Shown: positions 1-64,000 of the stretch, piece by piece
Layout: each line of letters begins with the position of its first letter
Numbering within the stretch: position 1 is the stretch's first letter
NCBI RefSeq assembly: GCF_014696355.1
Contig: NZ_JACJQA010000025.1
Coordinates: forward strand, 1-64,000
Direction: 5' to 3'
Length of the DNA: 64,000 nucleotides
Source: Pseudanabaena sp. FACHB-1998
GTDB lineage: Bacteria; Cyanobacteriota; Cyanobacteriia; Pseudanabaenales; Pseudanabaenaceae
Made by a program: the position numbers and the translations under genes
Notes under the pieces: generated by a model
Database searches by the model: none
Told to the model about the DNA's origin: nothing
The model's input: only the letters and a program-made list of their open reading frames with translations

Positions 1-57
1 GCGCTCAATCGCATGATTCAACTCGCTAAACCTCTTTCCTATCCTGTTACTCGTTAA
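1..57 (+). CDS. C-terminal end of an unidentified protein (partial)
   Basis: Frame 1 is open from the first base and ends at TAA (55-57), giving ALNRMIQLAKPLSYPVTR. It would be the tail of a plus-strand gene convergent with the STAND-like NTPase, with only a 4-bp gap. The piece is too short to name, and chance openness over 18 codons cannot be excluded. Confidence 0.3.
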   Translation, partial: ALNRMIQLAKPLSYPVTR

Positions 58-61
58 TTAT

Positions 62-2110
62 CTATCCTAATATCCTCTTTCTTTTGCCTTCTTTTGTTTC
101 ATGCAACAAAGCCTTTGCTAGTGATAATTTCCATCCAATTTCTCTGTATTCGTTTGCAAGTTCTTTCCTAAATCTTAGAGAACTGATTGGCAAGAGATTC
201 TCTACTTCTAAGCATTTACGATAGGCTTCTAGATAATGCTCTAGTTGATAAAACAACTGCCCAAGCTGGAATAAGAGAATCGCCATAAGTTCAGTTTTAA
301 GATCGCCATCAAGCCAACCCCGTTTTGCCAATTTGTCCAACTCATCCAGTAAAAACTTCCGACTATCAGTATCGAATGAGTAGTAACCCAAATCTTTAGC
401 AAAGATTTGCAAACGCTTTTTACTATCCCCATCAAACCGCATCTGAAAAGCCTCAACAACACCCAAAAGCTGCTTTTGCCAATCGCGGTTATAATGCCAA
501 CTCTCCACAAAAAGCGGCACAGCATAGCGCCAGCCAACCTCCACATCTTGCCAAAACTTAAACTGCACCAAATCCAACAAACCATTCGCAATCCGATCCG
601 ACTCGAAATAATCCGCCGTATCCGTAAACTCCTTTTGCCACTCACTCAAACGTGGTTCCAAATAAGCCACAGCCCGATCGCTCAACTCACGCACCATTGG
701 CGACTGTCCCGCCAACCCACAACGCAGATAATCTTGCAAAAAGCTCTCTAGCTTGTCATGCAACCTAATGCCCTTCCCCTCCAACAACACAAACGAATGC
801 CTTGCCTTCAGCGATCGCATTTCTGGCTCAAGATCAGCCACCCCAAGCATCGCCTTTAATAACTCGTTATCAGGACGACGCATCATCGCCATCGCATACA
901 CCGCCTTTTTGTCATGCTCATCCAAGCAATACCGCAAAAAGCGATCGCTCGTTGCCCTGACCACCGCCTCACGGGGCGACTCATCATCACGATCCGCCGA
1001 TGGAGCACTGAGAATCGTTGCCATCTTGATCCCCTGTTGGCGCATCGCCGCAATTTGCTGCACCACAAAGGGAATCCCCAAACTAAACTGCTTGACTGAC
1101 TCCGCCGCCTCATCACTCAGAGGCACATTGATTTGAGGATGCGCGAAATATTCACTCACCTGCTCTCGACTAAACTCACTCATCGGGTACACATAGAGAT
1201 TTTCCGAAAACTCATCTCGATAGCCACGAAAATAATCCTGCGATAACCGATAGCTATCCGCCAGATTTGCCCGACCCGCGATCGCCCATACCACTCGTCG
1301 CCCCGCCGCCTTAATCACCATCCGCAACACGCGATCGCACTCAAGGCGATCGACAATCTCATAGGTATCCAACAAAAGCACCAAGGGTTTCTGAGCAGAA
1401 ATAGCTTGTAAACCATGCCCCAAAGCCTCAGCCAATTGTCGATGGGGAGTCGCAAAAATTCTGCGTTCCTCCAAGGACAACCGCTTTTTCATCAAGCCCA
1501 CCAAAGCACTCACCGCCCCATCCGCGATCGCTTCATCCACCTTGCCATCTCCCGCCCCTAGCAATACCTCCACCTGTGGCAATTTCCTCAAGGCTCCCAA
1601 TGACCAACTCAAACCCTTTTTCAAAATTGGCGCATATTCCGCTCCCTCACCCTGCCGTGCTTGCAGTTCCTTATCCACCTTATCCTCAATCTGCTTCAGC
1701 GTTTTCTCCACCTGCCGATATTTCTCAAAAATCCCCTCGCGCCCCTTACTCACCGCCAAATAAATTGTCTCTAACACCGATTCAGGACGAATTGATTCAT
1801 GTCCCACATTGAGCGATGGATACTCATTTTTTGCCTCTTCCCAATCCAATCGCAACACCTGAAAGCAATTAGGAAACTCTTCTCCAGCCAATTCACAAAA
1901 CCGCCGCCCCAGACTTGTCTTCCCCATTCCCCCTTCGCCATAGAGCAAGAAAATATGTGGTGATGTGCTAACCGTTTCTTTCTTCGCAGATGAAAATTTT
2001 GCTATTGTGGGAAAGCTCTTCGCCAACCATCCAACATTTGGTTGCAGCGATCGCAACACTTCGCGAAATCTTTTCTGTTCCTCAGTCCTCGCCAAAAAGA
2101 TCCTTGTCAT
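62..2110 (-). CDS. STAND-like P-loop NTPase with TPR-like C-terminus
   Basis: This 682-residue protein has a Walker A motif GEGGMGKT (about residues 58-65), a Walker B strand PLVLLLDTYE near residue 245 and a GIPF motif near 348 comparable to the GLPL motif of NB-ARC/STAND ATPases. The last about 80 residues are helical and TPR-like (FQLGQLFYQLEHYLEAYRKC). STAND proteins are nucleotide-dependent switches used in signalling and antiviral defence. No separate N-terminal effector domain is visible, because the P-loop begins within 60 residues of the start. It stands alone: cysS starts about 290 bp away on the other strand. ATG start at 2110. The fold is well supported; the biological role is unknown. 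Confidence 0.75.
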   Translation of the reverse strand: MTRIFLARTEEQKRFREVLRSLQPNVGWLAKSFPTIAKFSSAKKETVSTSPHIFLLYGEGGMGKTSLGRRFCELAGEEFPNCFQVLRLDWEEAKNEYPSLNVGHESIRPESVLETIYLAVSKGREGIFEKYRQVEKTLKQIEDKVDKELQARQGEGAEYAPILKKGLSWSLGALRKLPQVEVLLGAGDGKVDEAIADGAVSALVGLMKKRLSLEERRIFATPHRQLAEALGHGLQAISAQKPLVLLLDTYEIVDRLECDRVLRMVIKAAGRRVVWAIAGRANLADSYRLSQDYFRGYRDEFSENLYVYPMSEFSREQVSEYFAHPQINVPLSDEAAESVKQFSLGIPFVVQQIAAMRQQGIKMATILSAPSADRDDESPREAVVRATSDRFLRYCLDEHDKKAVYAMAMMRRPDNELLKAMLGVADLEPEMRSLKARHSFVLLEGKGIRLHDKLESFLQDYLRCGLAGQSPMVRELSDRAVAYLEPRLSEWQKEFTDTADYFESDRIANGLLDLVQFKFWQDVEVGWRYAVPLFVESWHYNRDWQKQLLGVVEAFQMRFDGDSKKRLQIFAKDLGYYSFDTDSRKFLLDELDKLAKRGWLDGDLKTELMAILLFQLGQLFYQLEHYLEAYRKCLEVENLLPISSLRFRKELANEYREIGWKLSLAKALLHETKEGKRKRILG

Positions 2111-2297
2111 AGATCGGTATCCTCCACATCTATTGCTATTCTAACGTCTAGTCATGAAGTGCAATAGAGTTGACAATCTAAATCCAACAGCCAATCAATT
2201 ACTTTGCGAAATTCGCTAGGAGGAAGTTCTAATTGCGCTGGTTAATTTGAACGATCGCCAATAAATTGTAGCCCTACAACACTGAAAAACGCTCCAT

Positions 2298-2353
2298 AGC
2301 AAAGCCATAGCGTAAGGGTAATTCATGAATTGCCCTTACGCTATGGCTTTGCT
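2298..2353. repeat. 26-bp-arm palindrome upstream of cysS
   Basis: The arms at 2298-2323 and 2328-2353 (AGCAAAGCCATAGCGTAAGG and onwards) pair with one mismatch around a CATG loop. The right arm runs directly into GTATAAT. It belongs to the palindrome family found throughout the spacers of this window. Confidence 0.8.
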
Positions 2354-2360
2354 GTATAAT
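2342..2360 (+). promoter_or_regulatory. Candidate -10 element for cysS abutting a palindrome
   Basis: A perfect TATAAT (2355-2360) follows the palindrome arm GCTTTGCTG, 37 bp before the cysS ATG. It is a variant of the GGCGAYNGC-ATATAAT motif seen before several other genes here. Confidence 0.45.
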
Positions 2361-2397
2361 TGCCTCGCGCCTAGATCATTACAAAACACTCAAATCC

Positions 2398-3840
2398 ATG
2401 ACCCTTCGCATTTACAACACACTTACAAGACGCAAAGAAGAATTTATTCCCCTCGAAGCGGGAGTTGTAAAAATGTATGTTTGTGGCGTAACGGTCTATG
2501 ACTATTGCCATTTAGGTCACGCTAGAGCCTATGTGGTTTGGGATATGGTGCGGCGCTATTTGGCGACTAAGTATCAAATTAAGTTTGTGCAGAATATTAC
2601 GGATATTGATGACAAGATTCTGAAAAGAGCACAAGAACGGGGTACGACGATGCAGGCGATCGCCAATCAATATATCGCCACCTATGACGAAGATATGGCG
2701 AGGTTGAATATCCTTAAGGCTGATGATTACCCTCGTGCTACGGAGTCGATTCCTGAAATTATGGAATTGATTCAGAAGTTAATTGATTGCGACTATGCCT
2801 ATGCTGCGGGTGGGGATGTTTATTATGCGGTGCAGAAGTTTCCTAGCTATGGCAAATTGTCGGGACGGAAGCTAGAGGATATGCAAGCGGGAGCGAGTGG
2901 TCGGGTGGATGACCAAGAAGAACAAAAGCGCTATCCCTTTGACTTTGCTCTCTGGAAAGCGGCTAAGCCCAATGAGCCTTTTTGGGAATCGCCTTGGGGG
3001 AAAGGTCGTCCAGGATGGCATATTGAATGCTCGGCAATGGTGCGATCGCATTTAGGCGAAACTATTGATATTCATGCAGGTGGTACAGATTTGCAATTTC
3101 CGCACCATGAGAATGAAATTGCTCAGTCTGAGGCAGGCTATGGCAAAAATCTGGCTAAGTACTGGATGCACAATGGCTTCGTCAATATTGACGGTGAGAA
3201 AATGTCCAAATCGTTGAATAATTTCAAAACTATTCGCGATTTGTTTGAATATTTCGATCCGATGGCAATCCGTTTATTCATATTGCAAGCGCAATATCGT
3301 CAGCCGATTGATTTTACGGAAGAGGCGATTAATGCGGCAACTAAAGGCTGGGAGACGATTCGGGAGGCGATGCTCTTTGCGGCGGATTTTAGTGAGCAGT
3401 TGGGCTGGTCAAATGTAGAAATTCCAGCGCGAGATCTGATTGCGGAGTCAGTTGCTTGTTTTGAAGAAGCGATGGATGATGATTTTAATACTTCGGTGGC
3501 GATCGCTCATGTATTTGAATTAGCGAAGAAATTACGTGCCGAGCGTAATTCTCTATCCCATTCAGGGAAGACTGCGGCGGGTTCTGAGGTGCTTTGGCAA
3601 GATTGGCAAGCTTTGAGTTACATGACTAATATTTTAGGATTTATCGCGGATATAAGCGATCGCGAAGCAGTTGCCGAAAGTATTAGTGAAGCCCAAATTG
3701 AAGTTTTGATTCAGCAAAGGATTGCGGCGAAGAAGGCGAAAAATTATCCAGAAGGCGATCGCATTCGAGAAGAGTTAAAGGCTTTGGGAATTACGCTCGT
3801 TGATCAAAAGGATGGAACTACTCGCTGGATTAGATCATAA
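2398..3840 (+). CDS. cysS: Cysteinyl-tRNA synthetase
   Basis: This cytosolic class I aminoacyl-tRNA synthetase charges tRNA-Cys with cysteine using ATP. The 480-residue length is normal for the family. The HIGH motif appears as HLGH (38-41), the KMSKS motif at about 268-272 (EKMSKSLNNF), and the catalytic zinc ligands are C29, C211, H236 and E240 in YVCG, WHIECSAM and HHENE. The C-terminal helical tRNA-binding region and the KNYPEGDRIREEL motif are present. It starts at an ATG preceded by a palindrome and TATAAT, and ends just before a strong hairpin terminator, so it is probably monocistronic. Confidence 0.97.
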   Translation: MTLRIYNTLTRRKEEFIPLEAGVVKMYVCGVTVYDYCHLGHARAYVVWDMVRRYLATKYQIKFVQNITDIDDKILKRAQERGTTMQAIANQYIATYDEDMARLNILKADDYPRATESIPEIMELIQKLIDCDYAYAAGGDVYYAVQKFPSYGKLSGRKLEDMQAGASGRVDDQEEQKRYPFDFALWKAAKPNEPFWESPWGKGRPGWHIECSAMVRSHLGETIDIHAGGTDLQFPHHENEIAQSEAGYGKNLAKYWMHNGFVNIDGEKMSKSLNNFKTIRDLFEYFDPMAIRLFILQAQYRQPIDFTEEAINAATKGWETIREAMLFAADFSEQLGWSNVEIPARDLIAESVACFEEAMDDDFNTSVAIAHVFELAKKLRAERNSLSHSGKTAAGSEVLWQDWQALSYMTNILGFIADISDREAVAESISEAQIEVLIQQRIAAKKAKNYPEGDRIREELKALGITLVDQKDGTTRWIRS

Positions 3841-3871
3841 TCAAAAAGCCTTGCGAAACAAGGCTTTTTGA
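3841..3871 (+). terminator. Rho-independent terminator of cysS
   Basis: 13-bp arms (TCAAAAAGCCTTG / CAAGGCTTTTTGA) around CGAAA begin immediately after the cysS TAA. The T-run is inside the descending arm. Confidence 0.85.
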
Positions 3872-3916
3872 TTGTGCTATTTTTGATTGCAATAGTTAAA
3901 TACACAGAGGAAATTT

Positions 3917-4315
3917 ATGGATAAGTATCAACAATTAAGAGAAGTTGGCACAAATGGCGATAACTATGACATTGGGACAGAAGATGTCATTCATCAGTTA
4001 CAAAAATGGGATGCTGAATATGGTATCGAACTCAGCGATGTAGAGTTTGACACGGTGACTGTAATTTTTAGAAATTTGCCTGATGATTTAACGGATTTAG
4101 CTGTAGAAATTTATGAGTTTTGTCCAGATACGATCGATCAACATTTTGGCTGTTTCGCCGAGTCGATCGCGATTATGGATGGATTCGAGCAGGATCTGGC
4201 GGACAATGTGAAGGCGCTCATTCAAGATGTGGATCTGACCGATGATGATTATGGATTTGAGCTACTTAAGCGATCGCTTGCTCTCAATAATGCAGTTACC
4301 CTATGGTGGGACTAA
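3917..4315 (+). CDS. DUF4253-like acidic protein
   Basis: This is a 132-residue, very acidic soluble protein with no signal peptide or membrane segment. The motif YEFCPDTIDQ in the middle and a terminal LWWD resemble the DUF4253 family, whose function is unknown. The assignment is from memory of that motif and is tentative. A good ribosome binding site (GAGG) lies upstream of the ATG. Hairpins bracket it on both sides, so it is likely its own transcription unit. Confidence 0.6.
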   Translation: MDKYQQLREVGTNGDNYDIGTEDVIHQLQKWDAEYGIELSDVEFDTVTVIFRNLPDDLTDLAVEIYEFCPDTIDQHFGCFAESIAIMDGFEQDLADNVKALIQDVDLTDDDYGFELLKRSLALNNAVTLWWD

Positions 4316-4316
4316 C

Positions 4317-4344
4317 AGAATTGCGGCGCTTTGTGCCGCAATTC
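4317..4344. terminator. Hairpin terminator between convergent genes
   Basis: AGAATTGCGGC / GCCGCAATTCT arms around GCTTTGT are followed by ATTTT. It lies between the convergent DUF4253-like gene and the decarboxylase and could serve both strands. Confidence 0.75.
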
Positions 4345-4348
4345 TATT

Positions 4349-5713
4349 TTAAAATCCTGCATAGGGATGAAGCACTACTGCTTTGAGAATGCGATCGCCT
4401 TTCCAGAGAGGTAAGGAGAGCCATAACTTCCCTTCTTCAATCCATTGCTGGCGTAGGGTCTCACTGCTTAATTGGGGGTTAGCAGACTTGAGACAAATTA
4501 TATTGAGAGTTGGCTCACATACTAGCTCTAAGTCAGGATTTGCATCCACCCATTGCCGCAGATTGTCGGATAAATCTAGCGATCGCTCGACGAGATAGCG
4601 ACAGCCTGAGATTCCCATTGATTTCAGCGCCATCCAAAGTTTGAGGCTATCGGTGCGGCGCGTTCCCTGTAAATTGAGATTGCCAAAATTGAGCGTGCGA
4701 TCGTCCATATAGGGAAGTTCGCTATCAAAGCCATCCACTAAATGTTGCTTATCCTTCACAATCAGCATGGCACAGGTACGCGCCACCCAGAGCCATTTTT
4801 GGGGATTGAAGGTCATTGAATCAGCAAGTTCGCTACCTTGAAATAGATGTTGTAGCTTCGGCGCAAAAATTCCTGCACCACCATAGGCGGCATCAATATG
4901 AAACCAACAATCGTAACACTTGGCAATTGCGCCCACCGCTTGAATATCATCGATCGCACCTGTTACCGTTGTTCCTGCGATCGCTGCCACAAAAAAGGGT
5001 TGCTTTCCTTCTTTAATGGATTTTTGGATTGCTGATTCTAATTCTTCAATGAGAATTTCGCCTCGATCATTAGTGGGAACTCGAACTAAGTTCTCTTTAC
5101 CCGCACCGATGACATTCATTGCCTTCTCAAAGGAAGTATGCGCCGCATCGGAAACAAAGGCAACTAAGTTATGGGTATTACCCAATGTTTTACTCTGTGG
5201 CTGTTTCCAGTTTCTCGCCAATAGCAATCCTGAAATATTGGCAAGACTACCACCTGCGGTGAGGGTTCCGAAACAATCATCCCCCATGCCCAAAAGCTTA
5301 CCAAACCACTGCATTAACTGAGCTTCCATTTCTGTGAAAATGGGAGCAAGTTCATAGCTCAGCATATTGTTATTAATCGCCGACACTAGGGCATCAGCCC
5401 AGATCGTAATCGCGGAGGGGACACTATCCATATGTCCCATGTAGCGAGGATTTTGGAAGTTGACAGTGCGCGGCAAAATTTGCGATCTCACTTCCGCTAA
5501 TAGGTCTGGCAGAGCCTCACCATGCTCGGGAATATTAATCGCAAATGGCGAATCATCTTGGACAAAGGGCTGATTTTGACTATCCAACACCGAGTCAACG
5601 ATCAAATCCACAAAGGCATATCCTAGCTTGCGGATATCTTCCAGATTCGAGCGATCGGGATTGAGGAAATGACTGTCAAGAAATTGATTCGGATTGTGAG
5701 GGTAATCGGGCAT
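4349..5713 (-). CDS. Pyridoxal-phosphate-dependent group II decarboxylase
   Basis: This 454-residue cytosolic enzyme resembles aromatic-L-amino-acid and glutamate decarboxylases, which remove the carboxylate of an amino acid using PLP. The Schiff-base lysine is in FNPQKWLW and the cofactor-binding aspartate in HIDAAYGG; TLTAGGSLANISG is the phosphate-binding loop. The open frame reaches 5830, but those 39 extra codons would overlap the upstream ABC gene and run through a palindrome, so the ATG at 5713 (MPDYPHNPNQ) is preferred. Substrate cannot be told from the sequence. It lies 80 bp downstream of the ABC ATPase on the same strand. Confidence 0.85.
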   Translation of the reverse strand: MPDYPHNPNQFLDSHFLNPDRSNLEDIRKLGYAFVDLIVDSVLDSQNQPFVQDDSPFAINIPEHGEALPDLLAEVRSQILPRTVNFQNPRYMGHMDSVPSAITIWADALVSAINNNMLSYELAPIFTEMEAQLMQWFGKLLGMGDDCFGTLTAGGSLANISGLLLARNWKQPQSKTLGNTHNLVAFVSDAAHTSFEKAMNVIGAGKENLVRVPTNDRGEILIEELESAIQKSIKEGKQPFFVAAIAGTTVTGAIDDIQAVGAIAKCYDCWFHIDAAYGGAGIFAPKLQHLFQGSELADSMTFNPQKWLWVARTCAMLIVKDKQHLVDGFDSELPYMDDRTLNFGNLNLQGTRRTDSLKLWMALKSMGISGCRYLVERSLDLSDNLRQWVDANPDLELVCEPTLNIICLKSANPQLSSETLRQQWIEEGKLWLSLPLWKGDRILKAVVLHPYAGF

Positions 5714-5740
5714 TGTCGCAGTTGGCAAATGAGTAATTGC

Positions 5741-5789
5741 CAAGCAAAGCACAAAATTATGACTTCGCCAGAATTTTGTGCTTTGCTTG
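5741..5789. repeat. 18-bp-arm palindrome between ABC ATPase and decarboxylase
   Basis: CAAGCAAAGCACAAAATT at 5741-5758 pairs perfectly with 5772-5789. It lies just after the ABC ATPase stop (5793) on the minus strand and may attenuate read-through into the decarboxylase. There is no U-tract on the minus strand. Confidence 0.7.
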
Positions 5790-5792
5790 ACT

Positions 5793-7580
5793 TTATTTAT
5801 TGATATGAGGGATACGGGGAATTGAAGCAATCAAAGCCTTGGTATATTCATGCTGAGGTTTCGTCAACACTTCTTCGGTACTGCCCTGCTCTACAATTTT
5901 ACCCTTACGCATTACGGCTATGCGATCGCAGAAAAATTGGGCTACGGCTAAATCATGGGTAATGAAGACATAGGTCAGTTTAAATTCTTCTTTGAGATCC
6001 TGCATTAATCGCAAAACTTGACTCTGAATCGAGGCATCAAGCATACTCACAGGCTCATCACAAATAACTAATTTCGGATTGGTAATTAAAGCACGAGCGA
6101 TCGCCACCCGTTGCAATTGTCCACCCGATAGGTCAGAAGGATAGCGATCGGCAAGTTCAGAATTTAAGCCTACTTTTTCCAGAATTGCATAGACTTTTTC
6201 TCTAGTGGCTTCGAGATTGGGAACAACTTTGTGAATCAGCAGAGGATCGGCAACGCTATTAAACACTGTCATGTAAGGATTAAAGCAAGCGCGAGGATCT
6301 TGGAAAATCATCTGCATTTGCGATCGCACTTGTCGCATTTGTTCACCCTTGAGCCTTGTGAGTTCCACACTATTAAAACGAACAGAACCGCGATCAGGTT
6401 TAATTAATTGCAAAATTGCCCGACCTGTGGTGCTTTTACCAGAACCACTTTCGCCAATAATCCCAAAGGTTTCTCCCGAAAAAATTTCCAAATCAATTCC
6501 ATCGACTGCTTTTACTAAACCAATGGAAGGATCGATAAATCTTTCCAAAAAATTGCCGCCTGTGACATAGTGCTTTTTGAGTTGATTTACATAAAGAATC
6601 ACTCTAGGCGTAGTTTTTGCAGTAGCCCGACTGATATTATTTTCTTCTATTGGTAAGTCTGAAGTTTCAGGATTAATTTCAGAAATAGATGACTCGTTCT
6701 CATCTTTTAGACTGGTTTCCAGATTGATTTCTTGATTGATTTCTTGATTAGCTGCAATTTCTAAATTCTCTTCCTTAGCGTCATTGGGAACTTCTTTGAG
6801 GCTAGGTAATACGATCGCCTCAGGATTAAAATGTAGAACCGATGCTAATAAACTCTGGGTGTAGGGATGTTGGGGTGAACGAAAAATGTCTTCCACATAG
6901 CCAGTTTCGACGATGACACCGTTATACATAACCGCAATGCGATCGCAATATTCGGCAACCATGCCTAAATCATGGGTGACTAACAATAATCCCATTGAAC
7001 GACTTTGGCGGAGCGCCGTTAGCTCCTTGAGGATTTCCGTAGCAACGGTGACATCAAGGCTCGTCGTTGGCTCATCGGCAATGAGCAAGACAGGATTGAG
7101 CAGTAAAGATAAGGAGATCGCCACTCTTTGGCGCATCCCGCCGCTAAATTCGTGGGGATATTGCTTGGCTCTGGTGGGATCGATGCGAACTGATTTGAGG
7201 GCATCCGCGATTCTTTGCTTGGCGGTTTTGGAAGAGAGTTTTGGATAATGGGATGCTAATACTTCTAAGCCATGATCCTCGATGCTCATCAAGGGATCGA
7301 GCCTTGTCATAGGATCTTGAAAAATTAAGCCTACCTTTTCGCCACGCCAAGTTCCATCTTTCTTCTCGGCGATCGCTTCGCCATCCACAAAGATTGTGCC
7401 GCCAATTTGGGCATATTTGGGTAAAAGATTTATCAGCGATCGTCCGATGGTTGATTTGCCGCAGCCGCTTTCACCGATTAAGCCTAATGCTTCTCCTGCT
7501 TGTAAATGAAAAGTAACGCGATCGACCGCAGGCTCTGCATCGCCGTACCGAATCGTCAAATTGTCAACTTCAAGCAGCAT
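5793..7580 (-). CDS. Fused double-ATPase ABC transporter protein (oligopeptide/nickel type)
   Basis: This 595-residue protein joins two DppD/DppF-like nucleotide-binding domains, as in YejF. Half 1 has Walker A GESGCGKST (36-44) and signature FSGGMRQR. Half 2 has Walker A GESGSGKST near residue 377 and signature LSGGQLQR. Both have complete Walker B (LIADEPT, VICDEPV) and H-loop (VTHDL, ITHDL). An acidic Glu/Asn-rich linker of about 80 residues separates the halves. Such proteins power peptide import from the inner face of the membrane. No permease or solute-binding gene is adjacent, so its partners must be elsewhere. Confidence 0.9.
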   Translation of the reverse strand: MLLEVDNLTIRYGDAEPAVDRVTFHLQAGEALGLIGESGCGKSTIGRSLINLLPKYAQIGGTIFVDGEAIAEKKDGTWRGEKVGLIFQDPMTRLDPLMSIEDHGLEVLASHYPKLSSKTAKQRIADALKSVRIDPTRAKQYPHEFSGGMRQRVAISLSLLLNPVLLIADEPTTSLDVTVATEILKELTALRQSRSMGLLLVTHDLGMVAEYCDRIAVMYNGVIVETGYVEDIFRSPQHPYTQSLLASVLHFNPEAIVLPSLKEVPNDAKEENLEIAANQEINQEINLETSLKDENESSISEINPETSDLPIEENNISRATAKTTPRVILYVNQLKKHYVTGGNFLERFIDPSIGLVKAVDGIDLEIFSGETFGIIGESGSGKSTTGRAILQLIKPDRGSVRFNSVELTRLKGEQMRQVRSQMQMIFQDPRACFNPYMTVFNSVADPLLIHKVVPNLEATREKVYAILEKVGLNSELADRYPSDLSGGQLQRVAIARALITNPKLVICDEPVSMLDASIQSQVLRLMQDLKEEFKLTYVFITHDLAVAQFFCDRIAVMRKGKIVEQGSTEEVLTKPQHEYTKALIASIPRIPHINK

Positions 7581-7697
7581 GGTTTTTTAATAGCTGGGTA
7601 AATGGCTAAGTATGAGCTAGATATGAGCAAGCCTCTCCAGCTAAAATATCACGCTTCAAGCCCCTGATAATACCAAAGCCCAAAATCGCATAGCGAT

Positions 7698-7740
7698 TTA
7701 GGAATATAAAACATTGCGACGCAATGTTTTATATTCCTAA
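7698..7740. terminator. Palindrome overlapping the cobQ stop codon
   Basis: 20-bp arms (TTAGGAATATAAAACATTGC and complement) around GAC. The right arm as written on plus contains the last codons and stop of cobQ (Leu-Gly-Ile-TAA at 7729-7740). It probably acts as a terminator or 3-prime stability element for cobQ. Confidence 0.7.
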
Positions 7741-9234
7741 ATATTTCCGAATCTCTGATAGATCTAAATTTGCTTCTAGCAAATCCGCCATACTGGCATA
7801 GAGCTTTTGTTGATGGGCTTGCCAAGAGATTTGCGAGGGTTGATGCTCAGAAATATTCGCTAATCGGGTCAAATCTTGCCGCACAAGTGCCGACTCAAAT
7901 AAACCATGCAAATAGGTTCCCCACACCCGATCGCTTTGTAAACCTTCATCACGCATCTGGCGATCGCCTTGCTCATAACCTTCAATTTTTAGCAGTGGCG
8001 AAATTTGCATAGATTCATGGCTAGCAATTATATTCGTCACTCCCATGTGAATTTCGTAGGTCATCCATTGTTCTATTTCTTGATTACTCGCTTCGCCGCT
8101 TTGCCAAATAGCTTGCACCTGTCGCACCTGTTTAGTTTCTCGAAATTCCGTGGCGATCGGCAATAGCCCCAATCCTTCCACTTCTCCCGAAGTACCAGCC
8201 ACCCCTTGGCGATCGCCTAGATATTTCCCTAACATCTGATAGCCTCCACAAATGCCGACTATCGGTATCCCTTGGCAATGGGCTTCCAGAATCGCCCGAT
8301 CTAATCCCGTAGTTCGCAACCATTGCAAATCACTGAGGGTATTTTTGCTCCCTCCGAGAATGATAATCCTCGCTCCCTTAAGTTCTGCAACCGTATGTAC
8401 CCAAACCGTTTCAACACCTTGATCCAATTGCCAAGGCTGACTATCTTGAGAATTTGAGAGATGAGGAAACCTAATCCAAGCAATCTTTGCGCCTTTCCCT
8501 TTTGCCTCGGCTTCACTGCATAGACTATCTTCGCTTTCAGGCTGTAGCTCCGCTTCATAGGGCAGAACACCCACATAGGGAAGCTTAGGCATATAGTCAC
8601 GAAAATATTTTTCGGCTTCGCTAAATAGACTTAAATCACCCCGAAATTTATTCACAATAAATCCCAAACCTAAATCCTTAGCGGCTTCTGGCATTAGCTG
8701 ATATGTACCAATAATCTGAGCAAATACGCCTCCCTTTTCGATATCACCCACCAAAATCCATTTCCCTTTCAAATGGATAATCGGGCGCAAATTCACTAGA
8801 TCGCGATGCATCAAATTTAGCTCTACGGGACTGCCTGCGCCTTCGAGCAGTAACACATCACAGCGATCGCGCCAAAACTCAAGGGTATCCCGTACCGTTT
8901 CCCAGAGGATCTCGATATGTTGATAATAGTCCGCCGCCGCAATATGTTGTCTCGCTTCGCCTAATACGACTAATTGCGAAGTTCCCTTTCCCGATGGCTT
9001 TAAGAGAATCGGATTCATCTCTGCGATCGGACGCATCCCACAGGCGATCGCTTGCACGGCTTGCGCCCGACCAATTTCGCCACCCTCCAGCGTCACATAG
9101 GAATTATTAGACATATTTTGCGCCTTAAAGGGAGCGACCTTGACCCCATTTCGTCTCAGCCATGCCCCCAAGGCAGTCACCATCCAGCTTTTACCAGCAT
9201 TAGATGAAGTTCCTAAAATAGAGATGGCTTTCAT
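7729..9234 (-). CDS. cobQ: Cobyric acid synthase
   Basis: CobQ/CbiP amidates four carboxylates of adenosylcobyrinate a,c-diamide using glutamine and ATP, late in cobalamin synthesis. The 501-residue length is typical. The N-terminal dethiobiotin-synthetase-like domain has P-loop GTSSNAGKS (8-16). The C-terminal class I glutamine amidotransferase has the nucleophile cysteine in GICGGYQMLG and the catalytic histidine in GTYLHGLFE. It is divergent from cobD with a 56-bp gap, so the two vitamin B12 genes likely share a control region. No cobalamin riboswitch could be fitted in that gap. Confidence 0.95.
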   Translation of the reverse strand: MKAISILGTSSNAGKSWMVTALGAWLRRNGVKVAPFKAQNMSNNSYVTLEGGEIGRAQAVQAIACGMRPIAEMNPILLKPSGKGTSQLVVLGEARQHIAAADYYQHIEILWETVRDTLEFWRDRCDVLLLEGAGSPVELNLMHRDLVNLRPIIHLKGKWILVGDIEKGGVFAQIIGTYQLMPEAAKDLGLGFIVNKFRGDLSLFSEAEKYFRDYMPKLPYVGVLPYEAELQPESEDSLCSEAEAKGKGAKIAWIRFPHLSNSQDSQPWQLDQGVETVWVHTVAELKGARIIILGGSKNTLSDLQWLRTTGLDRAILEAHCQGIPIVGICGGYQMLGKYLGDRQGVAGTSGEVEGLGLLPIATEFRETKQVRQVQAIWQSGEASNQEIEQWMTYEIHMGVTNIIASHESMQISPLLKIEGYEQGDRQMRDEGLQSDRVWGTYLHGLFESALVRQDLTRLANISEHQPSQISWQAHQQKLYASMADLLEANLDLSEIRKYLGI

Positions 9235-9290
9235 AGATGATAAGGATGATAAGTTAGTAGAGGCGACGCTCCTATTAACTTATCATTTCC

Positions 9291-10325
9291 GTGCTAGAAC
9301 AATTTCTCCAAGCTTCTCAAAATATCCTAAGCGCTAATTTTCTCATTACTAATTGCTTGATTTTGATTTTGGCGGCAATTCTCGATTTCTTAATAGGCGA
9401 TCCTGTCAATTGGCTACATCCAGTGCAGGTCATGGGTTGGCTGATCGCTCAATTTACGAATTTAGTTTTCCAAAAAGAAGCCGATCGCTCAATTCCTAAA
9501 TTCGCACCCTTAGCCATGAAGGTCTTGGGCATCATTTTGGGGATTAGCTTGATTTTAGGAAGTGGCTTAATAATTTGGTTAATGGTCAGCATCGCATCAA
9601 AAATTCATCCGATTTTGGCGATCGCCCTTTCGAGTATTTTGCTAGCAGCTTGTTTTGCAGGACGTAGTCTACGCGATGCTGCTGAATCGGTGTTAGCGGT
9701 GTTAGCGCTAGGTAATATTGCCAATGCTCGCAAGGAGTTAAGCCGCTACGTGGGACGTGATACGGAAGATTTAACTGAGTTAGAAATTTTACGCGCCGTA
9801 TTAGAAACTGTCACCGAAAATGCGATCGATGCCGTTACTTCACCCCTGTTCTATGCCTTGATGGGTTCATTATTTCTACCCTATGGCGGTGTAGTTTTGG
9901 CGATCGCCTACAAAGCATCTAGCACCCTTGATTCTATGGTGGGCTATTGCGAAGCCCCCTATAGTGATCTTGGCTGGTTTAGCGCCAAAACCGACGATGT
10001 GCTAACTTGGCTACCCTGTCGCCTTACCGTAATTACCCTTGCCTTGCTATCAGGTAGACCTCTCGAAGTTTGGAAAATTTGCCAACGGGATGCCCATCAA
10101 GATCCTAGTCCTAACTCAGGCTGGAGCGAATGTGTTTATGCCGCAATTCTCCAAGTGCAGCTAGGCGGCGCAAATCGCTATCGCGGAATTGTCAAATACA
10201 AACCTCTCTTAGGAGAAGCGATCGCCCCCATTTCTAGCCCCAAAATTAAACAAGCTTTAGCTTTAACCAGAATCTGTTTTTTACTATGGCTTAGCCTTGG
10301 CATCGCGATCGCAGGTTTGCTATAA
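9291..10325 (+). CDS. cobD: Adenosylcobinamide-phosphate synthase
   Basis: CobD/CbiB attaches the aminopropanol arm to adenosylcobyric acid, the step after CobQ. The 344-residue protein has the family hallmark GDPVNWLHPVQVMGWLI near the N-terminus and several hydrophobic membrane spans (for example ILGISLILGSGLIIWLMV). The motif LVALSYKAS-like region appears as LAIAYKASSTLDSMVGY. The start is GTG at 9291, with no better ATG nearby that retains the first membrane segment. The stop codon lies inside a perfect palindrome. Confidence 0.92.
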   Translation: MLEQFLQASQNILSANFLITNCLILILAAILDFLIGDPVNWLHPVQVMGWLIAQFTNLVFQKEADRSIPKFAPLAMKVLGIILGISLILGSGLIIWLMVSIASKIHPILAIALSSILLAACFAGRSLRDAAESVLAVLALGNIANARKELSRYVGRDTEDLTELEILRAVLETVTENAIDAVTSPLFYALMGSLFLPYGGVVLAIAYKASSTLDSMVGYCEAPYSDLGWFSAKTDDVLTWLPCRLTVITLALLSGRPLEVWKICQRDAHQDPSPNSGWSECVYAAILQVQLGGANRYRGIVKYKPLLGEAIAPISSPKIKQALALTRICFLLWLSLGIAIAGLL

Positions 10326-10361
10326 ATGAAGAAATGGCTAAGCCATTTCTTCATTTATAGC
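10319..10361. terminator. Palindrome overlapping the cobD stop codon
   Basis: 20-bp perfect arms (GCTATAAATGAAGAAATGGC and complement) around a TAA loop; the cobD stop (10323-10325) sits in the left arm. The core AATGAAGAAATGGC recurs in the palindrome at 45757-45803. Confidence 0.75.
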
Positions 10362-10383
10362 TGTAGTAACACTTTCAAGTCAT

Positions 10384-10420
10384 AAAAAAAGAGGGGGCGC
10401 GTTGCGCCCCCTCTTTTTTT
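10384..10420. terminator. Bidirectional terminator after psbJ
   Basis: 17-bp perfect arms AAAAAAAGAGGGGGCGC / GCGCCCCCTCTTTTTTT around GTT. A-tract and T-tract ends make it work on both strands, ending the psbEFLJ operon and blocking cobD read-through. Confidence 0.9.
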
Positions 10421-10428
10421 ATGGATAG

Positions 10429-10548
10429 TTAGCTAGCAGAGCCAAGACCAACATAGGAACCATAAAAGAACAAACCAACAACCACTAGTACACCCGTACC
10501 AGCGACAGTTGCAACTAGCCAGAGTGGAATGCGTCCATCTTTAAGCAT
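10429..10548 (-). CDS. psbJ: Photosystem II reaction centre protein J
   Basis: A 39-residue single-span thylakoid protein beginning [17 protein letters not shown], closely matching known PsbJ, with the Gly-rich segment [15 protein letters not shown] at its end. PsbJ sits next to cytochrome b559 in photosystem II. A strong ribosome binding site GGAGG precedes the ATG. It is the last gene of psbE-F-L-J. Confidence 0.96.
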
Positions 10549-10671
10549 GAATTAAACCTCCAAAGAAAAATGATTTTATGAAATAAATGACAAATATGTG
10601 TGGCTTAGATCATTTTTCAGAACCAGCTTTACATAAGACAAATTCGAGACAAATTTGAGATAAATTTGCGC

Positions 10672-10788
10672 TTAGTTGAAGAAATAGCTGGAGAAAAGAA
10701 GAACAGTAACGAAAATTAGCAGTAGCCCCAAGAATAGAGAAGTACGGTTCAACTCTACAGGTTGGCTATTTGGATTTTTAGGAGCCAT
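10672..10788 (-). CDS. psbL: Photosystem II reaction centre protein L
   Basis: A 38-residue single-span thylakoid protein, [20 protein letters not shown] at the start and SSYFFN at the end, the conserved PsbL pattern. PsbL lies at the photosystem II monomer interface and is needed for the acceptor side. It is the third gene of the psbEFLJ operon. Confidence 0.97.
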
Positions 10789-10863
10789 AGGTAGGTAAGT
10801 AAAAAGAAAAAAGTAAAAAGGTAGGATTTTTTGCTCAAGAGAGCAAAAATAGCATTTTCTAGA

Positions 10864-10998
10864 TTAGCGGCTGATAAATTGCATAGCAGCGATCGCACCG
10901 ATGAAAAATACGGTAGGAACGCCAAGTCCGTGAACTGCTAGCCAACGGAAAGTAAATACGGGATATTGAACGGGTTGGTTAGGATTGTTGCTTGCCAT
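10864..10998 (-). CDS. psbF: Cytochrome b559 beta subunit
   Basis: A 44-residue single-span protein with the conserved segment [18 protein letters not shown]. His23 is the axial ligand of the haem shared with PsbE. It is the second gene of the psbEFLJ operon, beginning 85 bp after psbE. Confidence 0.97.
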
Positions 10999-11082
10999 AG
11001 TTAATAAGTAAGTTTTGCTGCGCTGTAATTTTTAGTTGAACAGAATGATGGGAGCCAATGCTGGTGAAGAAATAACTCTTAG

Positions 11083-11328
11083 TTATTTCCCAGTTGCAGA
11101 AATTTCGGCATCAGCATTGTAGCGATCGTTCAAAATAGGAGCAGTTTGGCGTTCTTGAGAGTAGTATTCGTTGGGGCGTGGTGTGCCAAATACGTCATAA
11201 GCCAAACCTGTGCTTACAAACAACCAACCTGCCAAAAATAGAGCAGGAATGGTGAGGCTATGGATCAGCCAGTAACGAACGCTAGTGATAATGTCGGAAA
11301 ATGGACGCTCTCCAGTAGTACCTGCCAT
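11083..11328 (-). CDS. psbE: Cytochrome b559 alpha subunit
   Basis: An 81-residue protein with [20 protein letters not shown] at the start and one membrane span. His23 in [14 protein letters not shown] is the haem ligand, and the lumenal tail contains the conserved [10 protein letters not shown]. Together with PsbF it forms cytochrome b559 of the photosystem II core. It is the first gene of psbEFLJ and has a GAGGA ribosome binding site; the operon promoter should lie in the AT-rich spacer upstream. Confidence 0.98.
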
Positions 11329-11866
11329 AACAGTCCTCTAAATGTGTAATATCAAAAATCTTTATTTTAAATAATAATTTACTATTGTACCAAGTTGCGA
11401 ACATAGCGCTAAAACAATACCCTCATCAATCCTAAATATTTTATAAGAGTGGACTCAAGGGAGGCTTACCCTTATAACAATCCAAGTAATACCAAAAGAA
11501 GAAAGGGCGTAGCCCTTTCTTCTTTTCAAAAACCTTACTGGGTTTGGTTTTTAAATCACAAAAGTGTTGCCACACTTTCGTGATTTGGTATAAGTATCTG
11601 AGTGCATTTAAAATATAAAAGCAATATAAAAGCTCAAAAACTGTGGCGCAAACGGAGCATGTGCCACAGTTTTTGAGGATGTTTTTTTAATTATGCCTAG
11701 CTTGGACTGAGTAAAGGGAAAGCCTTGCTGCAAAAATATCGTGATCGCTTTGGTGATATCCACATCGAAGACTAAAGCTAAGGATTTTTACGAAAATCAT
11801 TTCCAAAGGCGATCGCTATTCGATTTATGCTACTATCAGTAGTATTGCAAGTAGTATAAAATAGTT
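11329..11866. other. Spacer upstream of psbE with repeats and a gene scrap
   Basis: This 538-bp spacer must contain the psbE promoter near its left end. It holds one copy of the composite two-hairpin repeat (11489-11593), a hairpin with arms AAAAACTGTGGC / GCCACAGTTTTT (about 11636-11674), and a 24-codon in-frame scrap ending KALLQKYRDRFGDIHIED and TAA near 11776, which looks like the tail of a lost gene. No full gene is visible. Confidence 0.6.
11489..11593. repeat. Composite two-hairpin repeat, copy A
   Basis: Order: ATACC, hairpin 1 (arms AAAAGAAGAAAGGGC, loop GTA), core AAAACCTTACTGGGTTTGGT, hairpin 2 (AAATCACAAAAGTGT-type arms), GGTAT. The same order occurs at 23929-24031 and, interrupted, at 37211-37434. 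Confidence 0.8.
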
Positions 11867-12085
11867 ATGAAAGTATCTATTTCTCTTCCAGATGAGTTAG
11901 TCCATTACGTTGACGATCGCGTAGAAAATCGTAGTCGGCTCATTGAGGGGTTACTGCAAGCATGGCGGAAGCAGCAGGAAAAACAGGCGATGGTTGAGGC
12001 TTGTTTGTTGTTGGATGAATGGACAAAGGATGAGGAGACAGCATGGCAGCAAGCAGCAATTATCGATTGGGAAGTATCTGGTTAG
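11867..12085 (+). CDS. MazE-like ribbon-helix-helix antitoxin
   Basis: A 72-residue protein starting MKVSISLPDELVHYVDDRV, the usual N-terminal ribbon-helix-helix DNA-binding pattern, with an acidic tail that would contact the toxin (LLLDEWTKDEETAW). It overlaps the downstream MazF-like gene by 43 bp, so the two are translationally coupled. Such antitoxins also repress their own operon. Confidence 0.85.
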   Translation: MKVSISLPDELVHYVDDRVENRSRLIEGLLQAWRKQQEKQAMVEACLLLDEWTKDEETAWQQAAIIDWEVSG

Positions 12086-12399
12086 TAAGTTTCGATCCTT
12101 CGATTGGTACAGAAATTCGCAAAACTCGTCCTGCGGTAATTATCTCTGGAACTGCTTTTAATCAGCGCAGTAAGGTAACTGTGTTACCGATTACTTCTGC
12201 TAATCCTAGCGATCGCCTACTTCCAGTAATTGTGCCTTTGGTTCCTTCTGTTACAAATGGACTTAGCAATAATAGTTTTGTTGTCTGTGTCGATCCGATG
12301 ACTTTTGATAAACGTAGATTGATTCAATGTCTTGGGCAAGTAGAACTGAATCAATTGGAAAAAATACAACAGATTTCAGCTAGGTATTTAGAACTTTAA
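12043..12399 (+). CDS. MazF/PemK-type mRNA endoribonuclease toxin
   Basis: A 118-residue MazF-fold toxin. Characteristic motifs are GSIWLVSFDPSIGTEIRKTR, RPAVIIS, VTVLPITS and the C-terminal LGQVELNQLEKI. These proteins cleave mRNA at short sequences when the labile antitoxin is lost. The pair begins the first accessory island next to the photosystem II operon. Confidence 0.9.
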   Translation: MAASSNYRLGSIWLVSFDPSIGTEIRKTRPAVIISGTAFNQRSKVTVLPITSANPSDRLLPVIVPLVPSVTNGLSNNSFVVCVDPMTFDKRRLIQCLGQVELNQLEKIQQISARYLEL

Positions 12400-12454
12400 A
12401 TTGGAACGATATCTAAAATGCGATCGCATAAATAATCTCTACAAAAGGCGATCG

Positions 12455-12814
12455 CTATTTAGATTTTGAAGATCTTAGGCGTTGTTTTGCAGAATCATAG
12501 GCAGGATCGTGTTCGTCAAAGCTAATGATTCTAACGGTTTTAGGAAACGGAGATTCCACTACTCGATAGATTAGTCGATATGCACAGTCACCCCAATCAA
12601 TCTCTAGCGCTCGATAGTTTGCCAAATCCCCTTTTAATGCGTGATTTGGGAAATATCGGTTTGTTTGTAGTGGATTTGTCGATAGAAGTTGTTTGAGACT
12701 GGGATACAAGTTTTGTAGTTCCACTGGCAGCTTTTGTATATCCTGCTGAATAACCAGTTGATTTTCCTGAATTTCGTATAGAGACTTCGCTTTGCGTTTT
12801 TTGTTTTTGCCCAC
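12455..12814 (-). CDS. RelE/ParE-superfamily toxin-like protein
   Basis: A 119-residue protein whose C-terminal half has the RelE-type strand pattern (ALEIDWGDCAYRLIYRVV and VRIISFDEHDPAYDSAKQRL). The start is GTG at 12814, inside the preceding ORF and directly in front of an A-rich run (GGGCAAAAACAAAAAACGC). The usual RelE domain occupies most of the protein. It reads in a different frame from the upstream antitoxin-like ORF, which it overlaps by 218 bp. Confidence 0.7.
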   Translation of the reverse strand: MGKNKKRKAKSLYEIQENQLVIQQDIQKLPVELQNLYPSLKQLLSTNPLQTNRYFPNHALKGDLANYRALEIDWGDCAYRLIYRVVESPFPKTVRIISFDEHDPAYDSAKQRLRSSKSK

Positions 12815-12992
12815 TAGCTTTAAAAATACTTATTTGTTGCTGCAACGTATCTAGATCTATTTCTTCACCTCTTTCCATAGTTGTTACCCACTGAGTATCG
12901 TCAGTTTCTAGGGGAAGCCGTTGAATCGCTTTACCTTCAGCCGAATAGGGGTTAAGTTTTGCTAGTGATGAATTTGTAGTTTTCATATTCAT
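12597..12992 (-). CDS. Antitoxin-like ORF overlapping the RelE-like gene
   Basis: The frame is 131 codons, but only about the first 60 look like real protein (TDDTQWVTTMERGEEIDLDT and on). The last about 70 residues are Ser/Thr/Lys-rich and overlap the toxin frame, so they may be out-of-frame reading. Either the genes overlap by 218 bp, a frameshift at the A-run truncated the antitoxin, or ribosomes shift frame there. Function as the RelE-partner antitoxin is inferred from position. Confidence 0.5.
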   Translation of the reverse strand: MNMKTTNSSLAKLNPYSAEGKAIQRLPLETDDTQWVTTMERGEEIDLDTLQQQISIFKASGQKQKTQSEVSIRNSGKSTGYSAGYTKAASGTTKLVSQSQTTSIDKSTTNKPIFPKSRIKRGFGKLSSARD

Positions 12993-13132
12993 AACATTAT
13001 TGCGCTGTGCAAGTATTCTATCAGATCATCAAATAGTCAAATCGAGATCGCATAAATAATCTCTACAAATGGCGATGAGACTTTTAATTGGGTTCCATTA
13101 TTTGTTGGAGTGCTTTTGTAAAATATGCCCTA

Positions 13133-13378
13133 TCATACGCCGATCTCAATTTTTCCTGTTTCGGCGATAAATTTAACGGGTAGCCCTTCTTGCCGTTCTC
13201 CTTCTTGCCATTCATAGGGTTCATAGTTATCTAAACTTGATAAGTCGCTCTCCAGCCAGTCTGTATCTTCTTGAGTGCGTGAATTTTCAGTTTGCCACAC
13301 TAGATAGTTCAAAAAGCTAAGAACTTCTCGCAGCTTATTTGCCAAGCGTTGTACTATCTCGCTTTTAATTGTGTTCAT
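13133..13378 (-). CDS. Small acidic hypothetical protein
   Basis: An 81-residue, acidic, Trp-containing protein (LNYLVWQTENSRTQEDTDWL in the middle, LPVKFIAETGKIEIGV at the end). No family recognised. It sits between the toxin-antitoxin pair and the AbiTii-type gene. The helical N-terminus followed by an acidic tail would be compatible with an antitoxin, but there is no partner gene next to it. Confidence 0.5.
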   Translation of the reverse strand: MNTIKSEIVQRLANKLREVLSFLNYLVWQTENSRTQEDTDWLESDLSSLDNYEPYEWQEGERQEGLPVKFIAETGKIEIGV

Positions 13379-13513
13379 ACAACTTTTCTCGAATCACGCT
13401 CAAGTTAGTTTTAGTTTAGCAAAACGCAAAATTAGCTTAAATCGTTTTTATACACACCTTAAGTTTTTTGCGTTATAAAAGATTTATAGAGTACATATAT
13501 TCCTACAGTCTGA

Positions 13514-14497
13514 ATGAGTTTATTACGGCAAATCCAAGATGCTACAGTTGACCCTAAGTATCAGTTGGCAGATATTCTACGAATGTGTAAAATTCTTGCT
13601 GCACGTTTAGGAAATAAAGCTTTCAAAGAATGGATCGAACAAGAGTTGAATGGCTACAAAGACCAAGAAAAGATACCAAGTTATAGAGTTTTGGAAAACT
13701 TACAGCATTTTGGCGATTTCATTAGTATTTATGGTCAACTATGGGAAAATCTTCAGATTCCTTTGATAGCTATAGCTAAAGAGAATAGAAAAATACTAGA
13801 AAAGAGATATCTTTCGCGTAGTGTTAGTCACTATGAGTATAGTGTTATTAAAACAAACCAACTTTCAAGAGACTCTGTTCAAATATATTGGGAAGCAGAT
13901 ACTGTTTGCCAATTAAGTATTTATGAAAACATGAACTGCTTGCGTGCATGGACTCTCATCCCTATTTCTGCAATAGTAATAGTTCTTGATGCTATAAAAA
14001 CTAGAATTTTAGACTTTGTAATTGAGATTGAGGCTGAAAATCCTAATGCTGGAGATGCTTTGCCACATGAAAAACTAATTCCCGATCAAATCGTCAATAA
14101 TATTTACTTCAAATGTATCCTACACGAAAATCAAATGACAGAAAACTACACTAATACTTTTCAAGGCGCACCTATCGCTAACTTTGCTAACACAGTCAAA
14201 GATAACGCACGGCAACAGGCAAATCAACATATCCATTTATCTGAGGAAAAAAGGACTCTTGCAGAAGCTGCCAACGAAATCCAACAACTCATCCAACTTT
14301 TAGAAAAAACGAATCCAACCGCCACCGAAGCTGAAACCATTGCTTATATTAATGACGAAACCAAGCCTAGCTTCAAACGTCGTGCAAGTAGTGCATTACA
14401 GTCAATTGGAGAAACAGCAATTGACGAGTTTATATTAGAGAACAAGTATCTTAAAGTTGTGAAAGCTGCTATCAAGGGTTGGGTAAAGCCAGTCTAG
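13514..14497 (+). CDS. AbiTii-domain protein
   Basis: A 327-residue soluble protein. Residues 1-60 match the AbiTii domain pattern: SLLRQIQDATVD, LADILRMCKILAARLG, FKEWIEQELNGY and PSYRVL. AbiTii domains are associated with abortive-infection phage defence. The C-terminal 100 residues (NFANTVKDNARQQANQHI, then a helical segment ending in KVVKAAIKGWVKP) look like a separate helical module of the kind found in predicted conflict proteins. The gene has lower GC than its neighbours and no GCGATCGC. ATG start at 13514. Confidence 0.7.
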   Translation: MSLLRQIQDATVDPKYQLADILRMCKILAARLGNKAFKEWIEQELNGYKDQEKIPSYRVLENLQHFGDFISIYGQLWENLQIPLIAIAKENRKILEKRYLSRSVSHYEYSVIKTNQLSRDSVQIYWEADTVCQLSIYENMNCLRAWTLIPISAIVIVLDAIKTRILDFVIEIEAENPNAGDALPHEKLIPDQIVNNIYFKCILHENQMTENYTNTFQGAPIANFANTVKDNARQQANQHIHLSEEKRTLAEAANEIQQLIQLLEKTNPTATEAETIAYINDETKPSFKRRASSALQSIGETAIDEFILENKYLKVVKAAIKGWVKPV

Positions 14498-14581
14498 CGG
14501 TGAAAGATGTTTATTTCTTATGAAGAGTAACACTCTGTGAACTCAATTTTGTATTGATGGAATCCCAAACGCATTAAAAAT

Positions 14582-14989
14582 ATGGCTGAAACAGTTGTTT
14601 TGCAAATACCAGAAGCATTGTACCAACGCTTAGCGATCGCGGCAGGGGCAACACAGCGATCGCTAGAAGACGTGATTTTACAAGCCCTGCAAATTGGTAG
14701 TCCGCCAACATGGAAAGACGTACCCGAAGAATTTCAAACCGATCTTGCTAGCTTAGATCGACTTGACGACAACTCACTTTGGCAAATCGCTAATAGTAAA
14801 AAAACGCCTCTAGAAATGGAACGTTATGATTTTCTATTGACCAAAAAACAGGAGATAGAACTTACTGATTCTGAAAAACTAGAACTAGAGCAACTTCGTA
14901 CAGATAGCGATCACTTCATGTTACGCAAATCCCAAGCCGCCGCAATCCTCAAATGGCGCGGACATAACGTTGCGAGACTAGCAGGGTAA
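14582..14989 (+). CDS. Helical small protein coupled to HNH endonuclease, copy 1
   Basis: A 135-residue protein: N-terminal helix pattern AETVVLQIPEALYQRLAIAA followed by SLEDVILQAL, reminiscent of antitoxin DNA-binding N-termini, and a C-terminal charged helix FLLTKKQEIELTDSEKLELE. It ends 6 bp before the HNH gene, so they are probably translated together. Its ER...LL.K..E..LT..E..EL signature also occurs in the protein upstream of the second HNH gene at 55751-56053. Function unknown; an antitoxin or immunity-like role is possible. Confidence 0.65.
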   Translation: MAETVVLQIPEALYQRLAIAAGATQRSLEDVILQALQIGSPPTWKDVPEEFQTDLASLDRLDDNSLWQIANSKKTPLEMERYDFLLTKKQEIELTDSEKLELEQLRTDSDHFMLRKSQAAAILKWRGHNVARLAG

Positions 14990-14995
14990 ATATCT

Positions 14996-15421
14996 GTGTC
15001 AGCTTATATTTCCCAAAATCTGCGATCGCAAATAGAATCAATTGACCGTAAACGTTGCTGCTATTGCCTCACAACTGAAACCAATAGCGGTATGCCTATG
15101 ACAATTGATCATATTCAACCAACTTCTAAGGGAGGACTAAATACGATTGAGAATTTATGCCTTGCTTGTCGCACTTGTAATGAATACAAATCTGATACTA
15201 CCGAAGCGATCGATCCTCTAACAAATCAACTAATTCTATTATTCAATCCTCGTCAACACAACTGGCAAGAACATTTTCAATGGAGTAACGATGCTTCTCA
15301 CATCGAAGGATTAACAGCAATTGGACGGGCAACCGCGATCGCCTTGCGAATGAATAATCCCGTAATTGTGGCTACTCGTAAACGATGGTTTTCAATTGGC
15401 TGGCATCCCCCAGAAAATTGA
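14996..15421 (+). CDS. HNH endonuclease family protein, copy 1
   Basis: A 141-residue protein with zinc-binding CCYC, the catalytic DHIQPTSKGG, N in NLCLACRTCNEYK and a second CxxC pair, i.e. a complete HNH nuclease core. The C-terminal half shares FNPR..W..HF.WS and the GRAT segment with the HNH protein at 55324-55761. The start is GTG at 14996, six bases after the upstream stop. Target DNA is unknown. Confidence 0.88.
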   Translation: MSAYISQNLRSQIESIDRKRCCYCLTTETNSGMPMTIDHIQPTSKGGLNTIENLCLACRTCNEYKSDTTEAIDPLTNQLILLFNPRQHNWQEHFQWSNDASHIEGLTAIGRATAIALRMNNPVIVATRKRWFSIGWHPPEN

Positions 15422-15571
15422 AAACTTATTATTTCTGTCGAGCAGCAAGATGGGATCGCCCTGATAATTTTAGAGGAACTTGAAGATGAAGTTCAATGGA
15501 ATACTTCATTTGAACGTTCTCAAGACGTACTAGCAAAACTAGCTTTGGATAAATTAACTGCGTTCTATTAA
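15422..15571 (+). pseudogene. Antitoxin tail remnant after the HNH gene
   Basis: Directly after the HNH stop and in the same frame there are 49 open codons without a start: KLIISVEQQDGIALIILEEL, then EDEVQWNTSFERSQDVLAKL and a short end to TAA (15569-15571). The pattern resembles the acidic C-terminus of small RelE-associated antitoxins. Its 3-prime end overlaps the ecfA-like stop. Probably a decayed gene fragment. Confidence 0.45.
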
Positions 15572-16234
15572 TAGTTGTTTTAAGCGCATCGGATCGCCTT
15601 TATCGATAACTTGACCTCGCTCTAATAGAAAAGCTCCATCAGCATAATCAAGCTCATTCAAGCGATGGGTTACCCAGAGAGCCGTGAGATTTTTTTGTTT
15701 GACTAGATCGCGCACAGCCGCAACCAGATCGATTTGGTTTTCGCCATCTAATAGGGCAGTTGGTTCATCTAGTAATAGAACCTCTGCATGACGCGCGATC
15801 GCCCCCCCGATCGCCACCCGTTGCTTTTGACCACCACTGAGGGCATAGATGGGGCGGCGTAGCATTTGCGGTAGATTGACAGCCGCTAGGGATTCTTTAA
15901 CCCGATGGAGAGTTTCGATATAGGACAAATTTTCGGATACCAGTCCGAAGGCAATATCTGCGCCCACCGTAGGCATGACCAATTGATGATCGGGATTTTG
16001 AAAGACAAAGCCCACGCGATCGCTAATTTCAATATCGCCAGACTTTGGTTGTAATAGTCCTGCCAATAGTCGCAACAAAGTAGATTTACCACTACCGTTA
16101 GTGCCTAGCAGCATCCAAAATTCCCCTTTCGGCACTGACAAAGTGCAGCGATCTAAGACAGTTTCGCCTGAAGCCCACGCAAAAGAGAGATCGTGAACAC
16201 TGATGGCAGTAGTAACGGATTGGTCAATCGGCAT
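15554..16234 (-). CDS. ECF/CbiO-type ABC transporter ATPase
   Basis: A 226-residue ATPase with Walker A GTNGSGKST (44-52), Q-loop region FQNPDHQLVMPTVGADIAFG, signature LSGGQKQR and Walker B LLLDEPTALLD. The NPDHQ...TV..D..FG pattern is typical of energy-coupling-factor and cobalt/nickel (CbiO) ATPases that import metals or vitamins. No T-component or substrate-binding gene is adjacent, so the substrate is open; plant-like and cyanobacterial homologues are often solitary. Confidence 0.85.
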   Translation of the reverse strand: MPIDQSVTTAISVHDLSFAWASGETVLDRCTLSVPKGEFWMLLGTNGSGKSTLLRLLAGLLQPKSGDIEISDRVGFVFQNPDHQLVMPTVGADIAFGLVSENLSYIETLHRVKESLAAVNLPQMLRRPIYALSGGQKQRVAIGGAIARHAEVLLLDEPTALLDGENQIDLVAAVRDLVKQKNLTALWVTHRLNELDYADGAFLLERGQVIDKGDPMRLKQLLIERS

Positions 16235-16274
16235 TGGTTAATTGCATTGATTAATTACTAAATGTATAGAAACC

Positions 16275-16319
16275 AAAAAATTCAGGAAAGATTTCTACGA
16301 AATCTTTCCTGAATTTTTT
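16275..16319 (-). terminator. Terminator after the UPF0367 gene
   Basis: 20-bp perfect arms AAAAAATTCAGGAAAGATTT and complement around CTACG, placed between the UPF0367 gene and ecfA-like gene; A/T tracts at both ends. Confidence 0.8.
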
Positions 16320-16327
16320 GAATAAGG

Positions 16328-16591
16328 TTATCCGCGCACAAAGCCCGCACCAAGATTTGCGGAAGTCCCCGACTTTTCAGAAACCTGCACAGCAGAAATT
16401 TCGCTAACCAGTACTGAAACCTTCTTACCTTCTAGTTTTTCGCAGGTTAGCTCCAAAACTTTGGTATTACCATCGGCGATCGCCGTGGCAATCTCGCGAT
16501 AAAGCGTTTCCGCAGTTTCTTGCTCCTTGCGCTGTACAGACAAAGCGATCGGGTTATTCTTGAGAGTAATTTCGACTGTATACATCAGCAT
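16328..16591 (-). CDS. UPF0367 family conserved cyanobacterial protein
   Basis: An 87-residue protein with the signature YTVEITLKNNPIALSVQRKE, then VLELTCEKLEGKKVSVLVSE and AVQVSEKSG, matching the UPF0367 family found across cyanobacteria and some plastids. Function is unknown. The likely initiator is the second ATG (MYTVEI, 16585), where most homologues start; the annotated frame adds two residues. Confidence 0.85.
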   Translation of the reverse strand: MLMYTVEITLKNNPIALSVQRKEQETAETLYREIATAIADGNTKVLELTCEKLEGKKVSVLVSEISAVQVSEKSGTSANLGAGFVRG

Positions 16592-17064
16592 TAATTAGGA
16601 TGTCCTACCTAGAGATTGAGAAGTAGATCGAGTATAGCTGTTTTCAAATGTTTACATATAGCGATCAACTTTTAATCTCCCCATAAAAGAGTCATATTTC
16701 TGGATTTTCCTTCAGTTTTTCTCGGCTACCCAAAATCTAGCGAAATTCAATAATATAGCTTTTGCCATTCTTGTTAAGACACAAAACCAGAAGACGAGTT
16801 GCGGCGCGAAGCGCCGCAACTCGCTTCTTGGGTTTTGATTTATCCTATATAAAACCTCGAAAGCGAAGGCGCACGCATAGGGTGCGCCTTCGCTTTGAGT
16901 TCTTTTTTTTAATACCCAAGAATTAGCTAGCTAATTCTTGGGTAAGAAGGGAGGAGCTACTTATAATTTCTTTCGTTATTTAGAATAATAGTAAAACTCA
17001 AAATAGTTTGAGTTTTGCGTTCTATGATACTGAAGAATAGATAGGTAAAGAGATAAGGTTATGA
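16592..17064. other. Spacer with three successive palindromes
   Basis: This 473-bp gap has no gene. From left: GCGAAGC-tipped palindrome 16785-16836 with GTTGCGGCGC arms; a hairpin with arms AAAGCGAAGGCGCAC-like / GTGCGCCTTCGCTTT at about 16860-16899; a perfect palindrome ACCCAAGAATTAGCTAGCTAATTCTTGGGT at about 16914-16943. They look like accumulated repeat insertions. Confidence 0.65.
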
Positions 17065-17088
17065 GTGTTGGGTAACATCTACATCATC

Positions 17089-17283
17089 ATGACGCAACCA
17101 CATCTCCAGAAAGTCCGAGTTTTGCGTCAGCAAATTATCGCGGAGACCAAACACGGTTTTGCTGATTGGCAATTAGTTCAAAAGCTGCTAGATGAGCTAA
17201 TGGAAAATCATCAGCAATATAAAGAATTTGCTGCTAAAGAAAACACTACTCTCTATAACTATTCCGAGTTAATACAAGAATAA
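17089..17283 (+). CDS. Small hypothetical protein
   Basis: A 64-residue helical, charged protein (MTQPHLQKVRVLRQQIIAET, then VQKLLDELMENHQQYKEF). The frame is open to a GTG at 17065, but the ATG at 17089 gives a more usual start. No family recognised. It converges with nadA and shares a hairpin terminator with it. Confidence 0.5.
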   Translation: MTQPHLQKVRVLRQQIIAETKHGFADWQLVQKLLDELMENHQQYKEFAAKENTTLYNYSELIQE

Positions 17284-17310
17284 TGGCGACAATTTGCGCC
17301 GTCATTACTC

Positions 17311-17357
17311 TAAATAAGAAAAGGTGTGGCACTTTGTGCCACACCTTTTCTTATTTA
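17311..17357. terminator. Bidirectional hairpin overlapping the nadA stop
   Basis: TAAATAAGAAAAGGTGTGGC arm pairs with GCCACACCTTTTCTTATTTA around ACTTTGT. The nadA stop and the codons for Ser-Lys lie inside the right arm. It serves both convergent genes. Confidence 0.8.
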
Positions 17358-18349
17358 GACATTTCCAACATTTTTAACATCGGTTTAAGAGCGGCTTGAC
17401 GAATCGACTCATCCATAATTATTTCTGGCGATCGCCTTTTCATCGCTAGATATACTTTTTCGAGAGTGTTGAGACGCATATAAGGACATTCGTTACAGGC
17501 ACAGTTACTAGTCGGTGGTGCAGGAATGAATTTTTTTAAGGGAGTAGCCTTTTGCATTTGGTGAATCACACCAGATTCAGTAACCACAATAAATTCTTGG
17601 CGATCGCTGCTCTGCACGTACTTTAATAAACCAGTCGTGGAACCAATATAATCAGCATGGCGTAGCACATTCGCTTCACATTCAGGATGGGCAATGATAT
17701 CCGCTTGAGGATGGCTAATCTTTAGTTCGACTAACTTTCGCTCAGAAAAAATTTCATGCACAATGCAAGCACCATCCCAAAGCAATAAATCGCGTCCCGT
17801 TTGTTCGCTGACATAGCGCCCTAAATTGCGATCGGGGGCAAAAATAATCGGTTGATCCTTAGGTATCTGATTAACGATCGCCACCGCATTCGAGCTAGTG
17901 CAAATAATATCGCTGAGAGCCTTGATGTCTGCCGAGCAGTTTATGTAAGAAATTACCAAATGATCGGGATGGGCTGCCTTAAATTCGGCAAAGCGATCGG
18001 CGGGACAACTATCAGCTAACGAGCAACCCGCATCCAGATCGGGAAGTAGTACCAACTTATTCGGATTAAGAATTTTGGCAGTCTCAGCCATAAAATGCAC
18101 GCCCAGAAACACGATGGTATCTGCTTGGCAGTCCGCCGCAGCTTGTGATAAACCGAGAGAGTCGCCGATATAGTCCGCAATATCTTGCAGATCAGGATCT
18201 TGGTAGTAATGCGCCAAAATCACGGCATTTAGTTCTTTTTTGAGGTCAGCGATCGCCGCAAAAAGATCTAGAGGAATGGAATCTTGAGAGATTTGGCGAT
18301 CGCTGATTTGATTGGCTGTAGGAGCGGTGAGAAACACAGTTTGCCTCAC
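17351..18349 (-). CDS. nadA: Quinolinate synthase A
   Basis: NadA condenses iminoaspartate and dihydroxyacetone phosphate to quinolinate in NAD synthesis and carries a 4Fe-4S cluster. The 332-residue protein has the motif [20 protein letters not shown] and cysteines C109 (DAGCSL), C195 (DGACIVHE) and C288 (NECPYM), which match the three cluster ligands in spacing. ATG at 18349. Monocistronic, divergent from nothing close; petD lies downstream in the same orientation after a terminator. Confidence 0.96.
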
Positions 18350-18489
18350 TAAGTAATAATTAAATTTATTTGTGCAAGAACTGAATAGCTTGGTCTGCTT
18401 TTAGACTCAGAAAAAAGCAACGGGTTTATAGTAAAAATTTTTTATTTACTATATTTAATTATAGTAGAAATTACCAAAAATATATATCC

Positions 18490-18528
18490 AAAAAATAAGG
18501 GTGGTGCTTAGCACCACCCTTATTTTTT
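18490..18528 (-). terminator. Terminator of petBD
   Basis: 18-bp perfect arms AAAAAATAAGGGTGGTGC and complement with TTA loop, 15 bp after the petD stop. Confidence 0.88.
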
Positions 18529-18542
18529 GATTTAGTAACTAC

Positions 18543-19028
18543 TTAGAACAAGCCAAGAGTCAAAGACTTGTCAATGGGTAAGGTGGAACCAATACCTAAG
18601 TAAAGGGTAAAGGCAGTACCAAACAAGAAAACAGCCATTGCTACAGGGCGACGGAAAGGATTTTGGAACTTGTTGACATTCTCAATAAAGGGAATGAGGA
18701 TCAAGCCAACGGGAATCAAGCTTTGCAGCAGTACTCCCAAGAGCTTGTTAGGAACAATCCGCAAAATTTGGAAAGCAGGATACAAGAACCACTCTGGCAA
18801 AATTTCCAAAGGAGTTGCGAAAGGATTAGCAGGTTCGCCGATCATGGTGGGGTCAAGAACCGCTAAACCAGTAATCAAAGCGATCGTGCCAGTAATTACC
18901 ACAGGGAACATGTACAACAAGTCATTCGGCCAAGCTGGTTCGCCGTAGTAGTTGTGACCCATGTTCTTTTCCAACTTGGCACGCAAGATTGGATCATTTA
19001 AATCGGGGAGCTTTTCAGTCTTTGCCAT
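18543..19028 (-). CDS. petD: Cytochrome b6f complex subunit IV
   Basis: A 161-residue thylakoid protein with three membrane spans; it begins [20 protein letters not shown] and has the conserved [19 protein letters not shown]. It forms the quinol-binding core of cytochrome b6f together with PetB (PEWF in [14 protein letters not shown] is the Qo-site motif). It lies 84 bp downstream of petB in the same operon. Confidence 0.97.
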
Positions 19029-19112
19029 GTTATTGCTCTTCTTTTATTGCAATATATTTTTCTAAAATTATCTAATACCAAAATCTTAAACTGGTAACCC
19101 AGATAAGAAACC

Positions 19113-19760
19113 TTACAAAGGACCAGAGATACCTTGCTTACGAATCATCAAGAAGTGAGCAAGCATGAATACCGCAATCAACCAAGGCAATACAAAGGTA
19201 TGCAAGCTGTAGAAACGGGTAAGGGTTGCTTGACCAACACTTTGACCGCCACGCAGTAGTTCAACTAAGGTTCCGCCAACGACAGGAATTGCTTCAGGTA
19301 CGCCCGATACAATTTTAACTGCCCAGTAGCCGACTTGATCCCAAGGTAAGGAGTAGCCAGTTACGCCGAAGGTAACGGTGATTACGGCAAGAATTACGCC
19401 AGTAACCCAAGTTAATTCGCGAGGTTTTTTGAACCCACCAGTCAAATAAACACGGAAAACGTGCAAGATCATCATCAAGACCATCATGCTTGCCGACCAA
19501 CGGTGGACTGAACGAATCAACCAACCGAAGTTAACGTCGGTCATGATGTAGCGGACTGAGTCAAAGGCTTCAGTAACCGAGGGCTTGTAATAAAAAGTCA
19601 TCGCGAAACCTGTCGCGAACTGAATTAGGAAGCAGGTGAGGGTGATGCCACCTAAACAATAAAAAATATTGACATGGGGGGGAACGTACTTACTAGTAAC
19701 GTCCTCAGCGATCGCCCCGACTTCAAGGCGATCGTTAAACCAATCGTAAACTTTACTCAT
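19113..19760 (-). CDS. petB: Cytochrome b6
   Basis: A 215-residue four-span thylakoid protein. It contains C35 (NIFYCLGGI), the covalent attachment site of haem cn, and two pairs of haem-ligand histidines in [20 protein letters not shown] and in [18 protein letters not shown]. It carries electrons from plastoquinol across the b6f complex. First gene of petB-petD. The 156-bp upstream spacer, shared with a divergent peptidase gene, should hold the promoter. Confidence 0.98.
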
Positions 19761-19916
19761 GTAATTGAAAAACCCAAGATTGCTGAACTAGTTAACAATT
19801 TTTTGATAGCTGTAACTTATTTTAATACTTATGATCGAGTGTAGGCAAACCTAAAGACGGTTTTTAACAAATTTCACTAAATTTACAGTAAGTTTTTTTG
19901 AACCTTACTACTTTGC

Positions 19917-20591
19917 ATGAAAATACTTTTGCGTTTTAGATTAGCAGTTTTTTTAGGTTCTCTTTCCTATATTTATGTAGATCCCCTATTTGCTCAAGTT
20001 TGCGCCAAAGAATATTCTCATCCAAACTTAGAAAATCATCACGAAGAATATTCACCAACACAGCGGGTTGCTTCTGTTCGTAGCGATCGCAACTTGAGCT
20101 TAGCTTGGGCTTTACCCGCCGAATTTACCTCAATCGATCCATTTGTAGGCAAAGACTATCAACTAGCAGAGCATGAAGGCATTGATTTTATTCACAGCAA
20201 CCATTTAGTCAATCAAGTTTCTGTGCGATCGGCTTCCGATGGCACAGTTGTATATATTCGTCGTGATTGCCCGCAATCAAATTCTTTTGAGCCAAATAGT
20301 TTGGGGCGTGACTGTGGCGGGGATTGGGGAAACCATATTGTGATTCGGCATCCCAATGGACTTTTCACCCGCTATGCTCATCTCTATCCTGATAGTATCC
20401 AAGTGAAAGTTGGACAAAAAATCACTCGTGGTCAAGAGCTAGGCAAAATGGGAAATTCAGGACGCAGTGATACCAGACATTTACATTTTGAGTTAGGGGT
20501 TGCCATTAAGATTAATCCCTGTGCGCCAGCGCAATCTTTTCAATATGTTTACAATCCAGTCAATTATTTACAATGGGACAATACCCCCTAG
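19917..20591 (+). CDS. Secreted M23-family (LytM) metallopeptidase
   Basis: A 224-residue protein with an N-terminal signal-like segment (LRFRLAVFLGSLSYIYV, cleavage likely after LFA). The peptidase core has zinc ligands in EHEGIDFIH (HxxxD type) and HLHFELG, plus the strand HIVIRHPNGLFTRYAHLYP. It should trim peptidoglycan cross-links in the periplasm. Two cysteine pairs may form disulphides (DCPQSN, GRDCGGDWG). Both the first (HEGID) and last (HLHFE) motif histidines are intact, so it is probably active. Confidence 0.88.
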   Translation: MKILLRFRLAVFLGSLSYIYVDPLFAQVCAKEYSHPNLENHHEEYSPTQRVASVRSDRNLSLAWALPAEFTSIDPFVGKDYQLAEHEGIDFIHSNHLVNQVSVRSASDGTVVYIRRDCPQSNSFEPNSLGRDCGGDWGNHIVIRHPNGLFTRYAHLYPDSIQVKVGQKITRGQELGKMGNSGRSDTRHLHFELGVAIKINPCAPAQSFQYVYNPVNYLQWDNTP

Positions 20592-20622
20592 AGAGTTGCG
20601 GCGCTTAGCGCCGCAACTCTCT
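20590..20622 (+). terminator. Palindromic terminator after the M23 peptidase
   Basis: 15-bp arms AGAGAGTTGCGGCGC / GCGCCGCAACTCTCT with TTA loop begin at the last base of the stop codon. Same GTTGCGGCGC arm core as several other palindromes here, but a TTA tip. Confidence 0.7.
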
Positions 20623-20647
20623 ATCTAACCTAATAAAGCTTAAATAT

Positions 20648-21229
20648 ATGAATGATTTAACTGATAAATCCCTTGAAAAGGAAAGCGATCGCCCAGATAC
20701 TAATAGCGTCGATATTCGCGAAATGAATATTGATGATATCGCGCCAATTTTTCACTTAGGTGAACAATTATTTACCAGTGACTTATATCCCTACCTCTAT
20801 CGCACATGGGATGAGTGGGAGGTAATCGGGATGTATAACACTGATTCTGAATATTGCCTAGTTGCCGAAATCGATGATCAGCTTGCGGGCTTTATTCTCG
20901 GCACAATCATCAATAAGGCTTCATGGAAATATGGCTATATTACTTGGCTTGGCGTAAATCCCAATTGTCAGCGGCGAGGAGTAGCTGATCGCCTAGTCGA
21001 TAAGATCATCGAACGGATGATTGAAGATAATGTGCGCTTAATGCTAGTTGATACCGATCCTGCGAATACACCTGCCATTAATTTCTTTAATCGCAAAGGC
21101 TTCGGCAATGCCAGAGAGCATGTTTTCCTATCCCTCAATCTCGCCAAACATGAATATTACGGCAGACTGATTAATTACGAACGAGATAAAGCCGAACGTA
21201 ACCGTCCGCGATCGCGCCGCCGCACATAA
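20648..21229 (+). CDS. GNAT-family N-acetyltransferase
   Basis: A 193-residue protein with a GNAT core: DIREMNIDDIAPIFHLGEQL at the start, YCLVAEIDDQLAGFILG, the acetyl-CoA site TWLGVNPNCQRRGVADRLVD and the closing strand AINFFNRKGFGNAREHVFL. It resembles RimI-like acetyltransferases; the substrate is not evident. The C-terminus is Arg-rich (RDKAERNRPRSRRRT). It is followed after 15 bp by a methyltransferase gene, likely cotranscribed. Confidence 0.87.
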   Translation: MNDLTDKSLEKESDRPDTNSVDIREMNIDDIAPIFHLGEQLFTSDLYPYLYRTWDEWEVIGMYNTDSEYCLVAEIDDQLAGFILGTIINKASWKYGYITWLGVNPNCQRRGVADRLVDKIIERMIEDNVRLMLVDTDPANTPAINFFNRKGFGNAREHVFLSLNLAKHEYYGRLINYERDKAERNRPRSRRRT

Positions 21230-21244
21230 ATTTAATTTTGATTA

Positions 21245-21859
21245 GTGAAGTCAAATATGCATCCAGAAGATACAGCCGCTCGATATGATCGTATTGCCCA
21301 ATGGTGGCAAACTCAGCATCAAGATTCGCTTTATGGTGTTGCCCAATTGAAGCGAGCGATCAAATATACTCCTAAGAATCATTTGGCTATTGATATAGGG
21401 TGTGGAAGCAGTGGGCGTTTTTTTAAAGTTCTAAGCGAACATGGATTTCAGGCAGAAGGACTTGATATTTCTGCGGAAATGATTAACTTAGCTAAAAAAC
21501 TGCATCCAAATGTAACCTTCTATAGGGAAGACATTTCTGCTTGGAAGCCGCCCAAATCTTATAGCTTGATTGTTGCTTGGGACAGCACGTTTCATCTACC
21601 GTTAGATAGGCAGGAACAGGTCGTAAAAAAACTATGCGATGCTCTTGAAGGTGATGGCGTGCTAATGTTCACCTGTGGGGGTGGATATAAGCATAGTGAA
21701 GTTTCTGGAACATTTCAAGGTGAGAACTTTGAGTACAGCACGCTGGGTGTAAATGCTTTCCTAAAGATTCTGAATGAGCATAATTGTACGTGCCTTCACC
21801 TTGAATATGATCAATATCCTGAGAACCATGTTTACATCATTGCTCAAAAACATGATTGA
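21245..21859 (+). CDS. Class I SAM-dependent methyltransferase
   Basis: A 204-residue Rossmann-type methyltransferase. Motif I is AIDIGCGSSGRFFKVL, motif II GFQAEGLDISAEM and motif IV IVAWDSTFHLPL. The frame is open to an ATG upstream of MHPEDTAARY; the second methionine (MHPED, 21257) is also a possible start. Substrate unknown. It follows the GNAT gene closely and converges with a Uma2 fragment. Confidence 0.85.
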   Translation: MKSNMHPEDTAARYDRIAQWWQTQHQDSLYGVAQLKRAIKYTPKNHLAIDIGCGSSGRFFKVLSEHGFQAEGLDISAEMINLAKKLHPNVTFYREDISAWKPPKSYSLIVAWDSTFHLPLDRQEQVVKKLCDALEGDGVLMFTCGGGYKHSEVSGTFQGENFEYSTLGVNAFLKILNEHNCTCLHLEYDQYPENHVYIIAQKHD

Positions 21860-21862
21860 TCA

Positions 21863-22084
21863 CTATAGCGGAAGTGCGATCGCTGGTTCGTCTGGATTGT
21901 AATAAACCGCCATATTCACACCGAAGTACCAATCATCGCGATCTGCCCAAATATCAGCTAACAAACTCAGTAGGAGATTGGGAATATCATTCTGTAACTG
22001 GTTATCCACTGGTGTATCGTCTGAGGATGGCAATTCTTCAGCAGTTGGAAGAATGCGGTTCTTGCTGTAGGTGAGGTTGACCAT
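21863..22084 (-). pseudogene. Truncated Uma2-family endonuclease, N-terminal fragment
   Basis: 73 codons corresponding to the start of a Uma2 protein: LPTAEELPSSDDTPVDNQLQ, then IPNLLLSLLADIWADRDDW and YFGVNMAVYYNPDEPAI. Full-length Uma2 proteins are 180-280 residues with the PD-(D/E)XK catalytic core further in; that part is absent, with a stop near the methyltransferase end. A complete Uma2 gene exists at 29630-30481. Confidence 0.75.
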
Positions 22085-22428
22085 AGCTTATTCAAGCGTG
22101 GTGTTGAGTGCTCATGATTATAGCAAACCTGACTATTGCAGCATTAGATAGGATTGATGCTGGAAAGAAATAGGCGAGATCGCTTTTTGGATTTTTAGTA
22201 AAAGCAGTAAGCGCCTCGAAAAGTTAGTCAATGGAAAGAGATAAAATTATGAAGAAAAATTTTGAAATTTCCCATTTCAAAATTTACTCGACAAAAATAT
22301 GGTTTTGCAGTATTTTCAAGTTGGCTTGATGTTTATACCGCAGTTGCGTATGAATTGTAAGTTAGACGATTCTGTTTCGAGAAAGGTTTTCTGTTTGTTT
22401 AAGGTAGTAACTTTGAAGGAGTATATGT
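22085..22428. other. Spacer without identified genes
   Basis: 344 bp, AT-rich. It contains a small hairpin with AAATTTTGAAAT / ATTTCAAAATTT arms around 22256-22284. I see no coding region, repeat copy or RNA gene. A GGAG sequence before 22429 is the ribosome binding site of the next gene. Confidence 0.5.
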
Positions 22429-22764
22429 ATGAGTTGGGGAAAATTTTGGCGGAAAATTCCTGTTGTAGGTACTATGGTAGAGACATTTGCAAAGGATTCA
22501 TACAAGGAGCGTATTAAGCAAAAATATTTGCGCCTGTATCGGGTAGGAGGTGAGGCTATTGGATATTTCCTCACAATTCTTGAGGATGTCGCAAAAGACG
22601 TTTTGGTTGATGAATATGGAATGAGTTGGGCAGACATGACCCCAGAAAAACTCAACCAGAGATTAGACGAATTGGAGTCTCAACTACCCCCAGAAGATGT
22701 CGAGAGAATCTGTAAGCTTCTATACGAGAAATTGCAAGCTACACCAGAAATTTCAGCTATTTGA
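22429..22764 (+). CDS. Hypothetical protein
   Basis: A 111-residue helical, charged soluble protein (MSWGKFWRKIPVVGTMVETF start; RLDELESQLPPEDVERICKL near the end). It has a good GGAG ribosome binding site. No family recognised. It stands between spacer regions and is followed by a GTAGGGTGCGTTA palindrome. Confidence 0.6.
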   Translation: MSWGKFWRKIPVVGTMVETFAKDSYKERIKQKYLRLYRVGGEAIGYFLTILEDVAKDVLVDEYGMSWADMTPEKLNQRLDELESQLPPEDVERICKLLYEKLQATPEISAI

Positions 22765-22788
22765 GAATAGCATGATTTCTGGTATTGT

Positions 22789-22820
22789 AGGGTGCGTTAC
22801 ATTTCAATAACGCACCCTAC
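22789..22820. repeat. GTAGGGTGCGTTA palindrome
   Basis: GTAGGGTGCGTTA pairs with TAACGCACCCTAC. A second left half, GTAGGGTGCGTTA, lies about 90 bp downstream near 22879. This is a small dispersed repeat common in cyanobacterial spacers. Confidence 0.7.
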
Positions 22821-22935
22821 TTTTATTTTAACGAAAGTAATCCGTTCAGGGTTTTTTCTAGTGCGATCGCTGATCTTGTAGGGTGCGTTAATGAAATGAA
22901 CCTTTTTGATTTGTCTGATGCTTGTTATTAATAGG

Positions 22936-23877
22936 TTAGGTCAAAACTGCAAAATGATTTAAGGCAGTCTGGCAGTCAGATTTAATCTGTTCCTTGAGGG
23001 CATCCAGTGATGCAAATTTTTGTTCGGGGCGAATAAATTTGACGAGATCTACATTTAGTTCTTGATCATATAGATCACCTTGCCAATCAAATAAATGTAC
23101 TTCCACCGATCGCCGATCGCCATTAACTGTTGGTCTTAAGCCAATATTCATCACGCCAAATAGGGGCTTAGAGCTAGAGCTAATATTTACCTGTACAGCA
23201 TAAACACCATCGCGGGGCAAACACTTTTGAGCAGGTAGATCGAGATTTGCCGTCGGGAAGCCGATGGTGCGTCCTAACTGCTTGCCTCGGACGACTTTGC
23301 CCACCAGATTATAAGGACGACCGAGCAGGGCATTAGCAAGATCGACTTCACCCTTAGCTAGAGCTGCACGGATATTTGAGCTACTGATCCTGATAGGGGT
23401 TGGCTCTTTGAGGAGCATGGTTTGTTCAGTAATTACCGTCAGGCGATCGCCCCAAATATTGGCTAGATCCTGAACATTACCTTGACGTTTCTGCCCAAAG
23501 TGAAAATCACAACCGACACTGATTAATTCCACTTGGAGAGAGTCAATTAAAATTTGCTGCATGAATTCCGCAGCCGTGAGCTTGGCAAGATCGGCATCAA
23601 AGGGGAGGAGAACTAATTGCTCTACACCGAGGGATGCTAATAGGGCAACCTTTTCATCAAAGGGGGTAAGTAGCGATCGCGGTTGGTTGCTAAAAAATTC
23701 TTGAGGATGGGGCGAAAATGAAACAACGGTACTCGTTAAATGTTGATGATTACTGCCCAAAGCGTCGGGCAAAATCGGCGCAATCACATGGCGATGTCCT
23801 ACATGCACGCCATCAAAGTTACCGAGGGCGATCGCAGTAGGACGAGAAATCTGGGTTGGGTCAAATATTACTCTCAC
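22936..23877 (-). CDS. ribF: Bifunctional riboflavin kinase / FAD synthetase
   Basis: RibF phosphorylates riboflavin to FMN and adenylates FMN to FAD. The N-terminal nucleotidyltransferase domain has IALGNFDGVHVGHRHVI; the C-terminal kinase domain has the GRPYNLVGKVVRGKQLGRTI and GFPTANLDLP motifs. The frame is open to a GTG at 23919, but the GTG at 23877 (Met-Arg-Val-Ile-Phe-Asp) gives the usual N-terminus just before the domain. Monocistronic. Confidence 0.93.
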   Translation of the reverse strand: MRVIFDPTQISRPTAIALGNFDGVHVGHRHVIAPILPDALGSNHQHLTSTVVSFSPHPQEFFSNQPRSLLTPFDEKVALLASLGVEQLVLLPFDADLAKLTAAEFMQQILIDSLQVELISVGCDFHFGQKRQGNVQDLANIWGDRLTVITEQTMLLKEPTPIRISSSNIRAALAKGEVDLANALLGRPYNLVGKVVRGKQLGRTIGFPTANLDLPAQKCLPRDGVYAVQVNISSSSKPLFGVMNIGLRPTVNGDRRSVEVHLFDWQGDLYDQELNVDLVKFIRPEQKFASLDALKEQIKSDCQTALNHFAVLT

Positions 23878-23928
23878 GCTTAATATTTTGACACAATTCC
23901 TGTGTGCGATCTTAAGCACCCCTCAAGT

Positions 23929-24031
23929 AATACCGAGACTAAAAATGGCTGTGCCATTTTTAGTCTTGCAAAACCTTACTGGGTTTGACTTTAATTCACG
24001 AAAGTGTGGTCACACTTTCGTGAATTGGGAT
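23929..24031. repeat. Composite two-hairpin repeat, copy B
   Basis: ATACC, hairpin 1 at 23936-23966 (arms AGACTAAAAATGGC, TGT loop), core AAAACCTTACTGGGTTTGAC, hairpin 2 at 23993-24026 (arms AATTCACGAAAGTGTG), then GGGATA. Same order as copies at 11489 and 37211. Confidence 0.82.
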
Positions 24032-24050
24032 AAAGTTTTTGAATGCTGTA

Positions 24051-24131
24051 ACAAACCCCAAAATAAAAGTGATGCTTCGCGCCGCCACTTTTATTTTGGG
24101 GTTTATGTCCAAAGCAAAGCTTACATTGCTG
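24051..24131. mobile_element. Palindromic element flanked by TA, inserted in a small palindrome
   Basis: It contains the palindrome ACCCCAAAATAAAAGT...ACTTTTATTTTGGGGT and ends TTACATTGCTG. TA stands on both sides (24049-24050 and 24132-24133). Removing the element and one TA restores TTTTGAATGC-TGTA-GCATTCAAAA, a clean palindrome. Its right end matches the terminus of the 37245-37359 element. Confidence 0.55.
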
Positions 24132-24199
24132 TAGCATTCAAAATAAGTTTTTGTCATGACATTCTGGTATGTTTGAGATCCGCCGTTAGCTGACTATCC

Positions 24200-25972
24200 A
24201 TGACCGTTAGAGAAACATTTCGCCGCACCAAAATTGTCGCGACTATTGGACCTGCAACCAGTAGTCCCGATATGATTCGCCAACTTATCGAAGCAGGTGC
24301 AACTACCTTCCGCCTTAACTTTTCCCACGGCACTCATGCCGATCACCATCGCAGCATCTGTAATATTCGCCAAGTCTCAAGTGAGCTAAATCAAGCTGTT
24401 GGCGTTTTACAAGACTTGCAAGGTCCCAAAATTCGCCTCGGCGTATTTAAAGATGGACCTATTACCTTAAACAAAGGCGATAAATTTACGCTTACCAGTC
24501 GTCAAGTTGCGGGTACATCGGAAATTAGCTGTATTACCTATGAAACCCTTGCGGAGGAAGTGCCGATCGGGGCGGTAATTATGCTTGATGACGGCAAAGT
24601 CGAAATGGTCGTCGAAGATGTCAATGCCGAATTAGGAGATCTTTACTGTCGCGTGGTCATTGGTGGCACGCTTTCTAATAATAAAGGTGTTAACTTTCCC
24701 AATGTTCACTTGTCGGTCAGTGCGATGACCGATAAGGATCGCGAAGACTTACGCTTTGGACTATCTGAAGGAGTGGATTGGGTTGCGCTCAGTTTTGTCT
24801 GTACCCCCGAAGATGTCCTCGAAGTTAAAGATCTCATTGCCGCATCAGGTCGCAATGCTAGCGTCATCGCCAAAATCGAAAAACACGAAGCGATCGCCAA
24901 TATGGAAGCGATTCTCTCGGTATGCGATGGCGTAATGGTAGCCCGTGGTGATTTGGGTGTAGAAATCCCTGCCGAAGATGTCCCGATCGCCCAAAAGCAA
25001 TTAATTAAAACTGCCAATCGTATGGGTATTCCCGTAATTACGGCAACCCAAATGCTGGACAGCATGGTGAATAATCCCCGTGCGACTCGTGCCGAAATCT
25101 CGGACGTAGCCAACGCGATTATCGATGGTACAGATGCCGTCATGCTTTCTAATGAAACAGCCGTCGGTAAATATCCGATCTTGGCGGTAGAGACAATGGC
25201 GAGAATTGCCGTGCGTATTGAAAAAGAGCAAGATCTCAAAATGCAACCCCTTGAAAGCATGGGTCGCGCTGTACCTAATGCGATCAGTCAAGCCGTGGGT
25301 AATATCGCGATGCAGTTAAATGCCGCCGCGATCGTCACCCTCACCAAGACAGGCTCAACTGCCCGCAACGTCAGTAAATTCCGTCCGCCCATCCCCATTT
25401 TGGCAGTTACACCCAACGTCCAAGTGGCAAGACGCTTACAAATGGTTTGGGGTGTCCAGCCTTTAGTTCTGATTTCCTTACCTTCGGCTAGACAAAACTT
25501 TGAGGCGGCGCTCAATCTTGCCCAAGAAATGAAACTCCTCTCCGCAGGCGATCTCGTGGTCATGTCCGCAGGTACATTACAAGATGTTGCAGGTTCCACC
25601 GATTTGATTAAGGTGGAGTTTGTTTCCTCCGTAGTGGGCAAAGGCTTGAGCATTGGTTCGGGAATTGTGCATGGTCGGGCGCGAGTAGCCTTCCACCATC
25701 TCGATGTCCGCGATTTCCATGATGGCGAAATCTTAGTTATCGATCGCACTGATGCTGACTACATTGAAGTAATTCGCAAAGCATCGGCTGTGATTACCGA
25801 AGATGCCAACTTGGACTCCCATGCAGTTGTCATTGGTAGGAGGTTAGGTATCCCCATCCTAATTGGCGTACACAATGCGACTGGTTTCATTCGCGATGGT
25901 GAGCCACTCAGTGTTAACTTCAACAAAGGGATGATCTATTCTGGTTCCCGTTCAGACGATTTAGCATTTTAG
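24200..25972 (+). CDS. pyk: Pyruvate kinase
   Basis: This enzyme makes pyruvate and ATP from phosphoenolpyruvate at the end of glycolysis. The 590-residue protein has the N-terminal substrate motif TKIVATIGPATSSP, the active-site lysine region VIAKIEKHEAIANMEAIL and MVARGDLGVEIP. About 100 extra C-terminal residues form a PEP-utiliser-like swivelling domain (GIVHGRARVAF, ITEDANLDSHAVVIGRRLGI), the longer form found in cyanobacteria and some Gram-positives. ATG at 24200. Confidence 0.96.
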   Translation: MTVRETFRRTKIVATIGPATSSPDMIRQLIEAGATTFRLNFSHGTHADHHRSICNIRQVSSELNQAVGVLQDLQGPKIRLGVFKDGPITLNKGDKFTLTSRQVAGTSEISCITYETLAEEVPIGAVIMLDDGKVEMVVEDVNAELGDLYCRVVIGGTLSNNKGVNFPNVHLSVSAMTDKDREDLRFGLSEGVDWVALSFVCTPEDVLEVKDLIAASGRNASVIAKIEKHEAIANMEAILSVCDGVMVARGDLGVEIPAEDVPIAQKQLIKTANRMGIPVITATQMLDSMVNNPRATRAEISDVANAIIDGTDAVMLSNETAVGKYPILAVETMARIAVRIEKEQDLKMQPLESMGRAVPNAISQAVGNIAMQLNAAAIVTLTKTGSTARNVSKFRPPIPILAVTPNVQVARRLQMVWGVQPLVLISLPSARQNFEAALNLAQEMKLLSAGDLVVMSAGTLQDVAGSTDLIKVEFVSSVVGKGLSIGSGIVHGRARVAFHHLDVRDFHDGEILVIDRTDADYIEVIRKASAVITEDANLDSHAVVIGRRLGIPILIGVHNATGFIRDGEPLSVNFNKGMIYSGSRSDDLAF

Positions 25973-26027
25973 TTATATTTGTAGAATTGGAGCTTAGCTT
26001 CATCTATACATTGTCTTTGGGTAAATC

Positions 26028-27182
26028 ATGGAAAATTTTGCTTTTTACAATCCAGTCAAGATTCTCTTTGGCAAAGGTCAAATTGCGAATATTGCGGCGG
26101 AAATTCCGACAGAAGCAAAGATCCTTGTCACCTATGGTGGTGGAAGCATCAAAACTAACGGAGTTTATGAGCAAGTAAAAGCGGCTCTAGCAGGGCATGA
26201 CTTTCTCGAATTCGGCGGAATTGAACCCAACCCCCATCTAGAGACTCTTCTCAAAGCAGTGGAACTAATTCGTACCGAAGGAATTAATTTTTTGCTGGCT
26301 GTAGGTGGCGGTTCGGTACTGGATGGCACAAAATTTATTGCGGCGGCGGTTAATTTTGAAGGCGATCCTTGGGATATTTTGGCAAAACAAGCACCCGTAA
26401 AATCGGCTCTGCCCTTCGGCACAGTGTTGACCTTACCCGCCACTGGTTCGGAGATGAATACTAATTCGGTGGTGACCAAGTGGGAAACACAGGAAAAATT
26501 GTTTTTCGCCAGTCCCTTAGTATTTCCTAAATTTTCGGTACTCGATCCTGAAACCACTTACTCTCTGCCTCCTCGTCAGATTGGCAATGGCATTGTTGAT
26601 GCCTTTACCCATGTGGTCGAGCAGTATTTAACCTATCCCGCAAATGCGCCATTACAAGACCGTTGGGCGGAGTCCATTCTCCAAACCTTGATCGAAGAGG
26701 GTCCTAAGACCTTAGCTAATCCCCATGACTATGCATCACGGGCTAATGTAGTTTGGTCAGCAACTTTGGCTCTCAATGGAATGATCGGTACGGGTGTGCC
26801 TCAAGATTGGACTACCCACATGATCGGACATGAGTTGACGGCTTTACATGGATTGGATCATGCTCAAACTCTGGCGGTGGTTTTGCCAAATACACTTACT
26901 GTGAGACGCGATCGCAAGCGTGAAAAACTATTGCAATATGCTGAGCGCGTTTGGGATCTGGTGGATGGTGATGAGGAGGCGAGAATTGATCAAGCCATTC
27001 AGAAAACTCGCGACTTTTTTGAATCTGTTGGCGTTCGTACCAAGCTCTCCGACTATGGTGTGGGCTTAGATGTAATTCCCTTAATCACTGATCGCTTCGA
27101 GAAGCGTGGTTTTGTGGCTTTAGGTGAACATCAAGATGTTACGCCCAAGGTTGTCGAGCAAATTTTAGCGCTCTGCGCTTAA
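26028..27182 (+). CDS. Iron-containing alcohol dehydrogenase (YqhD/BdhA type)
   Basis: A 384-residue group III alcohol dehydrogenase that reduces aldehydes with NAD(P)H. It begins NFAFYNPVKILFGKGQI, has the dinucleotide motif LLAVGGGSVLDGTKF and metal ligands in GIVDAFTHVVEQY, HMIGHELTALHGLDHAQTLA. The GGGS(V)LD pattern is that of NADPH-dependent YqhD-like enzymes that detoxify short aldehydes. It is 55 bp downstream of pyk and may be cotranscribed. Confidence 0.92.
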   Translation: MENFAFYNPVKILFGKGQIANIAAEIPTEAKILVTYGGGSIKTNGVYEQVKAALAGHDFLEFGGIEPNPHLETLLKAVELIRTEGINFLLAVGGGSVLDGTKFIAAAVNFEGDPWDILAKQAPVKSALPFGTVLTLPATGSEMNTNSVVTKWETQEKLFFASPLVFPKFSVLDPETTYSLPPRQIGNGIVDAFTHVVEQYLTYPANAPLQDRWAESILQTLIEEGPKTLANPHDYASRANVVWSATLALNGMIGTGVPQDWTTHMIGHELTALHGLDHAQTLAVVLPNTLTVRRDRKREKLLQYAERVWDLVDGDEEARIDQAIQKTRDFFESVGVRTKLSDYGVGLDVIPLITDRFEKRGFVALGEHQDVTPKVVEQILALCA

Positions 27183-27209
27183 TTCCTAAAAGTGCTGCTT
27201 TGCAGTACT

Positions 27210-27250
27210 TTTATACCAATTCCCAAAAGTGTTGGCACACTTTTGGGAAT
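27210..27250. repeat. Half copy of the composite repeat
   Basis: ATACCAATTCCCAAAAGTGT followed by TGGCACACTTTTGGGAAT equals the right half (hairpin 2 and terminus) of the composite repeat in inverted orientation. A shorter hairpin AAAAGTGCTGC / GCAGTACTTTT precedes it at about 27188-27212. Confidence 0.6.
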
Positions 27251-27273
27251 CAAAAATTGCTTCTAGTAAGGAT

Positions 27274-27738
27274 ATGACTAAAAAACTTTTATTTGTTTGC
27301 TTAGGTAATATTTGCCGATCGCCTGCCGCCGAAAATATTATGAATCATTTGCTAGAGCAGGAAGAACTAAGCGACCGCATTACCTGTGACTCAGCAGGGA
27401 CAGGAGGATGGCATGTGGGCGCACCCCCCGATCGCCGCATGAGAGCCGCCGCCAAAGAGCGAGGCTTAAATTTTGTAGGTTCCGCAAGACAGTTTGAAGC
27501 AATGGACTTACGAGAATTTGACCTGATCTTGGCGATGGACAAAGACAACTATCGCAATATTCTTGCCCTCGATCCTCAAGGTAAGTATAGGGACAAGGTA
27601 AAGATGATGTGTGACTATTGCCAAAACCATACGGATAAGGAAGTTCCCGATCCTTACTATGGCGGAGCCGATGGATTTAATTATGTAATAGATTTATTAT
27701 TCGATGCCTGTGGTGGACTTCTCAAATCTCTTAAATAA
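27274..27738 (+). CDS. Low-molecular-weight protein tyrosine phosphatase
   Basis: A 154-residue phosphatase. The phosphate loop CLGNICR (C9-R15) is at the N-terminus and the general acid is in VPDPYYGGADGF. These enzymes dephosphorylate tyrosine-phosphorylated proteins or arsenate. The open frame reaches 27229 but the first 15 codons run through a repeat; the ATG at 27274, preceded by AGTAAGGAT, is the natural start. The stop codon lies within a palindrome. Confidence 0.93.
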   Translation: MTKKLLFVCLGNICRSPAAENIMNHLLEQEELSDRITCDSAGTGGWHVGAPPDRRMRAAAKERGLNFVGSARQFEAMDLREFDLILAMDKDNYRNILALDPQGKYRDKVKMMCDYCQNHTDKEVPDPYYGGADGFNYVIDLLFDACGGLLKSLK

Positions 27739-27780
27739 GAGCAACCCAATAGCCTCGCTATTGGGTTGCTCTTATTTAAG
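27730..27780 (+). terminator. Palindrome overlapping the phosphatase stop
   Basis: CTTAAATAAGAGCAACCCAA arm and its complement around a short loop; the TAA (27736-27738) and the last two codons are in the left arm. Likely terminator. Confidence 0.75.
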
Positions 27781-27878
27781 ACGAACTAGCGCTTTGCGCT
27801 TACTGAAAACCCAGATTTGAGAGAGCTTTCTCAACTCTAGACGACTCTAAACCTCAACAAGCTGTAGCAAAATAACTA

Positions 27879-28541
27879 ATGGGACAAATCGCCCGATCGC
27901 TTGCATCAATTATTCTGAAATCTGATCCCTACTTCAACTTTCCCTACCACGACTATCCAGAGGATATTCAGGGATGGGGTAGTCATGATCCTATATTTGC
28001 TCAGATTCTAGAAACCATCGCCCCATCAATTATTTTAGAAGTTGGCACATGGAAAGGAGCCTCCGCTATCTATATGGCGGAATTAATGAAATCGAAAGGC
28101 ACTGATTTTGCGATCATTTGCATTGACACTTGGTTAGGGGGAATCGAACATATTGATGACTCGATCGCGTTTAGTATTGACGACACGCGCAAGTATGGCT
28201 ATCCCACACTTTATTATCAATTTCTCGCCAATGTCATATATGCAGGGCATCAGGAGCATATTGTGCCATTTCCTAATACCAGTGCGATCGCCGCAAGATT
28301 TTTGTTAAAGCGACAGATACAAGCGGATGTGATCTACATTGATGCCAGCCACGAAGAAGAGGATGTCTACGCGGATTTGAGCAACTATTGGAAAATATTG
28401 CGATCGGGTGGCGTGATGTTTGGCGATGATTGGGATGCTGGGGCTTTAGGTTATAGCGTCATTTGTGCTGTCAATCGCTTTGTCAAAGAGAGGCAACTCA
28501 ACCTTCAAGTCCAAGGCAATAAATGGGTAATTCAAAAATAA
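27879..28541 (+). CDS. Class I methyltransferase-like protein (Methyltransf_24 type)
   Basis: A 220-residue Rossmann-fold protein: IILEVGTWKGASAIYMAEL is motif I, FAIICIDTWLGG motif II, and VIYIDASHEEEDVYADLSNY with MFGDDWDAG the later acidic motif. It resembles the family of O-methyltransferases acting on sugars or cephalosporin-hydroxylase-like proteins. Substrate unknown. Flanked by palindromes on both sides, so probably a single-gene unit. Confidence 0.8.
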   Translation: MGQIARSLASIILKSDPYFNFPYHDYPEDIQGWGSHDPIFAQILETIAPSIILEVGTWKGASAIYMAELMKSKGTDFAIICIDTWLGGIEHIDDSIAFSIDDTRKYGYPTLYYQFLANVIYAGHQEHIVPFPNTSAIAARFLLKRQIQADVIYIDASHEEEDVYADLSNYWKILRSGGVMFGDDWDAGALGYSVICAVNRFVKERQLNLQVQGNKWVIQK

Positions 28542-28574
28542 AAAAGAGAGTTGCAGAGCAACTCTCTTTTTTAT
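28538..28574 (+). terminator. Palindrome overlapping the methyltransferase stop
   Basis: 17-bp perfect arms ATAAAAAAGAGAGTTGC and complement around AGA; the TAA stop (28539-28541) is in the left arm. Followed by the motif TTGGCGATCGCGATATAAT. Confidence 0.8.
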
Positions 28575-28581
28575 AGTGATG

Positions 28582-28600
28582 TTGGCGATCGCGATATAAT
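28582..28600 (+). promoter_or_regulatory. GGCGAYNGC-ATATAAT motif before the HdrB-like gene
   Basis: TTGGCGATCGCGATATAAT, 26 bp before the ATG at 28627 and 7 bp after the preceding palindrome. TATAAT is a good -10 box. Confidence 0.5.
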
Positions 28601-28626
28601 TTCAAACACAGCTTCGGTATAGATAA

Positions 28627-29523
28627 ATGCCCCAAACAAACGCCTTGAAATATGCCTACTATTCGGGATGTGTAGCTAAAGGCGCTTGCAAAGAACTCCA
28701 CGCATCAACAACCGCGCTCGCCCAAGCTCTAGGCATTGAATTAGTAGAATTGCATAAGGCGACCTGCTGCGGTTCAGGCACTTTCAAAGAAACCGATGAA
28801 TTAATAGAAGACGTAGTTAATGCGCGGAATATTTCTCTCGCAGAAGAATTAAACCTCAATGTGATGACCCAATGCAGTACTTGCCAAGGCGTACTCGGTC
28901 GGGTGAACGATAAGCTCAAAAGCTCTGATACCAGTCGCAAGGATGAAGTTAATGCTTTACTCAATACTCAAGGTCATAATTTTGAAGGCTCAACTGAGGT
29001 TTTACATTTACTCTGGATTCTCATCCGTGACTATGGTTTAGAAAATATTGCCGCTAAAGTCACTCGATCGCTTGCCAATCTGAAATGTGCTGCCTTTTAT
29101 GGCTGTTATTTATTGCGATCGCAAACAGTTACGCGCTTTGACGATCCCTTTAAACCAGAATCTCTAGAAAATATTTTCCGTGCCGTCGGCGCAACACCCA
29201 TTTATTACGATGGTCGCGTACAGTGCTGCGGCTGGCCGATTTCTAGCTATGCCCCCAAAGAATCTTTCTCAATGGCAGGACGACATCTCACTGCCGCGAT
29301 CGCCGCAGGAGCCGATTGCATTGTCACTCCATGTCCTCTGTGTCACCTAAATCTGGATTCTCGCCAACCTGAAGTTGAGAAAGTCATTGGTCAAAAATTG
29401 GGGATTCCGATTTTGCATTTACCGCAACTAATTGGACTAGCGATCGGTATCGATCCTAAAGTTCTCGGCTTAGATCGCCACATCGTCTCTACAAGTTCAG
29501 TTTTACAAAAACTCACTTTATAG
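28627..29523 (+). CDS. HdrB-like CCG-domain protein (heterodisulphide reductase subunit B family)
   Basis: A 298-residue cytosolic protein with two cysteine-rich CCG domains. Domain 1 has YYSGCVAKGACKELH, TCCGSGTF and CSTCQGVLG; domain 2 has FYGCYLLRSQ, QCCGWPISSY and TPCPLCHLNLD. Such domains bind unusual iron-sulphur clusters and take part in electron transfer; in cyanobacteria the family is sometimes annotated as a succinate-dehydrogenase-linked subunit. Neighbours give no further clue. Confidence 0.87.
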   Translation: MPQTNALKYAYYSGCVAKGACKELHASTTALAQALGIELVELHKATCCGSGTFKETDELIEDVVNARNISLAEELNLNVMTQCSTCQGVLGRVNDKLKSSDTSRKDEVNALLNTQGHNFEGSTEVLHLLWILIRDYGLENIAAKVTRSLANLKCAAFYGCYLLRSQTVTRFDDPFKPESLENIFRAVGATPIYYDGRVQCCGWPISSYAPKESFSMAGRHLTAAIAAGADCIVTPCPLCHLNLDSRQPEVEKVIGQKLGIPILHLPQLIGLAIGIDPKVLGLDRHIVSTSSVLQKLTL

Positions 29524-29531
29524 CTAGACGA

Positions 29532-29560
29532 AGAGAGGCGGTGCTTCGCGCCGCCTCTCT
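29532..29560 (+). terminator. TTCG-tipped palindrome after the HdrB-like gene
   Basis: AGAGAGGCGGTGC-TTC-GCGCCGCCTCTCT, 13-bp arms with one mismatch, 9 bp after the stop. Confidence 0.7.
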
Positions 29561-29568
29561 CAATACAC

Positions 29569-29587
29569 TTGGCGACAGCGATATAAT
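29569..29587 (+). promoter_or_regulatory. GGCGAYNGC-ATATAAT motif before the Uma2 gene
   Basis: TTGGCGACAGCGATATAAT, 42 bp before the ATG at 29630 and 8 bp after a palindrome. Confidence 0.5.
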
Positions 29588-29629
29588 TGTTAATATATTG
29601 TCGCTTGTGCAGACAGCACTGCTTGTGCC

Positions 29630-30481
29630 ATGACTCCAGCCATTGTTACCAACATTGCTAAGTCCGAAAGTAATCCCGAGACTCATCTCGTTAATCCCCC
29701 CGAAATCTTTTACCCTTCCGAGGATGGAGAACCCTTGGCAGAAACCTCAATTCATGCTGATGCAATCATTGTTACAGTCGGCATATTACGCAACTATTTA
29801 GCAACCAAATTCTCTGAGCGATCGCCTGTCGTTCTTGCTGACCAATTCCTTTACTATGCTCAAGGATTTCCTAAATTACGGGTATCACCTGACATTATGG
29901 TAATTTTTGAAATCCCCCAAGTCCCCTATGACAATTACAAAATCTGGGACACAGGCAAAGTCCCTAGCATTATTTTTGAAATCACATCGCCCAAGACTCA
30001 GGCAAAAGACAAAGAATTTAAAAGAAATCTCTATGAAGACATCGGAGTGCAAGAGTATTGGCTCTTCGATCCCAAAGGCGAATGGATAGCTGAAAAATTG
30101 CGTGGTTATCGTCTCGACTATCGCGAACGTGATGACGACTACATCTATTACCCAATTACAGATAGCCAGAGTCATGTCTTAGGCTTACGCCTAGAAGTCA
30201 AAGAACATTTGATCGACTTTTATGAATTAGACACGGGCGAGAAATTGCTAATGCCCCTTGAGCTAATTTTTGCCCTACAAAATCAAAAGCAACTTACCAT
30301 CCAAGAAAGCGAACGTGCGGAACAAGAACGTTTACGTGCTGAGCAGGAAAGCGAACGTGCCGAACAAGAGCGCTTACGTGCTGAGCAGGAAAGTGCAAGG
30401 GCTAATGCGGCTGAATTAGAGTCTCAAAAATTACGAGATCGCCTCATTGCGTTAGGTATCAATCCAGACGAGATAATCTAA
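29630..30481 (+). CDS. Uma2-family putative restriction endonuclease-like protein
   Basis: A 283-residue protein. The Uma2 core has SPDIMVIFE and IIFEITSPKTQAKDK followed by EYWLFDPKGEW, which supplies the PD-(D/E)XK type residues. The C-terminal 60 residues form a coiled coil with repeated ERAEQERLRAEQES units and a final RDRLIALGINPDEI motif. These proteins are abundant in cyanobacteria, and their role is uncertain. An N-terminal fragment of a related gene is at 21863-22084. Confidence 0.9.
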   Translation: MTPAIVTNIAKSESNPETHLVNPPEIFYPSEDGEPLAETSIHADAIIVTVGILRNYLATKFSERSPVVLADQFLYYAQGFPKLRVSPDIMVIFEIPQVPYDNYKIWDTGKVPSIIFEITSPKTQAKDKEFKRNLYEDIGVQEYWLFDPKGEWIAEKLRGYRLDYRERDDDYIYYPITDSQSHVLGLRLEVKEHLIDFYELDTGEKLLMPLELIFALQNQKQLTIQESERAEQERLRAEQESERAEQERLRAEQESARANAAELESQKLRDRLIALGINPDEII

Positions 30482-30516
30482 AAAAAAGACCGCTCACTAT
30501 GTGAGCGGTCTTTTTT
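30482..30516 (+). terminator. Terminator after the Uma2 gene
   Basis: 16-bp arms AAAAAAGACCGCTCAC / GTGAGCGGTCTTTTTT around TAT. It separates the Uma2 gene from the oppositely oriented tRNA-Leu. Confidence 0.85.
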
Positions 30517-30522
30517 AATCTA

Positions 30523-30606
30523 TGGGCAAAGAGAGAATCGAACTCTCATGACATTGCTGTCGTCAGATTTTGAGTCTGATGCGTCTACCAATTCCGCCAC
30601 TCGCCC
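30523..30606 (-). tRNA. trnL-CAA: tRNA-Leu (CAA)
   Basis: On the minus strand the 84-nt gene reads GGGCGAGTGGCGGAATTGGT at its 5-prime end, with anticodon loop CTCAAAA (CAA), a long variable arm and T-loop TTCGATT. The acceptor stem pairs GGGCGAG with TTTGCCC through G-U pairs. Discriminator A at 30523; CCA is not encoded. Confidence 0.95.
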
Positions 30607-30720
30607 TTACTTCAGGATTTATATCCTAACTAACAATCATGTTCTTTGTCAAATATTTCTTTAAAGAAATATATAAATCTAGTTCAGACCTCTACTCTAT
30701 GGTGGTTATAAATTATATGC

Positions 30721-30740
30721 AATGGCGATTACTATACAAT
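30721..30740 (+). promoter_or_regulatory. GGCGAYNGC-like motif before the membrane protein gene
   Basis: AATGGCGATTACTATACAAT, 33 bp before the ATG at 30773. It is a weaker member of the shared motif set (TACAAT instead of TATAAT). Confidence 0.35.
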
Positions 30741-30772
30741 TTAGATTTCAAAAAATAATTTTCAGTTAACCT

Positions 30773-31168
30773 ATGTCAAAATTAGAACGCCTAATTGTGC
30801 TGGCGGAAGATGAATTAGTGCAGTACAGCACCAATGCTCGGAAAATCGAAAAACTGCGCCAAAAATTCGGATTAACCCTAAATGTTGCTGAGCAGAAACA
30901 AGCTAAAGCCGAACTACTTGCAGCGATGCCAACCGATGATATTAGTCAAATAGTCGAAAAAAATCGTCAAACTATTTCTCTACCATTTTGGGGTATCGCA
31001 GGACTAGGACTACTACTAGGAATATCGATGGAACAGCCCCTAGATTTTATCGCTACGGTAATCGGAACTGGGGCAGCGATCGCCCTGCAAAAATGGGGCT
31101 GGCAGCTGCAAGCCAAGCGCCTAGTTTTACAAACTTTAGAAGATATCGAAGAACGGACAAAGCGTTAG
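30773..31168 (+). CDS. Small membrane hypothetical protein
   Basis: A 131-residue protein with an amphipathic N-terminus (EDELVQYSTNARKIEKLRQK), two hydrophobic spans (PFWGIAGLGLLLGI and PLDFIATVIGTGAAIAL) and a charged C-terminus. No family recognised. It ends 68 bp before trmL, and both are on the same strand, so they may be cotranscribed. Confidence 0.65.
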   Translation: MSKLERLIVLAEDELVQYSTNARKIEKLRQKFGLTLNVAEQKQAKAELLAAMPTDDISQIVEKNRQTISLPFWGIAGLGLLLGISMEQPLDFIATVIGTGAAIALQKWGWQLQAKRLVLQTLEDIEERTKR

Positions 31169-31236
31169 CCCATACTTTCTGCGTTATATTTAAAGACTGT
31201 GCTATAACCACAGTCTTTAAATTTCCTAAATCGTCA

Positions 31237-31683
31237 ATGCTACAAGTCGCTCTCATCTATCCCGAAATCCCGCCCAATACAGGCAATATCGCTCGCACCT
31301 GTGCCGCCACAAATACCCATTTGCACCTGGTTGAGCCATTGGGCTTTGAAATTAGCGATCGCCAATTAAAGCGAGCAGGCATAGACTATTGGAATTATGT
31401 AAACGTAACTGTGCATCCCCATATCGAATCCTTACGGGAAGCATCTCAAGGTGGAAGATGGATTTGCTTTAGTGCGCGAGGAGCAAAAAACTTCCGTGAA
31501 TTTCAATTCCAAGATGGCGACTGGCTCCTATTTGGCAGTGAATCCAGTGGTTTACCTCCAGAAGTCCTTGCCAAGAATCCTGCTGTCTATATTCCTATGG
31601 AAAACCCTAACGTCCGCAGTCTCAATCTTTCAGTGAGTGCGGCTCTAGGCTTATTTGAAGCGAGACGACAGTTAGGACTCTAA
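31237..31683 (+). CDS. trmL: tRNA (cytidine/uridine-2'-O)-methyltransferase
   Basis: A 148-residue SPOUT enzyme that methylates the wobble base of tRNA-Leu. It begins MLQVALIYPEIPPNTGNIAR, has FGSESSGLP (SPOUT motif 2) and VRSLNLSVSAALGLFEARRQ (motif 3). The open frame extends upstream to 30988 inside the preceding gene's frame overlap, but the ATG at 31237 gives the expected length. A tRNA-Leu gene lies 0.6 kb upstream, which may be coincidence. Confidence 0.93.
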   Translation: MLQVALIYPEIPPNTGNIARTCAATNTHLHLVEPLGFEISDRQLKRAGIDYWNYVNVTVHPHIESLREASQGGRWICFSARGAKNFREFQFQDGDWLLFGSESSGLPPEVLAKNPAVYIPMENPNVRSLNLSVSAALGLFEARRQLGL

Positions 31684-31704
31684 GAAGAGTCATCTCTATT
31701 GGCT

Positions 31705-33072
31705 TTATTTAGTAACTAGTGAGTCATAAGTTGCCTTAAAGCCTGCTTTTTGCAAAGCTTTAACCGCAGTTTCTTCATCCTGTACCCAGAATTGATTGCC
31801 TAGGCGAACTAACTTGGGCATATATTCGATCGCCGCAATTACAGGAATTTTGTTGGAAGCTTCAGGTTCATTTCTGCCATAGCTCGAATTGCCTTGGTTA
31901 GAATTACTATAGCTAGGATTAGGGTTTAAGGCGGTTTTGAGTTGTTGTAACACTTGGCGATCGCTTGCCTGTTCGCGAGTTAGCTCAACCCGCACCATCC
32001 GCACTGACTCAATGGGCTGCATATCATCAATGATTAATTGGGTTTGCTCATCGCGGCGATCAATTTTGCCCCATACCATCAGACGTTTATCCTTTTCCAG
32101 AAGATGCTTGACTTTATCAAAGGTTTTTGGAAAGACAACTGCTTCCGTACTGCCCGTCAGATCTTCAAGTTGCAAAATTGCCATCGCGTCGCCTTTTTTA
32201 GTAATTACGGATTTAATATCCAAAATCAAGGCGATCGCGGTAACGATTTTTGTTTCCGAAGAATCGGGAATATCGCAAAGATTAATCGGAGCCATCACCC
32301 TTGCGGAACGACTAACTACGCTCAGGGGATGATCGGAAATATAAAAACCTAATAATTCCTTTTCCATCCGCAACTTTTCTTGAGACGAGTAATCTTGAAC
32401 GCGAGTAGTTTTTGGGGCAGTATCAAAGGTTTTGGTATTGCTACTTTCGCCAAAGAAATCAAAGATATTTCCTTGCCCTGAGGCTTGCTCTTTAGCACGG
32501 CGCGAAGCCCATTCCATCGTGATATCGAGATCATTCATCAACTGATGACGATTTGCCTCTAGCAAGTCTAACGCCCCAGTCTGAATTAGAGCTTCTAAGG
32601 CTTTTTTATTTAGCGATCGCGAATCAAGACGACTGCACAAATCAGCTAAAGAGGTAAAATTACCCGCATCTTGGCGAGCTTGTAAAATTGCTGCGATCGG
32701 TCCTGCCCCCAAATTTTTAATCGCTGCCAATCCAAACAAAATCTTCTGCTCACGGGGCGTAAAGTCTTCGCCAGAGCTATTTACATCAGGTGGTACAACC
32801 TGAATCCCCATACTACGACAGTTGGCAATATAGCGCTGTACCTTGTCTTGATCGCCACTGACCGAAGACAAAAGCGCCGCCATATATTCAACGGGATAGT
32901 TTGCCTTTAGATATGCAGTCTGATAGGTGACATATCCGTAGGCGACACTGTGAGATTTATTAAAGCAATTGGAGGCAATATAGCCATGATCAAGTAAAAA
33001 ATTGTGGTCGCGTTCTAACCCAATATCGAAAACAGGTTGCACATCTAAAGATTTGCGACTAACGATTTTCAT
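31705..33072 (-). CDS. dnaE-C: DNA polymerase III alpha, C-terminal half with split-intein C-fragment (DnaE-C)
   Basis: This is the second half of the split cyanobacterial replicase gene. Residues 1-35 are the intein C-fragment: VFDIGLERDHNFLL (block F) and GYIASN ending in N35, followed directly by extein C36 (CFNKSHSVAYGYVTYQ). IntC joins with IntN from dnaE-N elsewhere and splices in trans, leaving a full alpha subunit. The extein portion (about 420 residues) has the end of the polymerase domain, a helix-hairpin-helix region near LFGLAAIKNLGAGPIAAI and an OB fold (TAIALILDIKSVITKKGDAM). The penultimate intein residue is Ser, as usual in split DnaE inteins. Confidence 0.97.
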   Translation of the reverse strand: MKIVSRKSLDVQPVFDIGLERDHNFLLDHGYIASNCFNKSHSVAYGYVTYQTAYLKANYPVEYMAALLSSVSGDQDKVQRYIANCRSMGIQVVPPDVNSSGEDFTPREQKILFGLAAIKNLGAGPIAAILQARQDAGNFTSLADLCSRLDSRSLNKKALEALIQTGALDLLEANRHQLMNDLDITMEWASRRAKEQASGQGNIFDFFGESSNTKTFDTAPKTTRVQDYSSQEKLRMEKELLGFYISDHPLSVVSRSARVMAPINLCDIPDSSETKIVTAIALILDIKSVITKKGDAMAILQLEDLTGSTEAVVFPKTFDKVKHLLEKDKRLMVWGKIDRRDEQTQLIIDDMQPIESVRMVRVELTREQASDRQVLQQLKTALNPNPSYSNSNQGNSSYGRNEPEASNKIPVIAAIEYMPKLVRLGNQFWVQDEETAVKALQKAGFKATYDSLVTK

Positions 33073-33106
33073 TTACTTACCCCAGATTGCCAAAAAATCA
33101 ATAACA

Positions 33107-33156
33107 AAAATAAGCGCTTAGGCAATGGCTATAACCATTGCCTAAGCGCTTATTTT
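33107..33156 (-). terminator. Strong palindrome after the STAS gene
   Basis: 22-bp arms AAAATAAGCGCTTAGGCAAT (plus GG) and complement around CTATAA, 9 bp after the STAS stop on the minus strand and close to the dnaE-C start. Confidence 0.8.
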
Positions 33157-33164
33157 AATAAAAT

Positions 33165-33515
33165 CTATGGTTCAAAGCCTTCTAGTTCAGGCACTTCAGC
33201 AACTAAATGTACACCTTGAATGTAAAGAGAACGACCATATTTACCGACATTCTCTAAGCGGAGCTTACCACCTTGCTTTTTAGCTTGCACAGCCATGTCG
33301 ATCGCCGCACCTACACCTCTACTAACGATCTTGGTCACTCCTTCAAAGTCTAAGACAATCGCCACTAATTTACGATCAATAAAAGGCTGAACGGCTTGTC
33401 TAAAATATGGAACCGTTGTTACACTCAAAGCGCCATTTAGTTTGAGAATAACTTGATCGCCATCAATTTGTTCGACGATCTTGAGTTCATCTTGTAAAAA
33501 TGAGGAATGAGTCAT
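33165..33515 (-). CDS. Anti-sigma-factor antagonist (STAS domain)
   Basis: A 116-residue single-domain STAS protein (LKIVEQIDGDQVILKLNGAL start; FEGVTKIVSRGVGAAIDMAV around the phosphorylatable serine). Such proteins bind an RsbW-like kinase and are switched by phosphorylation. The usual Asp before the Ser is a Val here (IVS instead of YIDS), so phosphorylation should be checked. It overlaps its kinase partner by 4 bp (ATGA). Confidence 0.9.
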   Translation of the reverse strand: MTHSSFLQDELKIVEQIDGDQVILKLNGALSVTTVPYFRQAVQPFIDRKLVAIVLDFEGVTKIVSRGVGAAIDMAVQAKKQGGKLRLENVGKYGRSLYIQGVHLVAEVPELEGFEP

Positions 33516-33955
33516 GATTGGAGAATGGGTTTGGGGATAGACAGAAACTTGCTCATACGGACGGTTGTACCTTGATCGGTAGATTCGATCTCGACCTTGT
33601 CAACCAGTGCTTTGATCATATGTATACCAAAACCGCCATTCTTGACACCCATCTCGGCTATCAAATCAAAATCAGGTGGTGGTACACTGTCAACATCAAA
33701 GCCTGATCCACGATCATGGACTTCTACAATTAGGCTGTTATGTGCTGCGAAAACTACAACTTCTACGTCAAGGTCAGATGTACTGTAAAGAACTGCGTTT
33801 ACTAAAGCTTCCGTAAGAGCTTGGACGATGTCTTGCACAGCATCAGGACTATACCCCATTTTTGTAGCGAGTACTTCGACTGCTGCGATGGGAATGTCCT
33901 CGATTCCCTCAACGGGTGGAATTGAGATTCGCAGCTTTAAAGGCTTCTCACTCAT
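33512..33955 (-). CDS. Anti-sigma regulatory kinase (RsbW/HATPase_c type)
   Basis: A 147-residue GHKL-fold protein with N-box VQALTEALVNAVLYS, G1 box DRGSGFDVDSVPP and G2 GGFGIHMIKAL. Partner-switching modules of this type bind either a sigma factor or the STAS antagonist encoded immediately downstream. No sigma factor or PP2C phosphatase gene is nearby. Start ATG at 33955. Confidence 0.9.
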   Translation of the reverse strand: MSEKPLKLRISIPPVEGIEDIPIAAVEVLATKMGYSPDAVQDIVQALTEALVNAVLYSTSDLDVEVVVFAAHNSLIVEVHDRGSGFDVDSVPPPDFDLIAEMGVKNGGFGIHMIKALVDKVEIESTDQGTTVRMSKFLSIPKPILQS

Positions 33956-34168
33956 GGGGAGTCATTCTTCAGCTTTGATTAGCTTTGCCAAATGTAATAT
34001 ACCACAGGTTATTAATTGATGTTTAGAAAACGAAGAAATTTTTGCTTATGTCTATAATTAGAGCCAAATTATTACAGTGCTTCACATTTAACGATCACTA
34101 AATATTTTTTTTGAAATAATAAATAAAGGTAAGGCTTTGCATCACCTTCATTTATGGTGTTTATTACA

Positions 34169-34969
34169 TTACTCATGATTTCCCCAGCTTCTTACGGCTT
34201 CGGCGATCGCCGCCATTGATGCGGAGGCAAGAATTAGTAATACGCTCAAAGCATTTAACTCAGGCGTAACGCCACCGCTTCGTAAAGATGAAAAGATGGC
34301 GATCGGCAAGGTGGTTGACCCCACGCCTGCGGTGAAGTAAGCAATCACAAAGTCATCCATGCTCAGAATAAATGCTAATAAGCATCCTGACAAAATGCCG
34401 GGGAGGAGTTGTGGCAGTAATACCCGTAAAAAAGCTTGTACTGGGGTTGCGCCAAGGTCAAGCGCTGCCTCCTCTAGCTTGGGATCAATGCTCGCTAAGC
34501 GACTGGACACGACCACGGCTACATAGGCAAGACAAAAGACTATATGGGCAATGACGATTGTGCCGAGGCTAAGGGGCAGCTTAATGGCGGCAAAAAATAC
34601 GAGAGTAGCTACCGCGATCGCAATGTCAGGCACAATCAAAGGTAAATAGGTAACCCCTCGATAGAGGCTCTTGCCCGGAAAATAATATCGGGCTAGCCCA
34701 ACTGCGGTGAGTGTTCCTAATACGGCAGAGACGGAAACGGCGGCTATAGCTACACTTAGACTATTTTTTAAAGCGGCGAGTAGTGTCGGATTTTGTAAAA
34801 ACTTGGTGTACCACTCCAAGGTAAATCCTGACCATTGGGAAGGGGAGGGTGATTTATTAAAACTAAAAATGGTCAAAACGGCGATCGGCAAATACATATA
34901 GAAAAATGCTAAGACCGTATACCAAGTCTGCCAACGCTTGATTGGAGGAACTTTAATTTCACTAGCCAT
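34169..34969 (-). CDS. Polyamine-type ABC transporter permease (PotC-like)
   Basis: A 266-residue permease with six predicted membrane spans and the EAA loop EEAALDLGATPVQAFLRVLL that contacts the ATPase. The N-terminus and FSFNKSPSPSQWSGFTLEWY are typical of spermidine/putrescine PotC. The ATG at 34969 lies inside the last codons of potB-like, so the two are translationally coupled. No ATPase (potA) or binding protein (potD) gene lies beside them. Confidence 0.87.
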   Translation of the reverse strand: MASEIKVPPIKRWQTWYTVLAFFYMYLPIAVLTIFSFNKSPSPSQWSGFTLEWYTKFLQNPTLLAALKNSLSVAIAAVSVSAVLGTLTAVGLARYYFPGKSLYRGVTYLPLIVPDIAIAVATLVFFAAIKLPLSLGTIVIAHIVFCLAYVAVVVSSRLASIDPKLEEAALDLGATPVQAFLRVLLPQLLPGILSGCLLAFILSMDDFVIAYFTAGVGSTTLPIAIFSSLRSGGVTPELNALSVLLILASASMAAIAEAVRSWGNHE

Positions 34970-35855
34970 CACTTACCACTCGGCGATCGCCATATTTAAT
35001 TAGCAGCGCAATTACAATCGTTACCGCAAAAATTAAGACCATACTAATTGCGGAGCCAAACCCTCGATTGCTACTTGCTCCCAAAAATTGTAACTCGATA
35101 ATTGAAGCGATCGTGCGGCTCCCTGGCCCTCCTAATAACTGAGGGTTGATGTAATCACTAAAACTGGTTATGGAGACAAGGGCTGTACCTGCAATGATCC
35201 CCGACGAGACCTGTGGCACAGTGACTTGCCAAAAAGTTTGTCTAGCATTAGCCCCTAGATCGGCAGCGGCTTCTAGGAGGCGGAGGTCAAGTCTTTCTAA
35301 AGAGGTGAAAAGGACTAAAACCATATAGGGCAAATAGGTGTAAATCATGCCAATGATCACCCCCTCGGCTTTGTTTAAAACATTGATTCCCGATAGCCCA
35401 ATAAAGTTCAGAAAGCTATTTAAAACCCCTGTAGGGCGCAAAATGGTAATCCATGCATAGGAGCGTAATAACGAAGATGTCCATAGGGGGAGGACAAATA
35501 GCAAAAGCAAGATATTGCGCCAACGCTTAGGGGCAATGACCGCTAGCCAATAGGCGACGGGGAAACCTAGAAGCAAACAAAAGCCAGTGGTAATGGTGGC
35601 ATAAAGTAGCGATCGCCATACCACGGTGAGGTAGATGAAGTTACCGCCAGCATATTCAAAGACTCGAAGATAGTTGTCTAAACCAAACTCGGTTTTGCCA
35701 AAGGGAACGAGGCTTTGAATCAGGATAAAAACTGTGGGGACGATCAGAAAGGCTATTAGCCAAAATCCACTGGGGAAAAGCAAAGCAAGAGGCTCAAGCC
35801 ATTTGAGCCGACGAACTGATCGCTGGCTAGGGTCAGAGGTACTATTTACAGTCAT
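34962..35855 (-). CDS. Polyamine-type ABC transporter permease (PotB-like)
   Basis: A 297-residue permease with six spans and the EAA loop EAAADLGANARQTFWQVTVP. It resembles PotB, and pairs with the PotC-like protein encoded next. The pair would form the membrane channel for polyamine or a related small solute, but the substrate cannot be fixed without the binding protein. ATG at 35855, 40 bp after the SPOR-like gene. Confidence 0.87.
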   Translation of the reverse strand: MTVNSTSDPSQRSVRRLKWLEPLALLFPSGFWLIAFLIVPTVFILIQSLVPFGKTEFGLDNYLRVFEYAGGNFIYLTVVWRSLLYATITTGFCLLLGFPVAYWLAVIAPKRWRNILLLLFVLPLWTSSLLRSYAWITILRPTGVLNSFLNFIGLSGINVLNKAEGVIIGMIYTYLPYMVLVLFTSLERLDLRLLEAAADLGANARQTFWQVTVPQVSSGIIAGTALVSITSFSDYINPQLLGGPGSRTIASIIELQFLGASSNRGFGSAISMVLIFAVTIVIALLIKYGDRRVVSDG

Positions 35856-35898
35856 ATGTCCCAGTCATTGCTAGTTACTTCGTCTATCGAATTGGTGA

Positions 35899-37011
35899 TT
35901 AAAAATAGAGTACACGGGAGTCCATGCCCTGCGATCGCAAATATCGCGCAACCGATTCGGCGGAATCACGATTTTGATAAGCTCCAGCATGGATATAGTT
36001 ACCACGACCAGAGTTAGCAAAAAAGGCATTTGGCACAAACTGTCTTACCCTTGAGAGCAAAAACTGGTTATTCGCACTGGCTGGCACGGCCGCAATGTAT
36101 CGAAAGTTAGGATTTTGAGTGGCTTGGGGCAGTAGCGGCTCGCTACTGTTATTTGTAGTCTGAGCCGTACTAGCAAAGCTGGCTGTACCCACTGAATTAT
36201 CGGCAACTGTGGTCTGTGAAGATTGGATAAATCCCGTTTGAGGCTGTACATAGCCAGTTTGCTGAATATAACCCGTTTGTTGGGTGTAACCCGTTTGTTG
36301 GGTGTAACCCGTTTGGACAATCTGGGTTTGGGGAACCACGGTCTGAGTGACGATCTGTCTAGTCTCAGGGACTAGTACTTGTTGCCAGCGTGGTACTAGT
36401 ACTTGTTGGGTCTGGACTTGAGGGACAACTGTATTAGTTGTAATTTGTTGAAATTGAGGTTGAGCCGCGCAGCTAGACTGCACATTCACAGGCATTGCTT
36501 GAGCGCATTGACTCGTGGTCGTAAAGCTCTGTTGAGGCAAAGAGCTAAACGTTGAGTTAAATACTTGGGGCTGCGAATCATTTACAGTCACTGTCTGCTG
36601 TGTTGCCGTTGGTTGAATGACAACAGACTGAGGATTAGCAGGGCTTACTGTTGAAGTGGTGGTAGTAGTGATAGCTTCGGGGAAGGGGACTGGAACATTA
36701 TTTTCTTTGCCACCTGTAGACCTAAAGTACTTTTGGGCAGATAAGCCTGATTGCTGTAAGGAGATCGCTAGGCTATCAGCGCTAGTCTCGGAGTTAAAAG
36801 TACCTGCTTGAATTACAGGTTGATCGTTGATCTTAGTGGTAAAAGCGGTTGGAGAGATGACCCGCACTCTTTGCAAGGTGGCGGCATCATTACCAGCAAC
36901 AAAAATCACGAAACGGGCGGAAGCGGACTGGGCGATCGCCAACGATGCAATGGCAGTCGTCCCAACAATACTAAGTCTTTTGAGCCAATTCACAGCAGTA
37001 CATCCCCACAC
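35899..37011 (-). CDS. Secreted protein with two SPOR-like modules flanking a Gln-rich region
   Basis: A 370-residue protein with an N-terminal signal segment (LKRLSIVGTTAIASLAIAQS). A SPOR-like module appears twice: near residues 45-95 (RVRVISPTAFTTKIN, IQAGTFNSETSADSLA) and at the C-terminus (RVRQFVPNAFFANSG, IHAGAYQNRDSAESVA). Between them is a Gln/Thr/Val-rich low-complexity stretch with tandem QTGYTQ-type units (about residues 230-260). SPOR domains bind denuded peptidoglycan at the septum, so a cell-wall or division role is likely. No family name recognised for the whole. Confidence 0.7.
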   Translation of the reverse strand: MWGCTAVNWLKRLSIVGTTAIASLAIAQSASARFVIFVAGNDAATLQRVRVISPTAFTTKINDQPVIQAGTFNSETSADSLAISLQQSGLSAQKYFRSTGGKENNVPVPFPEAITTTTTSTVSPANPQSVVIQPTATQQTVTVNDSQPQVFNSTFSSLPQQSFTTTSQCAQAMPVNVQSSCAAQPQFQQITTNTVVPQVQTQQVLVPRWQQVLVPETRQIVTQTVVPQTQIVQTGYTQQTGYTQQTGYIQQTGYVQPQTGFIQSSQTTVADNSVGTASFASTAQTTNNSSEPLLPQATQNPNFRYIAAVPASANNQFLLSRVRQFVPNAFFANSGRGNYIHAGAYQNRDSAESVARYLRSQGMDSRVLYF

Positions 37012-37210
37012 TTGAATGTAATAATGGACAAGTCTAACTCAACTAGATAAAAACTAGATAAAGTAATGTTTTTTCTAGTCAAATTTATTTGCGTTATTTA
37101 ACTGGTTTATTTAAGCACTTAAATTACTAAATATATTAAAAACTCAAGAATTTGATTTACACACTTTGAGGGCAAATTAAAAACTTGCGTTAAGCTTCAT
37201 CTTTTCGCTT

Positions 37211-37434
37211 TATACCAAAACTAAAAGTGGCGTTGCCATTTTTATAGCAATGTAAGTTTTGCGTAGGACATAAAACCCAAAAAGCAAGTTGCGGCGCGAA
37301 GCGCCGCAACTTGCTTTTTGGGTTTTGGTTTGTACTGGCGGCTAACTCTTGCTTTGCTATAGTTTTAAAAAACCTTACTGGATGTGGTTTTCAATTCACA
37401 AAAGTGGAGGCACATTTTTGTGAATTGGTATTAA
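37211..37434. repeat. Composite two-hairpin repeat, copy C, interrupted
   Basis: Outer parts: ATACC, hairpin 1 arms AAAACTAAAAGTGGC (37217-37231) and GCCATTTTTA + GTTTT (split by the insert), core AAAACCTTACTGGATGTGGT, hairpin 2 with arms AATTCACAAAAGTG, GGTAT. The arms of hairpin 1 are contiguous only if 37245-37361 is removed. Confidence 0.82.
37245..37359. mobile_element. 115-bp MITE-like palindromic element with TA duplication
   Basis: Ends TAGCAATGTAAG and CTTGCTTTGCTA are imperfect inverted repeats (10 of 12). TA flanks it on both sides (37243-37244, 37360-37361). Inside is a long palindrome with arms AAAACCCAAAAAGCAAGTTG and onwards and a GCGCGAAGCGC tip. It splits hairpin 1 of the surrounding repeat. 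Relatives: 45669-45760 (one end) and 24051-24131. Confidence 0.65.
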
Positions 37435-37450
37435 GCAAAATTTACAAAAT

Positions 37451-37504
37451 AAACCCCAATAAAAGAAAGGCAGTGCTTCGCACTACTTTTCTTTTATTGG
37501 GGTT
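37451..37504. repeat. TTCG-tipped palindrome
   Basis: AAACCCCAATAAAAGAAAGG arm, GTGCTTCGCAC tip and complement. Placed between composite repeat copy C and the motif at 37541. Confidence 0.75.
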
Positions 37505-37540
37505 TTGAGCGCAAAGCGCTGTATTTCTTGACTTAACCCA

Positions 37541-37560
37541 TGCAGCGACAGCTATATAAT
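37541..37560 (+). promoter_or_regulatory. GGCGAYNGC-ATATAAT-type motif before the small membrane ORF
   Basis: TGCAGCGACAGCTATATAAT. It shares GCGACAGC-ATATAAT with the Uma2 upstream motif at 29569. It lies 43 bp before the ATG at 37604. Confidence 0.45.
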
Positions 37561-37603
37561 CTTAAAAACATGGAGATGACTAGAGATCAAGCTGTTCATC
37601 CTC

Positions 37604-37750
37604 ATGTCTACATCTAGCTACACTACATATAGAAGGTATAACTACGTGGAAAAAATTCAATCGGTTTTAAATATTGCGATTTTTATCTTGTTATCGGGCT
37701 TTATTGGATTAGAAGTTTGGAATTTAGTTTCCCACTTTCTCAAAGCTTAG
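37604..37750 (+). CDS. 48-residue (or 34-residue) single-span membrane protein
   Basis: ATG at 37604 opens MSTSSYTTYRRYNYVEKIQS, then LNIAIFILLSGFIGLEVWNL and SHFLKA. The GTG at 37646, preceded by AGAAGG at about 10 bases, gives a 34-residue version with almost the same membrane span. Size and single-span topology resemble small photosystem, NDH or b6f subunits, but it matches none I know. It ends inside the convergent cpcS-like gene by 4 bp. Confidence 0.5.
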   Translation: MSTSSYTTYRRYNYVEKIQSVLNIAIFILLSGFIGLEVWNLVSHFLKA

Positions 37751-38283
37751 GCAGATGGCTTAGCGGGGGAAATCCGAATTTCGGAATAAAACTTAGAGGA
37801 CTGCACATGGCGATCGCTGGACTGATCTTTGTGGATTAACGTTGCCACCCGAAATCGCAAATTGGGATTTCCATACCAAATGCGCTCTTCCAGCGATCCC
37901 TGATCGACAACAGTACGAATAGTGAGAGACTCATCCTCCGCAAGCTCATATTCGCCTTTACTCTGACTCGTTAAAATTAGCCCTTTTTTAAGTTCTGTAG
38001 CTTCATGGGGAATTGGGACAATAAAGCTCACGCCACTAGGCTTTTTACTACTTAAAGATTCTTCCTCCCATGACATCTGCATTGGCTGAATTGCCTTGAG
38101 TGGATCTAAATTATGTTTTTGGCAGATGGCAATTAAGTTTGGGTCATCAAGGCTTAAGGGCGTAATCTCAATTAAAGAACGAGTATCACTACCATTTCCC
38201 TTACTAAATTGATGATCGCTGCGTTGCGATCGCCAACGACCGACAAAAAGTTCAAGAAATTGATGAATATCCATTAAAGGCAA
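37747..38283 (-). CDS. CpcS/CpeS-type phycobiliprotein lyase
   Basis: A 178-residue lipocalin-fold protein that attaches phycocyanobilin to phycobiliprotein cysteines. It has IHQFLELFVGRWRSQRSDHQ at the N-terminus, the conserved GRW.SQR signature, DPNLIAICQKHNLDPL and ERIWYGNPNLRFRVATL. It lies near cpcG, in keeping with phycobilisome biogenesis. Which subunit is its substrate cannot be told (CpcS and CpeS types are similar). Confidence 0.85.
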   Translation of the reverse strand: MPLMDIHQFLELFVGRWRSQRSDHQFSKGNGSDTRSLIEITPLSLDDPNLIAICQKHNLDPLKAIQPMQMSWEEESLSSKKPSGVSFIVPIPHEATELKKGLILTSQSKGEYELAEDESLTIRTVVDQGSLEERIWYGNPNLRFRVATLIHKDQSSDRHVQSSKFYSEIRISPAKPSA

Positions 38284-38352
38284 AATTAAAAATTAAATGA
38301 ATAATAAAAATGTTTTGAAGCAAATCTTATAACAAATTCTAGTCCCTTTCCA

Positions 38353-38405
38353 GCCCAGAAAATTAGAGGTGCGGCGCGAAGCGCCGCACCTCTAATTTTC
38401 TGGGC
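38353..38405. repeat. GCGAAGC-tipped palindrome downstream of cpcG
   Basis: GCCCAGAAAATTAGAGGTGC arm, GGCGCGAAGCGCC tip and complement; perfect over 25 bp. Confidence 0.8.
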
Positions 38406-38416
38406 GTAAGTAGTCA

Positions 38417-38449
38417 AAGCAAAGGGGACGCATTGCGTCCCCTTTGCTT
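38417..38449 (-). terminator. Terminator of cpcG
   Basis: 15-bp arms AAGCAAAGGGGACGC / GCGTCCCCTTTGCTT around ATT, about 50 bp after the cpcG stop. Confidence 0.7.
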
Positions 38450-38496
38450 GCTAGTTTTTAAAGATTATTTAGAGCCGAACTCTAGTCTTTAAATTT

Positions 38497-39249
38497 TTAG
38501 CGACGAGGAACTAGACGTTCGTAGTCAAGGTTTTGAGCAGACACTGGCTTTGAATTTGCTGGCACAGAAGCATTAATGCTACGAGCCATATTCAAGAACA
38601 AGGATGGATCGCCAGACTTGGGCTTTCTGTCGGTAACCACATAGCTGCGTACAGAATTTTGCCAAATGAGTTGAGGGAAGCCCAACTGTGCACGATGGTA
38701 AGCATCGTAGCGAGGGGACTTGAGGTTGAAAGGCATTTCACCAATTCTTTGGCTAGGCAATACGCGACGACGTTGGTAAGGAAGAACGTCATCACCAAAA
38801 GCTTCGAGGTATTCATCACTATTAATTAGTGCGTCAATAAAGCCTTCGATCCCCTTGGTCGCCACAACGATTGACCAAGCAATTTTTTCTTTTTCGCTAT
38901 AAACATCGCGACCGAGGACACGTTGTACGGTTTGTTCTACGAAGCGATAGTTGCTGTTTTTGTCGTAGAAGCTGCTTCTATAGGTATTTGATAAAACTAG
39001 TCCACGAACAAACTGTCTAACCGAGATATTGCCAGAACGCAGTTGCGATTCTAAGGTAATTTCGCGATCGGCAGCAAATGCATGGAAGAAAATTTGACGA
39101 TAGGCTGCTTCGATCAATTCGTCTAGATCGCTTCCAGAGAGCAAGTTGGCAGTAGTGTAAATGCGAGGGGTGCTGTCACCACTGACGGTAAACCCAGCAA
39201 CGCGAGAATTTTGCGATGATGGAGCGTAATTCAACAAAGGAATCGCCAC
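38497..39249 (-). CDS. cpcG: Phycobilisome rod-core linker
   Basis: A 250-residue linker that joins phycocyanin rods to the allophycocyanin core. It begins [20 protein letters not shown], and its linker domain has [38 protein letters not shown] and [20 protein letters not shown]. The C-terminal [20 protein letters not shown] is the region that docks on the core. Thylakoid-associated. Its upstream spacer (39250-39733) should hold a strong promoter. Confidence 0.96.
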
Positions 39250-39733
39250 GTTTAAATCTCCAAATAATATTATCGAAAAGTTTTAAAAATACTTAAAAAC
39301 CCAATTTTTAAGTTGGATCACGGGTTTAATCATCGTTTATGTCAATGAGGACACCGTAACACAATGAGTTTAGGGCTAAATAAGCTAAATAAAATTACAA
39401 GAGGCTAACCTCTAGTCAATGATAGGATAGGCGAAATTAGCTAGTTCTACTTGCTTCATATAAGTTTACCTTTATTCATGATCTTCCCTGTAGCAATCCT
39501 GAATCATTTGTGAGAAAGGCAAGAGGCTTAAGCCCTTTGTTGTAAGCTTTGGGGGCTTACTCCTCTCCCAGACTAAAACATAGACGTTAAAACCCAAGGA
39601 TTAGCGGTGCGAAGCGTCGCACCGCTAATCCTTGGATGGGAAAGGAGTAGGACTGATTTAGGATTGCTGTATCGAGAAAAGCTGATTATCGGAATAAAAA
39701 TCTGTTATATTTCGTAATTACTAAGTTGTCTCA
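39250..39733. other. Spacer between cpcG and the alpha/beta hydrolase gene
   Basis: 484 bp. The cpcG-proximal 150 bp contain no repeat and probably carry its leader and promoter. The 39491-39671 part is a TIR-bounded repeat element. No gene seen. Confidence 0.6.
39491..39671. mobile_element. 180-bp MITE-like element with inverted ends
   Basis: AGCAATCCTGAATCA (39492-39506) is repeated inverted as TGATTTAGGATTGCT (39654-39668), 14 of 15 matching, with TA outside each end (39491-39492 and 39670-39671). The interior has a palindrome (39594-39635, arms CCAAGGATTAGCGGTGCGA). The ends resemble those of the 37245 element (TAGCAAT). Confidence 0.55.
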
Positions 39734-40627
39734 ATGAATTTTACATATCGTAAGTTTGCCGATCGCTTTTGGTCTTGGCGTGGCTATGAGATTGGTTATT
39801 GCGCTGAAGGGTTAGAAAATCAAGAATTATTAAATAAGCCTGCTCTGGTCTTAATTCATGGATTTGGGGCTTCTGTGGGGCATTGGCGCAAGAATGTACC
39901 TGTTTTGGCACAAAGTTTTCGGGTCTATGCGATCGATTTAATTGGGTTTGGATCTTCGGCTCAGCCTTTGCCGACAGAACTGCCCTATACCTTTGAGACT
40001 TGGGGACAGCAGGTGGCGGATTTTGTGCGGGAGGTGGTAGGCGATCGCGCCATCCTGATTGGTAACTCGATTGGCGCAGTAGTTGCCATGCAAGCGGCGA
40101 TCTATGCACCAGAATTAATTACGAAGACGATCTTAATTAACTGTTCGTTACGGCTATTGCAAGAACAAAATCAACTGGCAAGCCCTTGGATTAAGCGGGT
40201 TGGGGTAAAGACTGTCCAAGATATTTTGGGGGTGCGGTTGATCGCCAAATTATTTTTTGATCGCGTCCGTCAACCGCGATCGGTGCGCCAGATTTTATCG
40301 CAAGCCTACATTCGCAAAGAAGCGATTACCGATGAGCTAATTGAAATATTAGTTAAGCCTGCTCAAAATGATCACGCAGTAGATGTATTTATGGCTTTTG
40401 TGCGCTATTCGCAGGGACCAAGACCTGAAGATTTGTTGGCAATTCTGCCCTGTGAGGCGATTGTGTTGTGGGGCGATCGCGATCCTTGGGAGCCGATCGC
40501 GATGGGGCGGGAGTCCTTTACCAGATTTGCCTGTGTTAAGGAATTTGTGGCGATCGCCAATGCGGGACATTGTCCACAGGATGAAGTACCAGAACAAGTT
40601 AACGAGCTTTTACTAAAGTTCGCTTAA
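39734..40627 (+). CDS. Alpha/beta hydrolase
   Basis: A 297-residue soluble hydrolase. The nucleophile elbow GNSIGAVVAM, acid residue in LWGDRDPWEP and histidine in ANAGHCPQDEVPEQV complete a triad; the oxyanion loop is LIHGFGASVGHWRKN. The cyanobacterial family around this sequence includes pheophytinase-like and chloride peroxidase-like hydrolases, so a role in chlorophyll turnover is possible but not shown. It converges with the channel gene with only 7 bp between the stops. Confidence 0.85.
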   Translation: MNFTYRKFADRFWSWRGYEIGYCAEGLENQELLNKPALVLIHGFGASVGHWRKNVPVLAQSFRVYAIDLIGFGSSAQPLPTELPYTFETWGQQVADFVREVVGDRAILIGNSIGAVVAMQAAIYAPELITKTILINCSLRLLQEQNQLASPWIKRVGVKTVQDILGVRLIAKLFFDRVRQPRSVRQILSQAYIRKEAITDELIEILVKPAQNDHAVDVFMAFVRYSQGPRPEDLLAILPCEAIVLWGDRDPWEPIAMGRESFTRFACVKEFVAIANAGHCPQDEVPEQVNELLLKFA

Positions 40628-40634
40628 GCCAACT

Positions 40635-42335
40635 TTAGCTAGGATTGCCTACGGCTACTTGAAAGGGAGCAACTCGCCATAGCTGCTCTAGCTTGGCGGC
40701 GGGCATCGTTAAATAAAGAATATCTCCTGCACTGAGGGAAGCTTCTAGCAAATTCCAGCCATGAATTGTTTGGCAAGCAGTTTCGATATAGAGGGGTACA
40801 AAATCGGCGGTCATGGATGCTTCGCGGACAGGTTTGCCACAGAAAGGATGATTTGGAGTGATCATGGTAGCGATCGCCACCCAAAGGCTATCCGCAACAA
40901 TTCCATTACCGAGAATACGCCCACCTAGAGCCGAAGAAGCAAAAGCTGGGGCGGCGATTTCAGGCGGACTGAGAACCGCTTCAAAATCAAAGACTTCCTG
41001 CGCCATGCTTGCATAGTAGGGATCGTCATAGCGGACGACGACGCGACAACGGGGGGCAATTCCCTTAGCATTGAGGGCAATTTCTAAATTTGCGGTGTCA
41101 TTGCTGGTCACCGCAAGTAGGCTTTCGGCTTTTTCGAGATTGGCGGCTTTGAGGGTTGTGGGCAAACTGGCATCCCCATGAATTACAGGGATATTTTGCG
41201 ATCGCACCGTATCTAAAAAGCGATTATTTAGATCACGCTCAATGACTAATACCTCATAGCCATAGCTGACCAGTTGTAAGGCTGTCTGCACGCCGACACT
41301 ACCTAAACCACAGATCACAATATGATTGCGTTGGGGAACTCGCGCTGCATCCCAAAAATTTCTTAGACGTGAACCGAGAATGAAGTCATTTAAAATTGCA
41401 TAGAAAATGCCAATTACCGCAGTTCCAATTAACATCATGATGATTGTAAAAATTTTGATACTGTCGGCAGAATTTTCCACAACCATCTCGTTACCGCCTG
41501 CGCCCGTAATCATCCCCACTGAAAAGTAAAGCGCATCCACCAAAGAAATCTTCAATTGAAAACTGGTATATACCACCGTTGCCGACAATATTGTCAGTAA
41601 TAGGGCGATCGCCGTAAATAAAACGGCTCTCCCATGTTCGTGAAAGTGCAGAAAGCCCATAAATAGCTTGGAGATTTTCTGCAAGATTGGTCGGGAGGCT
41701 GTCCTGACATTGGGCTGTGTGCCTAGTAAGAGCCGATCGCCAAGTTGCAAAGTCCGTCCATCAAGGACGGCACTAACTAAATCCACCTTGCTATCGTCGT
41801 AGGGCAAGTAGTAGATCAGCATTCGCGTGCGATCTTCCCAAAATTCGGCTAGGGGCTTATTTAACCAAGGATGGCGATCGTCAATATATTCTTCGTGGAT
41901 CGGCCAAGTTTGATTAAATAGGCGTAGCTGCCCGATCGCTTGACTTCCCATCGCACTAAAGGCGAATACTGGCGCAGCGAGAGCCGCTACACTCATGGTC
42001 AAGTGATTTGGTAAGGTCAAGTCAAGACGCACGCCTAAGCTGGAGTTAAACAAGCGATTAATAATCCTGACATTGGGATTCAGCACTCGCGCCTGCATCA
42101 AAATTGTGAGATTGCGAGTTTCATCTGCTCCCGCCAAAATCAAGGTCTGAGCATCCCGAATGCCTGCCGCTAGCAAAGTTTCCGCCGCCGCCAAGTCCCC
42201 AATCACAATTTCCGCGTCAGCTTGGTGAATGGGCTTGTCATGGATACCAATCACAAAGCAGCCCTGCTGTTTGAGCAGGCTCAATATTTTGTAACCCGTT
42301 CGATCTAGACCACAGACGATAATGCGGGGTTTCAT
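40635..42335 (-). CDS. Voltage-less ion channel protein with two TrkA-type NAD-binding domains
   Basis: A 566-residue protein. Residues 1-220 form an RCK/TrkA-N domain (IIVCGLDRTGYKIL), followed by two spans of a channel-type pore (FTAIALLLTILSATVVY; MMLIGTAVIGIFYAI) and a second TrkA-N (VICGLGSVGVQTAL) with TrkA-C. The pore loop filter reads TGAGGNE rather than the potassium-selective TVGYG. It sits in the membrane with both NAD domains inside. Close family members are annotated as potassium channel proteins; selectivity is open. Confidence 0.83.
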   Translation of the reverse strand: MKPRIIVCGLDRTGYKILSLLKQQGCFVIGIHDKPIHQADAEIVIGDLAAAETLLAAGIRDAQTLILAGADETRNLTILMQARVLNPNVRIINRLFNSSLGVRLDLTLPNHLTMSVAALAAPVFAFSAMGSQAIGQLRLFNQTWPIHEEYIDDRHPWLNKPLAEFWEDRTRMLIYYLPYDDSKVDLVSAVLDGRTLQLGDRLLLGTQPNVRTASRPILQKISKLFMGFLHFHEHGRAVLFTAIALLLTILSATVVYTSFQLKISLVDALYFSVGMITGAGGNEMVVENSADSIKIFTIIMMLIGTAVIGIFYAILNDFILGSRLRNFWDAARVPQRNHIVICGLGSVGVQTALQLVSYGYEVLVIERDLNNRFLDTVRSQNIPVIHGDASLPTTLKAANLEKAESLLAVTSNDTANLEIALNAKGIAPRCRVVVRYDDPYYASMAQEVFDFEAVLSPPEIAAPAFASSALGGRILGNGIVADSLWVAIATMITPNHPFCGKPVREASMTADFVPLYIETACQTIHGWNLLEASLSAGDILYLTMPAAKLEQLWRVAPFQVAVGNPS

Positions 42336-42427
42336 TGCTTATTGCGCGACAGCGATCGCTACCCATAGGACTATCGTAACTATTGTGAGCTATGTACGAG
42401 ATAGCATCTGTAGCTGATAACACGAAT

Positions 42428-42476
42428 CCGATTAAACAACCATGCGGCGCAACGCGCCGCATGGTTGTTTAATCGG
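42428..42476 (-). terminator. Palindrome overlapping the membrane protein stop
   Basis: CCGATTAAACAACCATGCGG arm and its complement with an AAC tip. The right arm includes the stop (42469-42471) and the Ser-Asp codons of the gene at 42469-42981. Confidence 0.75.
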
Positions 42477-42981
42477 AGCCAAAGGCGGCAATCCATTTGT
42501 TCTGAATGGCAGTTTCAAGGATGCTTTGAACGATCGCCAACCAAGCAATATTTTCGATTAACAGCAGCGCACTCGGCAAGGCGATCGCGATTAGAGAGGC
42601 AGTGGTGAAATCGGTCAGCGCTGATAAGTCGCGATCAAGAGTCGCAAAACTACGGATACAGGCAAATGCTAAAATCGCGCCTGATTTGAGATGGGAGTTG
42701 CGATCGCGCCGCACAATGTAGCGATAGGTAACCGCAAAGAGAAAGCCAGAGAAACCAATCATTCCCAACTTAATGAATAAAGTCAAAGGCTTGCCAAGCT
42801 CAAAGCTGCCGATTAATTGCACGCTCGTTAAATAGTTTTGCAAAAGATTATGCAAAATGGCGATCGCGAAAAATGAAAGCACACTGGCGATCGCGCCAAG
42901 AAAACCTGCTTTAAAAGATTCAAGGCGATCGGCTAGAGATAGATGATCGGATTCAGGGGAAATAGGATGAGAAGATTGCAC
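42469..42981 (-). CDS. Conserved cyanobacterial membrane protein
   Basis: A 170-residue protein with about four membrane spans (GFLGAIASVLSFFAIAIL; FIKLGMIGFSGFLFAVTYR; SGAILAFACIRSFATL; IAIALPSALLLIENIAWLA). No named domain recognised. The stop and last two codons are within a palindrome. ATG at 42981. Role unknown. Confidence 0.7.
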   Translation of the reverse strand: MQSSHPISPESDHLSLADRLESFKAGFLGAIASVLSFFAIAILHNLLQNYLTSVQLIGSFELGKPLTLFIKLGMIGFSGFLFAVTYRYIVRRDRNSHLKSGAILAFACIRSFATLDRDLSALTDFTTASLIAIALPSALLLIENIAWLAIVQSILETAIQNKWIAAFGSD

Positions 42982-43314
42982 GCTCGTTAACTATATTTTG
43001 GTCTACAGCAATCCTACATGAGTTCATAAACAAATCAATCTCTACCTGAAATATCGCAATGAATTCTCATTTCATGGATTTATCCCAAAGAATAAATTAG
43101 GCGTGCGCGTCAAAGCCGCGCACGCCTAATTATTAACTGATGTTACGTGGAATGAATATCGCCCTCACCCCCCAGCCCCCTCTCCCATTAAGGGAGAGGG
43201 GGAGCAAGACTAATTTCTTGTTCCCCTCTCCCCTTTTGGGAGAGGGGCTAGGGGTGAGGGTCTTGTGAGCTTCCACGTAACATCAGTTATTAAGTGGAAA
43301 GGGAGTAACATCAG
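42982..43314. other. Spacer with two repeats
   Basis: 333 bp. It contains a GC-rich palindrome (AATTAGGCGTGCGCG and complement, about 43095-43131) and a TIR-bounded element (43135-43288). No gene. Confidence 0.7.
43135..43288. mobile_element. 154-bp MITE-like element
   Basis: Perfect 18-bp inverted ends AACTGATGTTACGTGGAA (43135-43152) and its complement (43271-43288). The inside is the C/G-rich CCCTCACCCCCCAGCCCCCT type sequence with internal inverted repeats, found widely in cyanobacterial spacers. TAT/ATTA flank the ends. Confidence 0.7.
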
Positions 43315-44271
43315 CTATAAAAGCAATGTACCTGTTGCATACATTCCCGAAGCTACTTGTTTGTTAATTAGAGAATTCGCTCCAATTAAAGTTTGAGATG
43401 GAATATGAGCATCTTTGCCGAGGGCAGTATACTCACCAATATAACAAGGAGATTCTAAAACTGCTTCCTCAGCGATACTTGCACTCTTCGCCACCCAAAC
43501 TCCTGCTTGCTTCTCTTCTGCGCGATCGCCAAAATCAAAGGGAACTTCCCCCGCCAACACATCAACCTGTGCTTGGAAATATTTTTCAGGAGTTCCCATA
43601 TCCATCCAATAACCATCCCACACAAAGCCCATCATCTTTAAGCCACGTTCCAACACATTTGGGAACACCTTGCGTTCAAAGCTTAAAGGCTCTCCCGTAG
43701 GATAGATATCAAAAATCTTGGGTTCTAAAACATAGGTTCCCGCATTAATCGTATTAATGCCTTGAGTTAGGAACTCTACAGCCTGTTGGGCATTAGGTTT
43801 TTCGCGGAAGGCTTGGACTTGATTTTGGGAATTAATTTCTACCAAGCCAAATGGCGTAATATCTTCGACTCGCGTTAAAGTAAGGGTTGCGTCGGCTTGA
43901 GTGTCTTTATGAAACTTTATTAATGCTTTCAAGTCTAAATTAGTGAGAATATCAGCATTGAATACAATCAATGATTCTCCTGTGAAATATGGCTCGGCAA
44001 GCTTAATTGCTCCTGCGGTATCTAAGGGTGTGGACTCTTCGACATAGCGAATTTTCACCCCAAAGCGATCGCCATCTCCAAAATAGTCGATGACTTGTCG
44101 CGATTGATACTGCACGTTTAGCAAAATGTCGCACACATCAGCTTCCCGACAACGATTAATCATCCATTCCAAAAATGGGCGATCGACTAGAGGTAGCATG
44201 GGCTTAGGACAGCCATAGGTCAAGGGTCTGAGACGTGTTCCTTTGCCACCAGCAATAATTACAGCTTGCAT
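43315..44271 (-). CDS. NDP-sugar pyrophosphorylase (mannose/glucose-1-phosphate nucleotidyltransferase)
   Basis: A 318-residue nucleotidyltransferase that makes nucleotide sugars for polysaccharides. It begins MQAVIIAGGKGTRLRPLTYG with the GGKGTRL motif and KPMLPL, and has VFNADILTNLDL and AGTYVLEPKIFD. The frame is open to 44310, but ATG at 44271 fits the family start exactly. It is divergent from the LCP gene with 48 bp between the starts, so they share a promoter region. Confidence 0.9.
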   Translation of the reverse strand: MQAVIIAGGKGTRLRPLTYGCPKPMLPLVDRPFLEWMINRCREADVCDILLNVQYQSRQVIDYFGDGDRFGVKIRYVEESTPLDTAGAIKLAEPYFTGESLIVFNADILTNLDLKALIKFHKDTQADATLTLTRVEDITPFGLVEINSQNQVQAFREKPNAQQAVEFLTQGINTINAGTYVLEPKIFDIYPTGEPLSFERKVFPNVLERGLKMMGFVWDGYWMDMGTPEKYFQAQVDVLAGEVPFDFGDRAEEKQAGVWVAKSASIAEEAVLESPCYIGEYTALGKDAHIPSQTLIGANSLINKQVASGMYATGTLLL

Positions 44272-44319
44272 AGAGTTGTTGACTTGCGGTATATGTTGTT
44301 TGTTGAGCATTATAGAAGT

Positions 44320-45417
44320 ATGGAGTGGTGTGTGACCAATAGACCGATTACCGCATCCAAAGTTCGGTCAGCCGATTCTCCTAATCATGCTGATTTGCCT
44401 CCCAATTTCCCAGCAGAACAAATGCAAGTCGAAGTGGCACAGACTATCTCCAAAATCAAGCGGCTTCCCTTTGCCAAAATTGGGTTTACGTTATCTTTAA
44501 TAGCTTCAGTTGGCGCTGGTGTATTTTTGGGGCGAATTGTCCCAATTAATGCCTTAGACTGGAGCGGACTCTTAACTGGTCGTAAGCCCGAAGAAGTCTT
44601 AATGGAAGGCTTAGGGCGAAAGTTAGAAAAACCTTACCAAATTTTGGTGATGGGTGTGGATCGCGTCCTCGATGCACCTGTTGGATCGCCAGAAGCTTTC
44701 AATGGGCGCAGTGACAGTATGTTATTAGTTCGCTTTGATCCCAGCGATCGCTCGGTGAATATTTTGTCTATTCCGCGCGATACCCAAGTGCCAATACCTA
44801 ACTATGGTGTAACGAAGATTAATGCGGCTAACGTTTATGGTGGCGCTGAGCTAGCAAAAACTACCGTTTCCGAAAAGCTCAATGGTGTGGAAATCGATCG
44901 CTATGTGCGTCTAGATACATCGGGATTATCAGCCTTGGTTGATGCAGTAGGGGGTGTTGAGGTGAATGTGCCTAAGCGCATGAAATATGTAGACAAAACC
45001 CAAAAGCTCAATATTAATCTTTATCCCGGTCTACAAACCCTCAATGGTGAACAGGCTGAGGGCTTTGCCAGATTTCGCTACGATGAAGAAGGAGACATTG
45101 GGCGGATTAAGCGGCAGCAGGTGGTTTTAAAAGCTCTCAAAGCTAAACTTGCTCATCCTTCAAGTATTTTGCATTTGCCTGATCTCATTAACGTCATGCA
45201 AAAACATGTGGACTCTAATCTGAGTTTTGACGAAATTATGGCGATCGTCACCTTTAGCCTTTCGTTGAAGCCTGAGCAGATCCAATCCACTAGCTTGAAG
45301 GGTAGACCGAGCGAACCAAATGAATTTCGCTTTAGCTATTGGATCGCTAGTCCCGACGATGTGGATCGCTCAATTACAGGAATATTTAAAACTAAGCTGA
45401 GTCCTAATCCGCAGTAG
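44320..45417 (+). CDS. LytR-CpsA-Psr (LCP) family protein
   Basis: A 365-residue membrane-anchored protein with a single N-terminal span (AKIGFTLSLIASVGAGVFLG) and an extracytoplasmic LCP domain (LVMGVDRVLDAPVG, GRSDSMLLVRFDP, SIPRDTQVPIP, FARFRYDEEGDIGRIKRQQ). LCP enzymes attach glycopolymers to peptidoglycan or serve polysaccharide assembly. The frame is open to 44266, but the ATG at 44320 avoids overlap with the divergent gene. Together with the NDP-sugar enzyme it suggests a surface-polysaccharide function. Confidence 0.87.
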   Translation: MEWCVTNRPITASKVRSADSPNHADLPPNFPAEQMQVEVAQTISKIKRLPFAKIGFTLSLIASVGAGVFLGRIVPINALDWSGLLTGRKPEEVLMEGLGRKLEKPYQILVMGVDRVLDAPVGSPEAFNGRSDSMLLVRFDPSDRSVNILSIPRDTQVPIPNYGVTKINAANVYGGAELAKTTVSEKLNGVEIDRYVRLDTSGLSALVDAVGGVEVNVPKRMKYVDKTQKLNINLYPGLQTLNGEQAEGFARFRYDEEGDIGRIKRQQVVLKALKAKLAHPSSILHLPDLINVMQKHVDSNLSFDEIMAIVTFSLSLKPEQIQSTSLKGRPSEPNEFRFSYWIASPDDVDRSITGIFKTKLSPNPQ

Positions 45418-45419
45418 AC

Positions 45420-45456
45420 AAAAAATAGAGTAATGCAAAGCATTACTCTATTTTTT
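45420..45456 (+). terminator. Terminator after the LCP gene
   Basis: AAAAATAGAGTAATGC / GCATTACTCTATTTTT arms around AAA, 3 bp after the stop. Confidence 0.88.
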
Positions 45457-45470
45457 CTTTTTTATTTGGA

Positions 45471-45544
45471 CGGGCCAGGAGGGATTCGAACCCCCGACAC
45501 CGTGGTCCGTAGCCACGTGCTCTAGTCCACTGAGCTACAAGCCC
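45471..45544 (-). tRNA. trnR-ACG: tRNA-Arg (ACG)
   Basis: 74 nt on the minus strand: GGGCTTGTAGCTCAGTGG at the 5-prime end, anticodon loop CTACGGA (ACG), T-loop TTCGAAT. Acceptor pairing has a U6-U67 mismatch, otherwise 6 pairs including one G-U. Discriminator G; CCA not encoded. Confidence 0.93.
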
Positions 45545-45604
45545 TTAACTCGCGAATCTAATAATAACATAGTTTGCAATATTGACAAGCGAAAAAATAA
45601 TTTT

Positions 45605-45809
45605 TTCTATCAACGATTTCTTAAAACCCAGATAAATTTTGAAAAAGCTTGCTTTGCAAGCTTTTTCAAAATTTATAGCAAATCAAGAGTTAGCCAGTAC
45701 AAATCAAAACCCAAAAAGCGAGTTGCGGCGCGAAGCGCCGCAACTCGCTTTTTGGGTTTTATACCCAATGAAGAAATGGCGTAGCCATTTCTTCATTGGG
45801 TATTAGCTT
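45605..45809. repeat. Three adjacent palindromes between tRNA-Arg and the LapA-like gene
   Basis: TAAATTTTGAAAAAGCTTGC palindrome (about 45631-45673), a TAGCAAATCAAGAGTTAGCC end of the MITE-like element followed by its GCGAAGC-tipped palindrome (45706-45760), and an ATACCC-bounded hairpin (45761-45804, arms AATGAAGAAATGGC). They look like successive insertions. Confidence 0.7.
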
Positions 45810-46412
45810 TTAGTTCATCCAACTCCCGTTAATAAATTTTGCCTCTAGGGGAGGGCGATCGCGTTTGTCGCGATTGGGTTTAGCGGACTTAAGATTTTTG
45901 CGATCGCCATAGGGAACAGTATCAGGATCATTGTCTTCTTCTTCCTCGTCATCCGTCTCCTCATCTTCGTAAAACTCATCCTCGTCTTCATACTCTTCGT
46001 CCTCATAATCATCTTCCACAAAATCCTGCACCTTTTCTTTTTGGGGAGAATTAATTGAAGGATTGCTTGCCTTAACCTGTTCCTTGGGGTCATTTTTGGA
46101 ATAGCCACTCACTGCCAAGGCTCGACGGATCGCCGTATTTTGTCGCCAATTAGCGATCGCGTTAAATATTAAAGCCAATAATCCTCCACCAACCAAGGCA
46201 ACCAACATCGCCACGCTTAAAGGAATTGGCAAAATCTTTTGACCAAAAAAGATAATTTGCACCGTAGGCTGAAGATTTTGGACAAAGATCGCTGCTAGCA
46301 AGGTAATTACCATTGCGAGAATGATTAATTGCCAAAGGGGAAGGGAGCTAGAAGGTTTTTTATTGGCGGAATTGGTAGATTGGGATTTATTTTCAAAAGG
46401 CGATCGCGTCAT
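45810..46412 (-). CDS. LapA-domain-like membrane protein with acidic tail
   Basis: A 200-residue protein with two spans (PLWQLIILAMVITLLAAIFV and LSVAMLVALVGGGLLALIFN) and the intervening NLQPTVQIIFFGQ, the pattern of LapA/DUF1049. The C-terminus is strongly acidic (EDDYEDEEYEDEDEF and a further acidic block), then basic (PNRDKRDRPPLEAK). The ATG at 46412 has a GGAG at 9 bases; it overlaps the ubiX stop region, so translational coupling is likely. Role in E. coli LapA is outer-membrane assembly control; here unknown. Confidence 0.75.
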   Translation of the reverse strand: MTRSPFENKSQSTNSANKKPSSSLPLWQLIILAMVITLLAAIFVQNLQPTVQIIFFGQKILPIPLSVAMLVALVGGGLLALIFNAIANWRQNTAIRRALAVSGYSKNDPKEQVKASNPSINSPQKEKVQDFVEDDYEDEEYEDEDEFYEDEETDDEEEEDNDPDTVPYGDRKNLKSAKPNRDKRDRPPLEAKFINGSWMN

Positions 46413-46416
46413 CGGT

Positions 46417-47055
46417 CTATTCTCCATCAGCAAGATTTGTTGTTCTTCTTCCCTGCCAACGTTGGATCAGTTCGGAATCAATATCTAATTGGTCAAGCGC
46501 TCTCGCAATCACAAAATCCACCAAATCTTCAATAGTCTGAGGATGGTGATACCAAGCGGGAATTGCGGGGACAATTCGCGCTCCCGCTTCCGCTAAAGTG
46601 GTGAGATTGCGAAGATGAATCAAGCTTAAGGGAGTTTCACGCGGCACAATCACCAAGCGCTGACCTTCCTTAAGATGCACATCGGCAGCCCGTTCTAGTA
46701 GATCGGAACTCAGGCCATGAGCAATTTTGGCAACCGTTGCCATGCTGCAAGGAATCACCAACATTCCCAAAGTCCGAAAGGAACCACTGGCGATCGTTGC
46801 GCCCACGTCCGCCCATTGATGGCATATCAGCTTTCCCGTTTGGCTTTCGGACTGGTCGCGCCAAAACTGTTCCTGCGATCGCAGGTTACTCGGCATAGCA
46901 ATATTGTTTTCCGATTGCCATACCATCATCGCCGCCTTAGAAGCCACCAAATCGACATTGTAGTTATTGTTGAGCAAAAATTTAAGCGATCGCACAGCAT
47001 AAATCATGCCTGATGCTCCAGATACTCCCAATACGATAGCTCGTTGTTTTTGCAT
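46417..47055 (-). CDS. ubiX: Flavin prenyltransferase UbiX
   Basis: A 212-residue flavoprotein that prenylates FMN to make the cofactor of UbiD-type decarboxylases. It has the motif VLGVSGASGMIYAVRSL, the phosphate site RLVIVPRETPLSLIHLRN and VPAIPAWYHHPQTIEDLVDF. The 212-residue length is typical. No ubiD gene is next to it. ATG at 47055. Confidence 0.93.
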   Translation of the reverse strand: MQKQRAIVLGVSGASGMIYAVRSLKFLLNNNYNVDLVASKAAMMVWQSENNIAMPSNLRSQEQFWRDQSESQTGKLICHQWADVGATIASGSFRTLGMLVIPCSMATVAKIAHGLSSDLLERAADVHLKEGQRLVIVPRETPLSLIHLRNLTTLAEAGARIVPAIPAWYHHPQTIEDLVDFVIARALDQLDIDSELIQRWQGRRTTNLADGE

Positions 47056-47195
47056 TCAATCTTTATAAATTAAGCATTTAATCATCACAGATTCCATCAT
47101 ATAAGTAGCGGGACGCAATTAGAGCGCTCTGCGCCCAAACCTAAACCCCAAAAATTTTTTATGGTTAATTTTGCTGTAGGTAAAATGAAAACCGC

Positions 47196-47201
47196 TATAA
47201 T
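47196..47201 (+). promoter_or_regulatory. -10 box of the kinase gene
   Basis: TATAAT at 47196-47201, 22 bases before the ATG at 47224; the GGGAGG ribosome binding site follows. No clear -35 box is visible. Confidence 0.5.
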
Positions 47202-47223
47202 TATTACTCTTGGGAGGTAAATT

Positions 47224-48921
47224 ATGTTAGTAGGCAGAACATTAAGGAATCGCTACAAAATCATCCAAGTTCTAGGAAGTGGGGGATTTGGAGATACCTA
47301 CTTGGCTCAAGATACAGATTTACCTAGCCATCCTCCCTGTGTGGTCAAGCAACTTAAACCGAAAGATAAGAGTCCGAATGTTTTGCCGATCGCCAAAAGC
47401 CTATTTGAACGCGAAGCTGAATATCTCTACAAATTAGGAAGCGCCCACCCTCAGATTCCCAAATTATTCGCGCACTTTGAAGAAAGTGGCGAATTCTATT
47501 TAGTAGAAGAATTTGTGGACGGGCATAGCTTAGCTGAAGAAATTCCTATCGGTCACTGCCTTTCTGAAAACGCCACCATCAATCTTTTATTAGAAATCCT
47601 CGAAGTTCTCGCCTTTGTTCACCAAAATAACGTCATTCATCGTGATATCAAATTAGGCAATTTGATGCGCCGCCGCCATGATGGCAAGATTGTTCTCATC
47701 GACTTCGGAGCCGTCAAAGATATCAGTACCCTAGGAACCGATCCCCAAGGCAATACTAACGTCACGGTCAGCATTGGTTCTCCTGGTTATATGCCGAGCG
47801 AGCAAGCAAGGGGAAAACCACGCTTAAGCAGTGATGTCTATGCAGTGGGAATGATTGGTATCCAAGCCCTGACGGGCATCGCTCCTGATAGCTTGCAAGA
47901 GGATGCAACTACGGGGGAAATTATCTGGCGCGATCGCGCACAGGTGAGTGCCGCCTTTGCCGATATCTTACAAAATATGGTGTTTTACCACTTCAATCAG
48001 CGCTATAAATCAGCAAACGAAGCTTTCCATGCGCTGCAATCTCTCGCTACTACTAATGTTAATCTAGGCACTATTCCTACAGTAAATATTGCTCCTACGG
48101 AAGCGATTAGCTATCCATCTCTAGGCGGCGACCTAAGCGCAGGAATCGCTCCTACCGTCATCACCAATTCTCAAAATAATACCCCTATCACACCTACCCC
48201 TGCGAATACTAGCCCCGCAAATACGACACCCCAAACTCCCGCCACTATTCCTCATCCCACAATTTCCGCCCCACCTGCTGCACCGAACCTGCGTCCCGTA
48301 TTATGGATTGCTTTAATTGGCTTTACTTCCATTACGGCAGCGATCGCCACAGCGATGATTTTACCTAACTTCTTAAATAATCGACAAGATAAAAGTTCGA
48401 GTAATATCTCTAATACTGCCAAACCAGAATCCTCAAATAGCGACACTCCTGAACCAACTCCTATTGCTGAAAGTCCAACCCCTCAAGATCCCCCCAGTCC
48501 TGAACCTTCTAAGGAGATCGCCACCTTACCTCCCACTGCTTCACCTACACCCACCGCTATTCCTACGCCTACAGCAATTCCCACAACTCCCCCCGTCAGC
48601 GGCAATCCTAGCTTTGGGGCGATCGCTCGTTCTCCCTCCACTCAATCTAAAGGCTATTCATGGAATTATTCAACTCGCAAAGCCGCAGAAACAAGAGCCT
48701 TAAGTGAATGCGAAAACTCTGGCAATGCCGAAGATTGCCAAGTTCTCATCTGGGCAAATAATGCTTGTATGTCTATTGCCGAAGGTTCCAATGGAGCCGC
48801 AGGTTCAGGCTGGTCAACCGATATGGCGGCGGCTGAAAACATGGCAAAACAGGTCTGTCGTCAATATCAAGGAATTGACTGTGAAATTAGTCGCACAATT
48901 TGCTTACCTTTCCGTCAATAA
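47224..48921 (+). CDS. Ser/Thr protein kinase with transmembrane span and DUF4189 sensor-like domain
   Basis: A 565-residue Hanks-type kinase. Residues 1-280 form the catalytic domain: Gly-loop GSGGFGDTYL (18-27), Lys in CVVKQLKP, HRDIKLGNLM and DFGAVKD with activation segment and APE-like MPSEQARG. A Pro/Thr-rich linker leads to one span (VLWIALIGFTSITAAIATAM), a further Pro-rich segment, and DUF4189 at the C-terminus (SFGAIARSPSTQSKGYSWNY, NAEDCQVLIWANNACMSIAE) with conserved cysteines. The last part should face the periplasm. The next gene, 18 bp later, is an FHA-PrsW protein, so the two probably work together. Confidence 0.92.
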   Translation: MLVGRTLRNRYKIIQVLGSGGFGDTYLAQDTDLPSHPPCVVKQLKPKDKSPNVLPIAKSLFEREAEYLYKLGSAHPQIPKLFAHFEESGEFYLVEEFVDGHSLAEEIPIGHCLSENATINLLLEILEVLAFVHQNNVIHRDIKLGNLMRRRHDGKIVLIDFGAVKDISTLGTDPQGNTNVTVSIGSPGYMPSEQARGKPRLSSDVYAVGMIGIQALTGIAPDSLQEDATTGEIIWRDRAQVSAAFADILQNMVFYHFNQRYKSANEAFHALQSLATTNVNLGTIPTVNIAPTEAISYPSLGGDLSAGIAPTVITNSQNNTPITPTPANTSPANTTPQTPATIPHPTISAPPAAPNLRPVLWIALIGFTSITAAIATAMILPNFLNNRQDKSSSNISNTAKPESSNSDTPEPTPIAESPTPQDPPSPEPSKEIATLPPTASPTPTAIPTPTAIPTTPPVSGNPSFGAIARSPSTQSKGYSWNYSTRKAAETRALSECENSGNAEDCQVLIWANNACMSIAEGSNGAAGSGWSTDMAAAENMAKQVCRQYQGIDCEISRTICLPFRQ

Positions 48922-48939
48922 TCCTTCAAAATATGCCCT

Positions 48940-50274
48940 ATGTACGATCGCCTTATCCAGACAGCTTTTCTTAAACAAATTTTTCCCGATTCTCCAAACA
49001 ATTACGAAGCCGAAATCGTGGCAACCTTGGGTGATCGCTCGATTACTTTAGGGCGCGATCCTAGTTGTGAAGTAGCGATCAACATTAATAGCTATGGTGC
49101 TGTATCCCGCCGCCATGCCGAAATTCGTCCGATCTTTGCAAATACGAAAGGACATAAATTGATCAAGCAAACCTTGAAAGGGTGGGAAATTTGTGATCTC
49201 GACAGCGCTAATGGCACTTTGCTCAATGGTCAAATGCTCTCTGGTTGCCATCCCCTGAAGCATGGCGATCGCATTCGCCTTAGTCCCAATGGACCACTTT
49301 TTGTCTTTGAGCTAGCCGCCAGTCCTAAAACCAATCTAGAAAATAACCTAGAAACTGATTACAATCTCCGACCGCGATCGCAAATCACCAGCATCACCTT
49401 CACCAAGTTATTACCCATTTTCTCCACAGGGAGTGAGATATGGAAACAAGCCTATCTTCTCCCCGGAGTCGCCACCGTGGGTTTTGTGGTGATGATGTTC
49501 GCTTTTTTAGGACAGCCGCAACTCTTCAATTTGACTATCTCTCTCTATATCAGCCTTGCCGCCTATTACTTTGTCTATCAGCTTTGCGGCAAAACTAAAC
49601 CTTGGTGGATTATTTTAGGGGCAGCGCTGTTCACTGTCGCCATCCTTCGCAGTCCCATTTTAAATATTTTTCTCTGGTTCTTTTACAAGGTCTTACCGGG
49701 AACAGCCCCCACGGGACAGGTAAACTTTATCAGCGTTTTGATCGCCATGTTTTTTGGGGCGGGCTTAATGGAAGAATTGCTCAAGGCTCTGCCCGTATTT
49801 ACGCTCTGGTTCATCGGTTTGCGCTTGGGAAAGAAATGGCGATCGCATGTGGGCATTAGTGAACCTCTAGATGGCATCTTAATTGGGGCTGCCTCTGCGA
49901 TCGGGTTTACTTTGACAGAAACTTTGGGATTATATGTACCAAGCATTGTCCAAAGTGTAGCCAGTCAAGCAGGAAGCCCTGAAATTGCGGAACTCACAGG
50001 ATTGCAATTATTAATTCCTCGCGTCCTCGGCTCCGTTGCAGGACACATGGCTTATAGTGGCTACTTTGGCTATTTCATCGGGCTAAGTATTCTCAAGCCT
50101 TCCCTCCGTTGGCAAATTTTGGTCATTGGTTACCTGAGTTCTGCTTTGCTCCATGCCCTCTGGAATACCAGTGCCTTAGTCAGCTATGGCTTACTAGCCT
50201 TAGTGGGTGGACTTTCCTACGTCTTCCTAGTAGCCGCCATTCTCAAAGCCCGTAGTTTCTCATTAAGACAATAA
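48940..50274 (+). CDS. FHA-domain PrsW-family intramembrane protease
   Basis: A 444-residue protein. Residues 25-125 are an FHA domain (SITLGRDPSCEVAININSYG, VSRRHAEI, DSANGTLLNG) that binds phosphothreonine. The rest is a polytopic PrsW-type protease: FFGAGLMEELLKALPVF gives the glutamate pair, GFTLTETLGLY the second motif and RVLGSVAGHMAYSG plus LLHALWN the histidines. It follows the kinase at 18 bp. A plausible reading is that kinase signalling controls the protease through the FHA domain. The stop lies in a palindrome. Confidence 0.88.
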   Translation: MYDRLIQTAFLKQIFPDSPNNYEAEIVATLGDRSITLGRDPSCEVAININSYGAVSRRHAEIRPIFANTKGHKLIKQTLKGWEICDLDSANGTLLNGQMLSGCHPLKHGDRIRLSPNGPLFVFELAASPKTNLENNLETDYNLRPRSQITSITFTKLLPIFSTGSEIWKQAYLLPGVATVGFVVMMFAFLGQPQLFNLTISLYISLAAYYFVYQLCGKTKPWWIILGAALFTVAILRSPILNIFLWFFYKVLPGTAPTGQVNFISVLIAMFFGAGLMEELLKALPVFTLWFIGLRLGKKWRSHVGISEPLDGILIGAASAIGFTLTETLGLYVPSIVQSVASQAGSPEIAELTGLQLLIPRVLGSVAGHMAYSGYFGYFIGLSILKPSLRWQILVIGYLSSALLHALWNTSALVSYGLLALVGGLSYVFLVAAILKARSFSLRQ

Positions 50275-50331
50275 AGCCAAGATATTTTTGAAAGTGTTGC
50301 TTCGCAACACTTTCAAAAATATCTTGGCTTT
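50273..50331 (+). terminator. Palindrome overlapping the FHA-PrsW stop
   Basis: AAAGCCAAGATATTTTTGAA arm, GTTGCTTCGCAAC tip and complement, followed by TTTT. The final TAA (50272-50274) touches the left arm. Confidence 0.85.
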
Positions 50332-50354
50332 TTTAGCCCAAATCGCTGTATATC

Positions 50355-51587
50355 TTAGCTGACAATTACCTGTTCTACTTCAGGGATCTTTTCTGCTTCC
50401 CAGCGATCGAGAATAATTGCATTGGTGCTATTACCAATAATATTTACCACTGTTTTTAAGCCATCGGTGATCCGATCAATACCTGCAACTAAGGCGATCG
50501 CCTCTAGCGGCAATCCCGAAGCTGAAAGCACCGTTGCCATCGTAATTAAGGCGGCTCCGGGGACTCCGGGGGTACTAAAGGAAACTAGCAAACTACTTAG
50601 GGCGATCGCCAATAATAGCGAAGGAGTCACAGGCACTTGATAAATTTGCACGACAAATAGAGCATTAAATCCTTGGAGAATGGCGGCTCCATCCCGCTTT
50701 AGAGCAGTTCCCAAAGGAATCGCAAAACTAGCAATCTCTTCACGTAATCCATAGTTCTCTTGGATATTTTGCAAGACCACAGGCAAGGCTGCATTAGAGC
50801 TTGCTGTCCCAAAGGCTAAGGCGATCGCCTCGGACAAATCTTTCAGCAACTTTGCAGGATTAGCTTTGAGAAGAAATAGAATCACTACGTCAATCATCAA
50901 CATAATTGAAGAAGCAATCACCAATCCCAAAACATAGAGAAATAATTTGGCAACTAGTTCCAATCCTTGCGTCGCGATCGTGGAACTCATGAGGGCGAAC
51001 ACCCCTAAAGGCGCAGCATAGAGAATTACAGAAAGCGTTTTCTCGCCAATGTGATAGACACTCTCGACAAATTCCACAAAGGGCTTAGCTTTATCCGCAG
51101 CAAGTTGAGTGCCAATCCCTAATAACACGGCTGAGAAGATAATCTGTAATAAGTTGCCTGTACTGAGAGCCTCTAAGGGATTAGTGGGAATTAAACTTAC
51201 CAACCAAGATATGAGAGAAGGTGCTTCGGTAATATTAATGGATTCCGCGATCGTAAAGCCTGTTACTCCATTCCCCGGTTGTAAAAAGTAGGCCGTTCCC
51301 ATACCCACACCAAGGGCGATCGAGCTAGTAACTACATAACTGGTCATTAACTTGACGGTAAATCGCCCGACCTGCCCTGCACCTTGAATTCTGGTTAGTC
51401 CCATAATCAACGAAGAAAATACAATGGGAACTACCACAAATTGAATTAATCTTAAAAAGGAATCTCCTATGGGAACTAACAGATTTTGATTAATTAAGTC
51501 GATGTTTTCGGGGAAAGTTGTATTTAGGAGGGTTCCAAAGACAACGCCAGCGCCAAGGGAAAGTAGGATAAACGTGGATAGATTCAT
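50355..51587 (-). CDS. Dicarboxylate/amino acid:cation symporter (DAACS)
   Basis: A 410-residue transporter of the GltP/SdcS family. It has about eight spans, the re-entrant-loop serine motif GTASSNAALPVVLQ, and the C-terminal LVSFSTPGVPGAALI and DRITDGLKTVVNIIGNS. These proteins import glutamate, aspartate or C4-dicarboxylates with Na+ or H+. The frame is open to 51686, but ATG at 51587 (MNLSTFILLS) is the natural start of the first span. Confidence 0.9.
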   Translation of the reverse strand: MNLSTFILLSLGAGVVFGTLLNTTFPENIDLINQNLLVPIGDSFLRLIQFVVVPIVFSSLIMGLTRIQGAGQVGRFTVKLMTSYVVTSSIALGVGMGTAYFLQPGNGVTGFTIAESINITEAPSLISWLVSLIPTNPLEALSTGNLLQIIFSAVLLGIGTQLAADKAKPFVEFVESVYHIGEKTLSVILYAAPLGVFALMSSTIATQGLELVAKLFLYVLGLVIASSIMLMIDVVILFLLKANPAKLLKDLSEAIALAFGTASSNAALPVVLQNIQENYGLREEIASFAIPLGTALKRDGAAILQGFNALFVVQIYQVPVTPSLLLAIALSSLLVSFSTPGVPGAALITMATVLSASGLPLEAIALVAGIDRITDGLKTVVNIIGNSTNAIILDRWEAEKIPEVEQVIVS

Positions 51588-51691
51588 ATTCCAATTTGTT
51601 AAGGTAAAAATGCCATAAAAACTCACTGCCACCCTAATTGAAGCTAGCTTAGTAGGTAACCAAAGAAAGTCCAAGATGAACCTCATAGCCT

Positions 51692-51738
51692 ATAAGGGTT
51701 TTCATTTTGCCGTAGGCAAAATGAAAACCCTTATAGAA
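51692..51738. repeat. Palindrome upstream of the symporter gene
   Basis: CTATAAGGGTTTTCATTTTG arm pairs with its complement around CCGTAGG. It lies upstream of the symporter ATG on the minus strand. Confidence 0.75.
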
Positions 51739-51769
51739 GTCCTGAATCCTTGAGTGGAAAGGGAGTGGC

Positions 51770-51820
51770 AACCCAATAGATGAAGGTTGACGCTTCGCGT
51801 CAACCTTCATCTATTGGGTT
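51770..51820. repeat. TTCG-tipped palindrome upstream of the FAH-family gene
   Basis: AACCCAATAGATGAAGGTTG arm, ACGCTTCGCGT tip, perfect complement. Followed at 51831 by the motif TGATGGCGATTGCTATATAAT. Confidence 0.8.
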
Positions 51821-51830
51821 TATAGGTTTA

Positions 51831-51851
51831 TGATGGCGATTGCTATATAAT
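51831..51851 (+). promoter_or_regulatory. GGCGAYNGC-ATATAAT motif before the FAH-family gene
   Basis: GATGGCGATTGCTATATAAT, 58 bp before the ATG at 51910 and 11 bp after a palindrome. Confidence 0.45.
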
Positions 51852-51909
51852 CTAGTCTGCTAGATTTTCCCCTCAATAATCCTAATTTTAGATACGAAAA
51901 AAAGATGCT

Positions 51910-52752
51910 ATGGCGGATCGTTATGTTCGCGTAAAAGACTCCCAAGACAAAGTTTCTTATGGGCTTTTGGAGTTGAATCAATCTGTAAAGTTGCTTAGTG
52001 GAGCGCCTTGGCTGGGAGGGGAACCAAATGGTGAGCTACTTGCACCCGATACCTATCAGCTTTTAGCACCCTGTGAGCCAAGCAAAATCGTTGCTGTAGG
52101 TAAAAACTATTCGGCTCATGCTGTCGAAATGGGAGGAGAGGTTCCCAAAGAACCGATCTTATTTTTAAAGCCGACCACCACAATTATTGCGCCTGAAGCA
52201 GAGATTGCCCTACCTCCTCAATCAAAACGGGTGGAATATGAAGGTGAATTAGCTTTAGTAATTGGGACAAAATGTTTTAACCTCACCCCCAAGAAAGCGA
52301 TCGCCGCAATTTGGGGCTACACGATCGCCAACGATGTTACGGCTAGGGATATTCAACGGAGTGATAGTCAATGGACTCGTGGCAAGGGTTTTGATACTTT
52401 CTGTCCTTTGGGCCCTTGGATTGTGCGCGAGATTAGCCCCTCTGCGATGCTTCAAACCTTTATGAATGATGTGAAGAAACCATTACAATCAGCCGCGATC
52501 GATGAAATGGTTTTTTCACCCGATTATCTTGTTTCCTACATCAGCCAGATCATGACGTTATTACCGGGGGATATTATTCTCACGGGTACGCCTGAAGGTG
52601 TGGGTCCAATGCAGGAAGGCGATCGCGTATGTGTTGGCATTGAGGGCATAGGCAAATTGCAAAATACGGTTATTCTGAGGGCGGCTTTACCAGCGATCGA
52701 GGAGCTTGATGCGGCGGATATTGAAGATAGCGATCAGGAACTTATTCATTAA
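51910..52752 (+). CDS. Fumarylacetoacetate hydrolase family protein
   Basis: A 280-residue protein: IVAVGKNYSAHAVEMGGEVP, metal ligands in EYEGELALVIG, GYTIANDVTARDIQ, RGKGFDTFCPLGPWIV and ILTGTPEGVGPMQ. These Mg2+-dependent enzymes act on 2-oxo or acylpyruvate compounds such as hydroxyheptadienedioate or oxaloacetate. The substrate is not evident here. ATG at 51910 follows a promoter-like motif and palindrome. Confidence 0.88.
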   Translation: MADRYVRVKDSQDKVSYGLLELNQSVKLLSGAPWLGGEPNGELLAPDTYQLLAPCEPSKIVAVGKNYSAHAVEMGGEVPKEPILFLKPTTTIIAPEAEIALPPQSKRVEYEGELALVIGTKCFNLTPKKAIAAIWGYTIANDVTARDIQRSDSQWTRGKGFDTFCPLGPWIVREISPSAMLQTFMNDVKKPLQSAAIDEMVFSPDYLVSYISQIMTLLPGDIILTGTPEGVGPMQEGDRVCVGIEGIGKLQNTVILRAALPAIEELDAADIEDSDQELIH

Positions 52753-52937
52753 AAACATTGTCATTAATTACTGGCTAGACTATTAATCAGGCTACTGACT
52801 AGGTCTACAGCACTGTAGAAGTCAACTCTTAAGCCAAATCTCAAAATAGGTGGGGGGATTTGCAAAGCTAAGTGTTTTCTTTTGCTTGGCGATGCTTGAA
52901 TATGCCCCAATATCCTCACACACCAGATATTCGTCCT

Positions 52938-53759
52938 ATGAATTACTCCACTCCCTCCTCAATTAAACTTCAGCGCAAAATGGCGATCGCGATCAGCCTG
53001 CCTTTATCGCTGAGCCTTTTGGCAAGCCCTAGCTTCGCGCAAATTATCCCTGTCGAAACTAGTCCTAGTTCGACCAACCCTCAAAGAATTCCTTCAGATA
53101 ATCCCAACGACAAAGCCGCGAATCCGACGGACAACAAAAATGCTAGATTTAGCTGCCAAGTGCGCGAAGGTCAATATATCGTCGTCTATCAACCCAAGAG
53201 CCAACCTCAAAAATATTTCCCTTGGGCGGCTCCCAGTACGATGGGTGATGGCTGGTCGCCTGAGCGTCGTTGCAATGAAATCAGCCGTCGTCTAGAGCTA
53301 TATCGTCCCGATGGTTTAGTAGAAATGCGAACCAGTACTGAAAATGGCTATAACGTTATCTGTGCAACTACGGATAAAAATTCTGCTTGTCGGATTGTGC
53401 TAACAGTTCCCAATGGTCAGGATCCGATCGCCACTCGCGATAAGGTCTTTGGAAATCTCACCACTGCGGATAGTGGTCAAACAACCACGGCTGTGAATAC
53501 TTATCAAGGTAACGGACGCGATCGCACTTTAAACAGCATCACTGGCAACCTCGGTTTAGGTGGTATTGATCTCTCCAGCATCAATGGTGTCCTCGGCTCA
53601 GTCTTATCAACTAACCGTCCTACCCCTACATCTAATATTCGTGGTGGCAACCTGTACTTAAAGCCCTATCTCGATCCTAGCGATGGCGGTACTGGAGCCA
53701 GCTTGGGAACTAGTAATTTCACGGGCGGCAGAAGACTCAATCCTGATAATTTTCGTTAA
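52938..53759 (+). CDS. COP23-domain protein (circadian oscillating protein type)
   Basis: A 273-residue secreted protein. The signal segment is MAIAISLPLSLSLLASPSFA and the COP23 domain begins RFSCQVREGQYIVVYQPK and continues GDGWSPERRCNEISRRLELY and VICATTDKNSACRIVLTVP, with four conserved cysteines. The family was named for a Cyanothece protein whose amount oscillates with the circadian clock. The tail is Gly/Ser/Asn-rich. Start: open to GTG at 52872, but the ATG at 52938 fits best before the signal peptide. Confidence 0.83.
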   Translation: MNYSTPSSIKLQRKMAIAISLPLSLSLLASPSFAQIIPVETSPSSTNPQRIPSDNPNDKAANPTDNKNARFSCQVREGQYIVVYQPKSQPQKYFPWAAPSTMGDGWSPERRCNEISRRLELYRPDGLVEMRTSTENGYNVICATTDKNSACRIVLTVPNGQDPIATRDKVFGNLTTADSGQTTTAVNTYQGNGRDRTLNSITGNLGLGGIDLSSINGVLGSVLSTNRPTPTSNIRGGNLYLKPYLDPSDGGTGASLGTSNFTGGRRLNPDNFR

Positions 53760-53761
53760 AT

Positions 53762-53790
53762 AAAAAAGGGTCGCTAAGCGACCCTTTTTT
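53762..53790. terminator. Bidirectional terminator between COP23 and pgk
   Basis: AAAAAAGGGTCGC / GCGACCCTTTTTT arms with TAA loop between convergent genes. Confidence 0.88.
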
Positions 53791-53795
53791 ATTTC

Positions 53796-54998
53796 TTACG
53801 CTTCATTCAAAGCAGCGATACCGGGGAGAATTTTGCCTTCGAGCAATTCTAAGCTTGCACCACCACCAGTGGAGATGTGGCTCATCTTTTCAGCAACGCC
53901 AACCTTCTCAACTGCGGCTACGGAGTCACCTCCACCGATGATCGTGATTGCGCCTTTGCCAGTCAAGTCAGCGAGGGTATGGGCGATCGCCTCAGTACCG
54001 ACTGCAAACTTATCAAATTCAAAGACACCCATAGGACCATTCCAAATGGCGGATTTGCAATCTGCAAGCGCATCTTGGAATACCTTGATGGAGTCAGGAC
54101 CAATATCTAAGCCCATCCAACCATCGGGAATATCGTTAATGCTGACGGTTTGCGAGTTAGCGTCAGGCTTAAAGTTATCAGCAACTACCACATCGGTAGG
54201 AAGCAAGAACTTTACGCCACGTTCTGCGGCTTTCTTTTCGAGAGCGCGAGCTAGGTCTAGCTTATCTTCTTCAACGAGGGACTTACCAACACTCAAGCCA
54301 CGAGCCTTGTAGAAGGTGAAGATCATACCGCCGCCAAGCAATAACACATCAACCTTATCGAGCAAGGTTTCGATAACGCCGATCTTGCTGGAAACTTTGG
54401 AACCACCAACGATCGCGGCGAGAGGACGTTGAGGATTGTCGATCGCGCCACTGAGGTATTGCAATTCCTTATCGAGCAAGAAACCAGCAACGGAGGTGCT
54501 GATGTACTTGGTTACGCCTTCAGTCGAAGCATGGGCGCGGTGAGCAGTACCAAAAGCATCATTTACATAGATATCAGCCAAGGATGCTAATTTTTTCGCA
54601 AATTCTGGATCGTTCTTTTCTTCTTCAGGATAGAAACGAACGTTTTCTAGCAAAGCGACATCGCCATTGTTAAGGGCATTGACTTGAGCAGCCACTGCAT
54701 CGCCGATACAATCATCGGTCTTAACTACAGGCTGACCAAGCAACTCGGACAAACGTACGGCAACAGGATTGAGGCGAAGGCTTTCGGTAACGCCTTTAGG
54801 TCTGCCGAAGTGGCTGGTGAGAATTACACGAGCGCCAGCTTCAGTTAGGTATTTAATAGTTGGCAGAGCTGCGCGAATACGAGTATCGTCGGTGATTTTG
54901 CCAGTTTCGTCTTGAGGAACGTTGAAATCGACTCTGACTAATACCTTTTTGCCTGCTAAGTCAGCCGATGTCAAGCTTGCTAGATTCTTTTTTGCCAT
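53796..54998 (-). CDS. pgk: Phosphoglycerate kinase
   Basis: The 400-residue enzyme transfers a phosphate between 1,3-bisphosphoglycerate and ADP in glycolysis and the Calvin cycle. It has [38 protein letters not shown] and the ATP-site [25 protein letters not shown] and [18 protein letters not shown] at 54998. Cytosolic, essential in photosynthesis. Monocistronic, with a terminator before COP23. Confidence 0.97.
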
Positions 54999-55103
54999 AA
55001 AAATTTAAGTTTTTAGTATATTAAGTTGCTTTTTTACAAAGTCTTAATAATTTTACACAAAATATGTCCCCATCCAAACAAGAGTGAGTAAAAATACTTA
55101 CTG

Positions 55104-55313
55104 TTAAATATTACTTAGTCTTGCAGCGCGATTTGGAATTGTCTTATTTTCTGCTTTTGCGGCTTCTAACCATGCGGTTTTAGCAAGAATTACTTCATTG
55201 AGTGCTTGCTGTGGTGTGTTGGCGATCGCTGAGCAATATTTTAAGTCAGGGATATCGGCAATATAGGCTTCATCTTCTTCGCTGTAGAAGATATTGATGT
55301 GATAGTCTTTCAT
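55104..55313 (-). CDS. HicB-like antitoxin-type protein, orphan
   Basis: A 69-residue protein with the HicB fold signature YHINIFYSEEDEAYIADIPD, YCSAIANTPQQALNEVILAK and a basic tail. HicB antitoxins normally pair with HicA toxins, but no hicA lies beside it. The frame is open to 55343, but ATG at 55313 matches the family. It is 10 bp downstream of the HNH gene. Confidence 0.8.
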   Translation of the reverse strand: MKDYHINIFYSEEDEAYIADIPDLKYCSAIANTPQQALNEVILAKTAWLEAAKAENKTIPNRAARLSNI

Positions 55314-55323
55314 GGTTATTTTT

Positions 55324-55761
55324 CTACTCAATCGGATCGTCAATTGGCGGATGTCGGTTAACGGCTATATCTGCAATCCGAATGCTAATTAGGCGATCGC
55401 GATTACAGTCTAAAGCATTCACAGTGGCGCGTCCTGTTGGTGTAGTGCCTAATAATTGCAGTTTATCGTTAGACCAGACAAAATGATCTTGCCAGCGATC
55501 GCTACGCGGATTAAATAGAGGAGTTTCTATTTTTGTTTCGGGATCGATCGCAGTATTTTTTGTGTACTTCTGGCGATTGCAATGGAAGCAAGCAAGGGCA
55601 AGGTTATCGATATTATCTGTGCCGCCTTGAGATTTAGGCAGGACATGATCAATGGTAAATTGAACGAATTGCCATTTTTCCACAGCATGGCAGTATTCGC
55701 ATAGTCCGTTTGCGCGATCGCGAACTTGAGCTTTGGTGGTTTCGATGAAGTTACGCGCCAT
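55324..55761 (-). CDS. HNH endonuclease family protein, copy 2
   Basis: A 145-residue HNH nuclease: CEYC, TIDHVLPKSQGGTDNIDN, ACFHCNRQK and the C-terminal FNPRSDRWQDHFVWS and TGRATVNAL segments shared with the HNH protein at 14996-15421. Its ATG overlaps the upstream gene by 11 bp (ATGGCGCGTAA). The two HNH genes have about 145 residues each and the same domain order, so they are paralogues. Confidence 0.88.
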   Translation of the reverse strand: MARNFIETTKAQVRDRANGLCEYCHAVEKWQFVQFTIDHVLPKSQGGTDNIDNLALACFHCNRQKYTKNTAIDPETKIETPLFNPRSDRWQDHFVWSNDKLQLLGTTPTGRATVNALDCNRDRLISIRIADIAVNRHPPIDDPIE

Positions 55762-56053
55762 GTTGGATTTCTGGCTGAGTTTTGGCGATGTTTTCGAGTA
55801 GGAAGTTATTGCGAATCATCCGATTTACAAAACTGAGATAGTCATCGATCGCGGCAAAGTCGTCTAGTTCTTGTTCTTCTATTTCAGTGAGTGGGGTTTC
55901 TTCGCGTTTGTCGAGTAGATTCTCGATACGTTCTTGGATATTTTGCGAAGCGCGAAAGATCATTACTCCGTCTTGTAGGGTTATAGCGATCGCGCCATCA
56001 AGGGGGAGATTTTTGGGTAATGTGGTAATTGGGGCAATTGTGGAAGTATTCAT
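55751..56053 (-). CDS. Helical small protein coupled to HNH endonuclease, copy 2
   Basis: A 100-residue protein: N-terminal strand-rich part (LPKNLPLDGAIAITLQDGVM) and a C-terminal acidic helix (RIENLLDKREETPLTEIEEQ then ELDDFAAIDDYLSFVNRMI). The helix shares ER...LL.K..E..LT..E..EL......D with the protein at 14582-14989, although the N-terminal halves differ. It overlaps the HNH gene, so the two are cotranslated. Confidence 0.65.
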   Translation of the reverse strand: MNTSTIAPITTLPKNLPLDGAIAITLQDGVMIFRASQNIQERIENLLDKREETPLTEIEEQELDDFAAIDDYLSFVNRMIRNNFLLENIAKTQPEIQHGA

Positions 56054-56074
56054 TTTATTTCTCCTGTCTTACAT

Positions 56075-56479
56075 TTATGATGTCACCCAATTTTCAAGTG
56101 CTAGATCTTGAACTCGATTAAATTCTTTGGTGTTGTTGGTGACTAGGGTTAGGTTTAAACTCAGAGCATGAGCCGCTATGAGCAAGTCCATTGCGCCGAT
56201 AATTTTGCCCGATCGCTCTAGGGTGGCGCGGATATCTCCATAAATAGTTGCGGCTTGTTCGTCAAACTGGACAATTTCTAATGGGATTAGGAATTGGTTA
56301 AGGGCGGCGCGATTTCGATCGGGAAATTGACTTTTGGCGGCTCCATATTCTAGTTCGGCTACGGTGATGGATGAGATGCCGATATCAAAGGGGGCGATGG
56401 TTTGAAATTTTTCTAAAACGTCTTTGGGCTTGCGTTTAATGATGTAAATGCAAGTATTGGTGTCGAGCATATATTTCAT
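56075..56479 (-). CDS. vapC: VapC-type PIN-domain toxin
   Basis: A 134-residue PIN-domain RNase. Acidic residues are in MLDTNTCIY, ITVAELEYGAAKS and IGAMDLLIAAHALS plus VTNNTKEFNRV. VapC toxins cleave specific RNAs when the antitoxin is lost. It overlaps vapB by 4 bp (ATGA). ATG at 56479. Confidence 0.93.
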   Translation of the reverse strand: MKYMLDTNTCIYIIKRKPKDVLEKFQTIAPFDIGISSITVAELEYGAAKSQFPDRNRAALNQFLIPLEIVQFDEQAATIYGDIRATLERSGKIIGAMDLLIAAHALSLNLTLVTNNTKEFNRVQDLALENWVTS

Positions 56480-56709
56480 GAGAATAGATCCTCTCTTTCT
56501 TGTAGTGGAGGTTGTTCTCTGGTTTCCATGAAGTCATCTGAGAAGAGGTCGAGGCTATTCCAGAGGGTTTGCCAAGGATTGTTTTTTGGTATGAGAATAA
56601 TCGTATTACCAACTTTTTTGATATAGACTTCTTCGCCGACTAGTTGAAAGCCGTCTGGTAGTATGGCTAGTTGTTCGTTGCCTTGCATTCTGAGTTTGGC
56701 GGTGTTCAT
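56476..56709 (-). CDS. vapB: VapB-type AbrB-fold antitoxin
   Basis: A 77-residue protein starting NTAKLRMQGNEQLAILPDGF and GEEVYIKKVGNTIILIPK, the swapped-hairpin AbrB DNA-binding fold. The C-terminal NPWQTLWNSLDLFSDDFMET binds the toxin. It probably represses its own operon. Lies 12 bp after the NACHT gene stop. Confidence 0.87.
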   Translation of the reverse strand: MNTAKLRMQGNEQLAILPDGFQLVGEEVYIKKVGNTIILIPKNNPWQTLWNSLDLFSDDFMETREQPPLQEREDLFS

Positions 56710-56721
56710 GGGTTTGTTCTC

Positions 56722-59700
56722 CTAGTGGTATTCTAAGTTAATTCTTCTAAGCCAAGCTTTGACTTCATTTGTGAGTTGTTGGGTGCTTTTTTCTCCTATG
56801 AATGGGCGTATTTGGATAGACTCTGTTAGGCTTTGGCAGAGTTGATCGATCGCCTCATTAGCATTTTTGGCATAAAGGGCGATCGCTAATTTCTCGAAAC
56901 CAAGAACTCGCTTGAGGTTAATTAGTTCGCGTTTCAGGTTGGAGACTCGATTAATTTCTGGAATCTCGCGCCCTAACGAGTCAAAGATTTTGATGGCTAT
57001 TTCTTCTGCAATTACGTTAGGATCGCTTTCTTGTTCGAGATAGCGGACATCGACGACTAAACAGCGTATTTCGGGATGGTCAGTATTGCCGAGTGCTTTT
57101 TGGATTGCATCACAATCTATAAATTGACTCTCTAAAGTTTGAATTGTATGTGTGTTTACAAATTTAGAATTGTTTGATCTATTTGAAGAATGCCATGCTT
57201 CATAAAACTCTGGATAACTCATATTTTGGGCGCAATAAAAAATAGATTCATAGTAGGCATAAGACTCCAAAAGATTTTCTTGATTTCTCAAAGACTTATA
57301 CAAGTAATTTCTTAAATTAACTACTAAAGATAACCAAGGTTGTAATTCACCATCTTTAAGGATTTCGGGTAAGTTCCTTGCTGCAACTATCCGCATATTT
57401 TGAGACTTAGAAGAAATCATTACATCAATCACCCCCATTTTCTCTTCGTTATCATCATTGATATTATTAGGAATTACCAATAATCTAATTAGTGATTTGT
57501 TGCGTGTTTCTTCATCAGTATTGGGATCATTAATTAAACAATTAAGTCTGTTTATGATTAAACTTCTAGCATCAAAGTCATTATCGATTCCCTCTAATAA
57601 TTTTACTGCATGACTCAAAGCATCGATATCTGTAGAAGAATCTTCAATTATACGAATTAATGATTTTACAGCTAAGTTCTTATAATTAAAGTTAGTAACG
57701 ATCTTTGTTAAAAAATATACTGCACGACAGATAGTATCATTGTTAGTAGAATGGTTTTCAAGTAATTGAATAAGCTTATTTACAGCAATTTCTTTGTTTT
57801 GGCAATCTGTCGTAATGTTACACAAGCTGTATGCTGATATACAGATTAAATTATCGTCAGTAGTAGATTCCATTAAGTCAATAAGTTTATTGATAGCAAT
57901 TTCTTTATATTCCAAATCAGTAGCAATAATCCCTAAACTAGTGGATGCTGAGAAGAGGATAATATCCTCGTCATTAGCATCTTTGATTATTTGAGATAAT
58001 ACTTTTATAGCAATCTCCTTACTCTTAGAATCAACAATAAATTTATTTAAATTTAATAAAATTTTATTACGAGTATCTTTATCATTAGGATCTTTGATTA
58101 AATCAATGAGTGTATTTACAGCAATATCTTTACTCTCAGAATCAATGGAAATTTTTACTAAGTTTCTTGCTGCCAAATAGAGTCTTGATTTTTCATCTTT
58201 AGGATTACTTAAAATTTCGCACAAATATTTCGTAGCTAAAAATAGATTTGTATAGGGCAGGATATTTATTGCACTTTCATTAATTGATGGTAAGGGTATA
58301 GATATTTCGTTCTCTTCATTCAAACATCCAAATCCCCATTCAATAATTCGCTTAGTAATTAACTCATCCTTACTACAGTTTTTAAATTCTGACAAGCAAC
58401 TTGCAGCAAGAAAATAAGCTCGATATCCATAAAAGCTTTTGCCATTTACTATAGAGGAGTCACAGCATCCATCTTCAAAATTAATCAACGCCTCAATAAA
58501 ATCCTCTTTATCTTTCTCAAAACCTTTTCGCCCAAACCAAAATAAGATTACTTCACGCCATCTTATATCAAAAACTGGATAGTCATTACCTTTAAAGTTA
58601 TCTAATGAATCAGGCAAGAAAAATTTCCAATTAGGTATTTCTAAAGCTGCAAAATATTCCTTAAATGAGTCATGAAGGAAATCATAAACTTGCTCATATT
58701 CATCTATTGGTTTTAGCCATCCAAGTTCGAGAGCCTTTTCAAGCCTTTCACTCAACTTTTCTCTCACTTCACAATCTGTTAATGGACTTTGAGTATCTAT
58801 TGCTTTTATTGCCAGTTCCCCTAAAGACTTAACTAAATCCACATCAAATCGATCTTTTGTAATCTTCCGCTTGTACTGTTTTTTAATAAATTGATCGAAT
58901 AATTCTGCCTTAGTTGCAGCCAAAGCAAAGTTTGATTCGGATTTTTCATAAATTGAACAAAGCAATGATAGATGAAGTGGATATTTAATTAGATCGTTAA
59001 TGCGATGTCTAGTAGCTTGTTGAATTTCTAACTTGAGACCGTTTGCAGATTCTGAATCATCACCAAACCAAGCATCTATAAAATTACTGGGCTGCTCAGA
59101 ATTATAGCCAATACACTCATAAATACCATAGTCAAAACTTGCAAAATCTGCCTTGTCTGAATCCCATCGATTTTTACGACAAGTTAAAGCTATTTTAGAT
59201 TTGCTTAGCCAATCATCAAACTGACCGATAACGCTATACGCTCTATCAGAAATATCTTCAAGACCATCTAACAACAGCCAAACATAGCCATCTTTAAGCT
59301 TGTTATCAAATTCCTGTTTCCATTCATTTCTGTCAATATCAGAACCTTTAAGCCATTCTTCTAAAATATAATCCCAGATAGATTTTTGCTTGTCTCTTAC
59401 TTCTTTTAAAGAAATCCAAATTACAAGATTGTTAGGCTGTTTGAGCAATTCATAGCCAATTTGCAATAAAAGAGTAGTTTTTCCCGATCCTGTTTCACCA
59501 ATAACTGCTAATCTTTGCACCTGTTTCTTAGAGATGCTCTCTGACAAGTCACCATGAATAATTACATCAAGAAAATCCTGTTGGCGTTCATATTTTTGAG
59601 TAATCTCATACCCCTCAGCTTGCTCCTTACCTGATTGATCAGCATTTTTAGATTGCGAATTTTCCTTTTGTACCTTTTCCAAAAAGCCCAAAGGTACAAA

Positions 59701-60198
59701 AGTTCGATCAATATTGTCAAAATCTAGACGATTATCCCCTATAACCAGATCGATATTCCGCTTTTTCCAATGGTCTAACTTGTTACAACAAACTTCATAC
59801 CAATTACGGTTAGTCTGTTGATGTATAGAACTATCAGCGAATTTCGATTTCTGTTCTTCAAACCATTGCCCATATTGATCCTTTAACCATTCGAGCAAAA
59901 AATTTCTTTTTCTATTTCCCTGATTAACAAGTTCAAGACAACCATTCTCTTTGTCATTCTCAAAAATATCATAGGCTTGTCCAATACATTTGTTGTAATT
60001 TTCAAGACTGAGACGATAAATATCGGGATGTAAGACTTTTATTTCATTAGATTCAAGCCATTCAAGAAATTTTTTGTTTGAAATATTACAATTTTTCCAT
60101 GCAAATCTTGTCACAAAGATATTTTTGGGCTGTCCATTTATCCTAAGCCTTGTAGCTATATTCTCAAGAAACTCATCCCAATATTCTGGTGCAGTCAT
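56722..60198 (-). CDS. Large NACHT-domain NTPase with HEAT-like repeats
   Basis: A 1158-residue NLR-like protein. Residues 1-200 (MTAPEYWDEFLENIATRLRI onwards) are an unassigned helical N-terminus that ends in the motif RTFVPLGFLEK. The NACHT core has Walker A GETGSGKT (about 234-241), Walker B VWLLLDGLED (about 306-315) and YPLHLSLLCSIYE near 400. About six HEAT/ARM-like repeats follow (for example LIDLMESTTDDNLICISAYS). The last about 150 residues form an alpha/beta domain (IRCLVVDVRYLEQ, RELINLKRVLGFEKLAIALY). Bacterial NACHT proteins are phage-defence sensors; that role is inferred. TTG at 60228 extends the frame, but the ATG at 60198 is preferred. AT-rich and without HIP1 over about 3.4 kb. 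Confidence 0.82.
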   Translation of the reverse strand: MTAPEYWDEFLENIATRLRINGQPKNIFVTRFAWKNCNISNKKFLEWLESNEIKVLHPDIYRLSLENYNKCIGQAYDIFENDKENGCLELVNQGNRKRNFLLEWLKDQYGQWFEEQKSKFADSSIHQQTNRNWYEVCCNKLDHWKKRNIDLVIGDNRLDFDNIDRTFVPLGFLEKVQKENSQSKNADQSGKEQAEGYEITQKYERQQDFLDVIIHGDLSESISKKQVQRLAVIGETGSGKTTLLLQIGYELLKQPNNLVIWISLKEVRDKQKSIWDYILEEWLKGSDIDRNEWKQEFDNKLKDGYVWLLLDGLEDISDRAYSVIGQFDDWLSKSKIALTCRKNRWDSDKADFASFDYGIYECIGYNSEQPSNFIDAWFGDDSESANGLKLEIQQATRHRINDLIKYPLHLSLLCSIYEKSESNFALAATKAELFDQFIKKQYKRKITKDRFDVDLVKSLGELAIKAIDTQSPLTDCEVREKLSERLEKALELGWLKPIDEYEQVYDFLHDSFKEYFAALEIPNWKFFLPDSLDNFKGNDYPVFDIRWREVILFWFGRKGFEKDKEDFIEALINFEDGCCDSSIVNGKSFYGYRAYFLAASCLSEFKNCSKDELITKRIIEWGFGCLNEENEISIPLPSINESAINILPYTNLFLATKYLCEILSNPKDEKSRLYLAARNLVKISIDSESKDIAVNTLIDLIKDPNDKDTRNKILLNLNKFIVDSKSKEIAIKVLSQIIKDANDEDIILFSASTSLGIIATDLEYKEIAINKLIDLMESTTDDNLICISAYSLCNITTDCQNKEIAVNKLIQLLENHSTNNDTICRAVYFLTKIVTNFNYKNLAVKSLIRIIEDSSTDIDALSHAVKLLEGIDNDFDARSLIINRLNCLINDPNTDEETRNKSLIRLLVIPNNINDDNEEKMGVIDVMISSKSQNMRIVAARNLPEILKDGELQPWLSLVVNLRNYLYKSLRNQENLLESYAYYESIFYCAQNMSYPEFYEAWHSSNRSNNSKFVNTHTIQTLESQFIDCDAIQKALGNTDHPEIRCLVVDVRYLEQESDPNVIAEEIAIKIFDSLGREIPEINRVSNLKRELINLKRVLGFEKLAIALYAKNANEAIDQLCQSLTESIQIRPFIGEKSTQQLTNEVKAWLRRINLEYH

Positions 60199-60570
60199 TG
60201 CTTTGACTAGGAAATGGTGTAGACACAAACTATACCTAGTCTAACTACATATTCAAATAATCGCCAACTGGAAAAATTTTTCTAGTTAACTATACTTTTT
60301 CTGTGATGTACACACAGGGGGGGATACAGCAATATGAACTGCATAGAGATTACGAAAAAAGATCATGCAAACATTTCAAATTAGCTACCTACCAAATTTC
60401 GAGCCAATCCCAATCGAACAATGCAAAACCAAGCGATCGCGCCATCGCCTACCTCGCCCCAAATCTACAAGAACAATCAACTGCCAACAACTAGAAATTC
60501 CTTGGACAGCATAGGGAAACGCCCCTACACCAAACCAACATCCCTTCAGCCGCCAACATCGTTACAGATT
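60199..60570. other. Spacer between the NACHT and DUF4258-like genes
   Basis: 372 bp. It contains the NACHT upstream region and a 49-codon plus-strand ORF (60365-60514, starting MQTFQISYLPNFEPIPIEQC) that is arginine- and proline-rich and unlike any family I know; likely spurious or a scrap. No promoter motif stands out. Confidence 0.5.
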
Positions 60571-60927
60571 ATGAACACCCACAAACAAATCCAACAAATC
60601 GCCGCAACCGACGAACTCCTCGATCAAGCGATCTCCCTTACCCCCATCCGCAAACCCAAAGACCTCAACCACCTCCAACGCCGCCAACAACAACGCGCTA
60701 TCAGCAACGACATGATCCGCGTGGCGATCGCCTACGGACAACAACGCAGTGATCGGCATGGCGCGATCATTTACACATTAAGCGATCGCCAACTCAAAAC
60801 CAGTCCCTACGCCAAATTCACCGACACCCTTAGAGGCTTGCAAGTCATCTGTTTACAAGACCTGCAAACCCTGCAAATCCTCACCACCTATTGGAACTTC
60901 GACAGCAAACGCAAAGCCAGAAAATAA
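60571..60927 (+). CDS. DUF4258-like protein
   Basis: A 118-residue protein: MNTHKQIQQIAATDELLDQA start, then the core RRQQQRAISNDMIRVAIAYG and GAIIYTLSDRQLK, and VICLQDLQTLQILTTYWN. This matches the small all-purpose DUF4258/toxin-like fold. The frame is open to 60421, but the ATG at 60571 is the domain start. It precedes the PLD-like gene by 4 bp, so the two are an operon. Confidence 0.7.
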   Translation: MNTHKQIQQIAATDELLDQAISLTPIRKPKDLNHLQRRQQQRAISNDMIRVAIAYGQQRSDRHGAIIYTLSDRQLKTSPYAKFTDTLRGLQVICLQDLQTLQILTTYWNFDSKRKARK

Positions 60928-60931
60928 ACCC

Positions 60932-61621
60932 ATGCAAAACTCCAAAGACCTCAGAGCCATCTCTCAACTGCTCAAACAAGCCCAAACCATGATCGACAAA
61001 TACAATCTTCCCCCGCAAAAATTTCTCGAACAATTAGGACTTCTGCAATCTCAACCCGAAACCGAAATCGTCTTTGAGAAAACTGGCGGACGGTTCCATC
61101 TCTTCAAAGCACTCGAAGAGGCAAAAGAACGAGTCGTGATCAAATGTCCTTGGGCAAGCGATCGCGCGATCGACAATGACCTGATGCTACGTCTCAACTA
61201 TGCCCTCGACCAAGGCGTACAAATCGATCTCGGATGGGGCTACCAATACGACATCGGCACTGTCATCAAACAAGATCGTCACGGCAATCTCACCTTCGCC
61301 GCCGAAGCGCAATATCGCTACAGCGCCATGTCCAAACTCTTCCAACTCCAAAAACGCTACAGCGATCGCCTCCACCTCAAACTCACAGGCGGACATAGCA
61401 AATACTTTGTCTGCGATCGCCAATTCGCCTATGTCGGCAGTCACAACATCCTCAGTTCCACCATTCCCAATCTCAAAATCGCCTATCCTGACTTACAAGG
61501 CGATGAAACAGGAACGATTCACCGAAAGCTAGACATCATTCAAAAACTGATTAATCGCTACGACCAAGCGATCGATCTCACCAATTCCAATATGCTATCA
61601 ACCATGAGGTTAACAGCATGA
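60932..61621 (+). CDS. PLD-like nuclease-family protein with one HKD motif
   Basis: A 229-residue protein. The C-terminal half has HSKYFVCDRQFAYVGSHNIL, i.e. HxK(x)4D(x)6GS, one phospholipase-D HKD motif; earlier is a strand VVIKCPWASDRAIDNDLMLR and LDQGVQIDLGWGY that resembles the first half-site but lacks a clear HKD. Such proteins act as nucleases, often in defence or mobile loci, and may dimerise to complete the site. It follows the DUF4258-like gene by 4 bp. Confidence 0.75.
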   Translation: MQNSKDLRAISQLLKQAQTMIDKYNLPPQKFLEQLGLLQSQPETEIVFEKTGGRFHLFKALEEAKERVVIKCPWASDRAIDNDLMLRLNYALDQGVQIDLGWGYQYDIGTVIKQDRHGNLTFAAEAQYRYSAMSKLFQLQKRYSDRLHLKLTGGHSKYFVCDRQFAYVGSHNILSSTIPNLKIAYPDLQGDETGTIHRKLDIIQKLINRYDQAIDLTNSNMLSTMRLTA

Positions 61622-61646
61622 AATTCGATATCACCAAACATTCAAG

Positions 61647-61704
61647 ATCCCCGACTTTTTTTGTGACTAGCGGAATTGTTCTGTGATGTCATCGAAAAAG
61701 TCGG
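61647..61704. repeat. Palindrome with AGATCCCCGACTTTTTT arms
   Basis: AGATCCCCGACTTTTTT pairs with AAAAAGTCGGGGATCT around a 24-base spacer, just before the convergent gene at 61717. Dispersed cyanobacterial hairpin; may terminate both genes. Confidence 0.7.
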
Positions 61705-61716
61705 GGATCTGCGACT

Positions 61717-61947
61717 TCAAACATCACGACGAATACTTGATAGAGGCACAACATCACCATTCTCAATATCTTGCTGTGCCTCCCGAAAATCCGCCATAAA
61801 CTGCTCGCTATAATGCACATCCACAGTTAGCTTTAGCCCCAAACTATCCAACCACGCCGCCAACTCATACACCGCTTGACTTTTATTACTAGCACCAAAA
61901 TCTTTTACCCATTGGGGAGCCTTCATTACCCAATGCCAAGGCAACAT
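61717..61947 (-). CDS. Antitoxin-like small protein
   Basis: A 76-residue protein, WVKDFGASNKSQAVYELAAW in the middle and FMADFREAQQDIENGDVVPL, SIRRDV at the end, a pattern like the toxin-binding tail of antitoxins. The ORF overlaps the next upstream ORF by 58 bp in another frame, which may mean a frameshift or a shifted start. The ATG at 61926 is an alternative start. Confidence 0.5.
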   Translation of the reverse strand: MLPWHWVMKAPQWVKDFGASNKSQAVYELAAWLDSLGLKLTVDVHYSEQFMADFREAQQDIENGDVVPLSSIRRDV

Positions 61948-62053
61948 GACCTAAACATAAAAGCAACAACTCAGACTCAGGCTTTTCCTCTTCCAAAACA
62001 GCACTCACGTATGCCGCCGCTTCTAAGGATTTTAAAAAGATAAGATACGCCAT
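61889..62053 (-). CDS. Small ORF overlapping the antitoxin-like gene
   Basis: ATG at 62053 gives MAYLIFLKSLEAAAYVSAVL and then EEEKPESELLLLCLGHVALA, ending FWC, 54 residues. The open frame extends to a GTG at 62185, but that part lies over the gyrA upstream region including TATAAT, so it is less likely coding. The last 58 bp overlap the next gene in another frame. Function unknown; could be the 5-prime part of a frameshifted gene. Confidence 0.35.
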   Translation of the reverse strand: MAYLIFLKSLEAAAYVSAVLEEEKPESELLLLCLGHVALALGNEGSPMGKRFWC

Positions 62054-62169
62054 TTTGTTTTTTGGTATAACGCGGAAGTGGATTTCCCCCAATTGCCCTA
62101 ACACATCCTCCAAATAATTAAGCCCTCTTATTTGGCATACTAAAAGTCCCTTGCAAACCCGCAAAGCCT

Positions 62170-62175
62170 TATAAT
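62170..62175 (+). promoter_or_regulatory. -10 box of gyrA
   Basis: TATAAT 80 bases before the gyrA ATG (62256). The upstream TTGCAA (62152-62157) has a spacing shorter than usual, so the -35 is uncertain. Confidence 0.4.
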
Positions 62176-62255
62176 AGAAAGACACTTAGTAAGAATTGCC
62201 TATCTCAAGCGGGGCAAGCACTGCCAAGCCATGCAAGGAGAAATTTAGTAGCCGT

Positions 62256-64000
62256 ATGACTGATACCTTAGAAGATCGGATTATTCCCACAGACCTACGC
62301 GGCGAAATGTCGCGATCGTATCTGGAATATGCCATGAGCGTGATCGTTGGTCGCGCCCTGCCCGATGCCCGTGATGGACTCAAGCCTGTACATCGTCGCA
62401 TTCTCTACGCTATGCACGAGTTGGGCATGACCGCCGATCGCCCTTTTCGGAAATGCGCCCGTGTGGTCGGTGACGTAATCGGTAAATATCACCCCCACGG
62501 TGACACCGCCGTGTATGAAGCACTGGTGCGGATGGCGCAAGACTTTTCGATGCGCGATCGCATGGTCGATGGTCACGGTAACTTCGGCTCAGTCGATAAT
62601 GATCCCGCCGCCGCGATGCGATATACCGAATGTCGGCTGACTCGGATTTCGCAATTTGGGCTGATTCAGGATATCGAGCGCGATACGGTTAACTTTGGCG
62701 ACAACTATGACGGCTCACAACAGGAGCCACTAGTATTACCAGCCAGAATTCCCCAATTATTGCTCAATGGTTCATCAGGGATCGCCGTGGGGATGGCGAC
62801 CAATATTCCCCCGCACAATTTGGGCGAGTTGGTAGATGGATTAGTGGCGCTGATTGCCGATCCGATGCTGACGGATTTGGAATTGATGCAATATATCCCA
62901 GGCCCAGACTTCCCGACAGGCGCTTTGATCTTGGGAACCGATGGCGCTCGCGAAACCTATACAACTGGGCGTGGCTCCGTAACGATGCGAGCAGTAGCTA
63001 GCTTTGAAACAATTTCCGCTTCTGGACGACAGGATCGCGAGGCAATTATCATCACTGAAATGCCTTACCAAACCAATAAGGCAGCGCTGATTGAACGCAT
63101 TGCGGAAATGGTCAATGAGAAGAAAATTGATGGCATTTCTGATATTCGTGATGAAAGCGATCGCGATGGTATGCGTTTAGTCATCGAACTGAAGCGTGAT
63201 GCTTATCCGAAAGTAGTTCTAAACAATCTTTATAAATCCACACCTCTGCAATCGAACTTTAGTTGCAATATGCTCGCTCTAGTCGATGGCGAACCGATTA
63301 CGCTGACGCTGCGCCATGCCCTCCAAGTATTTCTGGACTTCCGTTATGAAGTGATTACGCGCCGTACTCAGTACGAACTACGTAAAGCAGAAGAACGCGA
63401 TCATCTATTGCAAGGGCTATTAATTGCGCTCAATCATTTGGATGCAGTCATTGCCCTGATTCGTGGAGCCGATGATAGTAGTTCTGCGAAGTTGGGCTTG
63501 ATCGAAAGCTATGGACTTTCAGAAGCACAAGCCGATGCCATCTTGGCAATGCAGTTACGCCGCTTAACGGCTCAAGATGCTGATAAGATTCACGATGAGC
63601 ATAATCAGTTAGTTGAGAAGATTGCTGATTTACAACATATTCTCGCCAATCGCGATCGCATTCTCACAATTACCCGTGAAGAATTGGAAGCAATCAAACT
63701 CGAATTTACGACTCCTCGCCGCTCTCGCATTCTGCCCAATGAAGGTGATATCGATACGGCGGATTTGATTGCCAATCGCGAAACGATTGTGATGGTCACC
63801 GAGCAGGGCTACATCAAGCGGATGCCTGTGGATACCTTTACAGCGCAAAATCGGGCGACTAGGGGTAAGGCAAGCGCCAATGTTAAAGATGACGATGCGA
63901 TCGCCCATTTCTTCGCCTGTCGTAGCCACGATAAAGTTCTCTTCTTTACTGATCGCGGTAAGGTCTATGGAGTCAAGGCGTATGAAGTTCCCGAATCTGG
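62256..64000 (+). CDS. gyrA: DNA gyrase subunit A (3' end beyond window)
   Basis: The GyrA subunit breaks and rejoins DNA to introduce negative supercoils. The 581 codons seen start [20 protein letters not shown]; the N-terminal winged helix has the catalytic Tyr in [11 protein letters not shown], and the [20 protein letters not shown] region corresponds to the quinolone-resistance region. It reads Thr and Glu where E. coli has Ser83 and Asp87. The frame is open to the end of the window, so the C-terminal DNA-wrapping domain is cut off. AAGGAG upstream is a good ribosome binding site. Confidence 0.96.

Follow-up and report, generated by a model that had tools for sequence, protein, structure and literature searches.

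A PtuB-like HNH protein and its small acidic partner form a widespread two-gene family, a candidate toxin–antitoxin family

Two gene pairs in the window

The window, i.e. the whole stretch of 64,000 nucleotides of Pseudanabaena sp. FACHB-1998 that was analysed, contained two gene pairs, each with the gene of a small protein (the partner) followed by the gene of an HNH protein (Table 1). The initial annotation had described both as translationally coupled pairs, and its coordinates, as well as the gap in pair 1 and the overlap in pair 2, were exact. The HNH motifs it named were present in both HNH proteins, which shared 39% identity over 139 aa (E 8e-34). It had also claimed a conserved helix for the small proteins. 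The two partners matched each other weakly (33 aa, E 9e-4) and were by themselves weak evidence for a common helix; a wider family was therefore gathered. Their N-terminal halves, noted as different, indeed belonged to different head types, ribbon-helix-helix-like (RHH-like) in partner 1 and 'LPLDGAI' in partner 2.

Table 1. Features of the two gene pairs in the window.
Feature	Position	Strand	Description
Partner 1	14582..14989	+	135 aa, acidic, pI 4.9; proposed antitoxin with RHH-type head; 6-bp gap before HNH 1
Partner 1 head, residues 1–38	14582..14695	+	RHH-like; Pfam FitA-like_RHH E 0.0086, below cut-off; predicted helices 11–24 and 28–38
Partner 1 constant C-terminal helical hairpin, residues 76–125	14807..14956	+	ER..LL.K..E..LT..E..EL
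HNH 1	14996..15421	+	141 aa, GTG start; predicted PtuB fold; H39, N53, four conserved cysteines, FNPR..W..HF.W, GRAT
Partner 2	55751..56053	-	100 aa, pI 4.35; 'LPLDGAI'-type head, unlike partner 1; C-terminal hairpin as in partner 1
Partner 2 constant C-terminal hairpin, approximately residues 38–85	55799..55942	-	limits set by eye
HNH 2	55324..55761	-	145 aa; 11-bp overlap with partner 2

Copy number and distribution

The genome (4.78 Mb, 64 contigs) yielded 12 HNH-like matches, seven of which belonged to the family by score and length. The module had been reported to occur twice; both copies were real, and the number was an undercount, as the genome held seven, one with a broken HNH gene (an internal TAA stop, on contig C32). 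A small ORF (79–139 aa) lay directly upstream of the HNH gene in all seven. Two other genomes (G022 and G064) contained about as many copies.

A profile of the six intact HNH copies was used to search 146 genomes of the phylum. Some match was obtained in 125 of them, many to other HNH families; matches at E ≤ ~1e-22 occurred in 41 genomes, all among the 64 genomes of the same class as the strain (counted from the table). The 109 distinct family loci fetched all scored above 80 bits, one duplicate (L013) and one locus lacking an HNH gene (L014) having been left out. Twelve fragment matches fell outside these loci: two (G076) were joined as one place, one (G099) entered the 14-genome count described below and nine entered no count. 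A second set, from named genomes, was built with six HNH queries, five of them with RHH-type partners, and comprised the best 80 of 180 relatives. Its records included Chloroflexota, Desulfobacterota and Myxococcota, with Pseudanabaena as the nearest relatives; record titles with the family named Chloroflexi, Desulfobacterales (with Desulfonema magnum) and Sorangium cellulosum So ce26.

HNH 1 matched 50 plasmid records, some via other HNH proteins such as IscB; 33 covered at least 80% of HNH 1, and 13 of the 50 were typed conjugative. None of 17 matches in phage records reached 80% coverage. Viral contigs gave six HNH matches, none to HNH 2, reaching at most residues 5–69 for query A4.

The HNH protein and its predicted PtuB fold

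Among 99 HNH sequences, the four cysteines were conserved in 98–99, the catalytic histidine in 98 and the asparagine in 99. Searches of Pfam, NCBIfam, PADLOC and PHROGs returned generic or PtuB-like matches: the PADLOC PtuB model PDLC00337 matched the HNH proteins of the window (E 5e-12 and 1e-14), and the NCBIfam PtuB model gave HNH 2 14.4 of the 150 bits needed. A PDB search by sequence found the HNH domains of Cas9, IscB and Gme. The AlphaFold2 model (pLDDT 94.6) was aligned over its whole length by PtuB chains (Z 10.3 to 7.1), best by 9vh1_F (Z 10.3, 128 of 141 residues, rmsd 2.6), with the Septu chain 8eea_G at Z 9.8; among the matches listed, HNH proteins other than PtuB reached Z ≤ 6.0 with 63–93 residues aligned. 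Foldseek also placed PtuB first (TM 0.66, E 1.3e-3), with no match below 1e-3.

PtuA was sought beside the pair, and any one ORF family (at least 70 codons, within ~1.5 kb) was shared by at most 6 of 103 loci; the same bound applied to any recurring third component, PtuA-like or other. Since no PtuA accompanies the pair, it is not a Septu system. Nor do the proteins belong with IscB or Cas9, whose HNH domain goes with RuvC parts and an RNA guide: they consist of the HNH domain alone (141–145 aa) and gave 43–45 of the 175 bits needed for the NCBIfam IscB model. A polymorphic toxin with its immunity protein is unlikely, there being no delivery domain and the PtuB-like domain filling the whole HNH protein.

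The partner: a constant hairpin behind exchangeable heads

The partners clustered in 16 groups; after merging, 11 head types remained, one with a single member. Their C-terminal consensus read Q.RL..LL.K..ag.LT..E..EL, with one leucine invariant in 103 of 103. When each head type was scored with a hairpin profile made from all the others, 99 of the 103 held-out partners exceeded every one of 2,060 shuffles, a test that is mildly circular in that the profile columns came from the joint alignment; the four failures belonged to types 3, 4 and 7. The common helix, doubtful from the two window proteins, was thus settled by the family: it is the C-terminal domain that relates the small proteins to one another.

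The heads resembled known families weakly. Pfam matches to 78 partners were RelB-like (5), RHH_5 (3), DUF6364 (3), FitA-like RHH (2) and Phd/YefM (1), all weak, and curated antitoxin families matched few of the 78 at E about 5e-4 or worse. For the partners of both window pairs, Pfam, NCBIfam, PADLOC and PHROGs gave no family above cut-off. An RHH-like head was seen in one head type, with a weak Pfam match (below cut-off, see Table 1) and helices as predicted; the heads of the other types stayed unassigned. In the predicted model of partner 1 (pLDDT 89.8), helices 11–24 and 28–38 follow a short N-terminal stretch, the pattern expected of an RHH monomer, and are succeeded by helices 49–60, 63–70, 76–91 and 96–125. 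This model gave no convincing fold match, nor did the PDB by sequence. The C-terminal hairpin aligned with 3bhp_A of UPF0291/YnzC (DUF896) (Z 5.6, 52 residues; profile E 0.013), a Z below the level held meaningful for helical pieces; the likeness is probably that of a common arrangement. The partners were acidic (median pI 4.77, n = 103, 96% below 6) and the HNH proteins near neutral (7.7, n = 89).

In one own-genome copy (L002), the HNH protein was 69% identical to that of a locus in another genome (L016), the hairpins were similar and the heads were unrelated by eye, which we read from the sequences as an exchange of the head.

Parallel divergence of nuclease and partner

The distances among HNH proteins and among hairpins were correlated (Mantel r 0.79, n = 99), and 2,000 permutations gave 0.08 at most. 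In 98 of 99 cases an HNH protein and its nearest HNH neighbour had partners of one head type, compared with a maximum of 28 in 1,000 permutations. Confining the permutation to copies of one genome never yielded a value as high as that observed (0 of 5,000). Correlations within single genomes ranged from r −0.59 to 0.96. In five comparisons, dN/dS was 0.14–0.20 for the partner and 0.07–0.19 for the HNH gene; both genes are under constraint.

Pairing and one-sided loss

Co-occurrence of homologues of both proteins, proposed in the initial annotation as a check, was the rule. An upstream coupled ORF (at least 45 codons, ending near the HNH start) was present in 103 of 109 loci versus 3 of 12 lower-scoring control HNH genes. 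Four of the six remaining loci still showed the partner: L071 was cut by the contig end, yet the 3' end of the partner was visible; in L017 an intact partner lay 167 bp from the HNH gene; and in L019 and L023 an insert separated the two by 1.7 and 1.0 kb, respectively. Of the last two, L094 had its HNH gene at a contig edge and in L075 both genes were degraded at their facing ends. In the named-genome loci, a partner match lay beside the HNH gene in 79 of 80 and was open in 77. HNH genes elsewhere thus mostly kept their partner, the exceptions being L236 (an intact HNH gene whose first stretch is replaced and which lacks a partner) and L221 (an intact HNH gene, an in-frame stop in the partner). 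In L251 the partner was present, set against a 5'-truncated HNH gene. G109 (L026) combined an intact HNH gene with a partner whose in-frame stop comes late, past the motif.

Taking the loci found by their HNH gene together (109 + 80 = 189), 163 of 169 intact HNH genes had an intact partner. The other six were L071 (contig edge), L019 (partner behind the insert), L088 (by eye an open partner of 69 codons), L075, L221 and L236. The last three indicate that an HNH gene without an intact partner is rare, not impossible. Eighteen broken HNH genes accompanied an intact partner, versus three intact or nearly intact HNH genes without one.

In 14 genomes, partner matches of at least 30 bits, weaker ones being left out, were compared with HNH places, which were listed down to ~E 1e-12, so that weaker HNH fragments may be missed. 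Places were typed by hand; two split partner matches were joined, as were the two HNH pieces of G076. All 43 intact HNH genes had a partner, 41 adjacent and two separated by an insert; the other eight of 51 HNH places were seven broken genes beside a partner and one fragment without. Conversely, 39 of 82 partners lacked a working HNH gene: seven had a broken one and 32 had no HNH match within 2.5 kb among the matches listed. Of 33 strand entries for solo partners, 27 were open by script, and two of the other six (L159, L175) look open; four solo partners kept a 5' remnant of the HNH gene. Since the HNH gene is the longer and better conserved of the two, detection bias should run against an excess of partners. 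From this pattern of loss, the small protein would seem to keep the nuclease harmless, as in toxin–antitoxin (TA) pairs.

Two gene pairs of one genome (G103) served as calibration, both counted by eye. With DUF433/DUF5615, all 11 toxins spanning 75 positions or more adjoined DUF433, and 2 of 13 DUF433 lacked a full toxin among the matches listed, the same direction as for HNH and partner. With XisH/XisI, which to our knowledge is not established as a TA pair, none of 12 XisH and three of 15 XisI stood alone. Because this pair is skewed in the same direction, the asymmetry of orphans is not specific and is no proof of a TA system. As a side observation, XisI without XisH but never the reverse in G103 raises the idea that XisH/XisI may itself act as a nuclease–antitoxin pair.

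Cassette ends and dispersed 5' copies

The window and eight relatives had no common upstream DNA beyond ~6–14 bp before the start codon; L188 and L268 were the only relatives sharing upstream DNA (about 80 bp). The 110 bp preceding partner 1 showed no inverted repeat. For these reasons no operator could be named, unlike in classical autoregulated TA operons. In 64 pairs of modules with 90–99% identity, homology ended within 15 bp of the genes on both sides in 26 and on the upstream side in 32; in 38 it reached further on at least one side. The control consisted of 15 VapBC pairs, taken from the window and from five relatives; here homology stopped within 15 bp downstream in 13 cases and upstream in five, all five involving one copy (L336). 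Gene-exact ends are not special to the HNH/partner pair, as the control was similar at the 3' end. The boundary counts indicate that the two genes move together as a short unit, their upstream DNA being less conserved than that of VapBC, with no striking difference.

In relatives, the first 56–84 bases of the RHH-type partner gene were repeated in dispersed copies of 60–90 bp (L357 4154-7094, L358 to L376). These copies often contained in-frame stops, sometimes stood in rows beside a full pair, and in many cases ended at GCGATCGC, the HIP1 octamer. Twenty loci contained 36 partial copies. For 12 of these, no start of an ORF of 45 codons lay in the next 450 bp, and at least 10 stood, by eye, shortly before toxin–antitoxin genes. 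In four loci this was confirmed with Pfam, with DUF433-DUF5615, Gp49-HI1420, ParE, PIN and PemK operons starting 34–79 bp after the 5' copy. The dispersed copies resemble the repeated leader of cassette arrays; Rfam gave no match in three array loci.

A candidate toxin–antitoxin family and its alternatives

The HNH gene and its partner form a real, widespread two-gene family, which current annotation splits into an 'HNH endonuclease' and a 'hypothetical protein'. The initial annotation had been reminded of toxin–antitoxin or nuclease–immunity pairs. The first of these is partly supported: the pairing, the excess of partners, their acidity and the one RHH-like head favour it, and against it no conserved operator was found. 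A secreted toxin with its immunity protein is unlikely since the HNH protein is a bare 140-aa domain without an added N-terminal region. On balance, we consider the family probably a type II-like TA family, one undescribed in the open-access literature, with a stand-alone toxin of PtuB fold and an antitoxin composed of an exchangeable head and a constant tail. The acidic partner, encoded upstream, would be made first, and its C-terminal hairpin would hold the nuclease inactive; the head, of which there are at least 11 types, probably has a role in dimerisation and in DNA binding or stability. Once released, the downstream HNH protein, presumably an active nuclease of PtuB fold working without the PtuA ATPase, would cut cellular nucleic acid (tRNA or DNA) and growth would stop. 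We infer toxicity, direct binding, neutralisation through the hairpin and the role of the head. Several results speak against this reading: the intact or nearly intact HNH genes of L075, L221 and L236 without an intact partner, the late stop in the G109 partner, the weak matches to curated antitoxin families, the wide range of single-genome correlations, the upstream DNA that differs among relatives, the like asymmetry of XisH/XisI and the published harmlessness of retron-Eco7 PtuB without PtuA (PMC11555353).

Type II systems such as FitAB, VapBC and ParDE share the antitoxin-first two-gene operon, the acidic partner and the orphan partners, and some heads here weakly match RHH, RelB-like or Phd/YefM families. 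The gene order with coupling (103 of 109 loci) and the rarity of an HNH gene kept without its partner agree with this assignment. In contrast to those systems, the toxin would be a PtuB-fold HNH protein rather than PIN, RelE or MazF, the constant hairpin belongs to no curated family, and no common operator was found. Colicins E7 and E9 with their Im proteins likewise combine an HNH nuclease with an adjacent neutralising protein. The same holds for polymorphic-toxin HNH domains with Imm proteins, as described in part of PMC3482391; here, however, there is no delivery domain, the head of the partner is exchangeable and the partner gene comes first. HNH domain D51 of the NetFlax pair D29–D51 is also compared to PtuB, although the relevant passages of that study treat the pair as a PtuAB-like two-domain system and not as an HNH protein with a helical antitoxin (PMC10440598). 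In open-access full text, where most subscription papers lie outside the coverage, no title or abstract described the HNH/partner pair and 'HNH toxin' together with 'antitoxin' returned no paper; excerpts from the main text of a TA survey of Synechocystis 6803 do not mention HNH (PMC4963859).

The fold links the HNH protein to PtuB of Septu and of the type I-A retrons Eco7/Ec78 and Ec83, as the whole model aligns with it; it differs in sequence (~16% identity) and in having no recurring PtuA-like neighbour, with a small acidic helical protein in front instead. In passages of a study of retron-Eco7, PtuAB depletes tRNA-Tyr, PtuB is not toxic without PtuA, and Septu PtuAB is described as DNA-degrading (PMC11555353). 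According to sections of another study, Septu EcB88 cuts the variable loop of tRNA-Tyr, for which the H-N-H residues of PtuB are needed, and defence depends on the activities of both PtuA and PtuB (PMC13096335). With tRNA-Tyr and DNA as published targets of PtuAB, either tRNA or DNA is possible as the target of the HNH protein. The need of PtuB for PtuA lends itself to another reading, in which the pair is a two-subunit nuclease of defence or restriction type, the partner taking the place of PtuA as a subunit needed for targeting or activation and the head setting where the HNH protein acts. Heads that vary while nuclease and hairpin stay would fit this, as would the AbiTii gene upstream of the first pair and the NACHT gene near the second. 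We nevertheless judge it unlikely: loss of subunits should be less one-sided than what was found, namely many partners without a working HNH gene, mostly open, and few intact HNH genes without an intact partner, and there is no conserved third component.

Alternatively, the HNH protein could be a selfish mobile nuclease that drives the spread of the cassette and is repressed by the partner. The copy numbers in this genome, G022 and G064, the presence on plasmids, the dispersed 5' fragments in relatives and the 26 of 64 module pairs with tight ends on both sides (32 upstream) are in line with this. Against it, the other 38 pairs extend further, and VapBC, whose upstream ends are less tight (5/15), has similar 3' ends (13/15), which leaves such a nuclease quite improbable. 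An ordinary DNA-processing HNH protein with an accessory protein and no role in conflict would agree with the frequency of HNH domains in phage genes, yet the many copies, the patchy distribution and the common occurrence of loss and of pseudogenes speak against it, and we regard it as highly improbable.

Returning to the TA reading, a bolder version is that PtuB-type nucleases were freed from PtuA and came under modular antitoxins, each a nuclease-locking hairpin with one of at least 11 heads, and that in Pseudanabaena the antitoxin 5' end became a dispersed leader behind which other TA cassettes line up. We put this forward tentatively, being more inclined to doubt than to accept it in full. 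If the TA reading is true, it adds a family of PtuB-fold HNH toxins. PtuB-like activity without PtuA, in two small genes, would make the trigger and target of the nuclease directly testable. Natural exchange of antitoxin heads on a constant tail would be the converse of one neutralising domain meeting many toxins, as reportedly occurs in the NetFlax study.

Neighbouring genes

The gene of an AbiTii domain protein (PF18864, 5e-41; window 13514-14497) ends 84 bp before the first pair. Located upstream of the second are a VapBC pair with a VapC of the tRNA-fMet type (56075-56709) and a NACHT/STAND protein that also has a HEAT-like match (56722-60228). A HicB-like ORF on the reverse strand (55104-55343) overlaps the 3' end of HNH 2; such an ORF was found next to the pair in just 2 of 103 loci.

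On contig C59 of the same genome, an orphan partner overlaps the gene of a 438-aa protein, caspase-like by eye, by 4 bp (L154 1001-2688). This protein was rejected as a conserved link: among eight loci (L271–L278), its closest relatives (L272, L273) had no partner match. L271 is the same place as L154, and L275 has a partner and an HNH gene elsewhere in the locus.

On plasmid pSYLB of Synechocystis PCC 6714 (L270), the pair has cas genes on one side and an integrase on the other, and its HNH gene is missing from the annotation. On a conjugative plasmid of Nostoc edaphicum (L269), it adjoins cas1-cas2.
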